A stretch of DNA of 64,000 nucleotides from contig NTJP01000010.1 of assembly GCA_002457145.1 (NCBI GenBank), forward strand, positions 1 through 64,000. The letters are read 5' to 3'. The stretch is from Marine Group II euryarchaeote MED-G38 (GTDB taxonomy: Archaea > Thermoplasmatota > Poseidoniia > Poseidoniales > Thalassarchaeaceae). Both the position numbers and the translations under genes were made by a program. The number at the start of each line of letters is the position of its first letter. Position 1 is the first letter of the stretch. The notes under the pieces were generated by a model. That model was given only the letters and a program-made list of their open reading frames with translations, made no database searches and had not been told where the DNA came from. Below, one piece after another: positions 1 through 64,000 of the stretch.

Positions 1-2429
1 ATCGGTAAGGTTGTTGTAACACTAATATTGTTATCTTCATCAAGAAATAATTCTAGAACTAAATATCCTGAATCTGAACCCAAGGCCGTACTCGGTGCAA
101 TTATTGTTATTTCAGGATTCCAGGATTCATCTACTCCAATTTCAACTCCTGTTATGCTATTGGAATCAACACTCCAATCCCATCCATCAGGAAGACTGGT
201 AGAATCTATATCCAAACTCCATGTTCCTGCAAGTCTACCTGTTGACCTCACAGTTGGTTTGGTAACAACACTTTCGCCCGGATTGACTCTAATAGGATCT
301 GTGGAAATTTCAAAAGTTGCATTGTAAGTAGGAACAATTGATAGCATTTTTTTCTGCATGTCATTATCATAACGTGTTTGAGATATATTTTGGTATGGAT
401 CTAGTTTTAGTTCAAATTCATGTTCCCCCAAACCTCCGTTCCATTCTACGTCAAAACTCTCAAATGTTCCTGAACCGGTAGGATTGATGGGTTGCATATT
501 TCCTGACCGATATCTTCCAATTTCACTACCATCAGCATACAGTACCGCATCTACTCCATCTTCTGTTTCAGTTGTCCCTGCATTTTCAAAGAAAGCTGTA
601 ACTGTAACAACTTCTCCGGGTTCAGGTTCACTGGGATTAAATTCTATACTTCGACCATCTACTAATGGCCTAATGTCAGATTTACTTGTGGAGATTACAA
701 TATTACCTATTATCAAGTCTAGAGTTGCATCTCCATCTATATCTGCCAAAGAAGGGGATGACCATGTTCTGTAATCAAGATTAATTTCATTTGCCCATTC
801 CGTACTTATAGCCGATGATGTGCCCTGTTCACCATCAAAAGCCCATAAAGATCTCCCGAAAGCAACTAATATATCCTGTATGTCTTCCCCATCTAGGTCC
901 ATTCCGATTACTGAACTAACTGCTATTTCATCATTTGGAGTGCCGCTACTTTGTTCTAAGTCTCTATTCCAAATCTGGTTTGGAATAGTTCCACTAACGT
1001 CATGACAGCCAACTTCACCATGCCTAGCTGTAGTAGTTTGCCACCATGTCACCCAACAAACTTTGTCATATACGCCATCATCATCTGTATCTAAAGTCGT
1101 TGGAGGTGCATCAGCATAACCATTTCCAGCATTAAAACTCCAAATTTCATCTCCATCACTTATTTCTAAACCCCTATATTCTGCACCATCTGCACCTGCA
1201 GATCCATCTGCATCAGTGGGTATTGTAATAATCATCTCCGGGACATCGTCGGAATCAAGATTAGTAATAATTGGCCCAGGGAGTCTAATATGGGGTACAT
1301 CATTATCTCCATCAAGATTATTTAGATTTAAACCTCCATCCCAACTAGAATCTCCAGTATCTGATTCTATTTTCCAAACCCACATACTTCCGCTATTGGC
1401 CTCTATTGTGGTAAGTAATACATATCCTGTTGAATCATCGGTTTGAGCAAATGCAGGATCTGAAGGATGACTTCCTTTATCTAAACTAACTTGCCAAATA
1501 GGACTCGGGACACTAGTTGCTGGCAAAGGAAGTGCTAAAACTACAGGATCTTCAGAAATCTCATCTATCAGTGAAAGAACCAATTCTGCGTCGCCATCCA
1601 AATCCAAATCGGCGAGTAATAATTGAGTAGTAGGATTATGACCTCCAAATAAATTACTTGTGTAAGGGCCTTCATCACTAGTTATTCTAAGATTTTCATC
1701 ATTCCATGTCCATAATAACTCTGATGAGTGACCATTGACTGCCCAACCGGTAACTGAACAAGTTAAACGAGGTGCATATGCGTCAACAAAAACTGAATTT
1801 CCTGCGTCATAAGCCACTATAACTTCCTGCTTATCATCATTATCAATATCTACAATAACTGGTGAAGTTTTTATCTTTTTAGTAGGTCCCAAATCCACTT
1901 GCCAAGCAACATCTGCATCTTCTCCTTCTATTATTTTTAGAATACTGTGATCAGTTCCTGAAATATCTTCAGTTTGTATCAAGATTGTAAATAGTGATGA
2001 TTTACCACATCTTTCTTCCGCTTCTACACTTTTCGTTATTGAATTTTCTAAATTTGCTATTGGAGTTCCTAGAGAATCAGTGCCAATATCATATCCTTCA
2101 TATTGCCAATTTATTTCTGGACTAACTATTGACATTAATTCGGTAGCATTTGAAGGTGAATCAAATCCTGCACCTCCTGTTGGACTATGTAATGGGGCAT
2201 CACTAATTCTATCACTAGTTCTGCCAAATTGAGGCCATGGTTGTTCTCCATCTGTCCAAACTTCAGTAGTCCCATCAGAGGTATCTGACTTAATTTTTAT
2301 ATTTGTAACAGAGTCTATACTATTGTGAATACTTACTAATGGAGTAATCATAAACATAATTATGACAGCAACAGTAATTGATGCTTTCCGGTTGTCGCCG
2401 GATTGATCGGACAAAAGACCCGCTACCAT
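1..2429 (-). CDS. Secreted FG-GAP/VCBS-like beta-propeller surface protein (partial, runs off window edge)
   Basis: Minus frame open from ATG at 2429 (MVAGLLSDQSGDNRKASITVAVIIMFMITPLVSIHN...) with N-terminal hydrophobic segment; repeated Asp-rich propeller-like text on the minus strand. Missing from ORF track because it is truncated. Confidence 0.75.
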   Translation of the reverse strand, partial: MVAGLLSDQSGDNRKASITVAVIIMFMITPLVSIHNSIDSVTNIKIKSDTSDGTTEVWTDGEQPWPQFGRTSDRISDAPLHSPTGGAGFDSPSNATELMSIVSPEINWQYEGYDIGTDSLGTPIANLENSITKSVEAEERCGKSSLFTILIQTEDISGTDHSILKIIEGEDADVAWQVDLGPTKKIKTSPVIVDIDNDDKQEVIVAYDAGNSVFVDAYAPRLTCSVTGWAVNGHSSELLWTWNDENLRITSDEGPYTSNLFGGHNPTTQLLLADLDLDGDAELVLSLIDEISEDPVVLALPLPATSVPSPIWQVSLDKGSHPSDPAFAQTDDSTGYVLLTTIEANSGSMWVWKIESDTGDSSWDGGLNLNNLDGDNDVPHIRLPGPIITNLDSDDVPEMIITIPTDADGSAGADGAEYRGLEISDGDEIWSFNAGNGYADAPPTTLDTDDDGVYDKVCWVTWWQTTTARHGEVGCHDVSGTIPNQIWNRDLEQSSGTPNDEIAVSSVIGMDLDGEDIQDILVAFGRSLWAFDGEQGTSSAISTEWANEINLDYRTWSSPSLADIDGDATLDLIIGNIVISTSKSDIRPLVDGRSIEFNPSEPEPGEVVTVTAFFENAGTTETEDGVDAVLYADGSEIGRYRSGNMQPINPTGSGTFESFDVEWNGGLGEHEFELKLDPYQNISQTRYDNDMQKKMLSIVPTYNATFEISTDPIRVNPGESVVTKPTVRSTGRLAGTWSLDIDSTSLPDGWDWSVDSNSITGVEIGVDESWNPEITIIAPSTALGSDSGYLVLELFLDEDNNISVTTTLP

Positions 2430-2674
2430 TAGAAAATAACATGTCTAGGGAATCTTCTTGAACATTCGCACTAAACGTACACTAATGCCTAGGTCTGCAC
2501 ACACTATTCAAAATGCCAAGAAGTATTATTATCCGTTGCGCTTATACGAGATGTGCCGGTCGCGCAGTCCAACTGACCTCTCCTCTAGAGGCGTAGCCGA
2601 TGAGGGACGAGAGGATTTTCCTCTGTCTCTGTCGTACAAATCTGAGGGTGGGGCTGATTTTGAGGTTGAAAAAC

Positions 2675-3223
2675 ATGTATAGGATTGTTACTAGAGAAGA
2701 TACTATACGTATACCGGCTGAATATATTCGCCGCGGTCGTAAATTAGAAGAACATATTGATGAATTGGCACATGAAGCCTTTGAGGGTAGATTTGATGAA
2801 AATGAGCATTACACTCTTGTTACTTTCAATCATGAAGCAGTGGGAAGGGGTAAAATAATACATGGTGATGGAGCAATTTATCAAAGTGTTAAATTTACCG
2901 CATTAGTTTTTACTATGGAAAATAATGAAGTAGTAGACGGCGCAGTTTCTGAAGTTTCAGAATATGGGGCATTCGTTAGAATTGGACCTATAGAGGCTTT
3001 ATTACATAAATCTCAGATTCTTGATGAACCAATCCAGGTCAATCTTGGCATACGTAGAATAGAAGGTTCTCAAACTGGTAAATCACTGACTGAAGGTTCT
3101 TTTGTAAGGTCCAGAATAGTTTCTAAAGCAATAAATCAAAACGATCCTCGTTCTAGTAAAATCGGCCTCAATTGTAAAATGGACGGATTAGGTTGTTTCG
3201 ATTGGTTATCTGAGAGTGATTAA
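2675..3223 (+). CDS. rpoE1: DNA-directed RNA polymerase subunit E' (Rpb7-like)
   Basis: MYRIVTREDTIRIPAEYIRRG...AVSEVSEYGAFVRIGPIEALLHKSQI: Rpb7 N-terminal and S1 domain; internal ATG preferred over ORF-track start at 2600. Confidence 0.92.
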   Translation: MYRIVTREDTIRIPAEYIRRGRKLEEHIDELAHEAFEGRFDENEHYTLVTFNHEAVGRGKIIHGDGAIYQSVKFTALVFTMENNEVVDGAVSEVSEYGAFVRIGPIEALLHKSQILDEPIQVNLGIRRIEGSQTGKSLTEGSFVRSRIVSKAINQNDPRSSKIGLNCKMDGLGCFDWLSESD

Positions 3224-3225
3224 AA

Positions 3226-3429
3226 ATGGTAAAAGTACCATTCGCATGTGGTGAATGTAATAGAATTTTGGATGATGGTATCTCTCAGTGTAATCACTGT
3301 CCAAATGCACCCGTTACTACAGACTGGCAAGGATTCGTCGTTATTCTTCACCCTTCTCGATCTGAAATAGCAAAAAGACTCAACGTTTCAGCACCAGGAA
3401 ATTATGCATTAAAAGTTAATATTCGTTAG
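3226..3429 (+). CDS. spt4: Transcription elongation factor Spt4 / RNAP subunit E''
   Basis: CGECNRILDDGISQCNHC zinc finger plus GFVVILHPSRSEIAKRLN; directly follows rpoE1. Confidence 0.9.
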   Translation: MVKVPFACGECNRILDDGISQCNHCPNAPVTTDWQGFVVILHPSRSEIAKRLNVSAPGNYALKVNIR

Positions 3430-3440
3430 GAGATGATAAT

Positions 3441-3740
3441 TTGGAAATAATCAAGAGAAAAGAAAATCATTTACTTAGTAGAGTGGAAATCAACTTTACT
3501 TTGAATCATGCTGACGCTCCAACTCCGTCTTTATCTGAAATGATAGGTATGGTTATGAAACTAGAACCAGGTTCCAAAAAGGAATTAGTTTTTATCAAGA
3601 ACGTTAATACTAGATTTGGCATGCCTCGAACTACAGGTTTAGCATTGATTTATGATTCTGAAGATGATGCTAGTTTAGAACCAGATTTTATTAAATCAAG
3701 ACATAAAATAACTGAAGAATCTGATGGAGGAGATGAATAA
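3441..3740 (+). CDS. rps24e: 30S ribosomal protein S24e (TTG start)
   Basis: NHADAPTPSLSEMIGMVMKLEPGSKKELVFIKNVNTRFGMPRTTGLALIYD; canonical archaeal neighbourhood. Confidence 0.9.
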   Translation: MEIIKRKENHLLSRVEINFTLNHADAPTPSLSEMIGMVMKLEPGSKKELVFIKNVNTRFGMPRTTGLALIYDSEDDASLEPDFIKSRHKITEESDGGDE

Positions 3741-3940
3741 TGCCTGATGGAAGTCCAAATCCCCAAGCCAAGCACACAAAATATTCAGTAGAAGGAGATA
3801 CTCTAGTTCGTAAGGGAATTTTTTGTCCTATATGTGGGCCTGGAGTATTTTTGGGGATTCATAATGATCGGAAAGTATGCGGAAAATGTGGCTATTCTGA
3901 TCCTCCAAAGATTGAGAGAAGTATTTACGAGGAAGAATAG
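3740..3940 (+). CDS. rps27ae: 30S ribosomal protein S27ae
   Basis: CPICGPGVFLGIHNDRKVCGKCGYS zinc ribbon, overlaps rps24e stop. Confidence 0.88.
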   Translation: MPDGSPNPQAKHTKYSVEGDTLVRKGIFCPICGPGVFLGIHNDRKVCGKCGYSDPPKIERSIYEEE

Positions 3941-4845
3941 TCTTCCCAGTTCCCATCATTATCTAGTATTTTAGAATTTGAAATATGTATTCCAATATTT
4001 TCCCTATTTTTAAAAGAGAAGGTATTATTTTCTACTTGTGACTCTCCATCATGCCTCCAGCCTGTCCATTTCCAAGACTTTTCGTTAGAGTCGAAATAGG
4101 CATCTAGCACAGGCCCGGGAGTTTCAATGAACAAAGGTTTAGTATCTATATCACTCAGAATTCCTATTGCCTTACCATGCATCATTACAAACCAACCTCC
4201 TTCTTTAGAGTATTTTACATTAGATATTTTATCTTTTAATTTAATGATATTACTTCTCTTCATTGTTCTTTCATGGTCTAATTCCATTACTCCTCCAGCT
4301 GCAGACCATATTACTATTCCATTATCATTTTCAATTATAGAAACTATTGGATTCATATCTGGCGTTATATCCAAATCTCTCCATATTGGATAATAATCTC
4401 TCCATATCTCTTCTCCTTTTTGGTCTATCATATAAATTCCTTTATTAATAGTCGTAAATACGATATTTTCTCCAATTTTCCCTAATCCCATTGGCTCAGA
4501 GTTCAGTATTTTTTGCCATAATGCATTTTTTGGAATTATATCTAAATCGTTATTGGTTGAGGAAACCCTCAATGCGTCTCTTCCTATTCCATCTTCCCAG
4601 TCTATTTCTAAAGGTATTCCAGCCATTCTAACATCCTGTAATTCTCTATCTATCCATATTCCTATCCATATATTATCAAATAAAACTCCCGACGTTATTG
4701 ATGTAGGAAACGGTTTTGTCTGTTGCCCTATTTGTTCATATTCAGAATTCATTTTTACTAATTCTCCCGAACTACCAATTATAATAATACTTTCACCATT
4801 TCTATTTACCATAGAAGGAGTGAAGTTTAATGACATCCCAGTCAC
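3925..4845 (-). CDS. Hypothetical beta-propeller-like protein
   Basis: 306 aa ORF, Trp/Gly-rich repeats (GIVIWSAAGGVMELDHE, GGWFVMMHGKAIGILSD). Confidence 0.6.
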   Translation of the reverse strand: MTGMSLNFTPSMVNRNGESIIIIGSSGELVKMNSEYEQIGQQTKPFPTSITSGVLFDNIWIGIWIDRELQDVRMAGIPLEIDWEDGIGRDALRVSSTNNDLDIIPKNALWQKILNSEPMGLGKIGENIVFTTINKGIYMIDQKGEEIWRDYYPIWRDLDITPDMNPIVSIIENDNGIVIWSAAGGVMELDHERTMKRSNIIKLKDKISNVKYSKEGGWFVMMHGKAIGILSDIDTKPLFIETPGPVLDAYFDSNEKSWKWTGWRHDGESQVENNTFSFKNRENIGIHISNSKILDNDGNWEDYSSS

Positions 4846-4911
4846 AGGGTTGTGTCTTTATGTTTGAATGTGTGTCCGTCAAGTTTGAATCCTATACTTA
4901 TTTCGGACAAC

Positions 4912-5886
4912 ATGGTTACATTGCTACTGGCTTCTTCTGAAGACCCAGCATCTATGAATCTATATCATACAATTTTAGATACTTCTGTTTGGAATAAAGG
5001 AACTGAAATGGCCCATGGTGTTGTACATGAGCATTTTTCCAGTAAAGTTCATATGTTACTGATAAATGATATTCACCATATTTTTGCAGACGATATAGAC
5101 ATCACTCACGAAGAGATTAAAAATGTACAAGTTGATGAGGTATTAGTGTTATCAAAGCACGCTTCAAAATCCGAAATACCTGCTTTGGCAATTCATTTTA
5201 TTGGTCTACCAGGTCAACAACCTCTAGGTGAAAAAGGATATTATGGAGGTTATAATGGTCATTTAGTGCCTCCTTCGCCTCGTTTTGGTACTCTCTTCAG
5301 GACACTATGCGATATTTCTTCAGAAAAAGGTTTAGATTCTGAGTTTGATGTAACTATTGAATCAACCCATCATGGCCCTTCACTAACAAAACCAACCGCC
5401 TACCTAGAAATCGGCTCAACTCATTCTCAATGGATACGTAAAGATGCTGCTTATGTTTGGGCATTAACAATAGTTCGTTGCCTAGGACTAGATGGAGAAA
5501 AACCATCAGGAGTATGGGAAGGAACTGGCAGTGTAATGCTAGGACTAGGGGGCGGACATTATGCTCCTAGGCACCAATCAATAATATCACAGACTGAAAT
5601 TTGGGTTGGACATATTTTAGCAAACTATTCGATAATTTTTGATTTTAAAGAAAAAAATACAGGAATATCCGATCAATGGAAAGAAGCTATAGACGCGTCT
5701 TTAAAGGCTACAAGGATTTCTTTTCCAGGAGGGGATATTTTTGTCCATTTAGATAGAAAATCATTCAAAGGTTGGCAAAGAAATATGATAATTTCTTATT
5801 TGAACGATAGAAACATTCCTGTATATAGGGGTAAAGAAATAATGTCTCTCCACAAGCATAAAAGTTCTAACGAGTCTCCCAAGTAG
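4912..5886 (+). CDS. dtdA: D-aminoacyl-tRNA deacylase (DtdA/GEK1 family)
   Basis: LLLASSEDPASMNLYHTIL..., ESTHHGPSLTKPTAYLEIGSTHSQW, GLGGGHYAPRH family motifs. Start taken at internal ATG. Confidence 0.88.
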   Translation: MVTLLLASSEDPASMNLYHTILDTSVWNKGTEMAHGVVHEHFSSKVHMLLINDIHHIFADDIDITHEEIKNVQVDEVLVLSKHASKSEIPALAIHFIGLPGQQPLGEKGYYGGYNGHLVPPSPRFGTLFRTLCDISSEKGLDSEFDVTIESTHHGPSLTKPTAYLEIGSTHSQWIRKDAAYVWALTIVRCLGLDGEKPSGVWEGTGSVMLGLGGGHYAPRHQSIISQTEIWVGHILANYSIIFDFKEKNTGISDQWKEAIDASLKATRISFPGGDIFVHLDRKSFKGWQRNMIISYLNDRNIPVYRGKEIMSLHKHKSSNESPK

Positions 5887-5888
5887 TA

Positions 5889-6863
5889 ATGAGGTTTGTC
5901 GGGCGTACTATTGTCTTATTCTTACCTTTGATGCCAAAGTTTTTTGTTAGGTGGATTTCAAAGCGATATGTAGCAGGAGAAAGTCTCTCCGACGCAATTA
6001 AAGTTATGGAGTCTATGAAAGCTGACAACACTTGTTTTACTGTGGACGTACTGGGTGAGGAAATAAATAGTATTTCTGAAGCATCCTACTTTATTAGCGA
6101 ATATAATAATCTTTTGGATTCAATAGTTGAGAATAATTTAGACGCTAATATATCAATTAAACCAACAGCCTTAGGGCTATTAATAGATGAAAACAAAGCA
6201 CAAGAAAATCTATCAAATCTTCTAAAAAAAGCCGACTTAAGTAACATTTTTGTTCGATTAGATATGGAAGACACTCGGGTAACTCAGCCTACTATAGATT
6301 TAATATATGAAATGCATAAAAGAGGGTACAAAAATGTAGGTACAGTTCTTCAAGCAAGATTATTTAGAACCCCTGAAGATATAACTAATATTTGTACAAA
6401 ATTAGGGCCTAATGCCGACTTTAGGATCTGTAAGGGCATTTATTTGGAGCCCAACGATGTAGCATTTACAGATTATCAAGATATCGTAGATGCAACTAAT
6501 TTTTCTATAGATTCTATGCTGAAAAAAGGTGCTTATGTTGCAATTGCTTCACATGATACTCCTGTAATAAATCATTCATTAGATTCTATAGCAAAAATTC
6601 AAATGGGTGCAGGAAAAAAAGATCCTAGAGAAAACTCTGGGAGTAAAAGAAATGGTAAAGGAAATGGTTATGAATTTCAATTTCTCTTGGGTGTTAGGGG
6701 AGATGAGAGGCGAAAATTATCTTCTGATGGTCACTTAACTCGTGTTTACCTGCCATATGGATCACGTTGGTATGAATATAGTATGCGCCGATTAAGAGAA
6801 AATCCTGAAATTGCTATGCACGTAGCTAAAGCATTCTTTTTACCTTGGACTAATAGAAGATAA
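5889..6863 (+). CDS. putA: Proline dehydrogenase
   Basis: TVDVLGEEI..., NISIKPTALGLLID, FVRLDMEDT, RICKGIYLEP, YLPYGSRWYEYSMRRLRENPE. Confidence 0.88.
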   Translation: MRFVGRTIVLFLPLMPKFFVRWISKRYVAGESLSDAIKVMESMKADNTCFTVDVLGEEINSISEASYFISEYNNLLDSIVENNLDANISIKPTALGLLIDENKAQENLSNLLKKADLSNIFVRLDMEDTRVTQPTIDLIYEMHKRGYKNVGTVLQARLFRTPEDITNICTKLGPNADFRICKGIYLEPNDVAFTDYQDIVDATNFSIDSMLKKGAYVAIASHDTPVINHSLDSIAKIQMGAGKKDPRENSGSKRNGKGNGYEFQFLLGVRGDERRKLSSDGHLTRVYLPYGSRWYEYSMRRLRENPEIAMHVAKAFFLPWTNRR

Positions 6864-7469
6864 TTATATTGAATGTAAATACATTCTTTTTATCTCTGAT
6901 GCTTCCCTTTTTCCTCTTAGAGTACGCCCTTTGCCAGTATGTATGGCTCTAATTCTCCATTTTCGTCCTTCAATCTCTATTATGGTACCACAAGAAAATA
7001 TTCGATCAGGCGGGCTCTCTATACTATGAGGGATACTTATATCTCCATCTGTCATTGTAATTTTTATTATTTTTTTATCAACGCGTGTCGCCCACATTGC
7101 ATATATTTTAGATGCCTCTAGTTTCTTGAATGGTTTTGATATTTCATTATCTATTCTAGTTACCGTCCAATCTGAATTTTCATATTGAAAAATATCTCCT
7201 ATTGATATCACTTCGTCAATATCGACTTCAACTAAACCTGCGGAACTCTTCCTCCCTTCAGAAAATGTTGTATTAAGAAATATAGGTTTAGGCGGCCTTA
7301 ATTCGATCAAATGAACATAACTACATTCAGAACATCTAGCTAAAATATCCTCTCCGTCACCCTTATTTGTTCTTTTTAAAATGTCATGTTCTGTAATATC
7401 TGTACACTGTGGACATTCAGAAACATCAAAAATTTCGGCGTCATAATCTATGTTATCTTCAAACACCAT
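6864..7469 (-). CDS. HVO_0476-like archaeal zinc finger protein
   Basis: CPQCTDITEHDILKRTNKGDGEDILARCSECSYVHLIELRPPKP; start set at internal ATG to avoid overlap with the divergent gene. Confidence 0.65.
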   Translation of the reverse strand: MVFEDNIDYDAEIFDVSECPQCTDITEHDILKRTNKGDGEDILARCSECSYVHLIELRPPKPIFLNTTFSEGRKSSAGLVEVDIDEVISIGDIFQYENSDWTVTRIDNEISKPFKKLEASKIYAMWATRVDKKIIKITMTDGDISIPHSIESPPDRIFSCGTIIEIEGRKWRIRAIHTGKGRTLRGKREASEIKRMYLHSI

Positions 7470-7544
7470 TTTCTTATCGCAAGACTTACTTCTATTCAAA
7501 CCATCCAATGAATTAATTGAATAGTTGAATTCCGAGCGGATAAT

Positions 7545-8327
7545 ATGAATGAGTCGGGAAGAGGTTTTGGTCTGCCACAAATGTCAGAACGTGAAATGTT
7601 TGAAATGTTACTTTCAGAAGACGAATATATGACTTCTGATGAACCTGAAATAGCTGCTAATATAGGCGAACAGATGATTCATATGGGGCTTAGGCCTCTA
7701 TCACGGACCATTCGTTCTAGAATAAGGGACATATGTTCCAGAATACCTGCAAAAAATGTAATATTAGTAGGAGGTGGAATTGGCCATCTTTCGGCATGGC
7801 TTTTCGATTTATGGTGTTCTGAAGAAAAATCCAATGTTGAACCTCCCGAATCTTTTACAATTATTGAAGAAGGAGGGAAATTTGGAATTATATTAAATCG
7901 ATTAATTGCCCGTTATGAGGCAGATTCGTGGTCAAAAGTTATTGTTAAACCATGGAATGAAATATCTGCCGAAAGTACTTCTTGGTTCGCATCTAATGCT
8001 GCAACTTCCGACATTACTCCTTTTTCCTTGATACCTTTACCTGTCGATCTTATTCTAATAGATTTACCTGAAAATGAACGTATTGATGCATTAGTCTCAT
8101 CTTTTGATTTACTATCACCGGGAGGGATAATAATTATTAAAGAACCAGAGGTTCCTACTGGAGATGTTGGAGAAATAAACGACGATATGGAGATTACACA
8201 AGCCCAAGAAAAAGTATTATATTTTAATAGGTGGATTAGAGCAATTACTGATTTTAGTAAAGATAATTCCCTGAGTTTTATAGAGCTAAATGGAGGTTCA
8301 TTAGTTATTTTAAGACGCTCTGATTAG
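7545..8327 (+). CDS. Putative class I SAM-dependent methyltransferase-like protein
   Basis: NVILVGGGIGHLSAWLFDL ... DLILIDLPENERIDALVSSFDLLSPGGIIIIKEPE resemble a Rossmann MTase core. Confidence 0.55.
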   Translation: MNESGRGFGLPQMSEREMFEMLLSEDEYMTSDEPEIAANIGEQMIHMGLRPLSRTIRSRIRDICSRIPAKNVILVGGGIGHLSAWLFDLWCSEEKSNVEPPESFTIIEEGGKFGIILNRLIARYEADSWSKVIVKPWNEISAESTSWFASNAATSDITPFSLIPLPVDLILIDLPENERIDALVSSFDLLSPGGIIIIKEPEVPTGDVGEINDDMEITQAQEKVLYFNRWIRAITDFSKDNSLSFIELNGGSLVILRRSD

Positions 8328-8367
8328 TTTATTTTCCTATATTATTTGTATTTACTTTTTATTAAAA

Positions 8368-9525
8368 CTAATTCTTGGCATCAATTAATGAATCTATTCT
8401 AAATATTCCATATCCATAATAATCATCATGCTCCGTTTGCCCTTCTTTCATTTCCGAATTAAACATTATAAGATCTTTAATTTCGTTTATACTGTCTCTA
8501 CCTTGGGAATTTTCATGTTGCAGCTCAGGATTATTTTCTAGTAATAATGCCAAAGATCCTGAAATCCATGCTGTTGCTGCCGAAGTACCACTAGACCATC
8601 CCCACCAGTTCTCATTACTTATTCCACTAGCCATGAGTATTGGCACCTCTTGAGCTGGTCCCACTACTTCAGGTTTCATATCAGGATCATTTCTTGGTAA
8701 TATTGGATTAGGCCAAAATCTACCATTATTATCTCCTACCGAACTTCCCTTCCAAACTTGTCCATTTCTAGTTATACCTCCAACGCATATTACATCTTCA
8801 ACAGAACCGGGCGATTCCACATCTCCATCATCGTCTTCTCCATCATTTCCTGCCGCAGCAACAACATATACGCCCTGATCTAGTGCTTGTTCTACAGATT
8901 GTTCCAATGAATCCGTTGTAAATATTCCTGAACCAAAACCTTGTGCCCCTCCTAAACTCAATGAGATTATATCGGCATTATTCATTACACACCAATCAAC
9001 GGATTCTGATATTATCTGATCACTACCAGTACCCTCATCACTTATTGCTTTAGCAACTAACAGTGATACCCCGGGAGCATTACCTATTAGGCCATTATTT
9101 GAAACTATTATTCCAGCCATGGCAGTACCATGGCCTTCATCGTCATAAGGCTCGGCCTGTTGATTTACAAAATCTTTCCAACCATATATTTCCATTCCTT
9201 CAAATCCAGGGTGCTTCATATCTATTCCAGAATCTACAATACACAATATTACTCCCGTTCCATCGAGGTCCTGAATTTCATCTAAACCTGTAATTTCTCT
9301 ATACTCATTTTCCCATGCTATTAACGCCCCCGATGGTCCAGCAGATCCTATATTGCCAACACCAGGTAATAAGTAAACAAGTGATATAGAAATTAGTAGT
9401 AATGCTACTAATACAGTAACAATCGATGTAACCATTAGAAAAGCATCTCCATAATTAGCAGAACCAAATGATTGATTTTCTTCTGCTATTTCTTCTTCCA
9501 TTTCAATCCACTTACTTTTTACCAT
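8368..9525 (-). CDS. Membrane-anchored S8 subtilisin-like protease
   Basis: Catalytic motifs GVILCIVDSGIDMKHP, DDEGHGTAMAGII, SSGTSAATAWISG; N-terminal TM. Confidence 0.92.
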   Translation of the reverse strand: MVKSKWIEMEEEIAEENQSFGSANYGDAFLMVTSIVTVLVALLLISISLVYLLPGVGNIGSAGPSGALIAWENEYREITGLDEIQDLDGTGVILCIVDSGIDMKHPGFEGMEIYGWKDFVNQQAEPYDDEGHGTAMAGIIVSNNGLIGNAPGVSLLVAKAISDEGTGSDQIISESVDWCVMNNADIISLSLGGAQGFGSGIFTTDSLEQSVEQALDQGVYVVAAAGNDGEDDDGDVESPGSVEDVICVGGITRNGQVWKGSSVGDNNGRFWPNPILPRNDPDMKPEVVGPAQEVPILMASGISNENWWGWSSGTSAATAWISGSLALLLENNPELQHENSQGRDSINEIKDLIMFNSEMKEGQTEHDDYYGYGIFRIDSLIDAKN

Positions 9526-10703
9526 GTCTCTTCATCACTAAAATGACTTTCTACAGGTGTATTCGAATTACAACTTCTACATTTCAATCTTGTTGGTAGT
9601 ATTTCTTCACATATTTCGCACATACTACCTATACTCCCTTTTCCTCCACAGTCATTTGTTGTACACATAATTTCTATTTTTCCAGATGAATATTTTTTTG
9701 CAGTTGTTTCTATGTTGCATATCGGACATCTTCCTTGTTGAACAATTGGTTTTTTAATCACTGTTTCTCCTGCCACTTCTCTAGCTCTTACAGATTGAAT
9801 TCGCTCTTCGGCACTTCCTAACATAAAGTGCGGAAACCAAATTATTACTAATAGTAAAAGTATTGTAGCTATGCCCGAAATAATGTATAATAGAACCAAT
9901 AGATAATTCAGACTTTCAGATGCAATATTCATTCTAGTTGCTACGGCATGAGAACCTGACCATGACATAATATTGAGCATAACAATTAATCCCCCCATTT
10001 CTAAGTCCCAAGCTTTCAGGCTATGATCTTCCCAGGCCTCTTGAACTACTCTGGGATCGGGGTGAGCATGTCTTTCTTGTACATGGACATCTCTAGTTTC
10101 TCTCACTGCCCTATGGACCACGATAATTGATAAGAAGAAAAGTACTAGATTGCCCAAAATTATTGCTCCAAAATCGGCTATTTTAGAATCAAAAGGGAAT
10201 GAAGGATTACTTGCATGTGTTGACATGTATCCATATTGAACAGCAAATGATCCAATTAACAAATAAGCTAAATTTTCCCGCATTATAGGATATTCTGACC
10301 ACAGAGAAAATATCATTCCTAGCCAACAAATAATAGAGAGTAATGATAACATAAGGGTCCAATCTGAAACTTGTAAAAAGCCACTATCCTCTCCAAATAT
10401 TCCATATCTGTTATAGTCTCCTCCATTAGATAATTCTCCAATGCCAAAATCCCATGTTCCAAGGATAAATGAAAAAGTGGCCAATGCAATAATTGTTAAC
10501 TCCTTGATGCCCCATTTATTTTTAATTAAAGTTTTTTGAAAGAGAATTTCTCTTCTTATGGTATCGAGATAATTTAATTTTACATTAATTTCTGTAAACT
10601 TATATTCTAATTTTACTTGACTAAGTCTTAAGTTTCCATCATTTTTTAAATCACTGGAAATATGTGAATTTTCCTCCTCCATGTCAAGGCGAGGTGGTAA
10701 CAC
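9519..10703 (-). CDS. Multi-pass membrane protein with C-terminal zinc ribbons
   Basis: Several hydrophobic segments; C-terminus CPICNIETTAKKYSSGKIEIMCTTNDCGGKGSIGSMCEICEEILPTRLKCRSC. Confidence 0.7.
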   Translation of the reverse strand: MLPPRLDMEEENSHISSDLKNDGNLRLSQVKLEYKFTEINVKLNYLDTIRREILFQKTLIKNKWGIKELTIIALATFSFILGTWDFGIGELSNGGDYNRYGIFGEDSGFLQVSDWTLMLSLLSIICWLGMIFSLWSEYPIMRENLAYLLIGSFAVQYGYMSTHASNPSFPFDSKIADFGAIILGNLVLFFLSIIVVHRAVRETRDVHVQERHAHPDPRVVQEAWEDHSLKAWDLEMGGLIVMLNIMSWSGSHAVATRMNIASESLNYLLVLLYIISGIATILLLLVIIWFPHFMLGSAEERIQSVRAREVAGETVIKKPIVQQGRCPICNIETTAKKYSSGKIEIMCTTNDCGGKGSIGSMCEICEEILPTRLKCRSCNSNTPVESHFSDEETW

Positions 10704-10762
10704 TGAATAAATTCCGCGTATTGATGATTATTAAAATAATCAATTCTTTTGTCTTGTTATTA

Positions 10763-10848
10763 TGGCGCCGAGAGAGAGATTTGAACTCCCGAGGGAAAAT
10801 CCCACATGATTTCCAGTCATGCGCAATACCAGGCTATGCGATCTCGGC
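10763..10848 (-). tRNA. tRNA-Ser(GGA), CCA encoded
   Basis: Minus strand GCCGAGA...TCTCGGC acceptor, CATGA-CTGGAAA-TCATG anticodon arm (GGA), long variable arm, GTTCAAATC T-loop, G-CCA end. Confidence 0.93.
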
Positions 10849-10944
10849 AGGCAGTTCTTCCTAACGAAGCATTAGTTTTGAGTTTGTTGTATTATTTTTT
10901 ATATCCGTAGTGATTAAATTGTAAATTGTTTTGGACTAAACAGC

Positions 10945-11019
10945 GCCACTGTGGCTTAGGGGTATAGCATCCCATTGGTAATGGGAAGGTCGGGAGTTCA
11001 ATTCTCCCCAGTGGCTCCA
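10945..11019 (+). tRNA. tRNA-Thr(GGT), CCA encoded
   Basis: GCCACTG...CAGTGGC acceptor, TCCCA-TTGGTAA-TGGGA anticodon arm (GGT), GTTCAATTC T-loop, TCCA end. Confidence 0.93.
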
Positions 11020-11134
11020 TACTTCTACAATATGACTTTGTAATTTTTATTCAAAGAAACTCATATTTTTTTTGTGGTGTAGATTTTAAACCTGAAGTAA
11101 TTAAGTTGATAATCTACCTAATATACAGAGAACT

Positions 11135-14100
11135 ATGAATTACTCCAATAGAAGACTTGCGATATCTTTGATATTACTCATGATTGCAGCACCTTTGGCG
11201 AATGCAGGCGTTGCAAACTGGGACGCGTCTAATAATATCAATACTAATGGTACTTCAATCACAGTTAGAGGTTTTGAAGTTCCTGGTAATTCTACAATTA
11301 TTGATGGTTGGATGCATGTAACTAATTCAGATATGGCAACCTCATTGAATAATGGAATAATTTGGGAAGGTTCAGATTTTGATAGTGGTACAAAGTTTGG
11401 AACGTTTATAGATGAAAATGAACATATAACCATTAAAGATGACGGCTCAAGGTCGAATCTCAGTACCTTTGATGTAGGAAATATCAATGTAATCATGAAT
11501 TCAAAATACAAATATACACCTGGCTGGAAACTTGTTTATAGTTTAAATTCTGTTACAAATATTTCGGATTGTGGAGGTCAAGATGGTAAAATACTTGAAT
11601 ATGGCTTTGATAATGATTTTAACTCTAATCTTGATGATGTAGAAATTCTATCCACTTCATATTATTGCGATACCCTTTCAAAAGAAGATACAATCCAGCA
11701 GCTAAATATTGATTCAACAGGAGATGGTTATTCCAGCGGCAATCTTTCTGCTACCGGAGGGGGTGGAGAAGATTTTTCTGGAACTTACTTGATTAGCACA
11801 GGCATAGATTCAATATCTATAAACAATGGAGGGTCAGGTTATGATTCTAGTGATTCTTTAACAATAGTTTGTGTACAATGCGATGGTGAAAATGCAAATG
11901 CTTCAATTTCTTCTGTTGATAGTAGTGGCTCAATTACCAGTATTACAGTTGATGATGCTGGTTCAGGATATACAGCAGATGATACAATTTTTATTTCAAT
12001 AACTAGTACAGGAGGCAGTGGAGTAAATCTAGATGCTAATTTATTAAATACTGGAATAATACACTCAACTGAAATAATTGATGAAGGGTCAAATTATTCT
12101 ACTACGCCTACAATTGTAATTAGCGATTCTTCAGGAACAGGAGGCAGTATATCTGCCATTTTAGGTGCTTATTTTGAATATGAATTGGATATCAGTTCAC
12201 TAAGTGTAGGTAATTCATATTGTCAATATGGCGGATATATTGTAGAAAGTGGCTTGGATTACAATGGTAATCGTAATTTAGGAAATGATGAAATTCAAAA
12301 TGAGGAATATATTTGTAATAATATTAAAACCTGGCAGGCAACAACTTTCACAGGATTAAATGGAACCATATATGGAAATCAACAAAATATGAGTTATGGA
12401 GTAATACCCTCTGAAGCTCCTAGTGGAGTTGTTGCTATTGGTACTACTCCGGGAGTACCACTTGCTGCAGGGACGAATAGTTCTTTCTTATTGCCTTCAG
12501 TTTCAGTCCCTCTAATCGTTGATCATAATAATTATTTCATGTCTTTTGATCATTGGTATCATGTAGATAGTACTTCTTCCGGTGATGGCGATGGCACATG
12601 GGTTGAATACCGTGTCCAAGATTCCGGAAATTGGGGAGATTGGACATATGTTGCTCCAAATTCAGGTTATCCTAGTACCATGTCAACAGATTCACATACG
12701 CCCAATGGAGCACCATCAGGAGCGGTTCCAGTATTCGCTTCATCTACTCATAGTGGTTGGGTTACAAGTACTTTCGACCTAAACTCACTAGTTAATGAAA
12801 ATTCTTCAGATATCCAGTTTAGGTTCCATATTTGGACTCATCCAGATTCGGAAAATGAACGTCCAGGTTGGTTTATAGATAATATTTACTTCAACAATGA
12901 TGGAATTAGTTATGGTGCGTGGCACCATGGTTGCTATACTCAAACCTCAAATTCTTGTTACTATTCCGCTAATGCCTACGCTTCTTTACAACGTATTGTA
13001 GATCTATCTGGCACTAATTCTACTTCTAAAATAGAAATTGATTTAGAATGGGATTTAGAAGGTTCTACAGTTGATAACGCCTGTATTGAAGTCTCTCTGA
13101 ATCAAAATACTTGGTATGATATTTCCTCAACAGGAACAACTTCTACATCTTCTGATTGTGCTTCAAGAAATGGTGCAATACCAAGTGGAGGATATACTGC
13201 ATCTAATGGTGAAACTTATGGCGACCAAAGTGGTAGAACTAGAACAATAGACCTCGTAATACCCAATTCGTTTCTTGATCAATCTTCTGTTTATCTTAGA
13301 GTTATTGTAGATACGGACTATTATAATAATTATGGAGGGTCTTTAGATGCAAGAGAAGGGCTTACTGTAGATGAAATTAGGGTCGTAGACTCTAGTAATT
13401 CTATTTTATTTTTAGATGATTTGGAAACACCCACTACAATGACTCACACTTCTATTGGAGCCACAGCAGATGATTGGCAGCATCTAGTATTATTGAGAGG
13501 TTCCCAATCTGTTAGGATGGGTTTTGAAGATTCGACAGCGAGTGCACCATCTGTTTCTGATGCACCAGGCTGGTCGAGAACTAATTCTATGAGTTCAGGA
13601 TCTTGTTCAGGAGATACCTGTAAATGGACATTAAATAAAATAAACTCTAACTCTGGGCCATCTATAACCGCTTCATTTCCTTATGCTTACGGTGTAGCTT
13701 TCTCAGGAAGTTATTCATCATATATCCAAGAGGCAAGGTTATTCTCTCCTTCCTATCAAATCCCCGCTAATGGGAATGCATTTTTGACTTTTGATCACTG
13801 GGCTTACATGGAGCCAACTTGGGACGGAGGAGCAGTTTTCATTAAGGTAAATAACGGCTCATGGCAGCATTTTGACCCAGGTAATTGGTATGATAGTCAA
13901 GTCAGTTATAATTATCATAATTTGTATGGTTACGATACTTTCGCCTCTCAATCCTCAGCAAATGGAGGTATGAAAAATATGCAAGCAAGTTTACTAAATT
14001 ATCAAGGAGATACAATTCAATTTAAATTTTCTATGGGGACTGATGGTTATGTAAATTATGGTGGTTGGTTTATAGATAATGTTGGCGTAAAGATAGCTAA

Positions 14101-17100
14101 TTATGGTAACCCTGGAGACTGGGTCAGCCCCTCTTTTTCAATAGGTGAATATGATGATTTTAATATTGGGATAGTTGACTTAGATGCCGTAATACCAGAA
14201 AATACCTCAATAAAAGCTTCATTGATAGATGCTTCTACTAATTTGTTACTCCCGGGATATGCAAATGTTTCTTTGCCTTTTTCTCTTGCAGGAATTGATT
14301 CTACAAATCACCCTCAAATTAAATTAAGACTACATCTAACTACTACAGATCCTGAGGCGACTCCTTCAATCAGTAAAATTAGCATTGGAGGCAAGAGATT
14401 CTTGAATGCTGATTCTGGAGATAATGGTTGGACATTTAGTTCAGGAGTAGAAGTAGTAAATGGATTATTAAATGCAACACTTATATCTGGAACATTAATT
14501 TCTGATTTTACTCATTCTTCTAGGCCAATAAAATCTCTAAATGTAGGAGGTAATATTTCTAATGGGATAACGGTTACTGCGTTGAATAAATATGGCGGAT
14601 CATTAGGATCAGCATCAAAGGGAGGTAGCATAGTATTCTCTAATATCCAAGCAGGTTTCGGACTATCCGTAAATCTTCCGACAAATGCATGGATTGATAA
14701 ACTTGTAGTTACAGCTGTATTTGCAGAACCTGCGAGTAATCCAGTCGTCGATGTTCTCAATGATGATACTTCAGACTGGTCTTTCCCTAGGGGTGATTAT
14801 TATGGCCACTATGGTTGGCAATCTACTCTTTTTGACTCTGATTCTTCTGATGAACAAGTAATCAGTAAAACGTTCGAATTGGATGGAATTAATCCTCAAT
14901 ATACATCCATTCTCATTCCTGCAGACGCATCTGTAAGTTCAGGGGTAATTGCTATCTCTCCTGACTCAGATGGCTTTGAATCTCCTATTACACTTACCTT
15001 AGCTGGTTCATCACAAATCGGTCCTTCTGGAAATAGTATTTTCTATAATTTAATTAGTTCTTCTCAGATTTCTGGAATTTCTCTTATCGGTGGAACTCAT
15101 ACTGATACAGATACCGGAAGATTATGGCGAGATATACCTATTTCATTGGATTCAGATACAGAACAAAATGTATCTATTTCCAGACTTGGTATAAATTATT
15201 TACTATTTGAGAATATTTCTAATTTAGATACCGACATTTCTGATTATCATGAGTCAATTATGGATTCATACCCAGAATTTGATGAAGTAGAAATTCCTGT
15301 AACATTTTCCGCAGACATAGGTTCTATTTCCATAGATGGAGATATAATCTATGATTTCTTAATTCAAAATAGAGATTTTTCTGTACCCAATACCTTCTAC
15401 CCGAACGGTGATTCAGTACAAATAACTACACAGCATCACCATCTTTATGATAATTCTGAACTATCCGAAATCACTCTCAAGGGAATTGCTTCAGATGGCA
15501 ATATAATTCTCTTCAAAGTTGAAAATAGTGTTGATGGGATATGGGGTACAGGGTCAAATCCAGTTACCTTTTCTCAAATTTCAGGTTCTGATAAATCTCC
15601 TTTGGATTTATCATCAAGCTTTGTAGAACTAACCAATAATAATGATGGAGGAGTGGATGTTAGCGTTAATTGGATTTTTGACATAACATGGTATTGGGAT
15701 GATGTAGATGAAATACATTGGATTTCTCGTGCTAATGACGCCAACGGAGATACAATATGGCCAGCAGAACAATTTAGTGGTAGATCTGGAGCTCAGGCTG
15801 TAGAAAATGATTTACAGATTGATTATTTTGAAGTGTATGATTCCAATGGACGGTTGATATCAAATATTTATGATAATTTATTTTACCCATTCCCCATACT
15901 AGAAGGTAGTGAATTAAATATATCTGGGAAAATAAGATTCCAAGATTCTTCTAATCATAGGCCTCTCAGTACCGACTTTATTGTAGGATTAAATTTATCC
16001 GGAGACATTTATTCTCTAACTTCTAATTCTGAAGGTGAATTTTCAGGAATAATAAATTCGCCTACAGGAAAAAATGAAATCACCCTTTCTCCAATAATTA
16101 TCTCTATAGGGCCGTCAACTGGTTCATTTGGTGCCAACGACGTAACCGGACAGCCACCTATGATTGATGTTATTATAGACAATAATCCTCCAATAGCAGG
16201 ACCTTTACAAATTAACACTCCTATTGGATTACAGTTGGCTGATGGAATGGTCTCTGACCCCACAACTCCTTTTAGGCCATATATTACAGTTAGTGAGAGT
16301 GAGGCTAGAGGCGATTTCGTCACTCTAAAATACTGGCGTACAGGAGTAGATGATATTAATGGAGATGGAATTGCATCCGAAAATGAATATAATTCTCAAT
16401 CCCAATCATTGACTCCAGGATTGACTGGGGAACAACAAATACAATTCTCTTCAATCGACGTTACTAGCTTAGATAATGAACCAATATTACTCTATGTAGA
16501 GGGTAGCGATTGGGCAGGTCTAAGTTATTCTGATGGAGGAACAGGTGGCGGACCAGGTGTAAATAACTCTTGGGCTAACGTAATAATTGCTGTAGATGAA
16601 CCAACGCAGTTTGCTGGAGATAGTATAGGAATCGGGCAAGGTCAAAATGCTGCTTTCAATTTAGATCGAAGGACAAATGACAATGTAGAATTCTATCTTT
16701 TGCCAGATGTATTACATACATTTAGCATACAAATTGATGATCCCAATGGAGTTCATACATTGGATAACATTACTGTAATGTTATGCGGATATGGGACCAA
16801 TCTAGGTTTATTTACACTAGCTCCGTATTCTGGGGAGCTATGGGCTCCGGAAAGTAGTATGGTCACTCCAATCAACTATCAAACAGAACCTATCACCAAT
16901 TCTGTTACTAAACTTCATTTGAGTTTTAAACTATCTTGGGAATTCCCTTGGGATGATGATACCGTAGCATGTAAACCAAGAGTAACTGTTGACGATAATC
17001 TCATTACTGTAGCCGAATCTGATGTGTTGAGCGCATTATCTTGGAAATTAGATAATAAGATTTCTGCTATTCCAGAAGGAGTATACGATCTAACTCTCCC

Positions 17101-18310
17101 AACTATGGAATCTTTAGATAATGCATTGTATCTAAAACAAGGTGATGAATTTTCAGTTTCTGGGGCCTTGTATTATGCAGGTTCAGGAGAAAGACTACTC
17201 TCCATTAGTGATGATTTAGGGGCTAAAATAAAACTAATTTATGGTTCTCAAGAACTTACTTCAGAATCATTAGTAGAAGAGGACGGCTCATTCAACCTCT
17301 CTTTACAATTACCTTCTCGAACACCCTCCAATCCAATAATGCCAATCTCTACTGAAGTAATAAATCTTCCTGGATTGTCTTCTTCTCTACATAATTCAGA
17401 CGCCTCAGTAACTGTAGATGGAGATTCTCCAACTGCACGTTTTAATCAAGATATTTATCCTGATACATCACTAACATCCCTAGGAACAGATTCTCTTAGT
17501 AATGTACTAATTACTATATCTATAGTTGATGAATTTGGCATGCAAGACGGTCCTTTGATGATTTCTTGGGAATTTTTACGAGCAGGGGGGCCAATAGTAG
17601 GAACACGAGATTCTGGCGAACTCCCTTTAATTTCATTTTCTGAAGGAATTAGTATTTACCAAGGTAGGATAGACTTCACTCCTTTGTTAGACTTAAGTTT
17701 CATACCTTCAGATCAAATAGCAGTTTGGATTGATTCAAAAGATAAGGCTGGAAATTCACTTATAGGATTAGGAAGTGAAGAAACGCCAAGAATTCCGACT
17801 CTTAGAATAATTGAATTTTTAGGTCAATATACTAGAGAAATAACAACTCCAACTAAATATCCTGCTGTAGGAGATAGATTAACCATAGTTACATATTGGG
17901 AGAATCCTGGTACCCTTGATGGCACTATTTCATTAGGATTATGGGAGAAACTACCCGATGGAACTTGGAAACCTTCTCTTACTACTCAAAAATTTGGAGA
18001 CCAAGAGGTTATTTTGGAATCTGGTAGTTCTAGTGTTCTGGCTTCATTTGAATATGATACATGGCAAATAGGATCTCCTTATTTGGTTATAATTGTCGAT
18101 GGGGACTTTGATAATGTCAACGGATTACAAGAAGAAATAATAGGAATAAATGTCGATGAACCTATTGCAGTTGATTCTGGAGGCTCAACAATCTGGCTTA
18201 TTGGTTCAGGAATAATAATATTCTCAGCTATAGGGGTGTTAGTATTTGTAATGAGAGGAAGAGGAGAAGATTATTATGATGATGATGAAGATTATTATGA
18301 AGAAGATTAA
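11135..18310 (+). CDS. Giant (2391 aa) secreted surface protein with C-terminal TM anchor
   Basis: N-terminal signal (RRLAISLILLMIAAPLANA), GGSGY-type repeats, repeated PGWFIDN domains, C-terminal TM then acidic tail DYYDDDEDYYEED. Confidence 0.9.
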   Translation: MNYSNRRLAISLILLMIAAPLANAGVANWDASNNINTNGTSITVRGFEVPGNSTIIDGWMHVTNSDMATSLNNGIIWEGSDFDSGTKFGTFIDENEHITIKDDGSRSNLSTFDVGNINVIMNSKYKYTPGWKLVYSLNSVTNISDCGGQDGKILEYGFDNDFNSNLDDVEILSTSYYCDTLSKEDTIQQLNIDSTGDGYSSGNLSATGGGGEDFSGTYLISTGIDSISINNGGSGYDSSDSLTIVCVQCDGENANASISSVDSSGSITSITVDDAGSGYTADDTIFISITSTGGSGVNLDANLLNTGIIHSTEIIDEGSNYSTTPTIVISDSSGTGGSISAILGAYFEYELDISSLSVGNSYCQYGGYIVESGLDYNGNRNLGNDEIQNEEYICNNIKTWQATTFTGLNGTIYGNQQNMSYGVIPSEAPSGVVAIGTTPGVPLAAGTNSSFLLPSVSVPLIVDHNNYFMSFDHWYHVDSTSSGDGDGTWVEYRVQDSGNWGDWTYVAPNSGYPSTMSTDSHTPNGAPSGAVPVFASSTHSGWVTSTFDLNSLVNENSSDIQFRFHIWTHPDSENERPGWFIDNIYFNNDGISYGAWHHGCYTQTSNSCYYSANAYASLQRIVDLSGTNSTSKIEIDLEWDLEGSTVDNACIEVSLNQNTWYDISSTGTTSTSSDCASRNGAIPSGGYTASNGETYGDQSGRTRTIDLVIPNSFLDQSSVYLRVIVDTDYYNNYGGSLDAREGLTVDEIRVVDSSNSILFLDDLETPTTMTHTSIGATADDWQHLVLLRGSQSVRMGFEDSTASAPSVSDAPGWSRTNSMSSGSCSGDTCKWTLNKINSNSGPSITASFPYAYGVAFSGSYSSYIQEARLFSPSYQIPANGNAFLTFDHWAYMEPTWDGGAVFIKVNNGSWQHFDPGNWYDSQVSYNYHNLYGYDTFASQSSANGGMKNMQASLLNYQGDTIQFKFSMGTDGYVNYGGWFIDNVGVKIANYGNPGDWVSPSFSIGEYDDFNIGIVDLDAVIPENTSIKASLIDASTNLLLPGYANVSLPFSLAGIDSTNHPQIKLRLHLTTTDPEATPSISKISIGGKRFLNADSGDNGWTFSSGVEVVNGLLNATLISGTLISDFTHSSRPIKSLNVGGNISNGITVTALNKYGGSLGSASKGGSIVFSNIQAGFGLSVNLPTNAWIDKLVVTAVFAEPASNPVVDVLNDDTSDWSFPRGDYYGHYGWQSTLFDSDSSDEQVISKTFELDGINPQYTSILIPADASVSSGVIAISPDSDGFESPITLTLAGSSQIGPSGNSIFYNLISSSQISGISLIGGTHTDTDTGRLWRDIPISLDSDTEQNVSISRLGINYLLFENISNLDTDISDYHESIMDSYPEFDEVEIPVTFSADIGSISIDGDIIYDFLIQNRDFSVPNTFYPNGDSVQITTQHHHLYDNSELSEITLKGIASDGNIILFKVENSVDGIWGTGSNPVTFSQISGSDKSPLDLSSSFVELTNNNDGGVDVSVNWIFDITWYWDDVDEIHWISRANDANGDTIWPAEQFSGRSGAQAVENDLQIDYFEVYDSNGRLISNIYDNLFYPFPILEGSELNISGKIRFQDSSNHRPLSTDFIVGLNLSGDIYSLTSNSEGEFSGIINSPTGKNEITLSPIIISIGPSTGSFGANDVTGQPPMIDVIIDNNPPIAGPLQINTPIGLQLADGMVSDPTTPFRPYITVSESEARGDFVTLKYWRTGVDDINGDGIASENEYNSQSQSLTPGLTGEQQIQFSSIDVTSLDNEPILLYVEGSDWAGLSYSDGGTGGGPGVNNSWANVIIAVDEPTQFAGDSIGIGQGQNAAFNLDRRTNDNVEFYLLPDVLHTFSIQIDDPNGVHTLDNITVMLCGYGTNLGLFTLAPYSGELWAPESSMVTPINYQTEPITNSVTKLHLSFKLSWEFPWDDDTVACKPRVTVDDNLITVAESDVLSALSWKLDNKISAIPEGVYDLTLPTMESLDNALYLKQGDEFSVSGALYYAGSGERLLSISDDLGAKIKLIYGSQELTSESLVEEDGSFNLSLQLPSRTPSNPIMPISTEVINLPGLSSSLHNSDASVTVDGDSPTARFNQDIYPDTSLTSLGTDSLSNVLITISIVDEFGMQDGPLMISWEFLRAGGPIVGTRDSGELPLISFSEGISIYQGRIDFTPLLDLSFIPSDQIAVWIDSKDKAGNSLIGLGSEETPRIPTLRIIEFLGQYTREITTPTKYPAVGDRLTIVTYWENPGTLDGTISLGLWEKLPDGTWKPSLTTQKFGDQEVILESGSSSVLASFEYDTWQIGSPYLVIIVDGDFDNVNGLQEEIIGINVDEPIAVDSGGSTIWLIGSGIIIFSAIGVLVFVMRGRGEDYYDDDEDYYEED

Positions 18311-18437
18311 TTAATATTCCGAAATTTTATGTTGACCTATATTATCGGCTTTTGAAACAATATTTAACCTCTATAATTTATAGACTAATAGTTGTTGACA
18401 TAAAACAGAAAGAAATATCTTTCTAGATGGGATTTGG

Positions 18438-18611
18438 ATGCAATTAAGAGAAAACGACGTTAAAGAAGTTGATGAATTAAGGAATGAATTAGAAGATTTA
18501 AAATCTCTTGTCAACACTCTTTTGACTATAATTATGGAAGAAGCAGATGGCGTACAAAGTGGTGCAGCCCCTTCTCTAACCGATCATCCTAGACGTGGAT
18601 ATTGTATGTAA
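18438..18611 (+). CDS. Small coiled-coil-like hypothetical protein (57 aa)
   Basis: MQLRENDVKEVDELRNELEDLKSLVNTLLTIIMEEADGVQSGAAPSLTDHPRRGYCM*; fills the gap before the convergent gene; below ORF-track threshold. Confidence 0.55.
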   Translation: MQLRENDVKEVDELRNELEDLKSLVNTLLTIIMEEADGVQSGAAPSLTDHPRRGYCM

Positions 18612-19235
18612 TCAGTATTGAACTGGCTCAGGATCTATACTTCTCCATAAGTACCAAGTAGCAATAGTTCTCCATGGTTTCCATGTTATGACTACTTTTT
18701 CTATTTCTTTCTTACTCATTCTATCTCCATCATTGTAAATCTTTTCTAATGCTCTTATTGCACCAATGTCTCCCATTGGAAAAACATCTGGTCGCATTAA
18801 TGTAAATATTAATATCATTTCTGCTGTCCATGTACCGATTCCTCTAATTTGAATCAGCTTATTAATAATCATTTCATCGGATAAATTATCCCAATCAATT
18901 TCTCCATAACCATTTATCCATTTTTCTGAGGCTGATTTCATATATTCAACTTTCCTTTCCGATAAGCCACAACTACGCATATTTTCTTTATCCATTTCAA
19001 AGATAATTTCAGGCCTGATTTCTACGGCTTTATTTAGTAATTTTTCCCATACTGTGTCTGCAGCCTTTACTGATATTTGTTGTCCCACGATTGAACGAAT
19101 TAGAGTAAAAAAAATGTCATCCCTGGTAGTGAGGGACGGGAATTCATAATTATCAATAATTTCTCTTATCTTAAAATCTACTTCTCTAAGATCTCTCTTT
19201 CCTTCTTCCCAATATTCTGGAGTTAAATTTTTCAT
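18612..19235 (-). CDS. alkA: DNA-3-methyladenine glycosylase II (HhH-GPD)
   Basis: IVGQQISVKAADTVW, LIQIRGIGTWTAEMILIFTLMRPDVFPMGDIGAIRAL HhH-GPD motifs. Confidence 0.88.
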   Translation of the reverse strand: MKNLTPEYWEEGKRDLREVDFKIREIIDNYEFPSLTTRDDIFFTLIRSIVGQQISVKAADTVWEKLLNKAVEIRPEIIFEMDKENMRSCGLSERKVEYMKSASEKWINGYGEIDWDNLSDEMIINKLIQIRGIGTWTAEMILIFTLMRPDVFPMGDIGAIRALEKIYNDGDRMSKKEIEKVVITWKPWRTIATWYLWRSIDPEPVQY

Positions 19236-19239
19236 TTAA

Positions 19240-20754
19240 TCACCCTTTAATTACTGCTAAAGGCCTCAAGCGAGCGACCGGCCTTGCTAACTCCGCTTCT
19301 TGGGTTAATTTAACGACTTCATTTACATCTTTATATGCATCTGGTGCTTCTTCTGAAAGTATATTTGGTGTTTTAGAATGTACGAATATTCCTCTTTCCT
19401 CTAATTCAGTCTTAAGTTTCATTGAGTCAATATTATTTCTTGCTGCTGTTCTCGACATTTTCCTTCCTGCTCCATGGCAAGACGAAGAAAAGGCATCATT
19501 AGAACCTTTTTTTGGACCTGCAAGAATCCAAGATGCAGTTCCCATATCTCCAGGAACAAGAACAGGCTGACCTATCCCTCTAAAACGTTCAGATAATTCA
19601 ATATGATCTCCGCCCAATGCCCTCGTTGCACCCTTTCTATGTACACAACATTTGCAATTCTTTTTGTGAATTTTATGATCTTCAATTTTTGCAATATTAT
19701 GACTAACGTCATATATGACATCTAAATTACTATCTCGGCCCAAAATTTCCCTAAGTACACCTCTTAATTTTTGTGTTAATGCAGATCTATTGGCAAAGGC
19801 ATAATTTCCTGCTGCATTCATGGCATCTAGATATTCCTGTCCTTCTTTGCTATGTATGGGTGCTGCAGCTAACTGCCTATCTTTTACTTCTATATCCCAC
19901 TTAGGAGAACGCCATATATCATTATTTTTTTTATAATTAGATTCTATTGCATTTACATGTTCAGAACATACTTGGTGACCTAAACCCCTAGATCCTGTAT
20001 GTATCATTACTGTTATCTGTCCCTCACTCAATCCATATGCCTTTGCTGCTTCTATGTCTACTATCTTATCAATAACTTGTAATTCTAGAAAATGATTGCC
20101 GGATCCCAAGGTACCTAGTGCCTTTTCTCCTCTCTTTATTGCACGTTCGCTCAAATTTCTTTCTTTACTATCCAATATGCCATTAGATTCTATGCTCATT
20201 AAATCTCTGCTTTCGCCCCATCCTAGTTCAACAGCAGCCCTAGCTCCGCCTGAGAGAATAGACTCGAGTTGTGTCTGATTTAAATTTAGGCCACCTTTTC
20301 TTGTTGCTCCTGCTGGAATATTCCGGGCTAATTCCAATGCAATTTTTTTGATATTGATATCCGATATATCTACATCCAGTGAACATAATCTAACTCCACA
20401 ATTAATATCAAACCCTACTCCTCCTGGGGAAATTGAACCTCCCTGTTCTCCTGCTTCTATATCTGTTGCTACCACTCCTCCAATTGGGAATCCATAGCCA
20501 AAATGCCAGTCTGCCATGGCCCATGCATTTCCGACTATTCCAAACATCGAAGCAGTATTGATAATTTGATTGGGAGATCGATCATCCGTATGATTTTGTA
20601 TATGTTTCTCATTTGCAACCATAAAAGCATCAGTGAGCATTTTTCCATGTTTCTTGATGCGCATTCTTCCTGGGCCAGAAGACTCTAGATATTCTCTCCA
20701 CTCTGCACCCATGGTTATACGCAATATCATGACCATTTCAATTAGTCGGGGCAT
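19240..20754 (-). CDS. rtcB: tRNA-splicing ligase RtcB
   Basis: GGVGFDINCGVRL, GTLGSGNHFLELQ, HTGSRGLGHQV, DVSHNIAKIE, SSCHGAGRKMSRTAA. Confidence 0.96.
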   Translation of the reverse strand: MPRLIEMVMILRITMGAEWREYLESSGPGRMRIKKHGKMLTDAFMVANEKHIQNHTDDRSPNQIINTASMFGIVGNAWAMADWHFGYGFPIGGVVATDIEAGEQGGSISPGGVGFDINCGVRLCSLDVDISDINIKKIALELARNIPAGATRKGGLNLNQTQLESILSGGARAAVELGWGESRDLMSIESNGILDSKERNLSERAIKRGEKALGTLGSGNHFLELQVIDKIVDIEAAKAYGLSEGQITVMIHTGSRGLGHQVCSEHVNAIESNYKKNNDIWRSPKWDIEVKDRQLAAAPIHSKEGQEYLDAMNAAGNYAFANRSALTQKLRGVLREILGRDSNLDVIYDVSHNIAKIEDHKIHKKNCKCCVHRKGATRALGGDHIELSERFRGIGQPVLVPGDMGTASWILAGPKKGSNDAFSSSCHGAGRKMSRTAARNNIDSMKLKTELEERGIFVHSKTPNILSEEAPDAYKDVNEVVKLTQEAELARPVARLRPLAVIKG

Positions 20755-20792
20755 TATCGAACATTGCCTTCAAGACTAATCATCTAATCGAG

Positions 20793-23696
20793 GTGTTAAT
20801 AGTGGTACGTGGTACATTGGCCTTTGGAGATATTCATATCCCATTTTGGGATGATTCTAATCATTTTCGAAAAGAGTGTGTTGTAACTAAATTGAATTTC
20901 TGGACTAGGGACATTGAAAGAATAACATGTGGAGACTCAACTTCAGATTCCTACACGTTTATTGGAAATCCTATAATTAAAGGGTTTCCTATGAAGGGTA
21001 AAAAGTTGAAAGATAGTATGAGGCAAACATTTCTCGATTATTTTAAGAAACGTAGCCATGAGATTATATCTCCATACCCAGTTGTAGCTCGGTGGCGTGA
21101 CGATATACACCTTACAATAGCAAGTATTGCTGATTTTCAACCTCATGTTACCAGTGGAAAAGTACCTCCGCCTGCCAATCCTTTAGTAATCAGTCAACCA
21201 TGCATTAGATTGACCGATGTCGCAGCAGTTGGGCGTTCAGGCAGACATCTTTCTACTTTTGAGATGATGGCCCATCATGCATTTAACAAACCAAATGAAG
21301 ATAATGTAGTTTACTGGATAGATCAATGTGTTCGTTATTGCGATGAGATGTTAATAGAAACCTTCGGAATTTCTCCTAATGATATTACTTATGTAGAAAA
21401 TCCATGGTCTGGAGGCGGTAATGCCGGTCCAGCGCTTGAGGTAATTGTTGGTGGATTAGAATTAGCAACCCTAGTTTTTATGAATCTTGAAGAGCATGAG
21501 GATGGAGAAATTATCATCAAGGGATTAAAATACAAAGAAATGGATTTACAAATAATAGATACAGGATACGGACTTGAAAGATTTTGTTGGGCAGCGGCTG
21601 GAACTCCAAATATCTATGAAGCAATTTATCCAGAAACAGTTAATTGGTTAAAGAATCTTTCAGGTTATCACGATTTAATTAATTCTTTAGAAATAGATGT
21701 CGATTTAGATTTACTTTTATCAGAAATATCAAGATTATCGGGAATTTTAAATATTGATGTTGGTACTGATGTTAGTTCTTTGTATGATATTCTAATATCA
21801 AAAATTAATGATTCTGGCTATAATATAACACTTGAACATCTAAAGGAAATTACCGAACCTCTTTCATCAATTTATGCAATACCTGATCATATGCATGCCA
21901 TATGCAATATGCTCGGGGATGGACTGGTACCAAGCAATTCCAAAGCTGGATATTTAGTAAGAATGTTATCAAGAAGAGTTTGTAGGATGAAAGATAGTCT
22001 AAATATTTCAGTTAGTTTATCTGATTTAGCTCAGAAACATATCGATTTTTACCTAGATGCGAATTCTTTTATTCAGAATAAGAAAGGAATTATGGAAATT
22101 TTAAACTTTGAAGAAATGAAATACTATGAAATGATTAGAAAAGGAAAATCAGCCGTTAAAACCGCATTAAAAAATATTGATAAAAATTCTTTACAAGTCC
22201 CAGATGAGATATTATATCGACTTTCCGAAGAAAGAGGGTTAACTCCAGAAATGGCTATATCAATATCTAATGAATTGGGTTGGAAAAAACTATCAGTCCG
22301 AGTTGGTTTTGCAGCAGACATGGCTGCTAGAAACGCCCAAATTACAAAAGAAGAATCTAAAGAAAGATTTAAATCAAATTCTATAGAAAAGTATCCAGTA
22401 AAGCCTACTTTACTTGATTATTATGAAGATACTACTTTGACGGATTTTTCAGCAAAAGTATTATTTGTAACTAAATTATCACCCGCTAATTTAAACTCGT
22501 TTACATTCTCAAATGAAGTTAATGGTGTTCCCGGTTATATCATTATACTCAATCGTACTTTATTTTATCCAGAAGGAGGAGGGCAACTTGGTGACCAAGG
22601 AATACTCAGACAATTTAATACTGAGGTCAAAGTTATTGATACAAAAATTTCGGAGGGTGTTGTACTTCACTTTACTGATGCCCCATTAGAAATCGGTAAT
22701 GTAAAAGGCCATATTAATTGGAATAGACGTAAACAAATAATGGACCATCATACAGCAGTTCATGTTGTTGGTGGCGCTACTAGAAATCTATTAGGCCCTC
22801 ATATTTGGCAGGCTGGATCAAATAAAGGTGCTAATTATGCTAGAATAGATGTAACGCATCACTCTAGGCTAGATAGTAAATTAATAAATAAGATTGAAGA
22901 CAAAGCAAATGAAATTATAAACAGTAACTTAAAAATAGAAAAATTGGTTTTATCTAGAGCTAATGCTGATAATAAATTTGGATTTGAAATTTATCAAGGT
23001 GGCCCTCCAAAGCATGATGAGATAAGAATAATTAAAATTGGTGATTTTGATATTCAGGCGTGCGGTGGAACGCATCACGACAGTTTATCTGAAATTGGTG
23101 AAATTAGAATAGTTCGGACCAGTCAAGTACAAGACGGTGTGGAGCGTCTGCAAATCGTGGCAGGAGAGACGGCGCGCGAATATGCACGATTACAAGAACA
23201 AATTTTGAATGAAACATCTAAATTATTAGGTGTCAGCCATCAAGATTTACCTAAAACAGTATCACGTTTTTTTGAAGAATGGAAGATACAGCAAAAAATA
23301 ATAGAAGAACTAGAAGGAGAAATAATACGTTTAAGAACTAGTGGTAATAGTAATGAAGCGATAGAAGTAGATGGAATTAGATATGTAATAATGGAAGTTT
23401 CTGGTAACTCAAAACAAATGATGGCAATGATGGCTGAATTAACTAGAAATACAGCAAAACCCACTCTTGCTGTACTAGGGAGCAGAGAAGGAGGCGGAAA
23501 ATTAATAGTCGCTTTGACTGAAAAATCCTTAGTATCTGAAAAATATAATGCTGTTGAAATTTTAAATAATATTTCTAAGTATATCAATGGAGGAGGAGGC
23601 GGAAAATCTTCATTTGCTCAAGGAGGAGGCTCAAATCCAGATGGAATAGAAAATGCCCTTATCGAGGCTCGAAAAATTATAGGTTTAGATTATTAA
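20793..23696 (+). CDS. alaS: Alanyl-tRNA synthetase (archaeal type, GTG start)
   Basis: YPVVARWRDDIHLTIASIADFQPHVTSG, PLVISQPCIRLTDVAAVGRSGRH, editing HHTAVHVVGGATR, CGGTH, C-terminal GGGGGKSSFAQGGG. Confidence 0.96.
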   Translation: MLIVVRGTLAFGDIHIPFWDDSNHFRKECVVTKLNFWTRDIERITCGDSTSDSYTFIGNPIIKGFPMKGKKLKDSMRQTFLDYFKKRSHEIISPYPVVARWRDDIHLTIASIADFQPHVTSGKVPPPANPLVISQPCIRLTDVAAVGRSGRHLSTFEMMAHHAFNKPNEDNVVYWIDQCVRYCDEMLIETFGISPNDITYVENPWSGGGNAGPALEVIVGGLELATLVFMNLEEHEDGEIIIKGLKYKEMDLQIIDTGYGLERFCWAAAGTPNIYEAIYPETVNWLKNLSGYHDLINSLEIDVDLDLLLSEISRLSGILNIDVGTDVSSLYDILISKINDSGYNITLEHLKEITEPLSSIYAIPDHMHAICNMLGDGLVPSNSKAGYLVRMLSRRVCRMKDSLNISVSLSDLAQKHIDFYLDANSFIQNKKGIMEILNFEEMKYYEMIRKGKSAVKTALKNIDKNSLQVPDEILYRLSEERGLTPEMAISISNELGWKKLSVRVGFAADMAARNAQITKEESKERFKSNSIEKYPVKPTLLDYYEDTTLTDFSAKVLFVTKLSPANLNSFTFSNEVNGVPGYIIILNRTLFYPEGGGQLGDQGILRQFNTEVKVIDTKISEGVVLHFTDAPLEIGNVKGHINWNRRKQIMDHHTAVHVVGGATRNLLGPHIWQAGSNKGANYARIDVTHHSRLDSKLINKIEDKANEIINSNLKIEKLVLSRANADNKFGFEIYQGGPPKHDEIRIIKIGDFDIQACGGTHHDSLSEIGEIRIVRTSQVQDGVERLQIVAGETAREYARLQEQILNETSKLLGVSHQDLPKTVSRFFEEWKIQQKIIEELEGEIIRLRTSGNSNEAIEVDGIRYVIMEVSGNSKQMMAMMAELTRNTAKPTLAVLGSREGGGKLIVALTEKSLVSEKYNAVEILNNISKYINGGGGGKSSFAQGGGSNPDGIENALIEARKIIGLDY

Positions 23697-23769
23697 TAAA
23701 TTAATAATAAATATCCTATATGAGTTTTTTTTCCGTTGACTTCTTGTTGGGATTGGTACACGCAACAAC

Positions 23770-24969
23770 ATGGTAGACCAAGTTGATGTTGCTCCCAGAG
23801 CATCTAATATTGAATATGCAATACGAGATGTAGTCGTACCTGCAGTTAAATTAGAATCGGAGGGGCATGAAATAATTAGGTTAAATATTGGCGATCCTTT
23901 GGCATATGAAGGATTATCTACTCCTATTCATATGATTGAAGAATTCAAAAAAGCTTTAGATAGGCAAGATAATGGATATGGCCCCTCATATGGCCTTCCA
24001 ATTTTGAGATCGGCAATTGCATTGTCCGAATCAAAGAAAGGTTGGAATTGTTCTTCTGATGATGTTTATGTTACTCATGGAGTCACGGAAGCATTACAAA
24101 TAATATTTGCATCATTCCTTAAAAAAGGAGATATAGTTTTGGCCCCAGGCCCTCATTATCCTCCTTATGTTGCATACCCTCAAATGTATGGTGCTAAAAC
24201 TGTAGAGTATAGACTAAATCCTAATGATGGTTGGAAAATTGATTTAGAAGATATAAAGTCTAAGATGAATAATAAAGTTAAATTATTAGTTTTAATAAAT
24301 CCAAATAATCCAACGGGAAATGTGGCTACAAAAAAAGATATAGACGCATTATTAGAAATTGCCAATAAATGGCCCAAATGTACAATAATAGCCGATGAAA
24401 TTTATGACGCTCTTGATTTTACAGGAAAATTATGCTCTGTTGCCTCTAGATCAGTAAAAACTCCCGTCCTAGTTCTTAACGGTGTTTCTAAAGTATATTT
24501 TGCTCCAGGCTGGAGAGTTGGATATATGGCTCTACATGACCCATTGGGTAATCTTAACTTAGTAAGAGATGGTATGGAGAGATTACTTCGTAGCCGACTT
24601 TGTGCTTCGACTCCTGCTCAATATGGATTCCTAGCAGGATTAAATGGCGATTCAAAATGGCTAGATGAACACAAATCTAAGATTAAAAAAAGATTGGATT
24701 ATTGTTTACAAAGAATTTCTGAAATTGATGGATTAGAATGTGAATCTCCTGGTGCTGCTTTTTATTTATTTGTAAAAATTAAAGATCCTAATCTATCTAA
24801 AAATGATAAGAATTTTGTCCTTGATTTACTTAATGAAAAACATGTTCTAGTTGTTCATGGTTCTGGTTTTTCATCAGAATTCGGCAATGGCCATTTTAGG
24901 ATGGTTTGCTTACCTTCAATAGATATTCTAAAGGAGGCCTTTGATAGAATATCAGAATTTCTTACGTGA
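23770..24969 (+). CDS. Class I/II PLP-dependent aminotransferase
   Basis: NIGDPLAY, YGPSYGLPILRSAIA, NPNNPTGNVA, DEIYDAL, NGVSKVYFAPGWRVGYMA. Confidence 0.92.
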   Translation: MVDQVDVAPRASNIEYAIRDVVVPAVKLESEGHEIIRLNIGDPLAYEGLSTPIHMIEEFKKALDRQDNGYGPSYGLPILRSAIALSESKKGWNCSSDDVYVTHGVTEALQIIFASFLKKGDIVLAPGPHYPPYVAYPQMYGAKTVEYRLNPNDGWKIDLEDIKSKMNNKVKLLVLINPNNPTGNVATKKDIDALLEIANKWPKCTIIADEIYDALDFTGKLCSVASRSVKTPVLVLNGVSKVYFAPGWRVGYMALHDPLGNLNLVRDGMERLLRSRLCASTPAQYGFLAGLNGDSKWLDEHKSKIKKRLDYCLQRISEIDGLECESPGAAFYLFVKIKDPNLSKNDKNFVLDLLNEKHVLVVHGSGFSSEFGNGHFRMVCLPSIDILKEAFDRISEFLT

Positions 24970-26081
24970 TTCAAATGTCTTGGTTTTCGAATATTATTAA
25001 TAAAAACAAAAATAATGGTAATATTTTCGACCCTTCAAGACGCTGGATTCATTTCTCTAATGGACTTATATCGGACCTAGAAGATATCAGCCAATCAATT
25101 TGGATTACAGATTCTAATTGGTTTGAAATGTGGTTTTTAGGAGTTGAAGAAAGACTGGGATTAACATTGGGTAAAAGACTAATCCAAGCTTCATCAGATT
25201 CATTCGAATATTTCTTAATTTTTAATAAAGTACAGATACCAAAAAATAAAGATATAGGTAATTGGACTAAATTACATGAGGATTGGAGGCATAGGAATCT
25301 TGGAAATTTTTCACTATATTCCGTAGACGCTAAAATCACCAAATTATTAATTACTGATTATGCCAATTTATACATAACTATAGGTTATCTTGCTTCAGCT
25401 TTTGAATATATTAATAATGCTAGATATAAATTTCAATGGAATGATTCTGAGTCATCGATAATACTAAGTTTTGAATTAACAAATCAATTTTTTCCTCTCC
25501 CTTCAAAATCTAAGAATTTTAGTCATAATTTTTCGGAAATCAAAAAAATCCATAATTCTGAATTATGGGACATGCTTTCTATACAAGATGATGGAATGTG
25601 GTATATTCATAATTCACGTAAAATGATAGTCACAAGTGATTTATTTTTTAGATTTGAAGGCCAATGTCTACCATTCTTAAAGAAAATAGACTTTTCCGGA
25701 TCAAATAATTATGATTGGGGTATTAAAGATGATATGAAGTCTCTTTGGTGGTCCGCTTCAGCTGATTCAGCCAGAGAATTATTTATTTCATCTGCTTATC
25801 ATATTTTGATAAGAGAAGATTCAGATTGGATAAAAGTAGGTCAAAAACATCTTAGTATGTATGGACTAGGAAAAATAACTCATGCAGAATCATTGGATAA
25901 ATACGGAGAAATAATTTTTCAGTTAGAAACATCATTCCATCTTTCACTTTCATGTGGAATTCTTTTGGCATGCTGGGAGCGAGCATATGGTAAGAAAGGT
26001 AAATTAATTTTAACCTCAGATGAAAATGATTTTTTTGTAAAAATTTCTAACTCTCTTGATGCCGTAAACCCTCAATATTAA
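24966..26081 (+). CDS. Hypothetical protein
   Basis: 371 aa ORF, overlaps the aminotransferase stop (likely co-transcribed); no family recognised. Confidence 0.65.
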   Translation: MIQMSWFSNIINKNKNNGNIFDPSRRWIHFSNGLISDLEDISQSIWITDSNWFEMWFLGVEERLGLTLGKRLIQASSDSFEYFLIFNKVQIPKNKDIGNWTKLHEDWRHRNLGNFSLYSVDAKITKLLITDYANLYITIGYLASAFEYINNARYKFQWNDSESSIILSFELTNQFFPLPSKSKNFSHNFSEIKKIHNSELWDMLSIQDDGMWYIHNSRKMIVTSDLFFRFEGQCLPFLKKIDFSGSNNYDWGIKDDMKSLWWSASADSARELFISSAYHILIREDSDWIKVGQKHLSMYGLGKITHAESLDKYGEIIFQLETSFHLSLSCGILLACWERAYGKKGKLILTSDENDFFVKISNSLDAVNPQY

Positions 26082-26153
26082 TCTTGTACTGTGAAACATT
26101 ATATCCAAACCCAAATTCAATAGAGCGTTCTCAAGTAGGGGGCAGGTGTTTGG

Positions 26154-29100
26154 ATGGCTCTGAATCATAACCAATATGCAGTTGCGGCAATTGCTGCTAC
26201 ACTATGTTTGGCAGGAATTTATACTGTTATCGGCGCTGCAATTTCTAGTACAGATACGGGCGGATTCGATTCTGCTGTGGGAGATATTTTTATCACCGAA
26301 GATGAAAATCCAAAAGAATGTCCAGAAGATGTTGCGACCGTTGGTTGTGACTGGGATGGTGACGGAATACCAGATAGGATGGAACAAACTCTCTATGGTA
26401 CTAATTGGCAGAAAGCTGATACTGATGGAGATGGACTCGAAGATGGTTGGGAAATAGACAATGGATTAGATCCTCTAGATACAGGAGAGCCATGCATATC
26501 TTTCGTAGATATCGATCAAGGAGACTGTAAAGATATACCCATCAATTCTGTAGATACTGAGCAAGAAACTGGTGAGCAAAATGAAACATTCCCTAATCCA
26601 GATAATGGCCCTTTAGGAGATCCAGATAGAGATGGACTCACTAATCTTGAAGAATCAGAACTTGGTACAAATCCTAACTTAAAAGATAGTGACGGAGACG
26701 GACTAAATGACCGATGGGAATCTCAATATACATATGAAATTATCACATCTCAAGGGCCAATTACTCTTTTGGACCCATTAGATGGAAATTGGAATTGTCC
26801 TCTTCTTTCCGCTACTGTTCGTGCTGAAATAGAGTTAGATATCGGCTCTACTCTATGGGATGAAATGGGGAATCAATTCGGACATTCTTGTGATGCAGTA
26901 CTTGATTTAGAGCAACCTGAGCCAGATACCTTAAGGAATTTTGTCGAAGAAAGATATGATACAAACCCACTTGCCGAAGATAGTGATAACGATCTCATAG
27001 ATGATAGATATGAAATTGCCTTTGGATCTATAGTTCTTGACGTTCATTGTGGTGTTCCAGTATTCGGTACTCTATCTATTGATGCACCATACACAGATAA
27101 AATGACAGCACCAGGCGACTTAACTTGGTTTGAACAAGATATGGACTCAGATGGTAGACTTAACGGCCCGGGAGACTGGGATACCGATGGAGATGGTATG
27201 CCAGATGGGTTCGAATATTGTTATAATGATCTATTAAATCCTTCAAACTCTACAGACGCATATGGGGATAATGATGATGATGGACTTAATAATGTAGAAG
27301 AATTTGAGGTTTCATACGTATGGGGTGAATCAAATTTCACTAGCCCACTAGATGCAGATACGGATAACGATGGTATGCCAGATGGTTGGGAATACCTTAG
27401 CGGAATACACCCTGCCGATGGAAGTAATGCTGATGATGATCCTGATTATGATGGTTATGATATAGATGGTGATGGAGGGGTGAGATACTCAGAAATGCTC
27501 GGAGTTAGTACAGTCCAATCAATTTTGGTTGAAAAAGGAGATTATGTAATTGAAAATCAAGCAATCCTTTGGGTTCAGACAGTCCAAGATGGTAATTATG
27601 TCAATATACCTATAAAAACTCAGATAGCTGGGTGGGTATATCATATAAATATTGAAATTAATGAAGAAGTGACCAGTAGACTACAGGATTTAGTTGTAGT
27701 ACTCGAAGAAAATGAGAGATTTACTAATTTTAATGAATATAACGCTAGAGATCGAGATCTAGATGGTATAGTAGATGGAAGATCAACAGATCCTTTGAAT
27801 GAAGATACAGATAGTGATGGATTAATTGATGGCATAGAAGTCATGGGGTGGCTGATTAGAATTGTTGATGACGGAGTTAGGGACGTAATTGTCCGCAGTG
27901 ATCCGGGTTCCTATGATAGTGATAGTGATGGCCTAAGTGATTCCGTAGAATATTATGATACATTTACAAATGCGACAGATAGAGATACTGATGGAGACGG
28001 TTTGGAAGATTATAGAGAATCAATAACTGGGCATTATATCGAAATAAATGGTTCTACTGTTCACTATTTTACTAACGCGTCCGCCTTTGATACTGATAAT
28101 GACGGGCTCGAAGATGGTGAAGAGGTCATAAGTGGGGTAGATACTTATGTTACTCATGCAAATAATGCCGATACTGATGATGATGGACTCAATGATGGTG
28201 GTGAAGTTCTATACATACCGCGACCATGGCAAAGTCCTACTAGTCCGTTGAATAATGATACAGATGGAGATGGGCAACCAGATGGATGGGAAATGCAAAT
28301 TTTCTCCGTACAACAGAATACTAATAGTCACAGCCTCTGGATTTCCACAACTCCCTGGCTTCCTCCAAATTGTGAATCTCTGATAGAATGTGGATTAGGG
28401 CCCGGAGGTTGGGTGTGGTCAAATTTCAACACTGGTTTTTCAACTTCCGGAGATAGAAACGGAGATGGAGTAATGGATCCTAAATATTTCCTCCATGAAA
28501 TGAATCTAACTGACTTTACAATTCCTGAGCAGGGAAGATGGGCACTTAACCCATCAAGTATTTTACAAGATTCTATTTACGATATAGATAATGATACCTT
28601 ACAGAATTCATTAGAAGCTCCCGATAGGTGGAATACAAATCCAGTTGATCATGACAGTGATGGAGATTTATTACCAGATGGTTGGGAAGTAACAAAAACA
28701 GAACAAGCGCTAACCTTGGGACTAGTGGATAATAATTCTCTAAGTGCATTGGGCTCTCGAGGGCCAATGGATCCCAGAATGCCTGATTCAGATCTAGATG
28801 GAATTGATGATGGACAAGAAGATTTTGATGGTGATGGATTAAATATCACGTATCTCAAAAATCGATATTGTCCTGGGTGGGAGGATCCTCAGAATTCTGA
28901 GTGTCATATTGACCCATTTGGAAGTGGTGCAAGATTCTATAATGATCTAGCTAATTTCACTAACTTTGAAGAATATCAAAATGGTACAAATCCAATTTTA
29001 TCTGATTCAGATTTATGTGCTGATGGTTCTAACTGCCCAGATGGCTGGTCTGATGGTTCTGAGGTATATCACCAAGATCAGGATGGAGATGGGATGTGGT

Positions 29101-29267
29101 CAGGTTGGGAATACTTTTTCAATTTTGATCCATTTGACGCTTCAGACGCCGCGATAGATTCCGATGGTGATGGTTACATCAATAAATGTGAAAACAAATG
29201 GAATACTAACCCAAAAGATCCCCTTAGTTTCCCTTCTCAAGGTGAACTTTGTGATAACTATGATTAA
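26154..29267 (+). CDS. Secreted protein with many thrombospondin type 3-like Ca-binding repeats
   Basis: About 20 DxDxDGxxDGxE-type repeats (DTDGDGLEDGWE, DSDGDGLNDRWE, DTDNDGMPDGWE...); N-terminal hydrophobic segment. Confidence 0.92.
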   Translation: MALNHNQYAVAAIAATLCLAGIYTVIGAAISSTDTGGFDSAVGDIFITEDENPKECPEDVATVGCDWDGDGIPDRMEQTLYGTNWQKADTDGDGLEDGWEIDNGLDPLDTGEPCISFVDIDQGDCKDIPINSVDTEQETGEQNETFPNPDNGPLGDPDRDGLTNLEESELGTNPNLKDSDGDGLNDRWESQYTYEIITSQGPITLLDPLDGNWNCPLLSATVRAEIELDIGSTLWDEMGNQFGHSCDAVLDLEQPEPDTLRNFVEERYDTNPLAEDSDNDLIDDRYEIAFGSIVLDVHCGVPVFGTLSIDAPYTDKMTAPGDLTWFEQDMDSDGRLNGPGDWDTDGDGMPDGFEYCYNDLLNPSNSTDAYGDNDDDGLNNVEEFEVSYVWGESNFTSPLDADTDNDGMPDGWEYLSGIHPADGSNADDDPDYDGYDIDGDGGVRYSEMLGVSTVQSILVEKGDYVIENQAILWVQTVQDGNYVNIPIKTQIAGWVYHINIEINEEVTSRLQDLVVVLEENERFTNFNEYNARDRDLDGIVDGRSTDPLNEDTDSDGLIDGIEVMGWLIRIVDDGVRDVIVRSDPGSYDSDSDGLSDSVEYYDTFTNATDRDTDGDGLEDYRESITGHYIEINGSTVHYFTNASAFDTDNDGLEDGEEVISGVDTYVTHANNADTDDDGLNDGGEVLYIPRPWQSPTSPLNNDTDGDGQPDGWEMQIFSVQQNTNSHSLWISTTPWLPPNCESLIECGLGPGGWVWSNFNTGFSTSGDRNGDGVMDPKYFLHEMNLTDFTIPEQGRWALNPSSILQDSIYDIDNDTLQNSLEAPDRWNTNPVDHDSDGDLLPDGWEVTKTEQALTLGLVDNNSLSALGSRGPMDPRMPDSDLDGIDDGQEDFDGDGLNITYLKNRYCPGWEDPQNSECHIDPFGSGARFYNDLANFTNFEEYQNGTNPILSDSDLCADGSNCPDGWSDGSEVYHQDQDGDGMWSGWEYFFNFDPFDASDAAIDSDGDGYINKCENKWNTNPKDPLSFPSQGELCDNYD

Positions 29268-29302
29268 TTATAATAAATTTCTCATTTAAGGTAGTAGATA
29301 AT

Positions 29303-29779
29303 ATGTCATGGTGGATACTCCCAACAACTGCAGATATAGGAATAAGAGCTTTTTCTAGTAATCCTTTAGATTTATTAAGAGAAGTTACTTTTGGATTTCA
29401 AGAAATTCAACTATCAGATGAAGGTAATGATGCAATATCAACATTGAATCAGCATAAGGGCCAATGGTCTATACCACTTATTGATGAAGATCTAGAAAGA
29501 GGATTAGTTTTATGGCTTGAAGAAGTACTTTTTCGTGGATCAATTGAAGATAAATGGTTAATTGATGCCTCATTTAAAATTTCTAATTTAGCAATAGATG
29601 CTCATGTATCTTGGGTAGATTCAAAATTAATATCAAGGGAGATTGAAATTAAAGCTGTTACTATGCATGAATTAATATTCAAAGAAATATATAAAAACGA
29701 GATATTGAATAGCATAGAAGACTCAATTCCTTCATTTGAAGGGCCGGGGTGGGTCGCCCAGGTCGTTCTGGATGTTTGA
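29303..29779 (+). CDS. Archease
   Basis: TADIGIRAFSSNPLDLLREVTFGF ... EIEIKAVTMHELIF ... GPGWVAQVVLDV archease pattern. Confidence 0.82.
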   Translation: MSWWILPTTADIGIRAFSSNPLDLLREVTFGFQEIQLSDEGNDAISTLNQHKGQWSIPLIDEDLERGLVLWLEEVLFRGSIEDKWLIDASFKISNLAIDAHVSWVDSKLISREIEIKAVTMHELIFKEIYKNEILNSIEDSIPSFEGPGWVAQVVLDV

Positions 29780-29784
29780 CTAAT

Positions 29785-31833
29785 TTAAGCCTCAATCCTT
29801 AGTATACTATTACATTCTGAGCATGGCATTCTCAAAGGTCTTACATTAGATTGAACTAGATTGGACTTACCACAAGAAGGGCATTTTACATGTGGTCCTC
29901 CGATTTTTTTACTTATTTTTTCAATCGTACCTGATGATGGTGAGACTAAAGATATTGGGAAGACTAGTAAAATACTTGTTGAAACAATTCCCAAAACAAT
30001 TTGCATTGGCAAACCCATCCAATATATAGAAAATGCTAGAGAACCTAGGACCAGAATCGTTATCATTGTAGGGACTCTAGCTCTTCTTTTAGTTAGGGCC
30101 AACCCAATCATAAGAGAAATTGATAGTGCTAAAACAGACATCATAGCAGAAACTAGTGGACTAAATAAAAATGAATTGGGTGGCACGAATTCAATTCTAA
30201 ATTCAGTATCCGAATCAATATCTTTATCTTCAACAGTAATTACTTCCATAATAATCCATCTTCTTAGCTCATAATTCATTTCATCAGCATATATATCACC
30301 TAATCCCGTTAACATGTTTGTTTTCATTCCGATAAGTAATGAGATTTCCGTCCAATATTTCTCTGCAGATGGTCTAACAAAATTTTCCACCAGTAGTTGC
30401 CTTTGTCCCTCCTCAACTCTATAAGATGATTCTATAGTGATTATAATTTCTTCAGAGCTAAAAGCTCTTGATTTTCCCATGTTAATATCTATTGTGGTAG
30501 GTCCTAGTTCAACAGGGTCAACACCAATTATTGATTCTATTTCTAAAAACAATCCATTTGCAAAGAATGACTTTAAGTCAGATTTAGATCCTATCAGATG
30601 GTTCTGTAAAGCCAATATTTCTGAATCATCTACCTTGCCATTATGTTTCTCAGAAGATTTTATTGAATTTGAATATTCATTAAGATTTTTCCACCAACTA
30701 TTCGAATCTAAGGTATTATTTCCAATGTTATCTAATCCCCATCTAATCCATTGAGACATTGAACCATCAAATTCTATTGACACCTGTCGTTCTACTAAAT
30801 TCCCTTTGAATATTGCATCAACATTAATATCTAACTCTGCTCCTCCAGTCCTTAATGGTTCATTTTCTGGGTACCAATCATTTTGTCCGTCACCTCCTCC
30901 AATTGTTATGTCATGGGTTTTGTTCAATTCTAATATTAACCCTGGTTGAGGTACCAATTCAAAATCAAATCTAATTTCACCATTTAGGTTATCTGGTATC
31001 TCCCATACAAAAGTGACTTCCACACCTTCTTCTCTAAGAATTGCAATAGGACTATCACTTATCTCTAAATTCTGAACTTTAGCCTTACCTTCTGATCCAG
31101 ACCACATCCTATCTTCAAATCCTGATTTAATCAAAACTGGAAAATATGCTAAATTTCCCAAAACACTTGCTTCATTCATAATTATTTCTAATAAAGGTAG
31201 TTTAACACTCATGTGAGCATTATATTCTTCTGAGCCCCAAAGAAATTTAACTCCAGTATTTTCATCTCCTGGGTTAGAAAATATTAAATTTTGAACATTT
31301 AGTGTTATCTCTATCACATCTCCTTCTGATAATGTTCCTTGGCCAACATTGACTGGTATCTGGATTTCTCCTTGTCCTGTGAACATTAATTCAGGCATAC
31401 TTAATGTCCCTTGGTAGGTATTACCTCCTACTTTTACTTCTAATGTAGCATTGATTGTAAAGCCAGCAGCTTCTTGTAATTCATAAGGAATCACAAAGTT
31501 CCAAATTTCTGCTGAATATTCTCCCTCAGTTCTCCAGATAACTTCCCATGTTCCTATCTTTACCTCTCCTCCTATTGATGAGGTTACAATTTCTTCCACA
31601 GGGTCTTGTTCCAAATCAGAATAAAACGGAGAAATGAACCCATCGTCAGAATCTCCTAATAAAAATAAATCAAATTCTGTTTGTGAACAACACTGTTGCG
31701 ATTCTTCTCCGTTTACACTCATTGGAGACAGTATAATCACGATTAAAAGTGCGCCCAAAAATAAAGCATAGCCTCTTTCACGAGTTATCATTTGTTCGCT
31801 GATTGTTATCACGTCCTTGAATGCGCCGCTCAC
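29785..31833 (-). CDS. Membrane/exported protein with C-terminal TM helices and zinc ribbon
   Basis: N-terminal signal, beta-rich ectodomain, TM helices, C-terminal VKCPSCGKSNLVQSNVRPLRMPCSECNSILRIEA. Confidence 0.75.
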   Translation of the reverse strand: MSGAFKDVITISEQMITRERGYALFLGALLIVIILSPMSVNGEESQQCCSQTEFDLFLLGDSDDGFISPFYSDLEQDPVEEIVTSSIGGEVKIGTWEVIWRTEGEYSAEIWNFVIPYELQEAAGFTINATLEVKVGGNTYQGTLSMPELMFTGQGEIQIPVNVGQGTLSEGDVIEITLNVQNLIFSNPGDENTGVKFLWGSEEYNAHMSVKLPLLEIIMNEASVLGNLAYFPVLIKSGFEDRMWSGSEGKAKVQNLEISDSPIAILREEGVEVTFVWEIPDNLNGEIRFDFELVPQPGLILELNKTHDITIGGGDGQNDWYPENEPLRTGGAELDINVDAIFKGNLVERQVSIEFDGSMSQWIRWGLDNIGNNTLDSNSWWKNLNEYSNSIKSSEKHNGKVDDSEILALQNHLIGSKSDLKSFFANGLFLEIESIIGVDPVELGPTTIDINMGKSRAFSSEEIIITIESSYRVEEGQRQLLVENFVRPSAEKYWTEISLLIGMKTNMLTGLGDIYADEMNYELRRWIIMEVITVEDKDIDSDTEFRIEFVPPNSFLFSPLVSAMMSVLALSISLMIGLALTKRRARVPTMITILVLGSLAFSIYWMGLPMQIVLGIVSTSILLVFPISLVSPSSGTIEKISKKIGGPHVKCPSCGKSNLVQSNVRPLRMPCSECNSILRIEA

Positions 31834-31868
31834 AAAACTAATTTAAAGGCATTTTTCATATTTTATTT

Positions 31869-33599
31869 TCACCCATGTAGCCAAATCATCTCTATCGGAC
31901 CCGTGTTTGGTATTTTCTCTATCTTGGCAAAACCTACTCTTTCTAATTGACATATCATTCCTTCTGAAATATCCTTCATTTCCAATAAACCCTCTTGGAT
32001 CAATACATCTTTCTCAGATGGAATGTAGAGTATTGCATCCCTCGAATTATTTTTTGGTAACCAGTGTACGATCGGTCTTTTATCTATAATATCCATGGAT
32101 TCTATATTTCCATTTTTTTTATTTATTTTTATACTCGCGAAGTCTTTTAATCTAATCTTGTCACTTTTTTCTACATCTTGTTTTTCAATATATATTTTAC
32201 AATTATTTTCATCTATTATCCATTCTCTATGTCCTTCAACTAAATTTTCTGGATGGTTAGGAATTTTCAGTATTATGGGATTAATTCCTTCTATCTTTAA
32301 ATCAATTTCAATTGGTTCTCTGATAAAAGACCGCCTTGCAGTCAGCGAATCTATTTTTTTAACATTAAAAGACTCGAGAGTTTGCATTGAAATCGATATA
32401 TCCTTCTGTGATAGTCCTAAATCTATCCAAAAATCATTTAATGAACTAGCATTAAATCCTCTTCTTCTCAATGATTTAATTGTTGGTAATCTTATATCGT
32501 CCCAACCAGAATATTCATTTCTCATTATTGAATTTTTCATCCCAGAAGTGGAAAAACCTCCAAATTCGAACACTTTAACACGTCCCCAGTACAAAGTTTC
32601 TGGATACTCCCATTGAAAATGTTCGTATAGTAACTTCTGCTTCCTCGTACTATCCATTAAGTCCTTTCCTCTGATTATGTGGGAAACACCTTGTTCATGA
32701 TCTTCAATAGCACTTTGAAAATCTAATAATGGCCAGACTTTATATTTTTCACCAACAAGTGGGTGTTTTCTATGTTGAATTCTTAAAGCAGGCCAATCTC
32801 TTAGTGCAGGATTTGGGATTTCCATGGATGTCTTAACACGTACAACTGCATCTCCTTCTTCTATATCACCACTAATCATCTTATCCCAATCCTCTAGATT
32901 TTCTTCAATACTTCTTTCACGATAAGGGCTACTGACTCCATCATCTCTTAATTTCTTGAATTCTTTAGAACTACATCTACATACATATCCAAATCCATTA
33001 GAAATCATTTCCTGAGCATATTTCAGATAAATCGGCATTCTCTCACTAGCCTTAATTATTACATCTGGCTTTCGTCCAGTTATCCATTCATAATCCTCTT
33101 CTATCCATTTATAAGCATCCAACAATGGAGGCTTGACTTTTGTATCCGTATCATCAAATCTTAGGATTAATTTACCATTATATTTTTCAGCAAATTTAGA
33201 ATTTACTACGACCCCTCTGGAGTGCCCTATTGTCAATGGGCCGTTTGGATTAGGAGCAAATCTAAGTACAACCTTTCGATTTTCAGCATTATTCAAATCA
33301 GGAAGGCCTACTCTACGCTTCTGCTTCTTTCTTATTAATGCGTCAGGATTTTCTTTAGCGAGTAACCTCTCTATATGTCCAATGCCATGTTCTTTTGCAA
33401 TATTATTAGCCCTTGTCACTTCACTTTCAACATAGGACTTCAACAACTTAGCTTTACTTCGTAAATCTTTCCTTTCAGACATTATTCTTCCGAGTACACT
33501 CCCAGAAACTCCTTTCCCCTTGTATTCCAAGGAATTTTGAAGAGCATATTTTCTAACGATATTTTCAATTTCGATTCCCCAATCCTCTTCTTCACTCAT
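31869..33599 (-). CDS. gltX: Glutamyl-tRNA synthetase (archaeal type)
   Basis: RFAPNPNGPLTIGHSRG HIGH region, DDTDTKVKPP, STSGMKNSIMRNEYSGWDDIRLPTIKSLRRRGF. Confidence 0.94.
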   Translation of the reverse strand: MSEEEDWGIEIENIVRKYALQNSLEYKGKGVSGSVLGRIMSERKDLRSKAKLLKSYVESEVTRANNIAKEHGIGHIERLLAKENPDALIRKKQKRRVGLPDLNNAENRKVVLRFAPNPNGPLTIGHSRGVVVNSKFAEKYNGKLILRFDDTDTKVKPPLLDAYKWIEEDYEWITGRKPDVIIKASERMPIYLKYAQEMISNGFGYVCRCSSKEFKKLRDDGVSSPYRERSIEENLEDWDKMISGDIEEGDAVVRVKTSMEIPNPALRDWPALRIQHRKHPLVGEKYKVWPLLDFQSAIEDHEQGVSHIIRGKDLMDSTRKQKLLYEHFQWEYPETLYWGRVKVFEFGGFSTSGMKNSIMRNEYSGWDDIRLPTIKSLRRRGFNASSLNDFWIDLGLSQKDISISMQTLESFNVKKIDSLTARRSFIREPIEIDLKIEGINPIILKIPNHPENLVEGHREWIIDENNCKIYIEKQDVEKSDKIRLKDFASIKINKKNGNIESMDIIDKRPIVHWLPKNNSRDAILYIPSEKDVLIQEGLLEMKDISEGMICQLERVGFAKIEKIPNTGPIEMIWLHG

Positions 33600-33645
33600 A
33601 TTACGCTACACTCTCACATATATCTTACATTTCACCATTCTCATT

Positions 33646-34380
33646 TCACCATTCGTATAGTGAAGTTTGTTTCATATTTGTACAATATTCACTTCTAAGT
33701 GGAGCTGGCATTTTATGAACACTCATCCATTTATCCTTCACAGTTTTCCAACTCCATCTTAATTCATCATGAGGGAAATTACCCAAAATCATTTTTTCTA
33801 CTGCAATTTTAGTAACTGGATCAGAAGGATATCCTGAGCCAATGCTAAAACTCATATTTTTACCTATCCTTTCTATTTCAGAATCTCGAGTAACTTTTGC
33901 TATTATGCTTGCTGCTCCTGTTACTAAATCTCTATCATCCATCTTATGTTTTGAGATTATTTTTGTTTTTTCCCATCTCTCTCCCAAATTATCTCTCACA
34001 TTAGCTCCAAACCTTTCCTCATTAACATCACAAGCATCCAGATTAATTTGTTCAATTTTTAAAGAAAAACCATTTTTTTTAATTACTTCTGAAAATAGTC
34101 TAACTTCTAATTTATTTAGATTATTTTTTTCCATTTCTAAATCTATCTCGCTAGAGGGACATATAATTGTGCTGACATTCCATTTTTTTTTCTTACAATT
34201 TTCAATAATGGCTTCATATAAAAAATTTCTTTTGTTCTTACTAACCTTTTTAGATTCTTTAACTCCTATTTCTTCAAGTATTCTAATGTCTCTTTTTGGG
34301 ATTCTCAATGCTGTTACTACCAAAGGCCCTATGACCGGCCCTCTTCCAGCCTCATCTACTCCAATTATTGTGTTCGCCAT
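33646..34380 (-). CDS. rnhB: Ribonuclease HII
   Basis: IGVDEAGRGPVIGPLVV, GVKESKKVSKNKR, AASIIAKVTRDSEI, GSGYPSDPVT. Confidence 0.94.
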   Translation of the reverse strand: MANTIIGVDEAGRGPVIGPLVVTALRIPKRDIRILEEIGVKESKKVSKNKRNFLYEAIIENCKKKKWNVSTIICPSSEIDLEMEKNNLNKLEVRLFSEVIKKNGFSLKIEQINLDACDVNEERFGANVRDNLGERWEKTKIISKHKMDDRDLVTGAASIIAKVTRDSEIERIGKNMSFSIGSGYPSDPVTKIAVEKMILGNFPHDELRWSWKTVKDKWMSVHKMPAPLRSEYCTNMKQTSLYEW

Positions 34381-34471
34381 GCTACCCTGTCGGGGTAGTA
34401 ATTATTCATTTATCCTATTTTTTGAATCAAAAATACGAAGACTTAATGTTAATTGCTTACTATGACATATC

Positions 34472-34663
34472 ATGTCTCCTTTTTGGCCCTTTAAGAAAAA
34501 GCCTCGAAAATCACCTCTCAGAAAAAATGATTATACAGAAAATATTGTTGAATATGAAAGAAATACCTCTACAAAAAAAGACTCTAAAAAAAATGACAAT
34601 AGTCATCTAAACAATAAAAATTTTTTGAATGCTCTTAAAATTTTGGATCAATCTAAAGAGTGA
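34472..34663 (+). CDS. Small Lys-rich hypothetical protein
   Basis: 63 aa ORF MSPFWPFKKKPRKSPLRKND... between rnhB and pheT. Confidence 0.4.
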   Translation: MSPFWPFKKKPRKSPLRKNDYTENIVEYERNTSTKKDSKKNDNSHLNNKNFLNALKILDQSKE

Positions 34664-34666
34664 GTT

Positions 34667-36421
34667 TCAAATCAAGGGATCTGACGCTACTTTATTTATC
34701 TCAGTAATACTAAATTCTCCTCCATGGATCGGAGTTTTTAGGCCATATCGTTCGCTCACTAGAGGGTCTATTTCTCCAAATTGACCAATTTCAATATTTC
34801 GAACTATTATTTTAGCACCTCTTCCAAAAAGCCAAGGAGATTTTTGTTCTTTAATTGGTTTATATTTAACATCCTCACTAAGTATTCCTAAATCCCTAAT
34901 AATAGATTGAACATATCCTTTGGCCGAAGTAAACCCACCTCCTACTTCTGCACATGACCAAGAAAATGAGTAACTATTCTTAGAATCATTAACTACATGT
35001 CCAAGTTCATAGATACGTTGTGGTAACTCTTGATGTCTATTTGCAGCTAATATCTGTAATAATGATGGAAGTATATACTGTCTAAGTATTGTGTGTTCTG
35101 AACTAATTGGATTAGAAATACTCGTTACTAACCCCTTTTTCTCCCATCTAGTTCTTTCAAATTGATCTCGTTCATTTGATAGAGTCAAACTTTGTATTTC
35201 CTGTAATCCTAGTGCACGTAAACTCGCTCTAATTCTCCTATTCATCTGGGCAGATTTTAGCGGCAATGCATCTAGATGTATCGAAGACATCTGTTCGGGT
35301 AGATTATTGTATCCAAATCCTATTGCTATATCCTCAACAATATCTATTGGGTGCATTATGTCACTTCTCCATCTGGGCATTGAAATAATATGCTCAGTCT
35401 CTCCAATAACACAATCAGACCATCTTTCAGCTTTATTGGGTCCGTCAGTAACTGTCCTAGATTCCAGCAATTGCCCCCCCATTTTACTTATAGATTCTTT
35501 AATTTCTAAATTACTTAATCTCATACCAAGTATTTTCTCTATTAACTTATCCGGGATTCTATGATTTATCGCAGTTCCATCGGGCGTAATTGATGATTTT
35601 TTATCAGTAAATTTTATCTCTAAACTTTCAATAGTTCCATTTCTTTCTCGAAGTGCCAAGCAAATTAACAATAGACATGCTTCACATGATCTTTTATCCC
35701 ATCCTGTTACATCGATAAAAAAATCTTTAGTTTTACTTGTAACTGTGGTTTTTTGACCATTAATAATGGGAGGAAATGAGACAACATCATTATTTGAATC
35801 TAATATCACTGGAAATGTATCTAAGTCTTTCATAAGATGAGAATATTCAATTCCTTTTGGATGCTTTTCAAGGATTTCTGTAATACTCATATCAGAATTC
35901 TCAGATAAAGGTATAAATTTAAACGACGAATTAACTGTCTTGACTTTAAATGGTGGTTTTATTTTTTCTAAATCGTGAACTCCTATTGAGGATAATTTTC
36001 TTTTTCTACCGAGAGTTAGATGTAATTTTTCTTGATGATCCATTAATGATTGGATAAATTTTTCTTTTTCTTCGATATTATTTCCAGTTTTTACATCTCG
36101 GACAATAGCTGACATTATAACCGGGCGTACATTTTCGAGACTCTTTTCTACATATACAACGCAATTTCCTTTTTTTACATTTATTATTGTATCCTCTTTC
36201 TTATCTCCCAAGAAAGATCGCGCAGCTTTTGCCAAAGTCTCATGACTTAACAAGTCAGGCCTATCAGGAAAAACCTCTATATCTATTCTCTCTTCATTAT
36301 TGCTTTCTACAGGACAACCAATTTCAGTTAACCAATTATCCCATATCTTTGATTTATGTTTGATACCATTTATTTCTTGGATATACCTTAATAATTCATG
36401 TTCTAGAGTAATCGTTGGCAT
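34667..36421 (-). CDS. pheT: Phenylalanyl-tRNA synthetase beta subunit
   Basis: RIDIEVFPDRPDLLSHETLARA-like B1 region, RWRSDIMHPIDIVEDIAIGFGYNN, NPISSEHTILRQYILPSLLQ. Confidence 0.94.
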   Translation of the reverse strand: MPTITLEHELLRYIQEINGIKHKSKIWDNWLTEIGCPVESNNEERIDIEVFPDRPDLLSHETLAKAARSFLGDKKEDTIINVKKGNCVVYVEKSLENVRPVIMSAIVRDVKTGNNIEEKEKFIQSLMDHQEKLHLTLGRKRKLSSIGVHDLEKIKPPFKVKTVNSSFKFIPLSENSDMSITEILEKHPKGIEYSHLMKDLDTFPVILDSNNDVVSFPPIINGQKTTVTSKTKDFFIDVTGWDKRSCEACLLLICLALRERNGTIESLEIKFTDKKSSITPDGTAINHRIPDKLIEKILGMRLSNLEIKESISKMGGQLLESRTVTDGPNKAERWSDCVIGETEHIISMPRWRSDIMHPIDIVEDIAIGFGYNNLPEQMSSIHLDALPLKSAQMNRRIRASLRALGLQEIQSLTLSNERDQFERTRWEKKGLVTSISNPISSEHTILRQYILPSLLQILAANRHQELPQRIYELGHVVNDSKNSYSFSWSCAEVGGGFTSAKGYVQSIIRDLGILSEDVKYKPIKEQKSPWLFGRGAKIIVRNIEIGQFGEIDPLVSERYGLKTPIHGGEFSITEINKVASDPLI

Positions 36422-36430
36422 TTTGAAACC

Positions 36431-37975
36431 TCAATTTCCCAGCCACATAGGTAAAGATTTGTTATATCCTATCAATCGAAGGCCTGAGATTGCTGCTGTA
36501 TCGAAACTATTGGCCCTTAAGTTCCTTCTACCTATTTTTTCCAATCCATCAATACCAAGTTCATACATCCATTCTTTTAATTCTAATTCTTTAACTTGTA
36601 TGTTTTCATTAATCTTCGAATCTTCTGCTGGACCTATTATTCCTATGCATCCCGAAGCTACGGAAATAAGCATATCCTCTACTGTTGGCTGCTTATCAAT
36701 TTTCATGAAAACTTTTAGATTGTTTTCTACAAAACTCCAAGACTTAATTGCCAAACCGATTGTAGGCAGACAGGCAGCAACTCTGCTTCCTCCAGGAGCT
36801 GATGCATCAACTATCGCACCATCTAATTTAAGCTCAATAACTAATCTAAACAAATCTTTAACTCTGTTTACATGATTCTTCAGGAATACCATTGATGATT
36901 CTTTCATTCTACTGGCCAGTGATACTATTATCGCTTCTAATTCAGCGTCATTAAGATATGGCATTTGGGCTAAATCAATTATTATTCCTGCACATAAGTC
37001 GATATGTTCCATAGAATTTACTAAATTCTCTTCATTGATTTCCAAAAAATCTATTTCTCTAGGATTTTTAAATACTAATGCAGGTTGATTCGATGCATAA
37101 CTGCCTTTCCACTTTTGAGCAGTTTCACACTCAATAAGCCATGGAACTTTGAATAAAATACCTTCAGAATCTGGATTTTTAGGAAGAATTAATGTGTAAT
37201 TATCTACTGTCTTATGAGTAGGTATTCTCTCGTTATTATCCGGTACTAAAATTATATTTTCTAATCCTTCGGTTATATTCTTTATCGGCTTATTAATATC
37301 TTGTTCTTGTTTACTGATTGCGGATTCTAATACTAATGCATCTTCATTAATCGTTAATCCAATGGGAGTTAAATATTCTTTGCAGTATTCTATTTCTTCT
37401 TCGTTTATGGAACGCATTAAAACATCTTCACCAGGAGGCGGGCAACTTCCTGCTATTATCAACTTCCCTCCGGCCATACCAAGGCCAGGTTCCGAGCCAG
37501 TGGATCCTAAAATTATCCCAACTCCACCATTCATTTTCGATCCTAACTTATCTCCGGCATGGCCTCTGACAATGATGGTGCCTCCTCTCATCTTTCCTCC
37601 AGCCTCGTTTCCTACAGAACCCTGAACTATAATTACTCCACCTTCCATCTGATAGCCAATTTTATCTCCTACATCTTTCTCAACTATTATCTTACCAGAC
37701 TTTTGAAAGGCACCTAACATAGATGTTGCCGAACCCTGTAAGGTGAATATTCCTCCTCTATTCATTGCACCAGCACATTCTCCTAAATCTCCTAATAGTA
37801 ATACCTTTGATTTCTTCGGAAGGTGAGTTATTGCTCCAATTTCTCCATTTCTGGGTTTTTCATCTTGGTCTCTACCCCAACCTATTTTGACAAGTAAATC
37901 TTTTTTCATAGCTTCAATAAGTAATTTATCAAGCTGTCTATTAAGTTTAATACTTTTTTCTGTGATTTCGCGCAT
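36431..37975 (-). CDS. GOGAT-related protein: N-terminal GXGXG beta-helix plus C-terminal degenerate FMN-type glutamate synthase region
   Basis: GGIFTLQGSATSMLGAF, GGVIIVQGSVGNEAGGKMRGGTIIVRGHAGDKLGSKMNGGVGIILGS; then DGAIVDASAPGGSRVAACLPTIGLAIKS...WMYELGIDGLEKIGRRNLRA. Confidence 0.78.
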   Translation of the reverse strand: MREITEKSIKLNRQLDKLLIEAMKKDLLVKIGWGRDQDEKPRNGEIGAITHLPKKSKVLLLGDLGECAGAMNRGGIFTLQGSATSMLGAFQKSGKIIVEKDVGDKIGYQMEGGVIIVQGSVGNEAGGKMRGGTIIVRGHAGDKLGSKMNGGVGIILGSTGSEPGLGMAGGKLIIAGSCPPPGEDVLMRSINEEEIEYCKEYLTPIGLTINEDALVLESAISKQEQDINKPIKNITEGLENIILVPDNNERIPTHKTVDNYTLILPKNPDSEGILFKVPWLIECETAQKWKGSYASNQPALVFKNPREIDFLEINEENLVNSMEHIDLCAGIIIDLAQMPYLNDAELEAIIVSLASRMKESSMVFLKNHVNRVKDLFRLVIELKLDGAIVDASAPGGSRVAACLPTIGLAIKSWSFVENNLKVFMKIDKQPTVEDMLISVASGCIGIIGPAEDSKINENIQVKELELKEWMYELGIDGLEKIGRRNLRANSFDTAAISGLRLIGYNKSLPMWLGN

Positions 37976-38134
37976 TTATCAATTCACCTCTTGTTTAGTC
38001 ATCTACTCGCATGACGTCCGAGAATAGACTTAGAAAAAAGGATATCCTATAATTAAATTATTTTTTTGAGGTTATGTTGATAGAGTTTATTCAATTCCAG
38101 TTAATTGAGAGACCTTCGGGGGCGTGATATAAAA

Positions 38135-39169
38135 ATGATAAAAGTAGCTATAAATGGTTATGGGACTATAGGAAAAAGAGTTGCAGATGCAGTAGATGCT
38201 CAAGATGATATGGAAGTAATAGGAGTTACTAAAACAGGTCCTAATTTCGGCTGCCAACTTGCTGTAAAAAAACAATATCCTCTTTATTGTACATCGGATG
38301 AAGAAGAAAAAATAAATCTTTTTTCAGAACAAGGTTACATATGTCATGGTGGAATTACTAAATTATTAGAATTAGCTGATATCGTTGTTGATTGCTCTCC
38401 AGGAAAAATGGGTAAAATGAATCTTGAGAAATACAAGGGTGCTGGAATTAAACATATTTTTCAAGGAGGAGAGAAACATGAGTTAACCGGACTCTCATAT
38501 ACATCATGCGCAAACCATAAAGCTGCCCTTAATGCTAATGGAGCACGCGTAGTGTCATGTAACACAACAGGACTTTCTCGAACCTTAGTCCCTTTACATG
38601 ATAATTGTGAGGGTATAAGCGTAGAATGTACCATGATAAGGAGGGCCGCCGATCCCGGAGATTCCCAACGAGGTCCGATTAATGCAATCAAACCAGTATT
38701 GAAAGTACCTAGTCACCATGGAATTGATGTTATGACAGTTAAACCTGAAATTAAAATCAATAGTCTTGCAGTAGCCGTCCCAACAACTTTAATGCACGTC
38801 CATTCCTTAGTAGTAGAGTTACCTCCTAATCATGGACTAACTACTGAATCAGTGATTAAACTTTGGAAAGAACAACCTAGAGTCATTGTTATGAACGGTA
38901 CTGAGAATCGTATACCAACAACTGCAGAAGTAATGGAATTGTCTAGAGATATTGGTAGGAAATGGGGTGATCTGCATGAAATATTTGTATGGGAGGAAGC
39001 TGTTTCATTGAAGGGTAATAAATTATATTATTTTCAAGCTGTACACCAAGAAAGTGACGTTATACCAGAGAATATTGACTGTATTAGGGCTTTGATGGGA
39101 ACAAATTCTGATTGGAAAAATTCTGTTTCAATTACTGATGAGGCCATTTCAAGATATAATGGTATTTAA
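38135..39169 (+). CDS. gap: Glyceraldehyde-3-phosphate dehydrogenase (archaeal type II)
   Basis: MIKVAINGYGTIGKRVADAV, VVSCNTTGLSRTLVPL, MIRRAADPGDSQRGPINAI. Confidence 0.95.
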   Translation: MIKVAINGYGTIGKRVADAVDAQDDMEVIGVTKTGPNFGCQLAVKKQYPLYCTSDEEEKINLFSEQGYICHGGITKLLELADIVVDCSPGKMGKMNLEKYKGAGIKHIFQGGEKHELTGLSYTSCANHKAALNANGARVVSCNTTGLSRTLVPLHDNCEGISVECTMIRRAADPGDSQRGPINAIKPVLKVPSHHGIDVMTVKPEIKINSLAVAVPTTLMHVHSLVVELPPNHGLTTESVIKLWKEQPRVIVMNGTENRIPTTAEVMELSRDIGRKWGDLHEIFVWEEAVSLKGNKLYYFQAVHQESDVIPENIDCIRALMGTNSDWKNSVSITDEAISRYNGI

Positions 39170-39232
39170 TGACTCATTTAAGGTACAAAAGATGTTAATA
39201 GTCAAAAGGAGGACTATTCACGCCTATAAGGA

Positions 39233-42200
39233 ATGTCACCTTCTAAATCGGCAATGTTGATTGTCGCATTAATTATTTTTTCTCCATTTTCTGTATTTAC
39301 AGAAGCATCTATTTCAGATTCGAATTATCTAGAAATAACAGATTCAGAGAACTATGATGGGAACTGGTTCGTTATTCAAAATGCGACATTAAATACATAC
39401 GCTTTGTCAGAATCTTCAGGATACATACATTCTCCATTAGGCTCTTTTGATCCTCTTGAGGGTTTCATCCCTCTAGGTCCGGAAAATTTTATCGATTTTA
39501 ATGCCTTTTTAAAAACAGGAATGGCAATTATTCAATCTAAGTCTTCTGACATGACTTCATTAACGGATGCCCTTAATAAAGAAAATAATATTTCAATACT
39601 TGATTCTATTCCTGATGATTCATTAATAATTAGGATTTCAGGCGAAGATAAATTTCAAAATTTCTTAAAAATCAGTAAATTTTCTGAAGTAAGATGGATC
39701 GGAGAACTACCGATAGCATGGAAACTTTCTAAAGATTTAATTTCCAATACTTTAGAGAGTAACAATCTTATTGATGTCATTATCTCGCCTACTAATGATC
39801 TTAATATTGATCAATTAAATAGGTTAAATTATGACTTATCGAAATTTTCTTCTATAAATTCAAAAAGTAAAATATGCAGTCTTTCCTTATGTCAAATCAA
39901 AGATCTAAACCCTTCCGTACTACCTTTGATTGCATCGGATGAAAGGATAATTAAGATAGAATATGCTCCAAATTTAATCCCTCATAATAATAATGCGCGT
40001 GAACTTTCTGGTATTGATAATGCTTTATTTTTATCGGATAATATACTCAACGGAACTGGTGAGGTAATTGCTATTTCGGATACTGGACTTGATTCCGACC
40101 ATGGTGACTTTGGAGGAAGACTTAGAAATCCAGTTTACAATGACTTTGGTCCTGATAATTCTGGTGCTGATGCAAACAGCGGCCATGGAACTCATATTGC
40201 AGCAACACTATTGGGAGATGGTTCTGGAGATTCAAAAGCCACTGGAATGGTCCCAGAGTCAACATTTATTTTCTATCAATTAGAAGTTGATAGCTCCGGA
40301 ATATTCGCACGTTGGGACTCTTTGTACTCTATGTTTTCTCATGCATGGCAAAGAGATGCAAAAATACAAACTAATAGTTGGGGGTCATCAAACCTATTGG
40401 GAGAATACACTTCAGATTCTCATTCTGCAGATTCTTTCGTTCAGGACCATCCAAAATTCTTAGTTTTATTTTCGGCCGGTAATTCAGGTTCTGAGGGGGT
40501 AAGCTCTCCTGGAACTGCAAAAAATGTTTTGACTATAGGAGCATCCACGACTGGCGCTTACTCTAGTCAAGAAGTAGGTCAAGTTTACAATAGCTCTTCT
40601 TCTAGTTATACTCAGGATGGACGCATCAAACCAGATCTAGTCGCACCAGGAGTAATGATTTGCTCTGCAAGAGCTCAAGAGGCACAATTTGCATCTGGAG
40701 AATCTTGCTCCGAAGAGATTCATGAAGAAGGTGAGGATCCACTTTATATGACTTTGAGTGGTTCCTCTATGGCAACTTCTGTTGCTGCAGGCGCTTCGAC
40801 TATGACAAGACAATTTCTTCGTGAAGAGATGAACATCTCAGAACCTCGTTCTGATTTAATAAAAGCCATTTTAATTAATGGGGCCATGGATCTGGGTGAT
40901 TCTGACATACCCAATCCAATGGAAGGATGGGGGCAAATAAATGTTAGTCAAAGCCTATATCCCAAATCTGGAGATCAAAATTCAAATGTTCACATAGACT
41001 ACTCACGTTCTCTTCTTCCCGGACACAGTTTTGTATATACTTTTGATGTAACCGAAGATTCTAAGTTGGATGCTACATTAGTTTGGAATGATAAAGAAGG
41101 ATCTGCAACAGGTAATCAAACTCATGCTCGTCTTATAAATGATTTAGATTTAAAAATAACTTCTCCTTCAGGTTTGGTGTATAATGGTAATAATTTTATG
41201 TCTGGATTAAGTGTATCTGGAGATTATACAGATACAATAAATAATGTTGAGAGGGTAAAAATAGATTCTCTAGAGATTGGTATTTGGATGGTTGAAGTTG
41301 GAAACGCTAGAGGAAATGCACAGGATTATTCTTTAGTAATATCTGCAATTGCCGAAGAAACCTCAGAGTCAGATTTATCAGTTATCCCTGATTCTATATC
41401 TTCAATTAATGCCTATCCTCTTCAAGGTGATTTGATATCTATAAATACCAAATGGTCTAATAGAGCATCTTTACCAACAGGAGATTATTCCATCTCTGTA
41501 AAAGACTTATTTGATGGTACAATAATCAAAACATCACAAAGAAATTCTTTAGAAGGTGGTCAGATCGATTCACTTTCTTTCACACATTCTTTTGAAACTA
41601 CAGGGTTACATATTTTACAACTTAAATTAGATTACCTCTCAGAAGTAGATGAATTAAATGATGAATCTTTTGGTACCAATAATAATATTTTTAATTTTTC
41701 ATTCAATGTATCTCAAATAGGAGTTAGATTGACTCCATTATTACCAGATAGTTCCGTTCCAAACTCATACGAAGAATTAATACTAGCAAAAATACGTGAT
41801 TTCGATCCACGAACTCAAACATCAATTTTATTCGAACTTGAATTAAAAAATGAAGGAACATCTCAAATAACCGTCGATTTGACAGTTTCTCCAGTTCAAA
41901 TCATTAGTGAACAGGGGATTTTGAATCAACCACAAGACGAATGGTCAAAAGTTCTTAGTGAAAGTGGTCCATGGGTACTAAATCCTAGTGGAGATGATGG
42001 CGATAGAACAATTATATCTCTGAATTTATCAAACCTAGATGCCGACTTAACGAATAATGCACTAATTCGTTATTCATTACCCGGAGATTATGTGACAGAC
42101 CTAGTCTTATTTGACAAGAATTCACCTACTATCACTCATTCCATAAGACTCACTACAGTTGTCGATAGGGTAGAAGGACTGTTTACTGTAATTGCAGGAG

Positions 42201-44008
42201 AAAATGATTTGGGGGCAATTCCGGGTGACTACGCTACATTCTCTCTTTCCATAAGGAATGTAGGAAATGGACCAACACAATATACCATTAGTTGTGAATC
42301 ACCAAATCGATGGATTATCCACATAGGTAATTCCGAATCTTCAGAACTAACACTAGACCCATTAAGTAGGTTGCAATATTTACCACTTTTTATTAATGTC
42401 AAAGTTCCTAAGTCTTTAGACTTTCAACCTGCCGCAGGAGTAACTGAACAAGTTACTTGTATCACAATGTCTGTATTTGATTCGTCAATATATACATTAG
42501 AATTAGCCACAGTCGAAGTCTTAGAAAGTAAACTATTTTCTACAGAACTAATCGATTCTGAAGAATCTCCTCTTGGGCCATTAGCAATATCTCCAGATCG
42601 CCCTGTGATTAATGGTAATACTGTTTCAACTAATCTAGTTATAACAAATTTAGGAAACGTCATTATTAATTTTGATATTCAGGTTTATTCTTCTCTAAAT
42701 ACTTGGCCTATACAAATTTATGAAAGTCAAGATAATATCCCAATTAATGTTGTTGATTTTATCTCCATTTCTATCTTTCCGGGAGATAGTTCTAATATAG
42801 TAATCAATACTATCGTACCACTTTCATCACAAAAAGGAGATATCAATACTATAACTATTAAAACGACTTCAGATGAAAATATTTTGGTTAATAACGGAAC
42901 GAGATTAATTGTAAAGGAAATAGCTACCTTGGAACTATCTGAAACAGTTAATATGAACGTCGCTCTTGGTAATCCTGGAGTTTCTGAAATAAATATAAAA
43001 AATACCGGTAATGTGCCGCTAGTAATTAGTCTAAGTATAGGTAGTATTTCTCAAAATTGGGAAGTAGGTTTTTTATCCGGTAATTTCTTTACTATGGATA
43101 TGAATAGAGAGGCAATTATAATCGTTAGCGCCTTTTTACCAGAAAATATTAATCCTGGGATTTTGCAAGATAAGATACCTATTATCGTTCAAGCAAATAC
43201 TCCCAATCAAGAATCAATTATATTCACAGTTGAGGTTGCTGTAACAGTACTTCCATCAGTATGGTTAACATTAGATTCTGAGTTAACTCAAGTAGAAGAT
43301 ATAGAATCTAATGGAAATTCAAATTTTGCAGTTATTTTATCAAATAAGGGTAATAGCCAAGCCAATGTAAATATTAGCCTATCAAACTTAGAAAATTGGG
43401 AAATTACTTCTGACAAACAATCAATTGATAATTTGAAACCTGGTACTGAAGTTTCAATATTGGTCAGTGCCTCTCCTAATTCAGGTTCTTCTAATGGCTT
43501 AATGGAGTTTACTATTGTGGCAGATTCACCTTCTTCTGAAGAATTATTTGTCACTACCAGTCCTTTGACGCTTAAAGTTAGTAAGGCCAGAGCAGATAAT
43601 ACCGGCGGCATTAGTGGGATATTTCAAAATTTAGGAATCCCTTCATGGATTCTACCAATGTTATTCCTGTCGCTACTAGGAAGTGTTATTTACATTGGAT
43701 TAAATTTAAGACGTAATTCATCAATGTCTAGACCAGATGAAGAACTGATTCCAAAAGGCTCTGCATTATTATCTGGTTCTAATTCTGAACGTCGAATCGC
43801 CGCTCTTGATACATCATCTGCAGGAGAAGTACTTTCCGGAGGAGTTTCTGAGGATGAGATTAAAGCAGCCCTCGCATCTTCATTACCATCTCTAACAAAA
43901 ACACCTGAAGGTGCCCCGCCATTGCCCTTAAGTGGCTTACCAGAGGGATGGACTATGGATCAATGGGTTGTATATGGACAAATGTGGTGGGACCAAAATA
44001 AACCATGA
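39233..44008 (+). CDS. Large (1591 aa) secreted S8 subtilisin-like protease with Ig/CARDB-like repeats and C-terminal TM
   Basis: AISDTGLDSDHGDFGG, NSGHGTHIAATLLG, LSGSSMATSVAAGAS catalytic motifs; C-terminal TM. Confidence 0.92.
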   Translation: MSPSKSAMLIVALIIFSPFSVFTEASISDSNYLEITDSENYDGNWFVIQNATLNTYALSESSGYIHSPLGSFDPLEGFIPLGPENFIDFNAFLKTGMAIIQSKSSDMTSLTDALNKENNISILDSIPDDSLIIRISGEDKFQNFLKISKFSEVRWIGELPIAWKLSKDLISNTLESNNLIDVIISPTNDLNIDQLNRLNYDLSKFSSINSKSKICSLSLCQIKDLNPSVLPLIASDERIIKIEYAPNLIPHNNNARELSGIDNALFLSDNILNGTGEVIAISDTGLDSDHGDFGGRLRNPVYNDFGPDNSGADANSGHGTHIAATLLGDGSGDSKATGMVPESTFIFYQLEVDSSGIFARWDSLYSMFSHAWQRDAKIQTNSWGSSNLLGEYTSDSHSADSFVQDHPKFLVLFSAGNSGSEGVSSPGTAKNVLTIGASTTGAYSSQEVGQVYNSSSSSYTQDGRIKPDLVAPGVMICSARAQEAQFASGESCSEEIHEEGEDPLYMTLSGSSMATSVAAGASTMTRQFLREEMNISEPRSDLIKAILINGAMDLGDSDIPNPMEGWGQINVSQSLYPKSGDQNSNVHIDYSRSLLPGHSFVYTFDVTEDSKLDATLVWNDKEGSATGNQTHARLINDLDLKITSPSGLVYNGNNFMSGLSVSGDYTDTINNVERVKIDSLEIGIWMVEVGNARGNAQDYSLVISAIAEETSESDLSVIPDSISSINAYPLQGDLISINTKWSNRASLPTGDYSISVKDLFDGTIIKTSQRNSLEGGQIDSLSFTHSFETTGLHILQLKLDYLSEVDELNDESFGTNNNIFNFSFNVSQIGVRLTPLLPDSSVPNSYEELILAKIRDFDPRTQTSILFELELKNEGTSQITVDLTVSPVQIISEQGILNQPQDEWSKVLSESGPWVLNPSGDDGDRTIISLNLSNLDADLTNNALIRYSLPGDYVTDLVLFDKNSPTITHSIRLTTVVDRVEGLFTVIAGENDLGAIPGDYATFSLSIRNVGNGPTQYTISCESPNRWIIHIGNSESSELTLDPLSRLQYLPLFINVKVPKSLDFQPAAGVTEQVTCITMSVFDSSIYTLELATVEVLESKLFSTELIDSEESPLGPLAISPDRPVINGNTVSTNLVITNLGNVIINFDIQVYSSLNTWPIQIYESQDNIPINVVDFISISIFPGDSSNIVINTIVPLSSQKGDINTITIKTTSDENILVNNGTRLIVKEIATLELSETVNMNVALGNPGVSEINIKNTGNVPLVISLSIGSISQNWEVGFLSGNFFTMDMNREAIIIVSAFLPENINPGILQDKIPIIVQANTPNQESIIFTVEVAVTVLPSVWLTLDSELTQVEDIESNGNSNFAVILSNKGNSQANVNISLSNLENWEITSDKQSIDNLKPGTEVSILVSASPNSGSSNGLMEFTIVADSPSSEELFVTTSPLTLKVSKARADNTGGISGIFQNLGIPSWILPMLFLSLLGSVIYIGLNLRRNSSMSRPDEELIPKGSALLSGSNSERRIAALDTSSAGEVLSGGVSEDEIKAALASSLPSLTKTPEGAPPLPLSGLPEGWTMDQWVVYGQMWWDQNKP

Positions 44009-44050
44009 TGAGCGATTTACTTATTTCTAAAGTCCCTTTGGAGTATATTG

Positions 44051-44674
44051 ATGGACTCTTCAATAATATTATTCGGACCTCCGGGAGCAGGTAAAGGGAC
44101 ACAGGCTGTAAGAATATCAGAGATTACAGGAAAACCACAAATATCCACAGGAGATATGCTAAGAAGCTCAGTATCAAAAAAAACAGATTTAGGTCTTAAA
44201 GCCCAGCATTACATGGAATCTGGACTTCTTGTACCTGATGATTTAATAATTCAATTAATTTCAGAGAGAATTAAAGAAAAAGATGCTATCCAAGGAGTAT
44301 TATTTGATGGATTCCCACGTACTCTCAAGCAGGCAGAAGCACTATCTTCAATTGTTAATATTTCTTGTGTAATATCAATAGAAGTTTATGATGAAGAAAT
44401 AATAGAGAGAATCGTTGGACGGAGGATGGATCCAGAATCAGGTGAAATATATCATTTAAAATTTAAACCACCTCCAAAAGAAATAGAGAATAGACTTATA
44501 CAACGTAAAGACGATAATGAAAAAACAGTGAGAAAAAGACTTTCTGCCTATCATAAAGAAACTTTTCCCTTATCTAATTGGTATTCAGAGAAAGGACTTT
44601 TGTTCAAAGTGGATGGCAACCGTACGATCGAAGAAGTTGGCGAAGATATAGAAAAATTTCTTTTACAAAATTGA
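44051..44674 (+). CDS. adk: Adenylate kinase
   Basis: IILFGPPGAGKGTQAVRI, STGDMLR, LFDGFPRTLKQAEAL, GRRMDPESGEIYHLKF. Confidence 0.95.
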   Translation: MDSSIILFGPPGAGKGTQAVRISEITGKPQISTGDMLRSSVSKKTDLGLKAQHYMESGLLVPDDLIIQLISERIKEKDAIQGVLFDGFPRTLKQAEALSSIVNISCVISIEVYDEEIIERIVGRRMDPESGEIYHLKFKPPPKEIENRLIQRKDDNEKTVRKRLSAYHKETFPLSNWYSEKGLLFKVDGNRTIEEVGEDIEKFLLQN

Positions 44675-44684
44675 GATGTTGATT

Positions 44685-45065
44685 ATGCCCAACTCTAAAA
44701 TAAAAAAAAGATATTTTAAAAATCGGAAAAAAAATGCTTCTAAAGCAATGCTTTTTCTATCAAATATTTTAAACGAAAGAAATTTAACAAATGATACTCT
44801 TGCTGATTCTGTTGCAAAATCTATTATGCGCTTAGGAAAAAAACATGGAATAAGGACAAAAAAGGATAAATACAATAATTTTTGTAGGACATGTCAATCA
44901 TCTCTGATTCCTGGTAAATCTTGCAGAGTAAGAATTTCTAATGGCTTTATTCTAAATACCTGTATGACTTGCCAACGAATATATAGGTTTAGATTAGACA
45001 ATCAGGACAGTGAAGAAAATAATGATGAAAGCCCCATTACATATAATCAAATATGCAAAAAATAG
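44685..45065 (+). CDS. rnp4: RNase P protein component 4 (Rpr2/Rpp21 family)
   Basis: CRTCQSSLIPGKSCRVRISNGFILNTCMTCQ zinc site. Confidence 0.82.
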   Translation: MPNSKIKKRYFKNRKKNASKAMLFLSNILNERNLTNDTLADSVAKSIMRLGKKHGIRTKKDKYNNFCRTCQSSLIPGKSCRVRISNGFILNTCMTCQRIYRFRLDNQDSEENNDESPITYNQICKK

Positions 45066-45294
45066 AGATTTACTAGTTTCTTTGCGTATAGGAAAAGAGG
45101 GGGTAACTGACTCACTGATTAAAGAATTAGATGCTCAATTAAGAAGTAAAAATATTATAAAATTAAAAGCCAATAAGCAAATATTAGCATCTTCCGAACA
45201 GAGAAATACCGTATTCTTAGATTTAGCTAATTCTACAAATTCATCTCTAATATTTCAAAGGGGAAATGTAGCGGTTTATTGGCGCCCTAAGTGA
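45010..45294 (+). CDS. YhbY/CRM-domain RNA-binding protein
   Basis: LLVSLRIGKEGVTDSLIKELDAQLRSKNIIKLKANK matches CRM domain; overlaps rnp4 3' end. Confidence 0.8.
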   Translation: MKKIMMKAPLHIIKYAKNRDLLVSLRIGKEGVTDSLIKELDAQLRSKNIIKLKANKQILASSEQRNTVFLDLANSTNSSLIFQRGNVAVYWRPK

Positions 45295-45300
45295 TTATAT

Positions 45301-46995
45301 TTGTTTTGGCATGTTATTAATATGAGTGAGATATTTATGGTAAATGTATCACGGAGTAATATGATTGGTAGTGTCCGATACGTTCCTCCGAGTAAAAATC
45401 TAATTTTTTTCATGAATTTAATATTAATGTTGATATATTTACCTTTAAATGTTTCTGCAGCAAGTAGTTCTGGAGCAAATTGGGTAGCCCCTGATATGCC
45501 TAATTGGTCGGTTCCTGTAGCGGTTGGCATCTTAGTGGTTGTATATGGATTGATAGTTTTTGAAGTTGTTCACAGGGCCCTTGCAGCGTCTATTGGAGGC
45601 ATAGCTGCAGTTCTCTCATTACATGTTGTAGGTAGTGGCCCAGATTTAGCCGCAATAATGACCTGGATTGATTGGGAAACTATCGGACTTCTTATTGGCA
45701 TGATGGTTATGGTGGATATATTATCTAAAACAGGCTTGTTTGAGTGGGCTGCAGTACAAGCTTATGCCCAAAGCGGGGGTTCAATATGGCGCTTATCATT
45801 TATACTATGCACAATTACAGCCATATTTTCTGCATTATTGGATAATGTGACAACTATATTGTTGATAGTACCTGTTACCATCCAGATTTCTAAGGTTTTG
45901 GAAATAGAGCCTGTACCTTTGATAATTGCTGAAGTAATGTTCTCAAATATTGGGGGTGCAGCTACACAAATCGGTGATCCTCCAAATATAATTATTGGAG
46001 CCCAGCTTTCTTCACAAAGTCTCAGCGGTACAGAACTTGCATCACAAAGTATCGGTTTTAGTGATTTTATTATCCATGTCGCACCTGCAGTTGTAATTGC
46101 TATGATACCAGCATTTTGGTTATTGAAGAAATTAGAAGCAAAAGGACTTTCAGGTAGCAGAATAAGAAATATAGACCTATTAAGAATAAAATATGGAATA
46201 AAAGATTTCGACCTTCTTAAAAAGTCTGGAACTATTTTAATATTTGTTATATTAGCATTTTTTGCACATTCTGCTTTCCATCATCCTTTGTTGTCAGTCG
46301 CCACAATAGCAATAGCAGGCGCAGTAATAATGCTCTTAGTAACCTCTCCACACAGAGTAGAAGAACAGTTGGATTCCGTCGAATGGACTACCATAATATT
46401 CTTTGCAGGTTTATTCATAATGATTCATGGACTTGAGTATATGGGATTAATTGATAAGATTGCTGATTTGATTTCAAATACCATTGCTAAAGCATCCGAA
46501 GAAAATAGATTGATGGTCGCAGTACTATTACTTTTGTGGGTTTCTGCCATTGCATCAGCATTTATTGATAATATTCCATATACGGCTACTATGGTCCCAG
46601 TAGTCATTGAACTTGCCATGGATCCAGAACTCCAATTGCCTCTAGGACCATTAGCATGGGCTTTAGCATTAGGGGCCTGTTTAGGTGGCAATGGAACAAT
46701 AATTGGTGCATCAGCTAACGTAGTGGCCGCTGGACTTGCCGAAGACTCTGGTAATGATATTTCCTTCAATAGATTCTTCATAACAGGATTCCCCATAATG
46801 TTGTTAACTTTATTTATTTCTACAATATATTGTGTAATTCGCTATGCAATGGAATGGCCTTCACAATATATTCCAGCAGCATTGATATTAGTATTGACAA
46901 TTGCTAGCCTATCTCTTGCTCCAATGGTGTATAGAGATAGAGAACCAATACCAAAGTTGCTATCGCATAAAGAATTTGGTTTCGAATCTGAATAA
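45301..46995 (+). CDS. ArsB/NhaD/CitM (IT superfamily) ion transporter
   Basis: Multi-pass; FSALLDNVTTILLIVPVT, GGAATQIGDPPNIIIG, SAFIDNIPYTATMVPV, GGNGTIIGASANVVAAG duplicated signature. Confidence 0.88.
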   Translation: MFWHVINMSEIFMVNVSRSNMIGSVRYVPPSKNLIFFMNLILMLIYLPLNVSAASSSGANWVAPDMPNWSVPVAVGILVVVYGLIVFEVVHRALAASIGGIAAVLSLHVVGSGPDLAAIMTWIDWETIGLLIGMMVMVDILSKTGLFEWAAVQAYAQSGGSIWRLSFILCTITAIFSALLDNVTTILLIVPVTIQISKVLEIEPVPLIIAEVMFSNIGGAATQIGDPPNIIIGAQLSSQSLSGTELASQSIGFSDFIIHVAPAVVIAMIPAFWLLKKLEAKGLSGSRIRNIDLLRIKYGIKDFDLLKKSGTILIFVILAFFAHSAFHHPLLSVATIAIAGAVIMLLVTSPHRVEEQLDSVEWTTIIFFAGLFIMIHGLEYMGLIDKIADLISNTIAKASEENRLMVAVLLLLWVSAIASAFIDNIPYTATMVPVVIELAMDPELQLPLGPLAWALALGACLGGNGTIIGASANVVAAGLAEDSGNDISFNRFFITGFPIMLLTLFISTIYCVIRYAMEWPSQYIPAALILVLTIASLSLAPMVYRDREPIPKLLSHKEFGFESE

Positions 46996-47067
46996 AGAAA
47001 TATTTAAGATTGTGAATACGCCTCTATATACAGTTATAATAAAACATATAGTGGTCTTCGGTATAAC

Positions 47068-47319
47068 ATGCAATCTTGTAATATATGCGGTATGGAATAT
47101 GAGAATACCTCAATATGCACACTTTGCGGAGGTGCTGTAGATACATTACTTGAAGAGGAAAAATATCAACAAGAAATATCAGAAAAAGAGATACTTATCG
47201 GAGTCTCCGACACGCCCGTAAGTGACAATTATATTTTAATTCCATTCGACATAAAATATGCTCCTCAATATCACATTTATTCAATAATTCCATTTGGTAT
47301 TGATTATGCACCAAATTAA
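47068..47319 (+). CDS. Small zinc-ribbon protein
   Basis: CNICGMEYENTSICTLCGG; C-terminal repeated peptide IPFDIKYAP / IPFGIDYAP. Confidence 0.55.
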   Translation: MQSCNICGMEYENTSICTLCGGAVDTLLEEEKYQQEISEKEILIGVSDTPVSDNYILIPFDIKYAPQYHIYSIIPFGIDYAPN

Positions 47320-47323
47320 GGTT

Positions 47324-47338
47324 TTTTATTATAAATTT
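47324..47338 (+). promoter_or_regulatory. Possible TATA element for the rRNA transcript
   Basis: tttttattataaatt upstream of the 23S leader; AT-rich background makes this weak. Confidence 0.3.
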
Positions 47339-47554
47339 AGGTAACAATATATTACTCCAATTTTTTGTTTCCATCCTCTTAATTCATATACCAATGGCAG
47401 GTCGGCGAATTGCTTTTAGTGCGCTTTGATACTATCAGGTATCAGGGTAAGTGGTTGAGATTGCTCCGCCCTGCGGGGAGACGGAGCGATCTGAGACACC
47501 AGAATTGATATGCCTGGACACCAGAGGACTCACATAAGGTGGGATTGTAGAAAT

Positions 47555-50434
<2,880 letters not shown>

Positions 50435-50513
50435 AATTTCTACACTAATCCAGGCCTATGTGGGCCTCTGTCCAACAGCGCATATCAATTCATAAATTCG
50501 AAAAAAGAGTTGA

Positions 50514-50630
50514 GCACGACCATAGCGGAGGGGTAATACCCGGTCCCATATCGAACCCGGAAGTCAAGCCCTCCTGCGTCGTATCCTGTACTGTGGTGCG
50601 AAAGCCCACGGAAAAGATCGTCGTTGTGCC
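50514..50630 (+). rRNA. rrf: 5S ribosomal RNA
   Basis: GCACGACCATAGCGG...GGTCCCATATCGAACCCGGAAGTCAAGCC...; terminal helix GCACGAC/GTTGTGC. Ends approximate. Confidence 0.93.
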
Positions 50631-50702
50631 TCTCTTTTCTCACCCCGCAAACATTAATTTATCTATGCGATAGCCATAAACACAATTCGAGGAGAGGATA
50701 CA

Positions 50703-51365
50703 ATTACAATATCTACTGGTGATTTATTTGGGCATTCTCAAATCGGAGTTCATCTTTCAGTTATTGGAGATGTTCTTTTCTATCCACGCTCTTTAGATAA
50801 GCAATCAATAGGATTACTCGAAACTTCTTTTGAGATGGAAATGCATCCTTTTTTAGTTGGTGGCTCTGCATTACTGGGTAGTTTACTAAGGGGCAATAAA
50901 AAAGGACTCGCTGTCGCAGACATAGCATTCGAATCAGAATTGGACGAATTAACTAGCTTTGGTGACGTTGTTGTTATGCAAAGCGGAGTCAATGCTGCTG
51001 GAAATTTAATCGAATGTAATGATATTGGTGCAATCGTTAGTCCAATAGTTCCAGATTCCGGTTTAGAAATGATTGAAGATGTTTTGGGAGTAAAGTCAAT
51101 TAGATCAACTGTTGCACATCAAGAATCAATAGGAAGCCTTCTCGTAGCAAATAACAAAGGTGTTTTAGCACATCCAGATATAACTCCACATGAAGTTGAA
51201 ATTATTGAATCTACACTTAAGGTTCCTTTAATGGTTGGAACTGTCACCTTCGGATCTCCGTTTGTTGGCGCTGGTTGTACTTCTAGTGATGTCAATGCTT
51301 TAGTAGGGTCTGGCTCCACTGGTCCGGAACTGAATAGAATAGAAGATGCCTTAGGACTGATATAA
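50703..51365 (+). CDS. eif6: Translation initiation factor aIF6, probable ATT start
   Basis: ISTGDLFGHSQIGVHLSVIGDVLFYPRSL...GGSALLGSLLRGNKKGLAV...NDIGAIVSP...GTVTFGSPFVGAGC; homology extends 44 codons upstream of the ORF-track ATG at 50835. Confidence 0.88.
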   Translation: MTISTGDLFGHSQIGVHLSVIGDVLFYPRSLDKQSIGLLETSFEMEMHPFLVGGSALLGSLLRGNKKGLAVADIAFESELDELTSFGDVVVMQSGVNAAGNLIECNDIGAIVSPIVPDSGLEMIEDVLGVKSIRSTVAHQESIGSLLVANNKGVLAHPDITPHEVEIIESTLKVPLMVGTVTFGSPFVGAGCTSSDVNALVGSGSTGPELNRIEDALGLI

Positions 51366-51372
51366 TAAAAAT

Positions 51373-51588
51373 TTATTTTTTATTTTCTTTACTTGTGGCT
51401 CCTTTCCAAATTTGCTCTATTAATTTATCATGATGTTCTTTACAATAATTAAATTTTTTATAGGCATCTCTGAATGAATATACTTTTTTACCACTAGATA
51501 TTAAATTACCTTCAATTGATAGCCTACTGATTTGACTTCCCTCGCTTTGACAGTTAGGAAAACTACAGAATTTTTTATTTCTTTTCAT
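51373..51588 (-). CDS. Small Cys/His-rich hypothetical protein
   Basis: 71 aa; CSFPNCQSEGS...YCKEHHDKL; overlaps the BCCP gene end. Confidence 0.5.
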   Translation of the reverse strand: MKRNKKFCSFPNCQSEGSQISRLSIEGNLISSGKKVYSFRDAYKKFNYCKEHHDKLIEQIWKGATSKENKK

Positions 51589-51985
51589 TCTGATTCTTTT
51601 CCTCTACAATTATTAATGGCACATTGGAATCAATACTATCTCCAGTTTTACAATTTATATTTTTAATAATTCCTTTTATTGGTGAAATTATTTCATTCTG
51701 CATCTTCATCGCCTCTAGTATTAACAACACATCTCCTTCATTTACTAAATCCCCAATATCATAATTAACCTTGATTATTTTACCAGGTATACTAGAGGAA
51801 ACTGTTCCATTACTAAGTTCAGTCTTCTTCCTTTTTTTATTTTCTTTGATGATTCTATTATTGTCTCCCTCGACTTTTATGGTAAATTCTTTATTTCGTA
51901 TTTTTACTTTCCAAAACAAACCTTTTTTTTCCAATTCTACATCAAATTCTTCATCATCAACAAAGACTTTTCTTTTTTCAGACAT
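51575..51985 (-). CDS. Biotin carboxyl carrier protein
   Basis: LILEAMKMQNEIISPIKGIIKNINCKTGDSID biotinyl-Lys motif. Confidence 0.9.
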   Translation of the reverse strand: MSEKRKVFVDDEEFDVELEKKGLFWKVKIRNKEFTIKVEGDNNRIIKENKKRKKTELSNGTVSSSIPGKIIKVNYDIGDLVNEGDVLLILEAMKMQNEIISPIKGIIKNINCKTGDSIDSNVPLIIVEEKNQNEKK

Positions 51986-51989
51986 TTTT

Positions 51990-52181
51990 TTACCTCAATG
52001 TACTTCTTTGATTTCTCTTCTTCGATAAACTCGTTTTGCCGATTGAAATTCTAGTGTGATCTTGAGACCATGCAGTCCCTCTTTCTCTTCCTGGAGAAAT
52101 TTTTATTACAGACTCATCAGAATCAATTAGTAATATTGCAGCAATGGCTGCTACAATTATTTTATCACTTTCATCATTCAT
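51990..52181 (-). CDS. Small putative accessory subunit of the acyl-CoA carboxylase
   Basis: 63 aa with one short hydrophobic segment (IIVAAIAAILLI), between the carboxyltransferase and BCCP genes. Confidence 0.5.
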   Translation of the reverse strand: MNDESDKIIVAAIAAILLIDSDESVIKISPGRERGTAWSQDHTRISIGKTSLSKKRNQRSTLR

Positions 52182-52190
52182 TTTTTAGCC

Positions 52191-53744
52191 TCATAGCGGT
52201 ATATTACCATGCTTTTTTTCAGGTCTAACCTCTTCCTTCTCTAATAGGGCACCTAATGCTTTTATTAACTTCAATCTTGTTTCTCTTGGTTGAATCACAT
52301 CATCTAAATATCCTAATGAGGCAGCCCGATAAGGATTGGCAAACGTATCGTTATAATCTTCAACTAATCTCTCTCTTTCTTGCTCTGGATTTCCTGATGA
52401 CTTTATTCTTTTTCTATGGATTATCTGTACCGCACCACTTGCGCCCATAACTGCAAGTTGAGCACTCGGCCAAGCAACATTATAATCTCCACGAATATGT
52501 TTCGAGGACATTACATCATATGCTCCTCCATATGCCTTCCTAGTTATCACGGTAAGTTTCGGTACAGTTGCTTCTGCATATGAGTAAAGTAATTTAGCCC
52601 CATGACGAATTATTCCTCCCCATTCCTGACTAGAACCCGGCAAAAAACCCGGTACATCGACAAATGTAATTAAAGGAATATTGAATGAATCACAAAATCT
52701 AACGAATCGAGCAGCCTTTATTGAAGCATCAATATCTAAACAGCCAGCTAAATATTTTGGTTGATTTCCAACTACGCCCACTGTATTGCCTCCTAATCTG
52801 CCATATCCAATAACTATATTTGGTGCAAACTCCGATTGAATTTCCAAAAATGCTCCATCATCCAAAACTTCTTCTATTACTTCATTAATATCATATGGTA
52901 AACTAGGGTCATTAGGTATTATCGTGTCTAGAATATTACACTCCCTATCAAGCGAATCCTTAGTATTCTTTGTGGGCGCTTTCTCTAAGTTGTTACTTGG
53001 TAAATAACCAACTAACTCTTGTACTAAATCTAATGCTTGTTGATCATTATCTGCCGTAAAATGGGTAACTCCTGATTTCCTAGCATGAGTACTTGCGCCT
53101 CCTAAATCTTCAAAAGTTACTTCTTCATTAGTTACAGTCTTTATCACTTCTGGACCAGTAATAAACATGTGCGCAGTCTTGTCAACCATTATTACAAAAT
53201 CGGTTATTGCAGGTGAATAAACAGCACCACCAGCACAAGGTCCCATAATTACAGAGATCTGAGGAATTACTCCACTTGCACGAACATTCCTAAAAAAAAT
53301 CTCCGCATAGGAACCTAGGCTAGCTACGCCTTCTTGAATTCTGGCTCCTCCACTATCATTCAAACCAATTACGGGGGCACCAGTTTTTATTGCCATATCT
53401 AATATTTTACATATTTTCAAACCATGCATTTCGCCTAACGAACCTCCGTAAACTGTAAAATCTTGAGCAAAACAATATACCAGTTTTCCATCAATTGTTC
53501 CATGTCCGCATATTACTCCGTCTCCTGGGATGATGTTTCTTTCCATATCAAAATCTTGACATCTATGTTCCACCAATGAGTCTACTTCCATGAAACTTTC
53601 AGGATCTAATAATAGCAATATTCTTTCCCTTGCAGTCATCTTACCTTTAGCATGTTGCGCCGCAACTTTTAGCTGACCTCCTCCTCCTTCTGATTGCGCT
53701 TTCCTCCGCCGAAGTTCTTCAGTCCGTTCATCTACTCGAGACAT
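52191..53744 (-). CDS. pccB: Acyl-CoA carboxylase carboxyltransferase subunit (propionyl-CoA carboxylase beta / MmdA family)
   Basis: [72 protein letters not shown]. Confidence 0.94.
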
Positions 53745-53857
53745 GTCTGAACGCTGATTGAGTAGGGACGCACATGAGCATTCCTACTAACTTTGTAAAA
53801 TTTTATCATCCTGCGGTTGTTTGAAAATAGAGTACGACCTCGCCGGATAAGATAGAG

Positions 53858-54295
53858 ATGCGTGTAGTCATAGCTAAACCTGGACTAGATGGACATGATA
53901 GAGGTGCGAAAGTAATAACTAGAGTTCTTAGGGACGGAGGTCACGAAGTGATATACACAGGTATTCGAAAGACTCCAGAACAAATTATTAATATCTTAAT
54001 TGATGAAGATGCAACTGCTTTGGGAATATCTTCCCTTTCTGGAGCTCACGAAGTACTGATACCAAAAATTTGCGATAAAATGAGAACTGTAGGATTATCT
54101 GACGTTGTGGTCTTTGCAGGAGGTATTATTCCTGAAAAGGACCATGAATCTTTGCATTCTTCAGGAGTAAGGGCAATATTTGGTCCTGGAACGCATTCAG
54201 AATCCATTATCAATTTTTTAATCGAAGTTTCTGAAAGACAAAAAAGAGGAGAACCAACAGGAGTTGGAGAAGATACTGGGTGGCATTGGGATTGA
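53858..54295 (+). CDS. Methylmalonyl-CoA mutase small subunit / B12-binding domain
   Basis: KPGLDGHDRGAKVITRVLRDGGHEVIYTG cobalamin-binding DxHxxG motif. Confidence 0.94.
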   Translation: MRVVIAKPGLDGHDRGAKVITRVLRDGGHEVIYTGIRKTPEQIINILIDEDATALGISSLSGAHEVLIPKICDKMRTVGLSDVVVFAGGIIPEKDHESLHSSGVRAIFGPGTHSESIINFLIEVSERQKRGEPTGVGEDTGWHWD

Positions 54296-55149
54296 CTACA
54301 AACTCTCATCAATTAGATCTAGCAATAAGTGGAGATAGGAGATGCTTAGCAAAAATACTTACAAAGATAGAATCTGGTTTTGTACCAATCATGGAAGTAC
54401 AGAATCCTTGGACACTAGGTGTTACTGGACCTCCTGGTGCAGGAAAATCAACCTTAATTGGTAATTTAATATCTGAATGGATAAAAAGAGGGGAAAAAGT
54501 AGCAGTTTTAGCGGTAGACCCTTCATCTCCAAAATCTGGCGGGGCACTTTTGGCTGATCGAATAAGAATGCAGGGCGAAGAATCTTCTAACTCTGTATTC
54601 ATAAGATCTATTGCCTCTCGAAATCATCCCGGAGGATTATCATTATTCATTGGCCATATGGTTAATGTTTTATGTGCTTGTGGATGGACAAGAATAATAA
54701 TCGAAACTGTAGGTTCAGGTCAGTCTCAAACTAGAATAGTTGCATTTGCAGATCGTATATTGCTAGTAGAAGGACCAGACAGAGGAGATATAATACAAGC
54801 TGAAAAAGCGGGTATTTTAGAATTAGCAGACATAGTTGTAGTTAATAAATCAGATATCAGTTCCTCAAAATTAGCATTCAACTCTTTAAATTCTTCATTA
54901 ACACTAAATCATGATTCCTCCATTAGCACTCATCTTGTTTCTGCTTTGAATGGGAACGGTGTTGAAAATTTACTTTCCTCTATAGAAGAATGCCCAAAAT
55001 CATCACAAAGAGAAATTATTAGACAGAGAGAAAGATTACTTTCAATTTGGGATTCTAGACTTCTGAATTATCCAGGGCTAAATCATATTCTCGAACAACT
55101 ATCTACCGGAAGTATAACACTTGAAGAGGCTGCGGATGAGATTGATTGA
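54280..55149 (+). CDS. meaB: Methylmalonyl-CoA mutase-associated GTPase MeaB/ArgK
   Basis: GVTGPPGAGKSTLI, VLAVDPSSPKSGGALLADRIRM, ETVGSGQSQTRI, VVNKSD. Confidence 0.92.
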   Translation: MALGLTTNSHQLDLAISGDRRCLAKILTKIESGFVPIMEVQNPWTLGVTGPPGAGKSTLIGNLISEWIKRGEKVAVLAVDPSSPKSGGALLADRIRMQGEESSNSVFIRSIASRNHPGGLSLFIGHMVNVLCACGWTRIIIETVGSGQSQTRIVAFADRILLVEGPDRGDIIQAEKAGILELADIVVVNKSDISSSKLAFNSLNSSLTLNHDSSISTHLVSALNGNGVENLLSSIEECPKSSQREIIRQRERLLSIWDSRLLNYPGLNHILEQLSTGSITLEEAADEID

Positions 55150-55166
55150 GGATAAAGTGAGGCGTC

Positions 55167-55817
55167 TTGATGAGTGACCAAGTAGAAAATAATTTAACTA
55201 TAGATCATGTATCTCATTCAATTGGCGGTTTCAAAGGTCATGCTTTTCGAAGATTAACTCATATCTCTATGTTCTTGATCCCAGTTTTATATTATAAAAA
55301 TGGCATTGAAATATCATCATTTTTTAATCTCGAACCACAACAATTTGTCAGTTTAGTTTGTATTGTAATTTTAGGTTTTGAGGCATTAAGATTAAATTTA
55401 GGTTTAGTAATTATCGGTCAAAGAGAATATGAATCTACTCAAATATCTGCGTTGGCCTGGGGGGCTTTTTCTGTTTCTTTAGTTTTTCTAGTTTTACCAG
55501 AGCAAGATTATAATGGTTTAAAATCTGGCTTATATGGAATTCCAATAATTTTTGGCCTAACATTCGTTGACCCAATCATGGGTGAGATAAAAAGAAAGAA
55601 AAAGGATATTAAAATGGCAATATATGTCGGATTAGTTTGTTCATATTCTATATGGATAGGGTGCACAATTTGGCTTGGAACACCTTTATTTGTTTCCATT
55701 CTTTTAGCTCCTTTGACCGTTCTTGGAGAAATTCCTCAAATTAAATATATCGATGATAATGCAACAATGATATTATTCCCACTCTCTGCATTAATGATAT
55801 TATTGCCTTTAGTTTAG
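55167..55817 (+). CDS. Polyprenol kinase / CDP-alcohol-type membrane protein (dolichol kinase-like)
   Basis: FRRLTHISMFLIPVLYY start and 6-7 hydrophobic segments. Confidence 0.5.
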   Translation: MMSDQVENNLTIDHVSHSIGGFKGHAFRRLTHISMFLIPVLYYKNGIEISSFFNLEPQQFVSLVCIVILGFEALRLNLGLVIIGQREYESTQISALAWGAFSVSLVFLVLPEQDYNGLKSGLYGIPIIFGLTFVDPIMGEIKRKKKDIKMAIYVGLVCSYSIWIGCTIWLGTPLFVSILLAPLTVLGEIPQIKYIDDNATMILFPLSALMILLPLV

Positions 55818-55860
55818 GTAAAACCCCGTCATCTTTACATTGTAATTAATGTTGGGTATA

Positions 55861-55974
55861 ATGTTAACTATGACTCCCGAGAATGATGAGCCTCAATTAT
55901 CGCAAAATGTATATTTATTAATATGGGGCCTAGCATCATTTATTTCCATGATTATATTCATTCGTTTTTTTTAA
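55861..55974 (+). CDS. Small single-TM protein (37 aa)
   Basis: MLTMTPENDEPQLSQNVYLLIWGLASFISMIIFIRFF*; below ORF-track threshold. Confidence 0.4.
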   Translation: MLTMTPENDEPQLSQNVYLLIWGLASFISMIIFIRFF

Positions 55975-56039
55975 ATGATAAATATAAAGCAATAATGAAA
56001 TAAGCATATGTTTATTTATTACCAAATATTGTCAAACTC

Positions 56040-57899
56040 ATGTGCGGTATTATAGGATTGTTTGGCAATGCTGAACCTTCCGTTGCAAAATCAATGATAT
56101 CATCAATCTCTCATCGTGGTCCAGATGGCATGGAGATATTTTCTGAATCTATAAGAAATGGTTCAATTTCATTAGGTCATGCAAGACTTTCTATAGTTGA
56201 TTTAAAAAATTCTAGACAACCATTGGGTTCTGATCATGGCTCAATTTTGATTCAAAATGGTCAAATATATAATTTTAAATCTATAAAATCTAATATAAAT
56301 AATTACACATGGAGGACAAAAGGTGATGGAGAAGTAATATTAGCATTAAGTAAAAATTTCATTAAATCAAAGAATGAAGTTATAACTCCTCCAAATGGTA
56401 AATTTAAAAATTCTATTAAAGTAACTCCAAATTACCTTGATCCTATTAATCCCGCATCACTTCATGATTCATGGGTAAAAAAACTTGACGGAATGTGGGG
56501 ATTCGCATTATGGGATTCTAGAAACCAGGAATTGATACTAAGTCGAGATTCAATGGGCATAAAACCACTTTTTAGAACTGTTTTAGATGATGGTACATTA
56601 TTATTCGCATCGGAGATAAAGGCATTTTTTCAACATCCTAATTTTTCAAGGAGACCAGACATTAACGCCATTTATGCTCGTTTAGCATATGAGTACCCAT
56701 TAGATAATACAACTTTATTCGAGGGAGTTACCCAAGTAGCCCCTGGAACAATTGAAACTTGGTCTCTAGATTCAAGTGGTCATGCAGTTTTAACCGGTAT
56801 CAGTAAATTTTCTTCAGAAAAAATATATCCTAACAAGGATTGGGATCCTACTTCTGGTTCTAAAAATCTTTTAAAAACACTAAGTAATGGAATTCAAGAC
56901 CGTTTTATGTCAGATATGCCAATAGGCATCGTACTCTCAGGAGGATTAGACTCTAGTTTGATTGCAGCCTTATCTTGTGATGCTGCCGTATCTACGAATA
57001 AACACACACCTGAATGTTGGACAGTTGCTGATAGCGAAGATAATCCAGACTATCTATTCTCAGAATCTGTAACGAATCATTTAGACTTAAATTTTAATCC
57101 CAAAATCATAGAAGAAGATATTTTTCATAAAGGAATACCTAATTTTTCATGGCATGGAGAGGATTTAGATATCTCTGTATTATTTTGGCAACCATTATTT
57201 AAAGAAATGTCAAAAAAAGTTTCTGTTGGATTATGCGGCCAAGGGGCCGACGAATTACATGGGGGTTATCAGAGATATAAAGACTTAAAATCACATTATA
57301 ATCTAATTAAATCAAGGCTTGATACTAACGATCTAGAAAATAATTTAGATATTGCCATCGGCCCTGGAAATCCTTGGCATGATGATAAAATATTCTATGA
57401 AAATAATTTTTCAGACTTACTCTCAACTCTTCAATTTGAAATAGACCGAGGGCAATTATCGAATTTCCAATTGAGATTAGCCGACCGGCATAGTATGGCA
57501 TTCGGATTAGAGGCAAGAGTACCATTTTTGAATAATCTTCATCGTCAAGAATCACACAAAGTACCTTTGCATTGGAAAATTTCTGAGAATGAAGAAAAAT
57601 TGGCTTTACGAAAAGCAGCACAATTAACAAAATTGCCTGAAGAGGTCGTCAATAGGCCTAAATTACCTGCAGGAACGGCCACTACTCCTAGTCTATTATC
57701 CTCATTTATAGATGAATTAACGCCACATACCAAAGAATGGATAGACGATTATGGGATATTGTCAAAACAACTTAGAAATCAGCCAAATATGGCAATTGGG
57801 TTACGTTTATTTCATTCAGTACATATGACAGAAAGGGATATAAATTTTAAAAATGCTGACTTAATGAGTTTATTAGAAGATGTTGAACCATGGCCATAA
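56040..57899 (+). CDS. asnB: Asparagine synthase (glutamine-hydrolysing)
   Basis: MCGIIGLFGN Cys nucleophile, SHRGPDG, GIVLSGGLDSSLIAAL, GQGADELHGGY. Confidence 0.95.
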   Translation: MCGIIGLFGNAEPSVAKSMISSISHRGPDGMEIFSESIRNGSISLGHARLSIVDLKNSRQPLGSDHGSILIQNGQIYNFKSIKSNINNYTWRTKGDGEVILALSKNFIKSKNEVITPPNGKFKNSIKVTPNYLDPINPASLHDSWVKKLDGMWGFALWDSRNQELILSRDSMGIKPLFRTVLDDGTLLFASEIKAFFQHPNFSRRPDINAIYARLAYEYPLDNTTLFEGVTQVAPGTIETWSLDSSGHAVLTGISKFSSEKIYPNKDWDPTSGSKNLLKTLSNGIQDRFMSDMPIGIVLSGGLDSSLIAALSCDAAVSTNKHTPECWTVADSEDNPDYLFSESVTNHLDLNFNPKIIEEDIFHKGIPNFSWHGEDLDISVLFWQPLFKEMSKKVSVGLCGQGADELHGGYQRYKDLKSHYNLIKSRLDTNDLENNLDIAIGPGNPWHDDKIFYENNFSDLLSTLQFEIDRGQLSNFQLRLADRHSMAFGLEARVPFLNNLHRQESHKVPLHWKISENEEKLALRKAAQLTKLPEEVVNRPKLPAGTATTPSLLSSFIDELTPHTKEWIDDYGILSKQLRNQPNMAIGLRLFHSVHMTERDINFKNADLMSLLEDVEPWP

Positions 57900-57909
57900 C
57901 AATCAATTC

Positions 57910-58416
57910 TTAATTAAAAATCTCAACGCCTTCATGTTCTAAAAGTAATTTTTTACCCATTTTTCCTCCGATTCCACTATATCTTCCTATGGAATTATCT
58001 TTTTTTATCACTCTATGGCAAGGAACAATTATCGGCCATGGATTTTTTGCCAATGCAGTACCAATTGCTCTAATTGCAGTCCTATTTCTTATTAAAAATG
58101 CTAATTCAGTATAACTAACTGTCTTTCCAAACTTTACATTTATCATTAATTCATATAATGTTTTTTTCTGAAATTCAGTCATATTTTGATAATCTAATTC
58201 AGGCCTTTTAATTTCAGAACCATTAAAATAAGAAATCAACCACCTTTCTGCTGAATCAAGATGTTTTTTTCCTATTGAGTTGTTTTCTATATTTTTTTTA
58301 GATGTAATTTTAATTATCCCAATTTCAGTAGATAGTACGTATAACTTACCAAGTGGCGTATGTATTTTTCTGACACCATTTTTTTCTAATTTAACTTTTT
58401 TATTATTCTTCAGCAT
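57910..58416 (-). CDS. ogt: Methylated-DNA-protein-cysteine methyltransferase
   Basis: RAIGTALAKNPWPIIVPCHRVIKKDNSIGRYSGIGGKMGKKLLLEHE. Confidence 0.93.
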   Translation of the reverse strand: MLKNNKKVKLEKNGVRKIHTPLGKLYVLSTEIGIIKITSKKNIENNSIGKKHLDSAERWLISYFNGSEIKRPELDYQNMTEFQKKTLYELMINVKFGKTVSYTELAFLIRNRTAIRAIGTALAKNPWPIIVPCHRVIKKDNSIGRYSGIGGKMGKKLLLEHEGVEIFN

Positions 58417-58699
58417 ATTTTTCCAGACTCTTATTATCTACTTCCATTCCTTTAATTTCATAATTTGAAGGGAATAATGCAATCACAACTCCTGCTACTA
58501 GAAATGTTAATCCAATCCCGAATGACTGTTGAACTACCATCAATTCTAATCCAATAGCAAATAATATCAATCCACCAACATTAGATACCCAGACTAGAGT
58601 TTTGAAGGTTGACAATGAAACTCCACTAGGATTTTCTACTCCTTTTGGGCCAAATTCTGCTCCAAATCTAAGTGGATTATCATCATTCATATATTTCAC
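58403..58699 (-). CDS. Small two-TM membrane protein
   Basis: 98 aa with two hydrophobic stretches; start overlaps the ferredoxin stop. Confidence 0.6.
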   Translation of the reverse strand: MKYMNDDNPLRFGAEFGPKGVENPSGVSLSTFKTLVWVSNVGGLILFAIGLELMVVQQSFGIGLTFLVAGVVIALFPSNYEIKGMEVDNKSLEKYAEE

Positions 58700-59085
58700 C
58701 TATCAATCATAACTATTGCATCAGTTGGACATGCTAATACACATAATTTACATCCCGTACATGGGTCTCTTAAAACTCTCGCCTTCTTATTATTATCAAC
58801 ATCCATTATGGGGCTTTTCATAGGCGTTTTATAAACTTCAATAGCATCATCATCACATACAATAGTACATTGATCACAACCTATGCATAAATCTTCCTTT
58901 ACCCATGCGACTGTTTCAAGACCACCTTTTATTTTCGCCCTTTCTTCAGAGCGCATAGCGTTTAACATCATCCTTATCCTTTTCTGTTCCATATTTCTTC
59001 TAGCGGCAAGGTCGCTTTGCTCAGTCATTAGGCGCCCACCATTAACCTCTTTGAGAAGGTCATCTTTTATAATCGTCAGTTTCAT
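58696..59085 (-). CDS. Ferredoxin-type protein with two 4Fe-4S clusters
   Basis: CIGCDQCTIVCDDDAI and CTGCKLCVLACPTDAI motifs. Confidence 0.9.
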   Translation of the reverse strand: MKLTIIKDDLLKEVNGGRLMTEQSDLAARRNMEQKRIRMMLNAMRSEERAKIKGGLETVAWVKEDLCIGCDQCTIVCDDDAIEVYKTPMKSPIMDVDNNKKARVLRDPCTGCKLCVLACPTDAIVMIDR

Positions 59086-59109
59086 TGCTTCTACAACAGT
59101 CGGGTAGAC

Positions 59110-59373
59110 ATGGAAGACCCTCCTTCTTTATGGTGGAAAGATCCTCTTTCTTTACTTGGACTACTCCAAGGAATATTAATTTGGTTGATAATGGTATATT
59201 TCTTAAATTTAGAAGTTGCATGGATTTCTTTTTCCTGTGGAGGTCTAATAGGTTTCTTTTTGTGGTTAACCGCATTAGGCTATCAAAAGCCGCTGATAGC
59301 TAAAATGACATTACTAGGGATTTTTTTTAATGCTATTCTTTCGTTATTTTCCGCGTATTTAGCTTTCAGTTAA
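59110..59373 (+). CDS. Small multi-TM membrane protein
   Basis: 87 aa, about three hydrophobic segments; opposite strand between hdr fusion and ferredoxin genes. Confidence 0.55.
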   Translation: MEDPPSLWWKDPLSLLGLLQGILIWLIMVYFLNLEVAWISFSCGGLIGFFLWLTALGYQKPLIAKMTLLGIFFNAILSLFSAYLAFS

Positions 59374-62153
59374 TTATTTTTCTTAGCATTTACTTGTCTA
59401 GCCAAGAAACTTACAACGTCTAATATTTCAAAGTCATGCCTAGGATCTCCTTCAAATTTTAAACATTCAAAATGACTAACACATTTAGGACAAGTTGTTA
59501 GCATTACATCTGCACCAGTAGCTTTTACTTCATCAAAACGCTGTAATCTCAAGCCTCTACTGTTCTCATTACACGACATCATACTGGATACACCACAACA
59601 TAATCCATCTTCTTTATTATGCTCCATCTCTACAAGGCTAACTCCATCTATGGACTGTACTAAATCTCTAGGCTCATCATAAATATTCATTTGTCTACCA
59701 ATTCTACAAGGGTCATGGTAAGTTACGGTGATATCTTCTTCTGTTTGTAATTGCATATCAAATCCCTTTTCAGTTAGGAACTCTGTGGTATGCATAACTT
59801 TCATGTCTTCTAACTCATAATCTAGCGCGAAAGTTCTAAAGCATTCAGCGCAAGAAGTGACTAAAGTATCTATCCCACTTTCACCTATTTTCTTTTGATT
59901 GTATGACTTCAATTTTTCAAAAACTTCTGTTAAACCTTGCCATTTTTGATCATGTCCACAACATTTCAAAAAATCTCTACCTAGGTATGTCACCTCTTGA
60001 TCTAATTCTTCAAACAGTGTGAAAGCAGCTGTTGTAGTTTCTCCAAGATTCATTGTTCCTTCATTAACATGACTGAAAATCATTTCTTGATCTATGTAGT
60101 CTACACAACCTGGATAATATCCAACATTAGAGTCAATTGGATAGTCACTAGTTGGAATAAATGCCTCATCTTCATCAGCTTCAGCGGCCAATACAGCCTG
60201 TAAAACAGTATGAGGTATCTCTGCAGCTGGAGGGCCGCCTACAATTAAATTTCTTCTGATATCTACATACGAGTCATAGTCTACTAATTGAGGACAAGCG
60301 TTTGTACAAGCACTACATGTTAAACAAGAATATAGTGGAACTCCATCATCTTCATTATTCCATGTATTATAAATAATATTTAATTTATCTCCTGCATTAA
60401 ATAATCTAACTGGACACGCATCATCACATAAATCGCATCCATAGCATTTATTCATTTCCCATTCGTAACCTCTTGCCATGCTACGCATTAACATGAAAAC
60501 CATCGCGCCTACTCCTAAACATGGAATGAAAAGTGAATATATCAATTTCGCATCTAAACTTTTGGGATTTTTGTGATATGTAGGATTTTTAATTGACATT
60601 TCACCCATTTCCTCAATAGTCATCGTGTTTCCTTCTCTAATTAATGCAGTACCATCATCATTCAACAAAAGCGGTTGATAGGACGTTGCAGAGAAATCTG
60701 TAATCATGGAAATAGATTCATTAATCCCACTTGATGTTGTAGTATAATACAAAATATACGTTGCCCCAGAATCCAAATAAATAGTTTCAGAAGTACATGT
60801 AATACCTTCCATGTTCCATATATTTTCTCCCAATGAGTTTTGTAATGACATTGTTTGACTATGAACTCCTAAACCATAAGTGGATGTTCTAAAATTACAT
60901 CCTATGTCAGTTGCTACACTACTCACTCCTAGATTTTCTACAGTAAAGGTTTTTGAGTCAGTAATCGTCTTTTCAATTCCATTTAAATTACCTGGGTATG
61001 TAAATTCAGATAATGCTGCATTTCTGCCTGTTTCAGGATCGGCATGCCCATTAACTCCGGCAAAATCAATTATATTGTATTTAGTTGGTTGATAAATTCC
61101 CCAATTAATCCAATTTGATGCTGTAATTACACACCATTCTCCATAGTCATCCTCTTCAATAGTATCCCATACACTCAATCCACTAGTTTCTGAATATGGC
61201 ATACAATCATCTTCCCATGCTTCCCATACATTTCCTTTACCATAGTGCACCAAAGTATCTTCAGGCTGCTCTCTCAATTCATCTAACTGTGAAACACTGT
61301 CCATAGCACCAAGGCCGCCATAGTTCCAAAAACCTCCTTCATAAATGGGCCATGTAGCTGTAGATATTAAAACTGTAATTATTAATGTACCAATTGTTAT
61401 TTGCTTTCCTATTCTGGGTGTAACACGTGCTCCCATTGTACTTAGTAAAAATTTTCTTATGACAAAGTAAAGTACTACAAATAAGAAAATTGCAGTAAGA
61501 ACCCAAGGTATAGAATTGAAGATGGTCGCAGTCCAAGGAGCCTGTCGGCCGCAAAAGAAATATTGATGCGAATCAACAAAACAATAATTCGTCAAATCCT
61601 TGGCATATAATTCTAAGAATATATTAATTGAGAAAACCGATATGAACCATACATGAGCCAAATAGGCGGCACCAGCGCTTGCAAACCATGGATCTTCTAC
61701 GCCTCTTTTCTCTCTCTTACCAATAATAAATGGAGGTAATGCTAGAATTCCGACAGGAATTCCAGTTATTGCTGCACCCCACCATGCTGCATTCCAATAA
61801 ATAAATGGTTGACCGAAGAAATCCCCAATAGGTCCTGCAGGTATTGTGTATTGAGGTAAATATTCTCCCCATCTCAAGTATCCATATGAGAATAAAACAT
61901 ACCAGTCAGGAAATACGAATCCTGCCTGAGCAAAAGGATCCGCAGCGCTGTGTAATGGAGGAGGTACTATCCAAGAATAAAAACATATAACCATAACCAT
62001 ACTTGCTAGAATTATTGTATCTCTTAGTACTTCAGTTGGCCAAAAAGAATGTCCTACAAAGACCCTTCTCCTTTCTTGTTCTGCCTCAATAAGAGTATCT
62101 CTTTCGCTAATGTATGTATCAGCAATCCTACCAAATCTATCTATTAATCCCAT
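59370..62153 (-). CDS. Cytochrome b C-terminal half fused to HdrD-like (2x4Fe-4S, 2xCCG) module
   Basis: FVFPDWYVLFSYGYLR (Qo PDWY motif) near N-terminus; CYGCDLCDDACP and CLTCSACTNACP; YPGC...KCCG...SCAEC and HDPC...LCCG...TCPKC CCG domains. Confidence 0.88.
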   Translation of the reverse strand: MGLIDRFGRIADTYISERDTLIEAEQERRRVFVGHSFWPTEVLRDTIILASMVMVICFYSWIVPPPLHSAADPFAQAGFVFPDWYVLFSYGYLRWGEYLPQYTIPAGPIGDFFGQPFIYWNAAWWGAAITGIPVGILALPPFIIGKREKRGVEDPWFASAGAAYLAHVWFISVFSINIFLELYAKDLTNYCFVDSHQYFFCGRQAPWTATIFNSIPWVLTAIFLFVVLYFVIRKFLLSTMGARVTPRIGKQITIGTLIITVLISTATWPIYEGGFWNYGGLGAMDSVSQLDELREQPEDTLVHYGKGNVWEAWEDDCMPYSETSGLSVWDTIEEDDYGEWCVITASNWINWGIYQPTKYNIIDFAGVNGHADPETGRNAALSEFTYPGNLNGIEKTITDSKTFTVENLGVSSVATDIGCNFRTSTYGLGVHSQTMSLQNSLGENIWNMEGITCTSETIYLDSGATYILYYTTTSSGINESISMITDFSATSYQPLLLNDDGTALIREGNTMTIEEMGEMSIKNPTYHKNPKSLDAKLIYSLFIPCLGVGAMVFMLMRSMARGYEWEMNKCYGCDLCDDACPVRLFNAGDKLNIIYNTWNNEDDGVPLYSCLTCSACTNACPQLVDYDSYVDIRRNLIVGGPPAAEIPHTVLQAVLAAEADEDEAFIPTSDYPIDSNVGYYPGCVDYIDQEMIFSHVNEGTMNLGETTTAAFTLFEELDQEVTYLGRDFLKCCGHDQKWQGLTEVFEKLKSYNQKKIGESGIDTLVTSCAECFRTFALDYELEDMKVMHTTEFLTEKGFDMQLQTEEDITVTYHDPCRIGRQMNIYDEPRDLVQSIDGVSLVEMEHNKEDGLCCGVSSMMSCNENSRGLRLQRFDEVKATGADVMLTTCPKCVSHFECLKFEGDPRHDFEILDVVSFLARQVNAKKNN

Positions 62154-62165
62154 ATTATGACCTCC

Positions 62166-63032
62166 TTAATGTGGCTCAGCGATACCTTGCACCCAAACAA
62201 TGAATAAATGAATAAGAATGAGGGTGGTAACTAGTACAGGTAATATAAAAACATGTAAGAAATACATTCTTGTTACTGTTTGGCCCGAAAGTGTAGTACC
62301 GGCAAATAGTGCATTTGCCATCCAATCTCCTATCAAGGGTGTTGCCGTTGCCATATTTATTCCAATAGTTGCCGCTCCAAACGCTAGACTATCCCAAGGT
62401 AGGAGGTATCCTGAATATCCGAAGAAAATTACGAAAAACATCAACGCAACTCCAATTAGCCAATTTAATTCTCTTGGGTTTCGGTATGCACCAGTGAAGT
62501 AGACTCTACACATATGCAAGAAGACAGCGGCAACCATGAAATGAGTAGTCCAATGGTGAATAGATCTAATGATATATCCAAAAGGCAAGGTAGTCATTAT
62601 GAATTCCATACTGCTGTATGCAGGAGTAGGATCTCCTTCTCCTCCTGGGACATAATATAGGCCGAGAATACTTCCAGTAATAACCAGAATTATAAATGCC
62701 AAGAATGAAATCCCTCCTAAGCAATATAATGGATACCAATACCATATTATCCTTAGCTTATATTTTTCAGCATGAGTTAAAGGCATTTGCCTGTGTACAC
62801 TATGAAATGCATCTCTACTCATACCCCAGTAATCTTGTATTCTAAATCTAGTATCTAGCCAAGAGAATGCCCATAAGAATATTTTCTCGGAAAATCCCAT
62901 TTCACTAGCATTTGACTCAACAGCTCTGAGAATATCTTTCCTAGGCATATCATCTCTTTCTTTTCGTAGTGTAAAAGCTACTATTACAACAACTAATGCT
63001 ATAAATAACCATAAAAACCAGAATTGAATCAT
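62166..63032 (-). CDS. b6-type cytochrome b, N-terminal half
   Basis: YCLGGISFLAF, RSIHHWTTHFMVAAVFLHMCRVYFTGAYRNPRELNWLIGV, GYSGYLLPWDSLAF, MYFLHVFILPVLVTTLILIH; four His ligands with 14/15 spacing. Confidence 0.93.
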   Translation of the reverse strand: MIQFWFLWLFIALVVVIVAFTLRKERDDMPRKDILRAVESNASEMGFSEKIFLWAFSWLDTRFRIQDYWGMSRDAFHSVHRQMPLTHAEKYKLRIIWYWYPLYCLGGISFLAFIILVITGSILGLYYVPGGEGDPTPAYSSMEFIMTTLPFGYIIRSIHHWTTHFMVAAVFLHMCRVYFTGAYRNPRELNWLIGVALMFFVIFFGYSGYLLPWDSLAFGAATIGINMATATPLIGDWMANALFAGTTLSGQTVTRMYFLHVFILPVLVTTLILIHLFIVWVQGIAEPH

Positions 63033-63041
63033 CTTATCACC

Positions 63042-63887
63042 TTATCCACAATATGCATACCAATCTTTGAAGTCTGGTAACGCCTCTATAATATCACCAT
63101 TTACTGTAAATGGTATCAAAGGCATCCCATTAGGAGCTGGACCTCCAGTTTTTCTTACCCCTATGAATTCAAACGGCACTCCTTTTCCCATGCTATTCTT
63201 TTCGATAGCAGTTGGATCAAATCTACTAGAATGACATATGCAAAAAAGTTTGTCTCCTCCTTCATCTGTTCCTCCTGCAGCCCAAGTATCTCCGGTGTAA
63301 TTATTAGTTACTAATTGCCAACCTGGGATACAACAAAGATGTGGACATCTTGAGAAAATTATAACCATATTGTCATGTATGGACAATGAGCTATATGCTG
63401 CATCATCTTCAACTTCTCTTCCAGAGCCCACATATTTGCCTCCGAGATCATAACCATCTAGATATTGAAATCTAGGTTTATCTGATTGTAGAGGTAGATC
63501 TTTGTTCTCTTCATGAGGTACATATACAACATTTACAGGCATCCCGGACCATACTCCTTGAGCTCCTATCATGCCAGTTTTTGTGTTGGCTGCAGCTACT
63601 TGGAATGAACTGTAACTCATTGGTTCTAAATGTTTGTCTCCAAACCATGCGGTATCTTCTGCTCCTGAAGGAACCCAAAATCTTACAGCACTATCTCCAC
63701 CATCTGCTTCAGGTTGGCCCATGAGTAAAGCCGCAAAACCTACACTACCCAAACTTGCCACAGTGATTAGTCCCGCTGCAGTATTGAATGATAATCGCAT
63801 AAACTCCCGTCTATCAATCATTTTTACCGATTCAACAGAATCATTGGATTCTGACGGTATCGGACGTAATTTAAATCTTCTAGCCAT
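63042..63887 (-). CDS. Rieske 2Fe-2S protein with Tat-like signal
   Basis: DRREFMRLSFNTAAG twin-Arg segment; cluster motifs CPHLCC and CICHSSRFD. Confidence 0.92.
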   Translation of the reverse strand: MARRFKLRPIPSESNDSVESVKMIDRREFMRLSFNTAAGLITVASLGSVGFAALLMGQPEADGGDSAVRFWVPSGAEDTAWFGDKHLEPMSYSSFQVAAANTKTGMIGAQGVWSGMPVNVVYVPHEENKDLPLQSDKPRFQYLDGYDLGGKYVGSGREVEDDAAYSSLSIHDNMVIIFSRCPHLCCIPGWQLVTNNYTGDTWAAGGTDEGGDKLFCICHSSRFDPTAIEKNSMGKGVPFEFIGVRKTGGPAPNGMPLIPFTVNGDIIEALPDFKDWYAYCG

Positions 63888-63889
63888 GT

Positions 63890-64000
63890 CTATGCCTCAT
63901 ATTTTTTCCAAGCTTCAGTATCATTCTTTGTTATATATTTGTTTCTTCTGTGCTTTACAACAACGACATCAGGCATTACATATTTTAGGTATATGATGCC
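63890..64000 (-). CDS. C-terminal fragment of a protein upstream of the Rieske gene (partial)
   Basis: Open minus frame to stop at 63890: ...GIIYLKYVMPDVVVKHRRNKYITKNDTEAWKKYEA*. Confidence 0.5.
   Translation of the reverse strand, partial: GIIYLKYVMPDVVVVKHRRNKYITKNDTEAWKKYEA

Follow-up and report, generated by a model that had tools for sequence, protein, structure and literature searches.

Marine Group II (MGII) euryarchaea are among the most abundant archaea of the surface ocean. To our knowledge, none has been isolated, and earlier accounts of their complex III call it no more than atypical. Tully (2019; PMC6336850) noted a cytochrome b and a Rieske protein with no canonical bc1 as an MGII-specific complex III, and these are very probably the genes described here. 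The passages of that paper used in this comparison give no hits for heterodisulfide and leave an HdrD module unmentioned.

The nearest precedent found in the literature is the pair of complexes Kuste4569-4574 and Kustd1480-1485 of anammox Kuenenia (PMC12954380), which share with the MGII complex a b6-type core and a cytoplasmic-side redox module, and for which bifurcation has been proposed; their module, however, is an FAD/NAD(P) oxidoreductase with multihaem cytochrome c partners, whereas that of MGII is HdrD-like. The preliminary description knew of no characterised complex of this architecture; within the open literature searched, this is true of the HdrD fusion, but the anammox complexes come close to it in concept. 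HdrDE and EtfD/FadF (PMC13083937, PMC9478090) have a homologous Fer4-Fer4-CCG-CCG module beside a b-haem membrane protein that handles quinone or methanophenazine; that protein is a NarI-type five-helix cytochrome and there is no Q cycle, whereas the MGII partner is a Rieske/cytochrome b complex. The haloarchaeal petABD complex (PMC8305020) is likewise a b6-f-like archaeal complex III, and small subunits of the MGII operon are weakly DUF7318/DUF7322-like. HdrD modules are otherwise known from heterodisulfide reductases, and the presence of one in a membrane protein of complex III suggests a built-in, apparently undescribed electron link between the cell interior and the respiratory chain.

The complex III core

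The window, i.e., the whole 64,000-nucleotide stretch of MED-G38 contig NTJP01000010.1 that was analysed, carries the three genes on its minus strand just where they were first placed. The Rieske protein (63042..63887) has a twin-arginine-like N-terminus and conserves both ligand boxes (CPHLCC and CICHSS), although its TIGR01416 match (E 3.7e-8) is below the cut-off of that model. The b6-like cytochrome b N-half (62166..63032) matches PF00033 with an E-value of 8e-42 and conserves the haem ligands His159, His173, His260, and His275; its Cys104 (codon 62721..62723, motif YCLGG) aligns with Cys35 of cytochrome b6, the anchor of haem ci/cn, haem ci itself being a prediction. The third gene (59370..62153) is a single, continuous ORF of 927 amino acids with no internal stop and a Shine-Dalgarno-like aggaggt upstream of its ATG.

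Residues 1-270 of this fusion protein (61344..62153), with about five predicted transmembrane helices by hydropathy, resemble b6f subunit IV, i.e., the cytochrome b C-half. No Pfam family matches this N-terminal part in the window protein itself, but the assignment, already made in the preliminary description, is borne out by a profile of 16 homologues, which matches the C-halves of solved cytochrome b structures at E 6.6e-12 and b6f subunit IV (2e74_B) at E 6.2e-9, and by PF00032 (Cytochrom_B_C), which matches nine of the 16 homologues at E <= 0.1 (best 9.7e-11). A 789-amino-acid fusion of another family matches PF00032 above cut-off together with CCG and Fer4. The Qo motif PDWY (fusion residues 82-85), reported earlier at 61899-61910, lies at exactly those positions and was present in all 168 of the 168 C-half ORFs examined.

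These matches, with the haem histidines, YCLGG, and the Rieske boxes, support the proposal that the three genes encode a Rieske/cytochrome b complex (complex III) of the b6 type, as far as sequence can tell. The split cytochrome b, four haem histidines, YCLGG cysteine, subunit-IV-like C-half, Rieske boxes, and PDWY are all as in b6f and b6-type complexes. Unlike in those complexes, the C-half runs into an HdrD module, and the operon, which has no CxxCH subunit and no recognisable cytochrome f or c1, includes in their place a choice-of-anchor-V protein whose GCxCH is invariant. This protein (272 amino acids, L022:2337-3155) lies outside the window, upstream of a 149-amino-acid membrane protein with a weak, below-cut-off DUF7318 match; the 3' part of this gene is inside the window (63890..64000, minus strand) and the full gene (L022:1891-2340) extends past the window edge.

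Between the C-half and the HdrD-like module, residues 271-536 (60546..61343) form an extracytoplasmic insert found only in Poseidoniales. It is predicted to be a beta-sandwich, with pLDDT values of 80-93 over residues ~370-520 in the AlphaFold model. The last transmembrane helix (residues 537-555; 60489..60545), placed by hydropathy and the K/R distribution, is predicted to return the chain to the cytosolic side, and the topology is consistent with the positive-inside rule.

Conservation of the fusion

The relatives compared numbered 59, from 18 genera and two families of Marine Group II/Poseidoniales, with intact frames counted by hand. The fusion is one open frame in 52 of them; six are cut by contig ends and one (G017) is frame-split. 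Conservation in related genomes is stronger than had been claimed. The fusion is also intact in five loci from AG-/AH- assemblies, which we take by their names to be of the single-cell type, and it occurs in a one-contig genome; it or a near equivalent is found in hundreds of independent genomes. Outside Poseidoniales, three other families of the phylum have the fusion without the insert, although MGIII-like archaea encode the CCG half in a gene of its own. The 80 loci kept from a scan of genome contigs were labelled as Poseidoniales, generic Euryarchaeota, or, once, as bacterial. The split frame of G017 is what could be cited for an assembly artefact, a missed stop, or a chance join, but this explanation is refuted by the hundreds of genomes, the one-contig genome, the single-cell-type assemblies, and the three further families, and its probability is practically nil. 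Judged from this distribution, the fusion is an ancient, conserved feature that spans the order and predates it.

The HdrD-like module

The remainder of the fusion is a complete HdrD-like module, as originally described: Pfam finds two copies of CCG, with an E-value of 1.1e-21, and a 4Fe-4S dicluster, with an E-value of 2e-7. The eight dicluster cysteines (570/573/576/580 and 610/613/616/620, within residues 566-624; 60282..60458) are invariant. CCG motif 1 (residues 683-771; 59841..60107; Cys 683, 731, 732, 768, and 771) is of the Hdr type with an extra cysteine, and CCG motif 2 (residues 810-895; 59469..59726) has Cys 816, 852, 853, 888, and 891. By regular expression, all Fer4 and CCG patterns are matched in 115 of 117 full-length fusions; one of the other two has Ser in CCG1, and one gave no CCG2 pattern match. 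HdrD modules attached to cytochrome b form one clade with 100/100 support, apart from EtfD-like proteins and the other HdrD proteins sampled. The partner of the module is the cytochrome b C-half and not HdrE, a NarI-type cytochrome; the fusion is without the N-terminal NarI-type five-helix domain, and a separate paralogue has that layout. The fusion gives HdrD modules a second kind of cytochrome partner besides the NarI type.

Among solved structures, EtfD (9ojn) matches best, at E 3.8e-21, and etfAB is present in the genome, so the module might take electrons from ETF, as EtfD does. We consider this role very improbable, as an EtfD-like NarI-HdrD paralogue is already present in the same genome (C1:91648) and in nearly all relatives, the first CCG motif is CCGHD in the fusion but CSGDP in the EtfD type, and the tree separates the two; orthology of the fusion with EtfD is ruled out by the same three points. 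CCG1 of EtfD/FadF carries a linear 3Fe-4S cluster and no extra cysteine, whereas the fusion has CC at this site and the paralogue CS.

CCG modules with an extra cysteine are typical of disulfide chemistry, and the CCG site might oxidise a cytosolic dithiol, or reduce its disulfide, as in HdrDE with cytochrome b replacing HdrE. The two complete CCG motifs, the CCGHD and HDP signatures common to the fusion and unfused HdrD-like proteins, the closest NCBIfam model (TfrB, a thiol-linked fumarate reductase subunit, below cut-off), and Foldseek matches to HdrB, which were found along with EtfD and generic beta-sandwich matches, would all fit such an enzyme. It is nonetheless improbable: there is no thiol gene in the context, similarity to HdrD outside the clade is only ~30-36%, and CoM/CoB biology is not expected in an aerobic heterotroph.

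A possible cytosolic electron port

The reading we favour, with a probability of roughly 0.45, is a b6-type complex III with a cytosolic-side electron port linking ferredoxin or a flavoprotein to haem ci/Qn. The fusion protein would complete the Qo site at the outer side and then recross the membrane, so that its HdrD-like chain of clusters, two cubane and two of the CCG type, would sit next to haem ci/Qn on the side of the cytosol. Electrons of a donor in the cytosol, most probably the ferredoxin encoded nearby or, in family f25, an HdrA-like flavoprotein, would pass through the CCG/Fer4 clusters to haem ci and Qn, where quinone would be reduced, while Qo would oxidise quinol and deliver electrons to the Rieske protein and an oxidase. 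Complex III would thereby have a ferredoxin:quinone reductase activity of its own, as has been proposed for b6f in cyclic electron flow. We infer both the direction of electron entry and the substrate.

Several observations argue for such a port. The cytochrome b is b6-like, and its Cys35 equivalent tracks the HdrD carriers, being present in nearly every one of them, whereas HdrD-less relatives mostly have T, S, or A. All eight Fer4 and ten CCG cysteines are conserved in modules of a single clade, and the structure of the homologous EtfD shows that clusters arranged in this way can connect a donor in the cytosol with haem and quinone (PMC13083937). Weighing against the port are two exceptions, the MGIII genus g21, which has Ser at the cysteine position despite its HdrD module, and family f31, which has the cysteine with no HdrD nearby, as well as the extra cysteine of CCG1 with its leaning toward disulfides. 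The arguments are of course drawn from sequence and context, and the AlphaFold model of the whole fusion has a mean pLDDT of 60, with low values in the membrane and dicluster parts.

The main rival of the port is bifurcation at Qo toward a disulfide or ferredoxin. One quinol electron would pass to the Rieske protein and oxygen, and the other through the b haems, haem ci, and the HdrD module to the cytosolic acceptor. The anatomy is the same, the anammox complexes of the b6 type, whose NAD(P) oxidoreductase lies on the cytoplasmic side (PMC12954380), are a proposed precedent, CCG1 has the extra cysteine of Hdr that EtfD lacks, and disulfide reduction should need less driving force than NAD(P) reduction. 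However, no acceptor was found, and the Qn region, which is conserved and of the haem-ci type, points to ordinary turnover at that site; bifurcation is thus a possibility that we hold only tentatively. The fusion, the operon, and the adjoining genes examined have no NAD(P) oxidoreductase domain. We think it unlikely that a Qo-bifurcating complex III sends the low-potential electron via haem ci into HdrD as a respiratory-chain-driven source of low-potential reductant; were bifurcation true, dominant marine archaea would have such a source in their respiratory chain. The preliminary description had the Q cycle coupled to a cytosolic thiol/disulfide or ferredoxin reaction, possibly with bifurcation. 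Coupling to a cytosolic reaction remains the natural reading, with a thiol/disulfide substrate and bifurcation as possibilities only; the gene context favours ferredoxin or a flavoprotein as the partner. The fusion gives MGII complex III a concrete anatomy and brings a long-standing question within reach of tests in a natural system, namely whether a soluble carrier can exchange electrons with a b6-type complex at haem ci/Qn, on its cytosolic side.

Neighbouring electron carriers

A 129-amino-acid ferredoxin with two 4Fe-4S sites, RnfB-like below cut-off, is encoded next to the operon (58696..59085, minus strand), and a ferredoxin gene adjoins it in 73 of 74 Poseidoniales loci. The same is seen in the MGIII-like and f22 operons, the gene in f22 starting at the fusion stop; in f25, an HdrA-like/Fer4 ORF follows the fusion, the only case in which an HdrA-like flavoprotein was seen adjoining an HdrD operon. 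No ferredoxin gene was detected alongside the HdrD-less operons examined, and this distribution favours the port. Against it, G036 has no ferredoxin beside its operon, and ferredoxins are common, so that adjacency is no proof of reaction. Homologues of 2-oxoacid:ferredoxin oxidoreductase are present in Poseidoniales, and of seven Poseidoniales genomes a single one gave a NuoF match, the one-contig genome giving none; reduced ferredoxin therefore plausibly needs a route to quinone, which the port would provide.

Within Poseidoniales, an HdrA partner was rejected, the matches being short ferredoxin or nucleotide-binding stretches only. An RnfB-like ferredoxin as a unique marker was also rejected, as each genome has several, which in Poseidoniales all score below cut-off. 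The orphan RnfB mentioned in passages of Tully (2019; PMC6336850) may be the neighbouring ferredoxin, a link that the several RnfB-like ferredoxins per genome leave as a suggestion. The adjoining ferredoxin gene, the ~265-residue insert, and the two upstream operon genes past the window edge were absent from the preliminary description. A 98-amino-acid small membrane protein (58403..58699, minus strand) is also conserved beside the operon, and its homologues occur beside HdrD-less complexes as well.

Operon structure and cytochrome b core

The source genome, of Marine Group II archaea, is 1.37 Mb, and the public loci closest to the window locus are labeled Candidatus Thalassarchaeaceae or Poseidoniales. 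Three minus-strand genes, encoding a Rieske protein (63042-63887), a cytochrome b N-half (62166-63032), and a fusion of 927 codons (59370-62153), are separated by gaps of 9 and 12 bases. Upstream of the Rieske gene, the operon runs on past the window edge with two genes that overlap by 4 bases, one for a membrane protein of 149 aa and one for a choice-of-anchor-V protein of 272 aa; the five operon genes share one strand in all 74 long loci. The choice-of-anchor-V protein, from the first operon gene (2337-3155 of L022, the operon locus reaching past the window edge), matches NF041895 (E 5e-22), and it and its homologues carry an invariant GCxCH (i.e., CxCH, not CxxCH) and a C-terminal transmembrane helix; it is possibly a stand-in for cytochrome f/c1. 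Mutually adjacent genes at window positions 52191-55149, assigned by sequence reading to a carboxyl transferase subunit, a B12-binding mutase subunit, and a MeaB-like GTPase, are also found close to the operon across most loci of Thalassarchaeaceae.

The preliminary description took the fusion to begin as a cytochrome b C-half, and homology bears this out, though Pfam gave no match to the N-terminal part of the window protein itself: a 16-homologue profile compared with solved structures found cytochrome b C-half (E 6.6e-12) and b6f subunit IV (E 6.2e-9), and PF00032 was matched by 9 of 16 C-half homologues. The Qo motif PDWY was present in 168/168 C-half ORFs examined, fused and unfused; low-potential (menaquinone-type) chains are said typically to have it (PMC6349771, citing Kao and Hunte).

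The HdrD-like module

Judged by its motifs, the fusion ends in a complete HdrD-like module, as originally claimed: it has 8/8 cysteines of two 4Fe-4S sites and 10/10 of two CCG motifs, and 115 of 117 full-length fusions match every pattern, one of the others having Ser in CCG1 and one lacking the CCG2 pattern. Motif spacings are equal in all 116 fusions measured. The fusion CCG1 has an adjacent cysteine pair, as in Hdr, where an EtfD-like paralogue of the same genome has CS; in the EtfD structure, a linear 3Fe-4S cluster occurs where the extra CCG1 cysteine is absent (PMC13083937). The paralogue, a 668-aa NarI-type plus HdrD-like protein of EtfD/FadF layout (source genome G000, contig C1, 91648-92508; loci L002 and L209), is found in nearly all relatives. 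Hydropathy and K/R counts place the N-terminus and HdrD module on the cytosolic face, with PDWY and the insert on the outer one. For the insert, at residues about 271-536, a beta-sandwich is predicted; it is little conserved and confined to Poseidoniales.

Conservation, distribution, and origin

A survey of relatives found the fusion in one open frame in 52 of 59 (18 genera, two families); six were broken at contig ends. The sole frame-change split (L111, G017:C26:657-3433) is likely a sequencing error because other species of the same genus are intact. The record of locus L081 (PAQG01000017.1), titled Acidimicrobiaceae bacterium, contains the same archaeal locus at 75% identity, its contig probably mis-binned.

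C-half homologues from a phylum sample outside Poseidoniales were sorted by presence of the HdrD-like module. Carriers were families f22 (789-aa fusion), f25 (606-aa fusion), and MGIII-like f3, where one protein joins the C-half to the Fer4 part and the following gene encodes the CCG part (L163 of f3 is less clear in its frames); f4, f15, f21, f23, f31, f32, and f39 were HdrD-less. In a tree with 21 other HdrD/EtfD sequences sampled, the cytochrome b-attached modules formed a 100/100 clade, with some long branches; the N-half tree placed the same carriers together with weak support (81/23 and 80/84). The C-half tail of HdrD-less proteins, e.g., GYEFNLNRTYYKVR, resembles the fusion junction, GYEWEMNKCYGC, rather than the N-terminal end of HdrD proteins that stand alone; the module was therefore placed exactly at the cytosolic C-terminus of cytochrome b. 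Such a conserved tail, like the junction up to the first cluster cysteine, occurs in HdrD-less loci L152, L154-L156, L158, L164, and L166; it may be what a lost HdrD left behind, or cytochrome b may have ended this way originally. Ig-like Big_5 domains precede the N-half within the same ORF in f22 and f25 (L151:7086-8975, L165:788-3613), and a laminin-G-like domain follows the C-half in f21 (L157); from these sequences, outer domains of the complex seem to be swapped freely.

The available text of Tully et al. 2019 (PMC6336850) reports that MGII have genes for cytochrome b and a Rieske protein but no canonical bc1, as well as an orphan RnfB, and makes no mention of an HdrD part. Nor was a Rieske/cytochrome b-HdrD fusion described in the openly searchable literature, which agrees with the early statement that no characterised complex of this architecture was known. 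The core is that of known b6-type Rieske/cytochrome b complexes; the cytosolic redox module is apparently new to them.

Proposed electron path

The YCLGG cysteine, the haem ci anchor in b6f, is present in the window N-half. Among fused loci classed, this position is Cys in 146, Ser in four (MGIII genus g21), and a gap in one; outside the order, relatives with no HdrD carry T, S, or A there, f31 (Cys) being the exception. Wherever else Cys occurs and no HdrD was detected, the locus belongs to Poseidoniales, and at least some of these loci are broken at contig ends. In 73/74 long loci of Poseidoniales, a ferredoxin gene borders the operon; in MGIII-like operons one comes after the CCG gene, and in f22 one begins at the fusion stop codon. 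The surroundings of the HdrD-less complexes examined gave no ferredoxin match; some of these complexes adjoin a gene for a small membrane protein resembling the 98-aa one encoded beside the window operon. In f25, the ORF after the fusion, broken at a contig end, resembles an HdrA N-terminus with a Fer4 motif.

Ligands, topology, operon, and co-occurrence are read from the sequences. Our favored, still tentative reading (probability roughly 45%) is a complex III with a hard-wired cytosolic electron port, in which ferredoxin or a flavoprotein would pass electrons through the CCG and Fer4 clusters to haem ci and Qn; here we infer the cluster order, donor, direction, and link to Qn. The main rival would reverse the direction, with bifurcation at Qo exporting electrons to a cytosolic acceptor; an analogous scheme has been published for anammox bacteria (PMC12954380), and we consider this rival less likely.

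As to genome background, 2-oxoacid:ferredoxin oxidoreductase homologues and haem-copper oxidase were each present in 7/7 Poseidoniales genomes sampled, and no HdrA was found in those sampled. NuoF (PF01512) was detected in one of seven genomes tested and missing in six, including the one-contig G036, although PMC6336850 mentions canonical NADH dehydrogenases. Complex I in these archaea may receive its electrons from a different donor.
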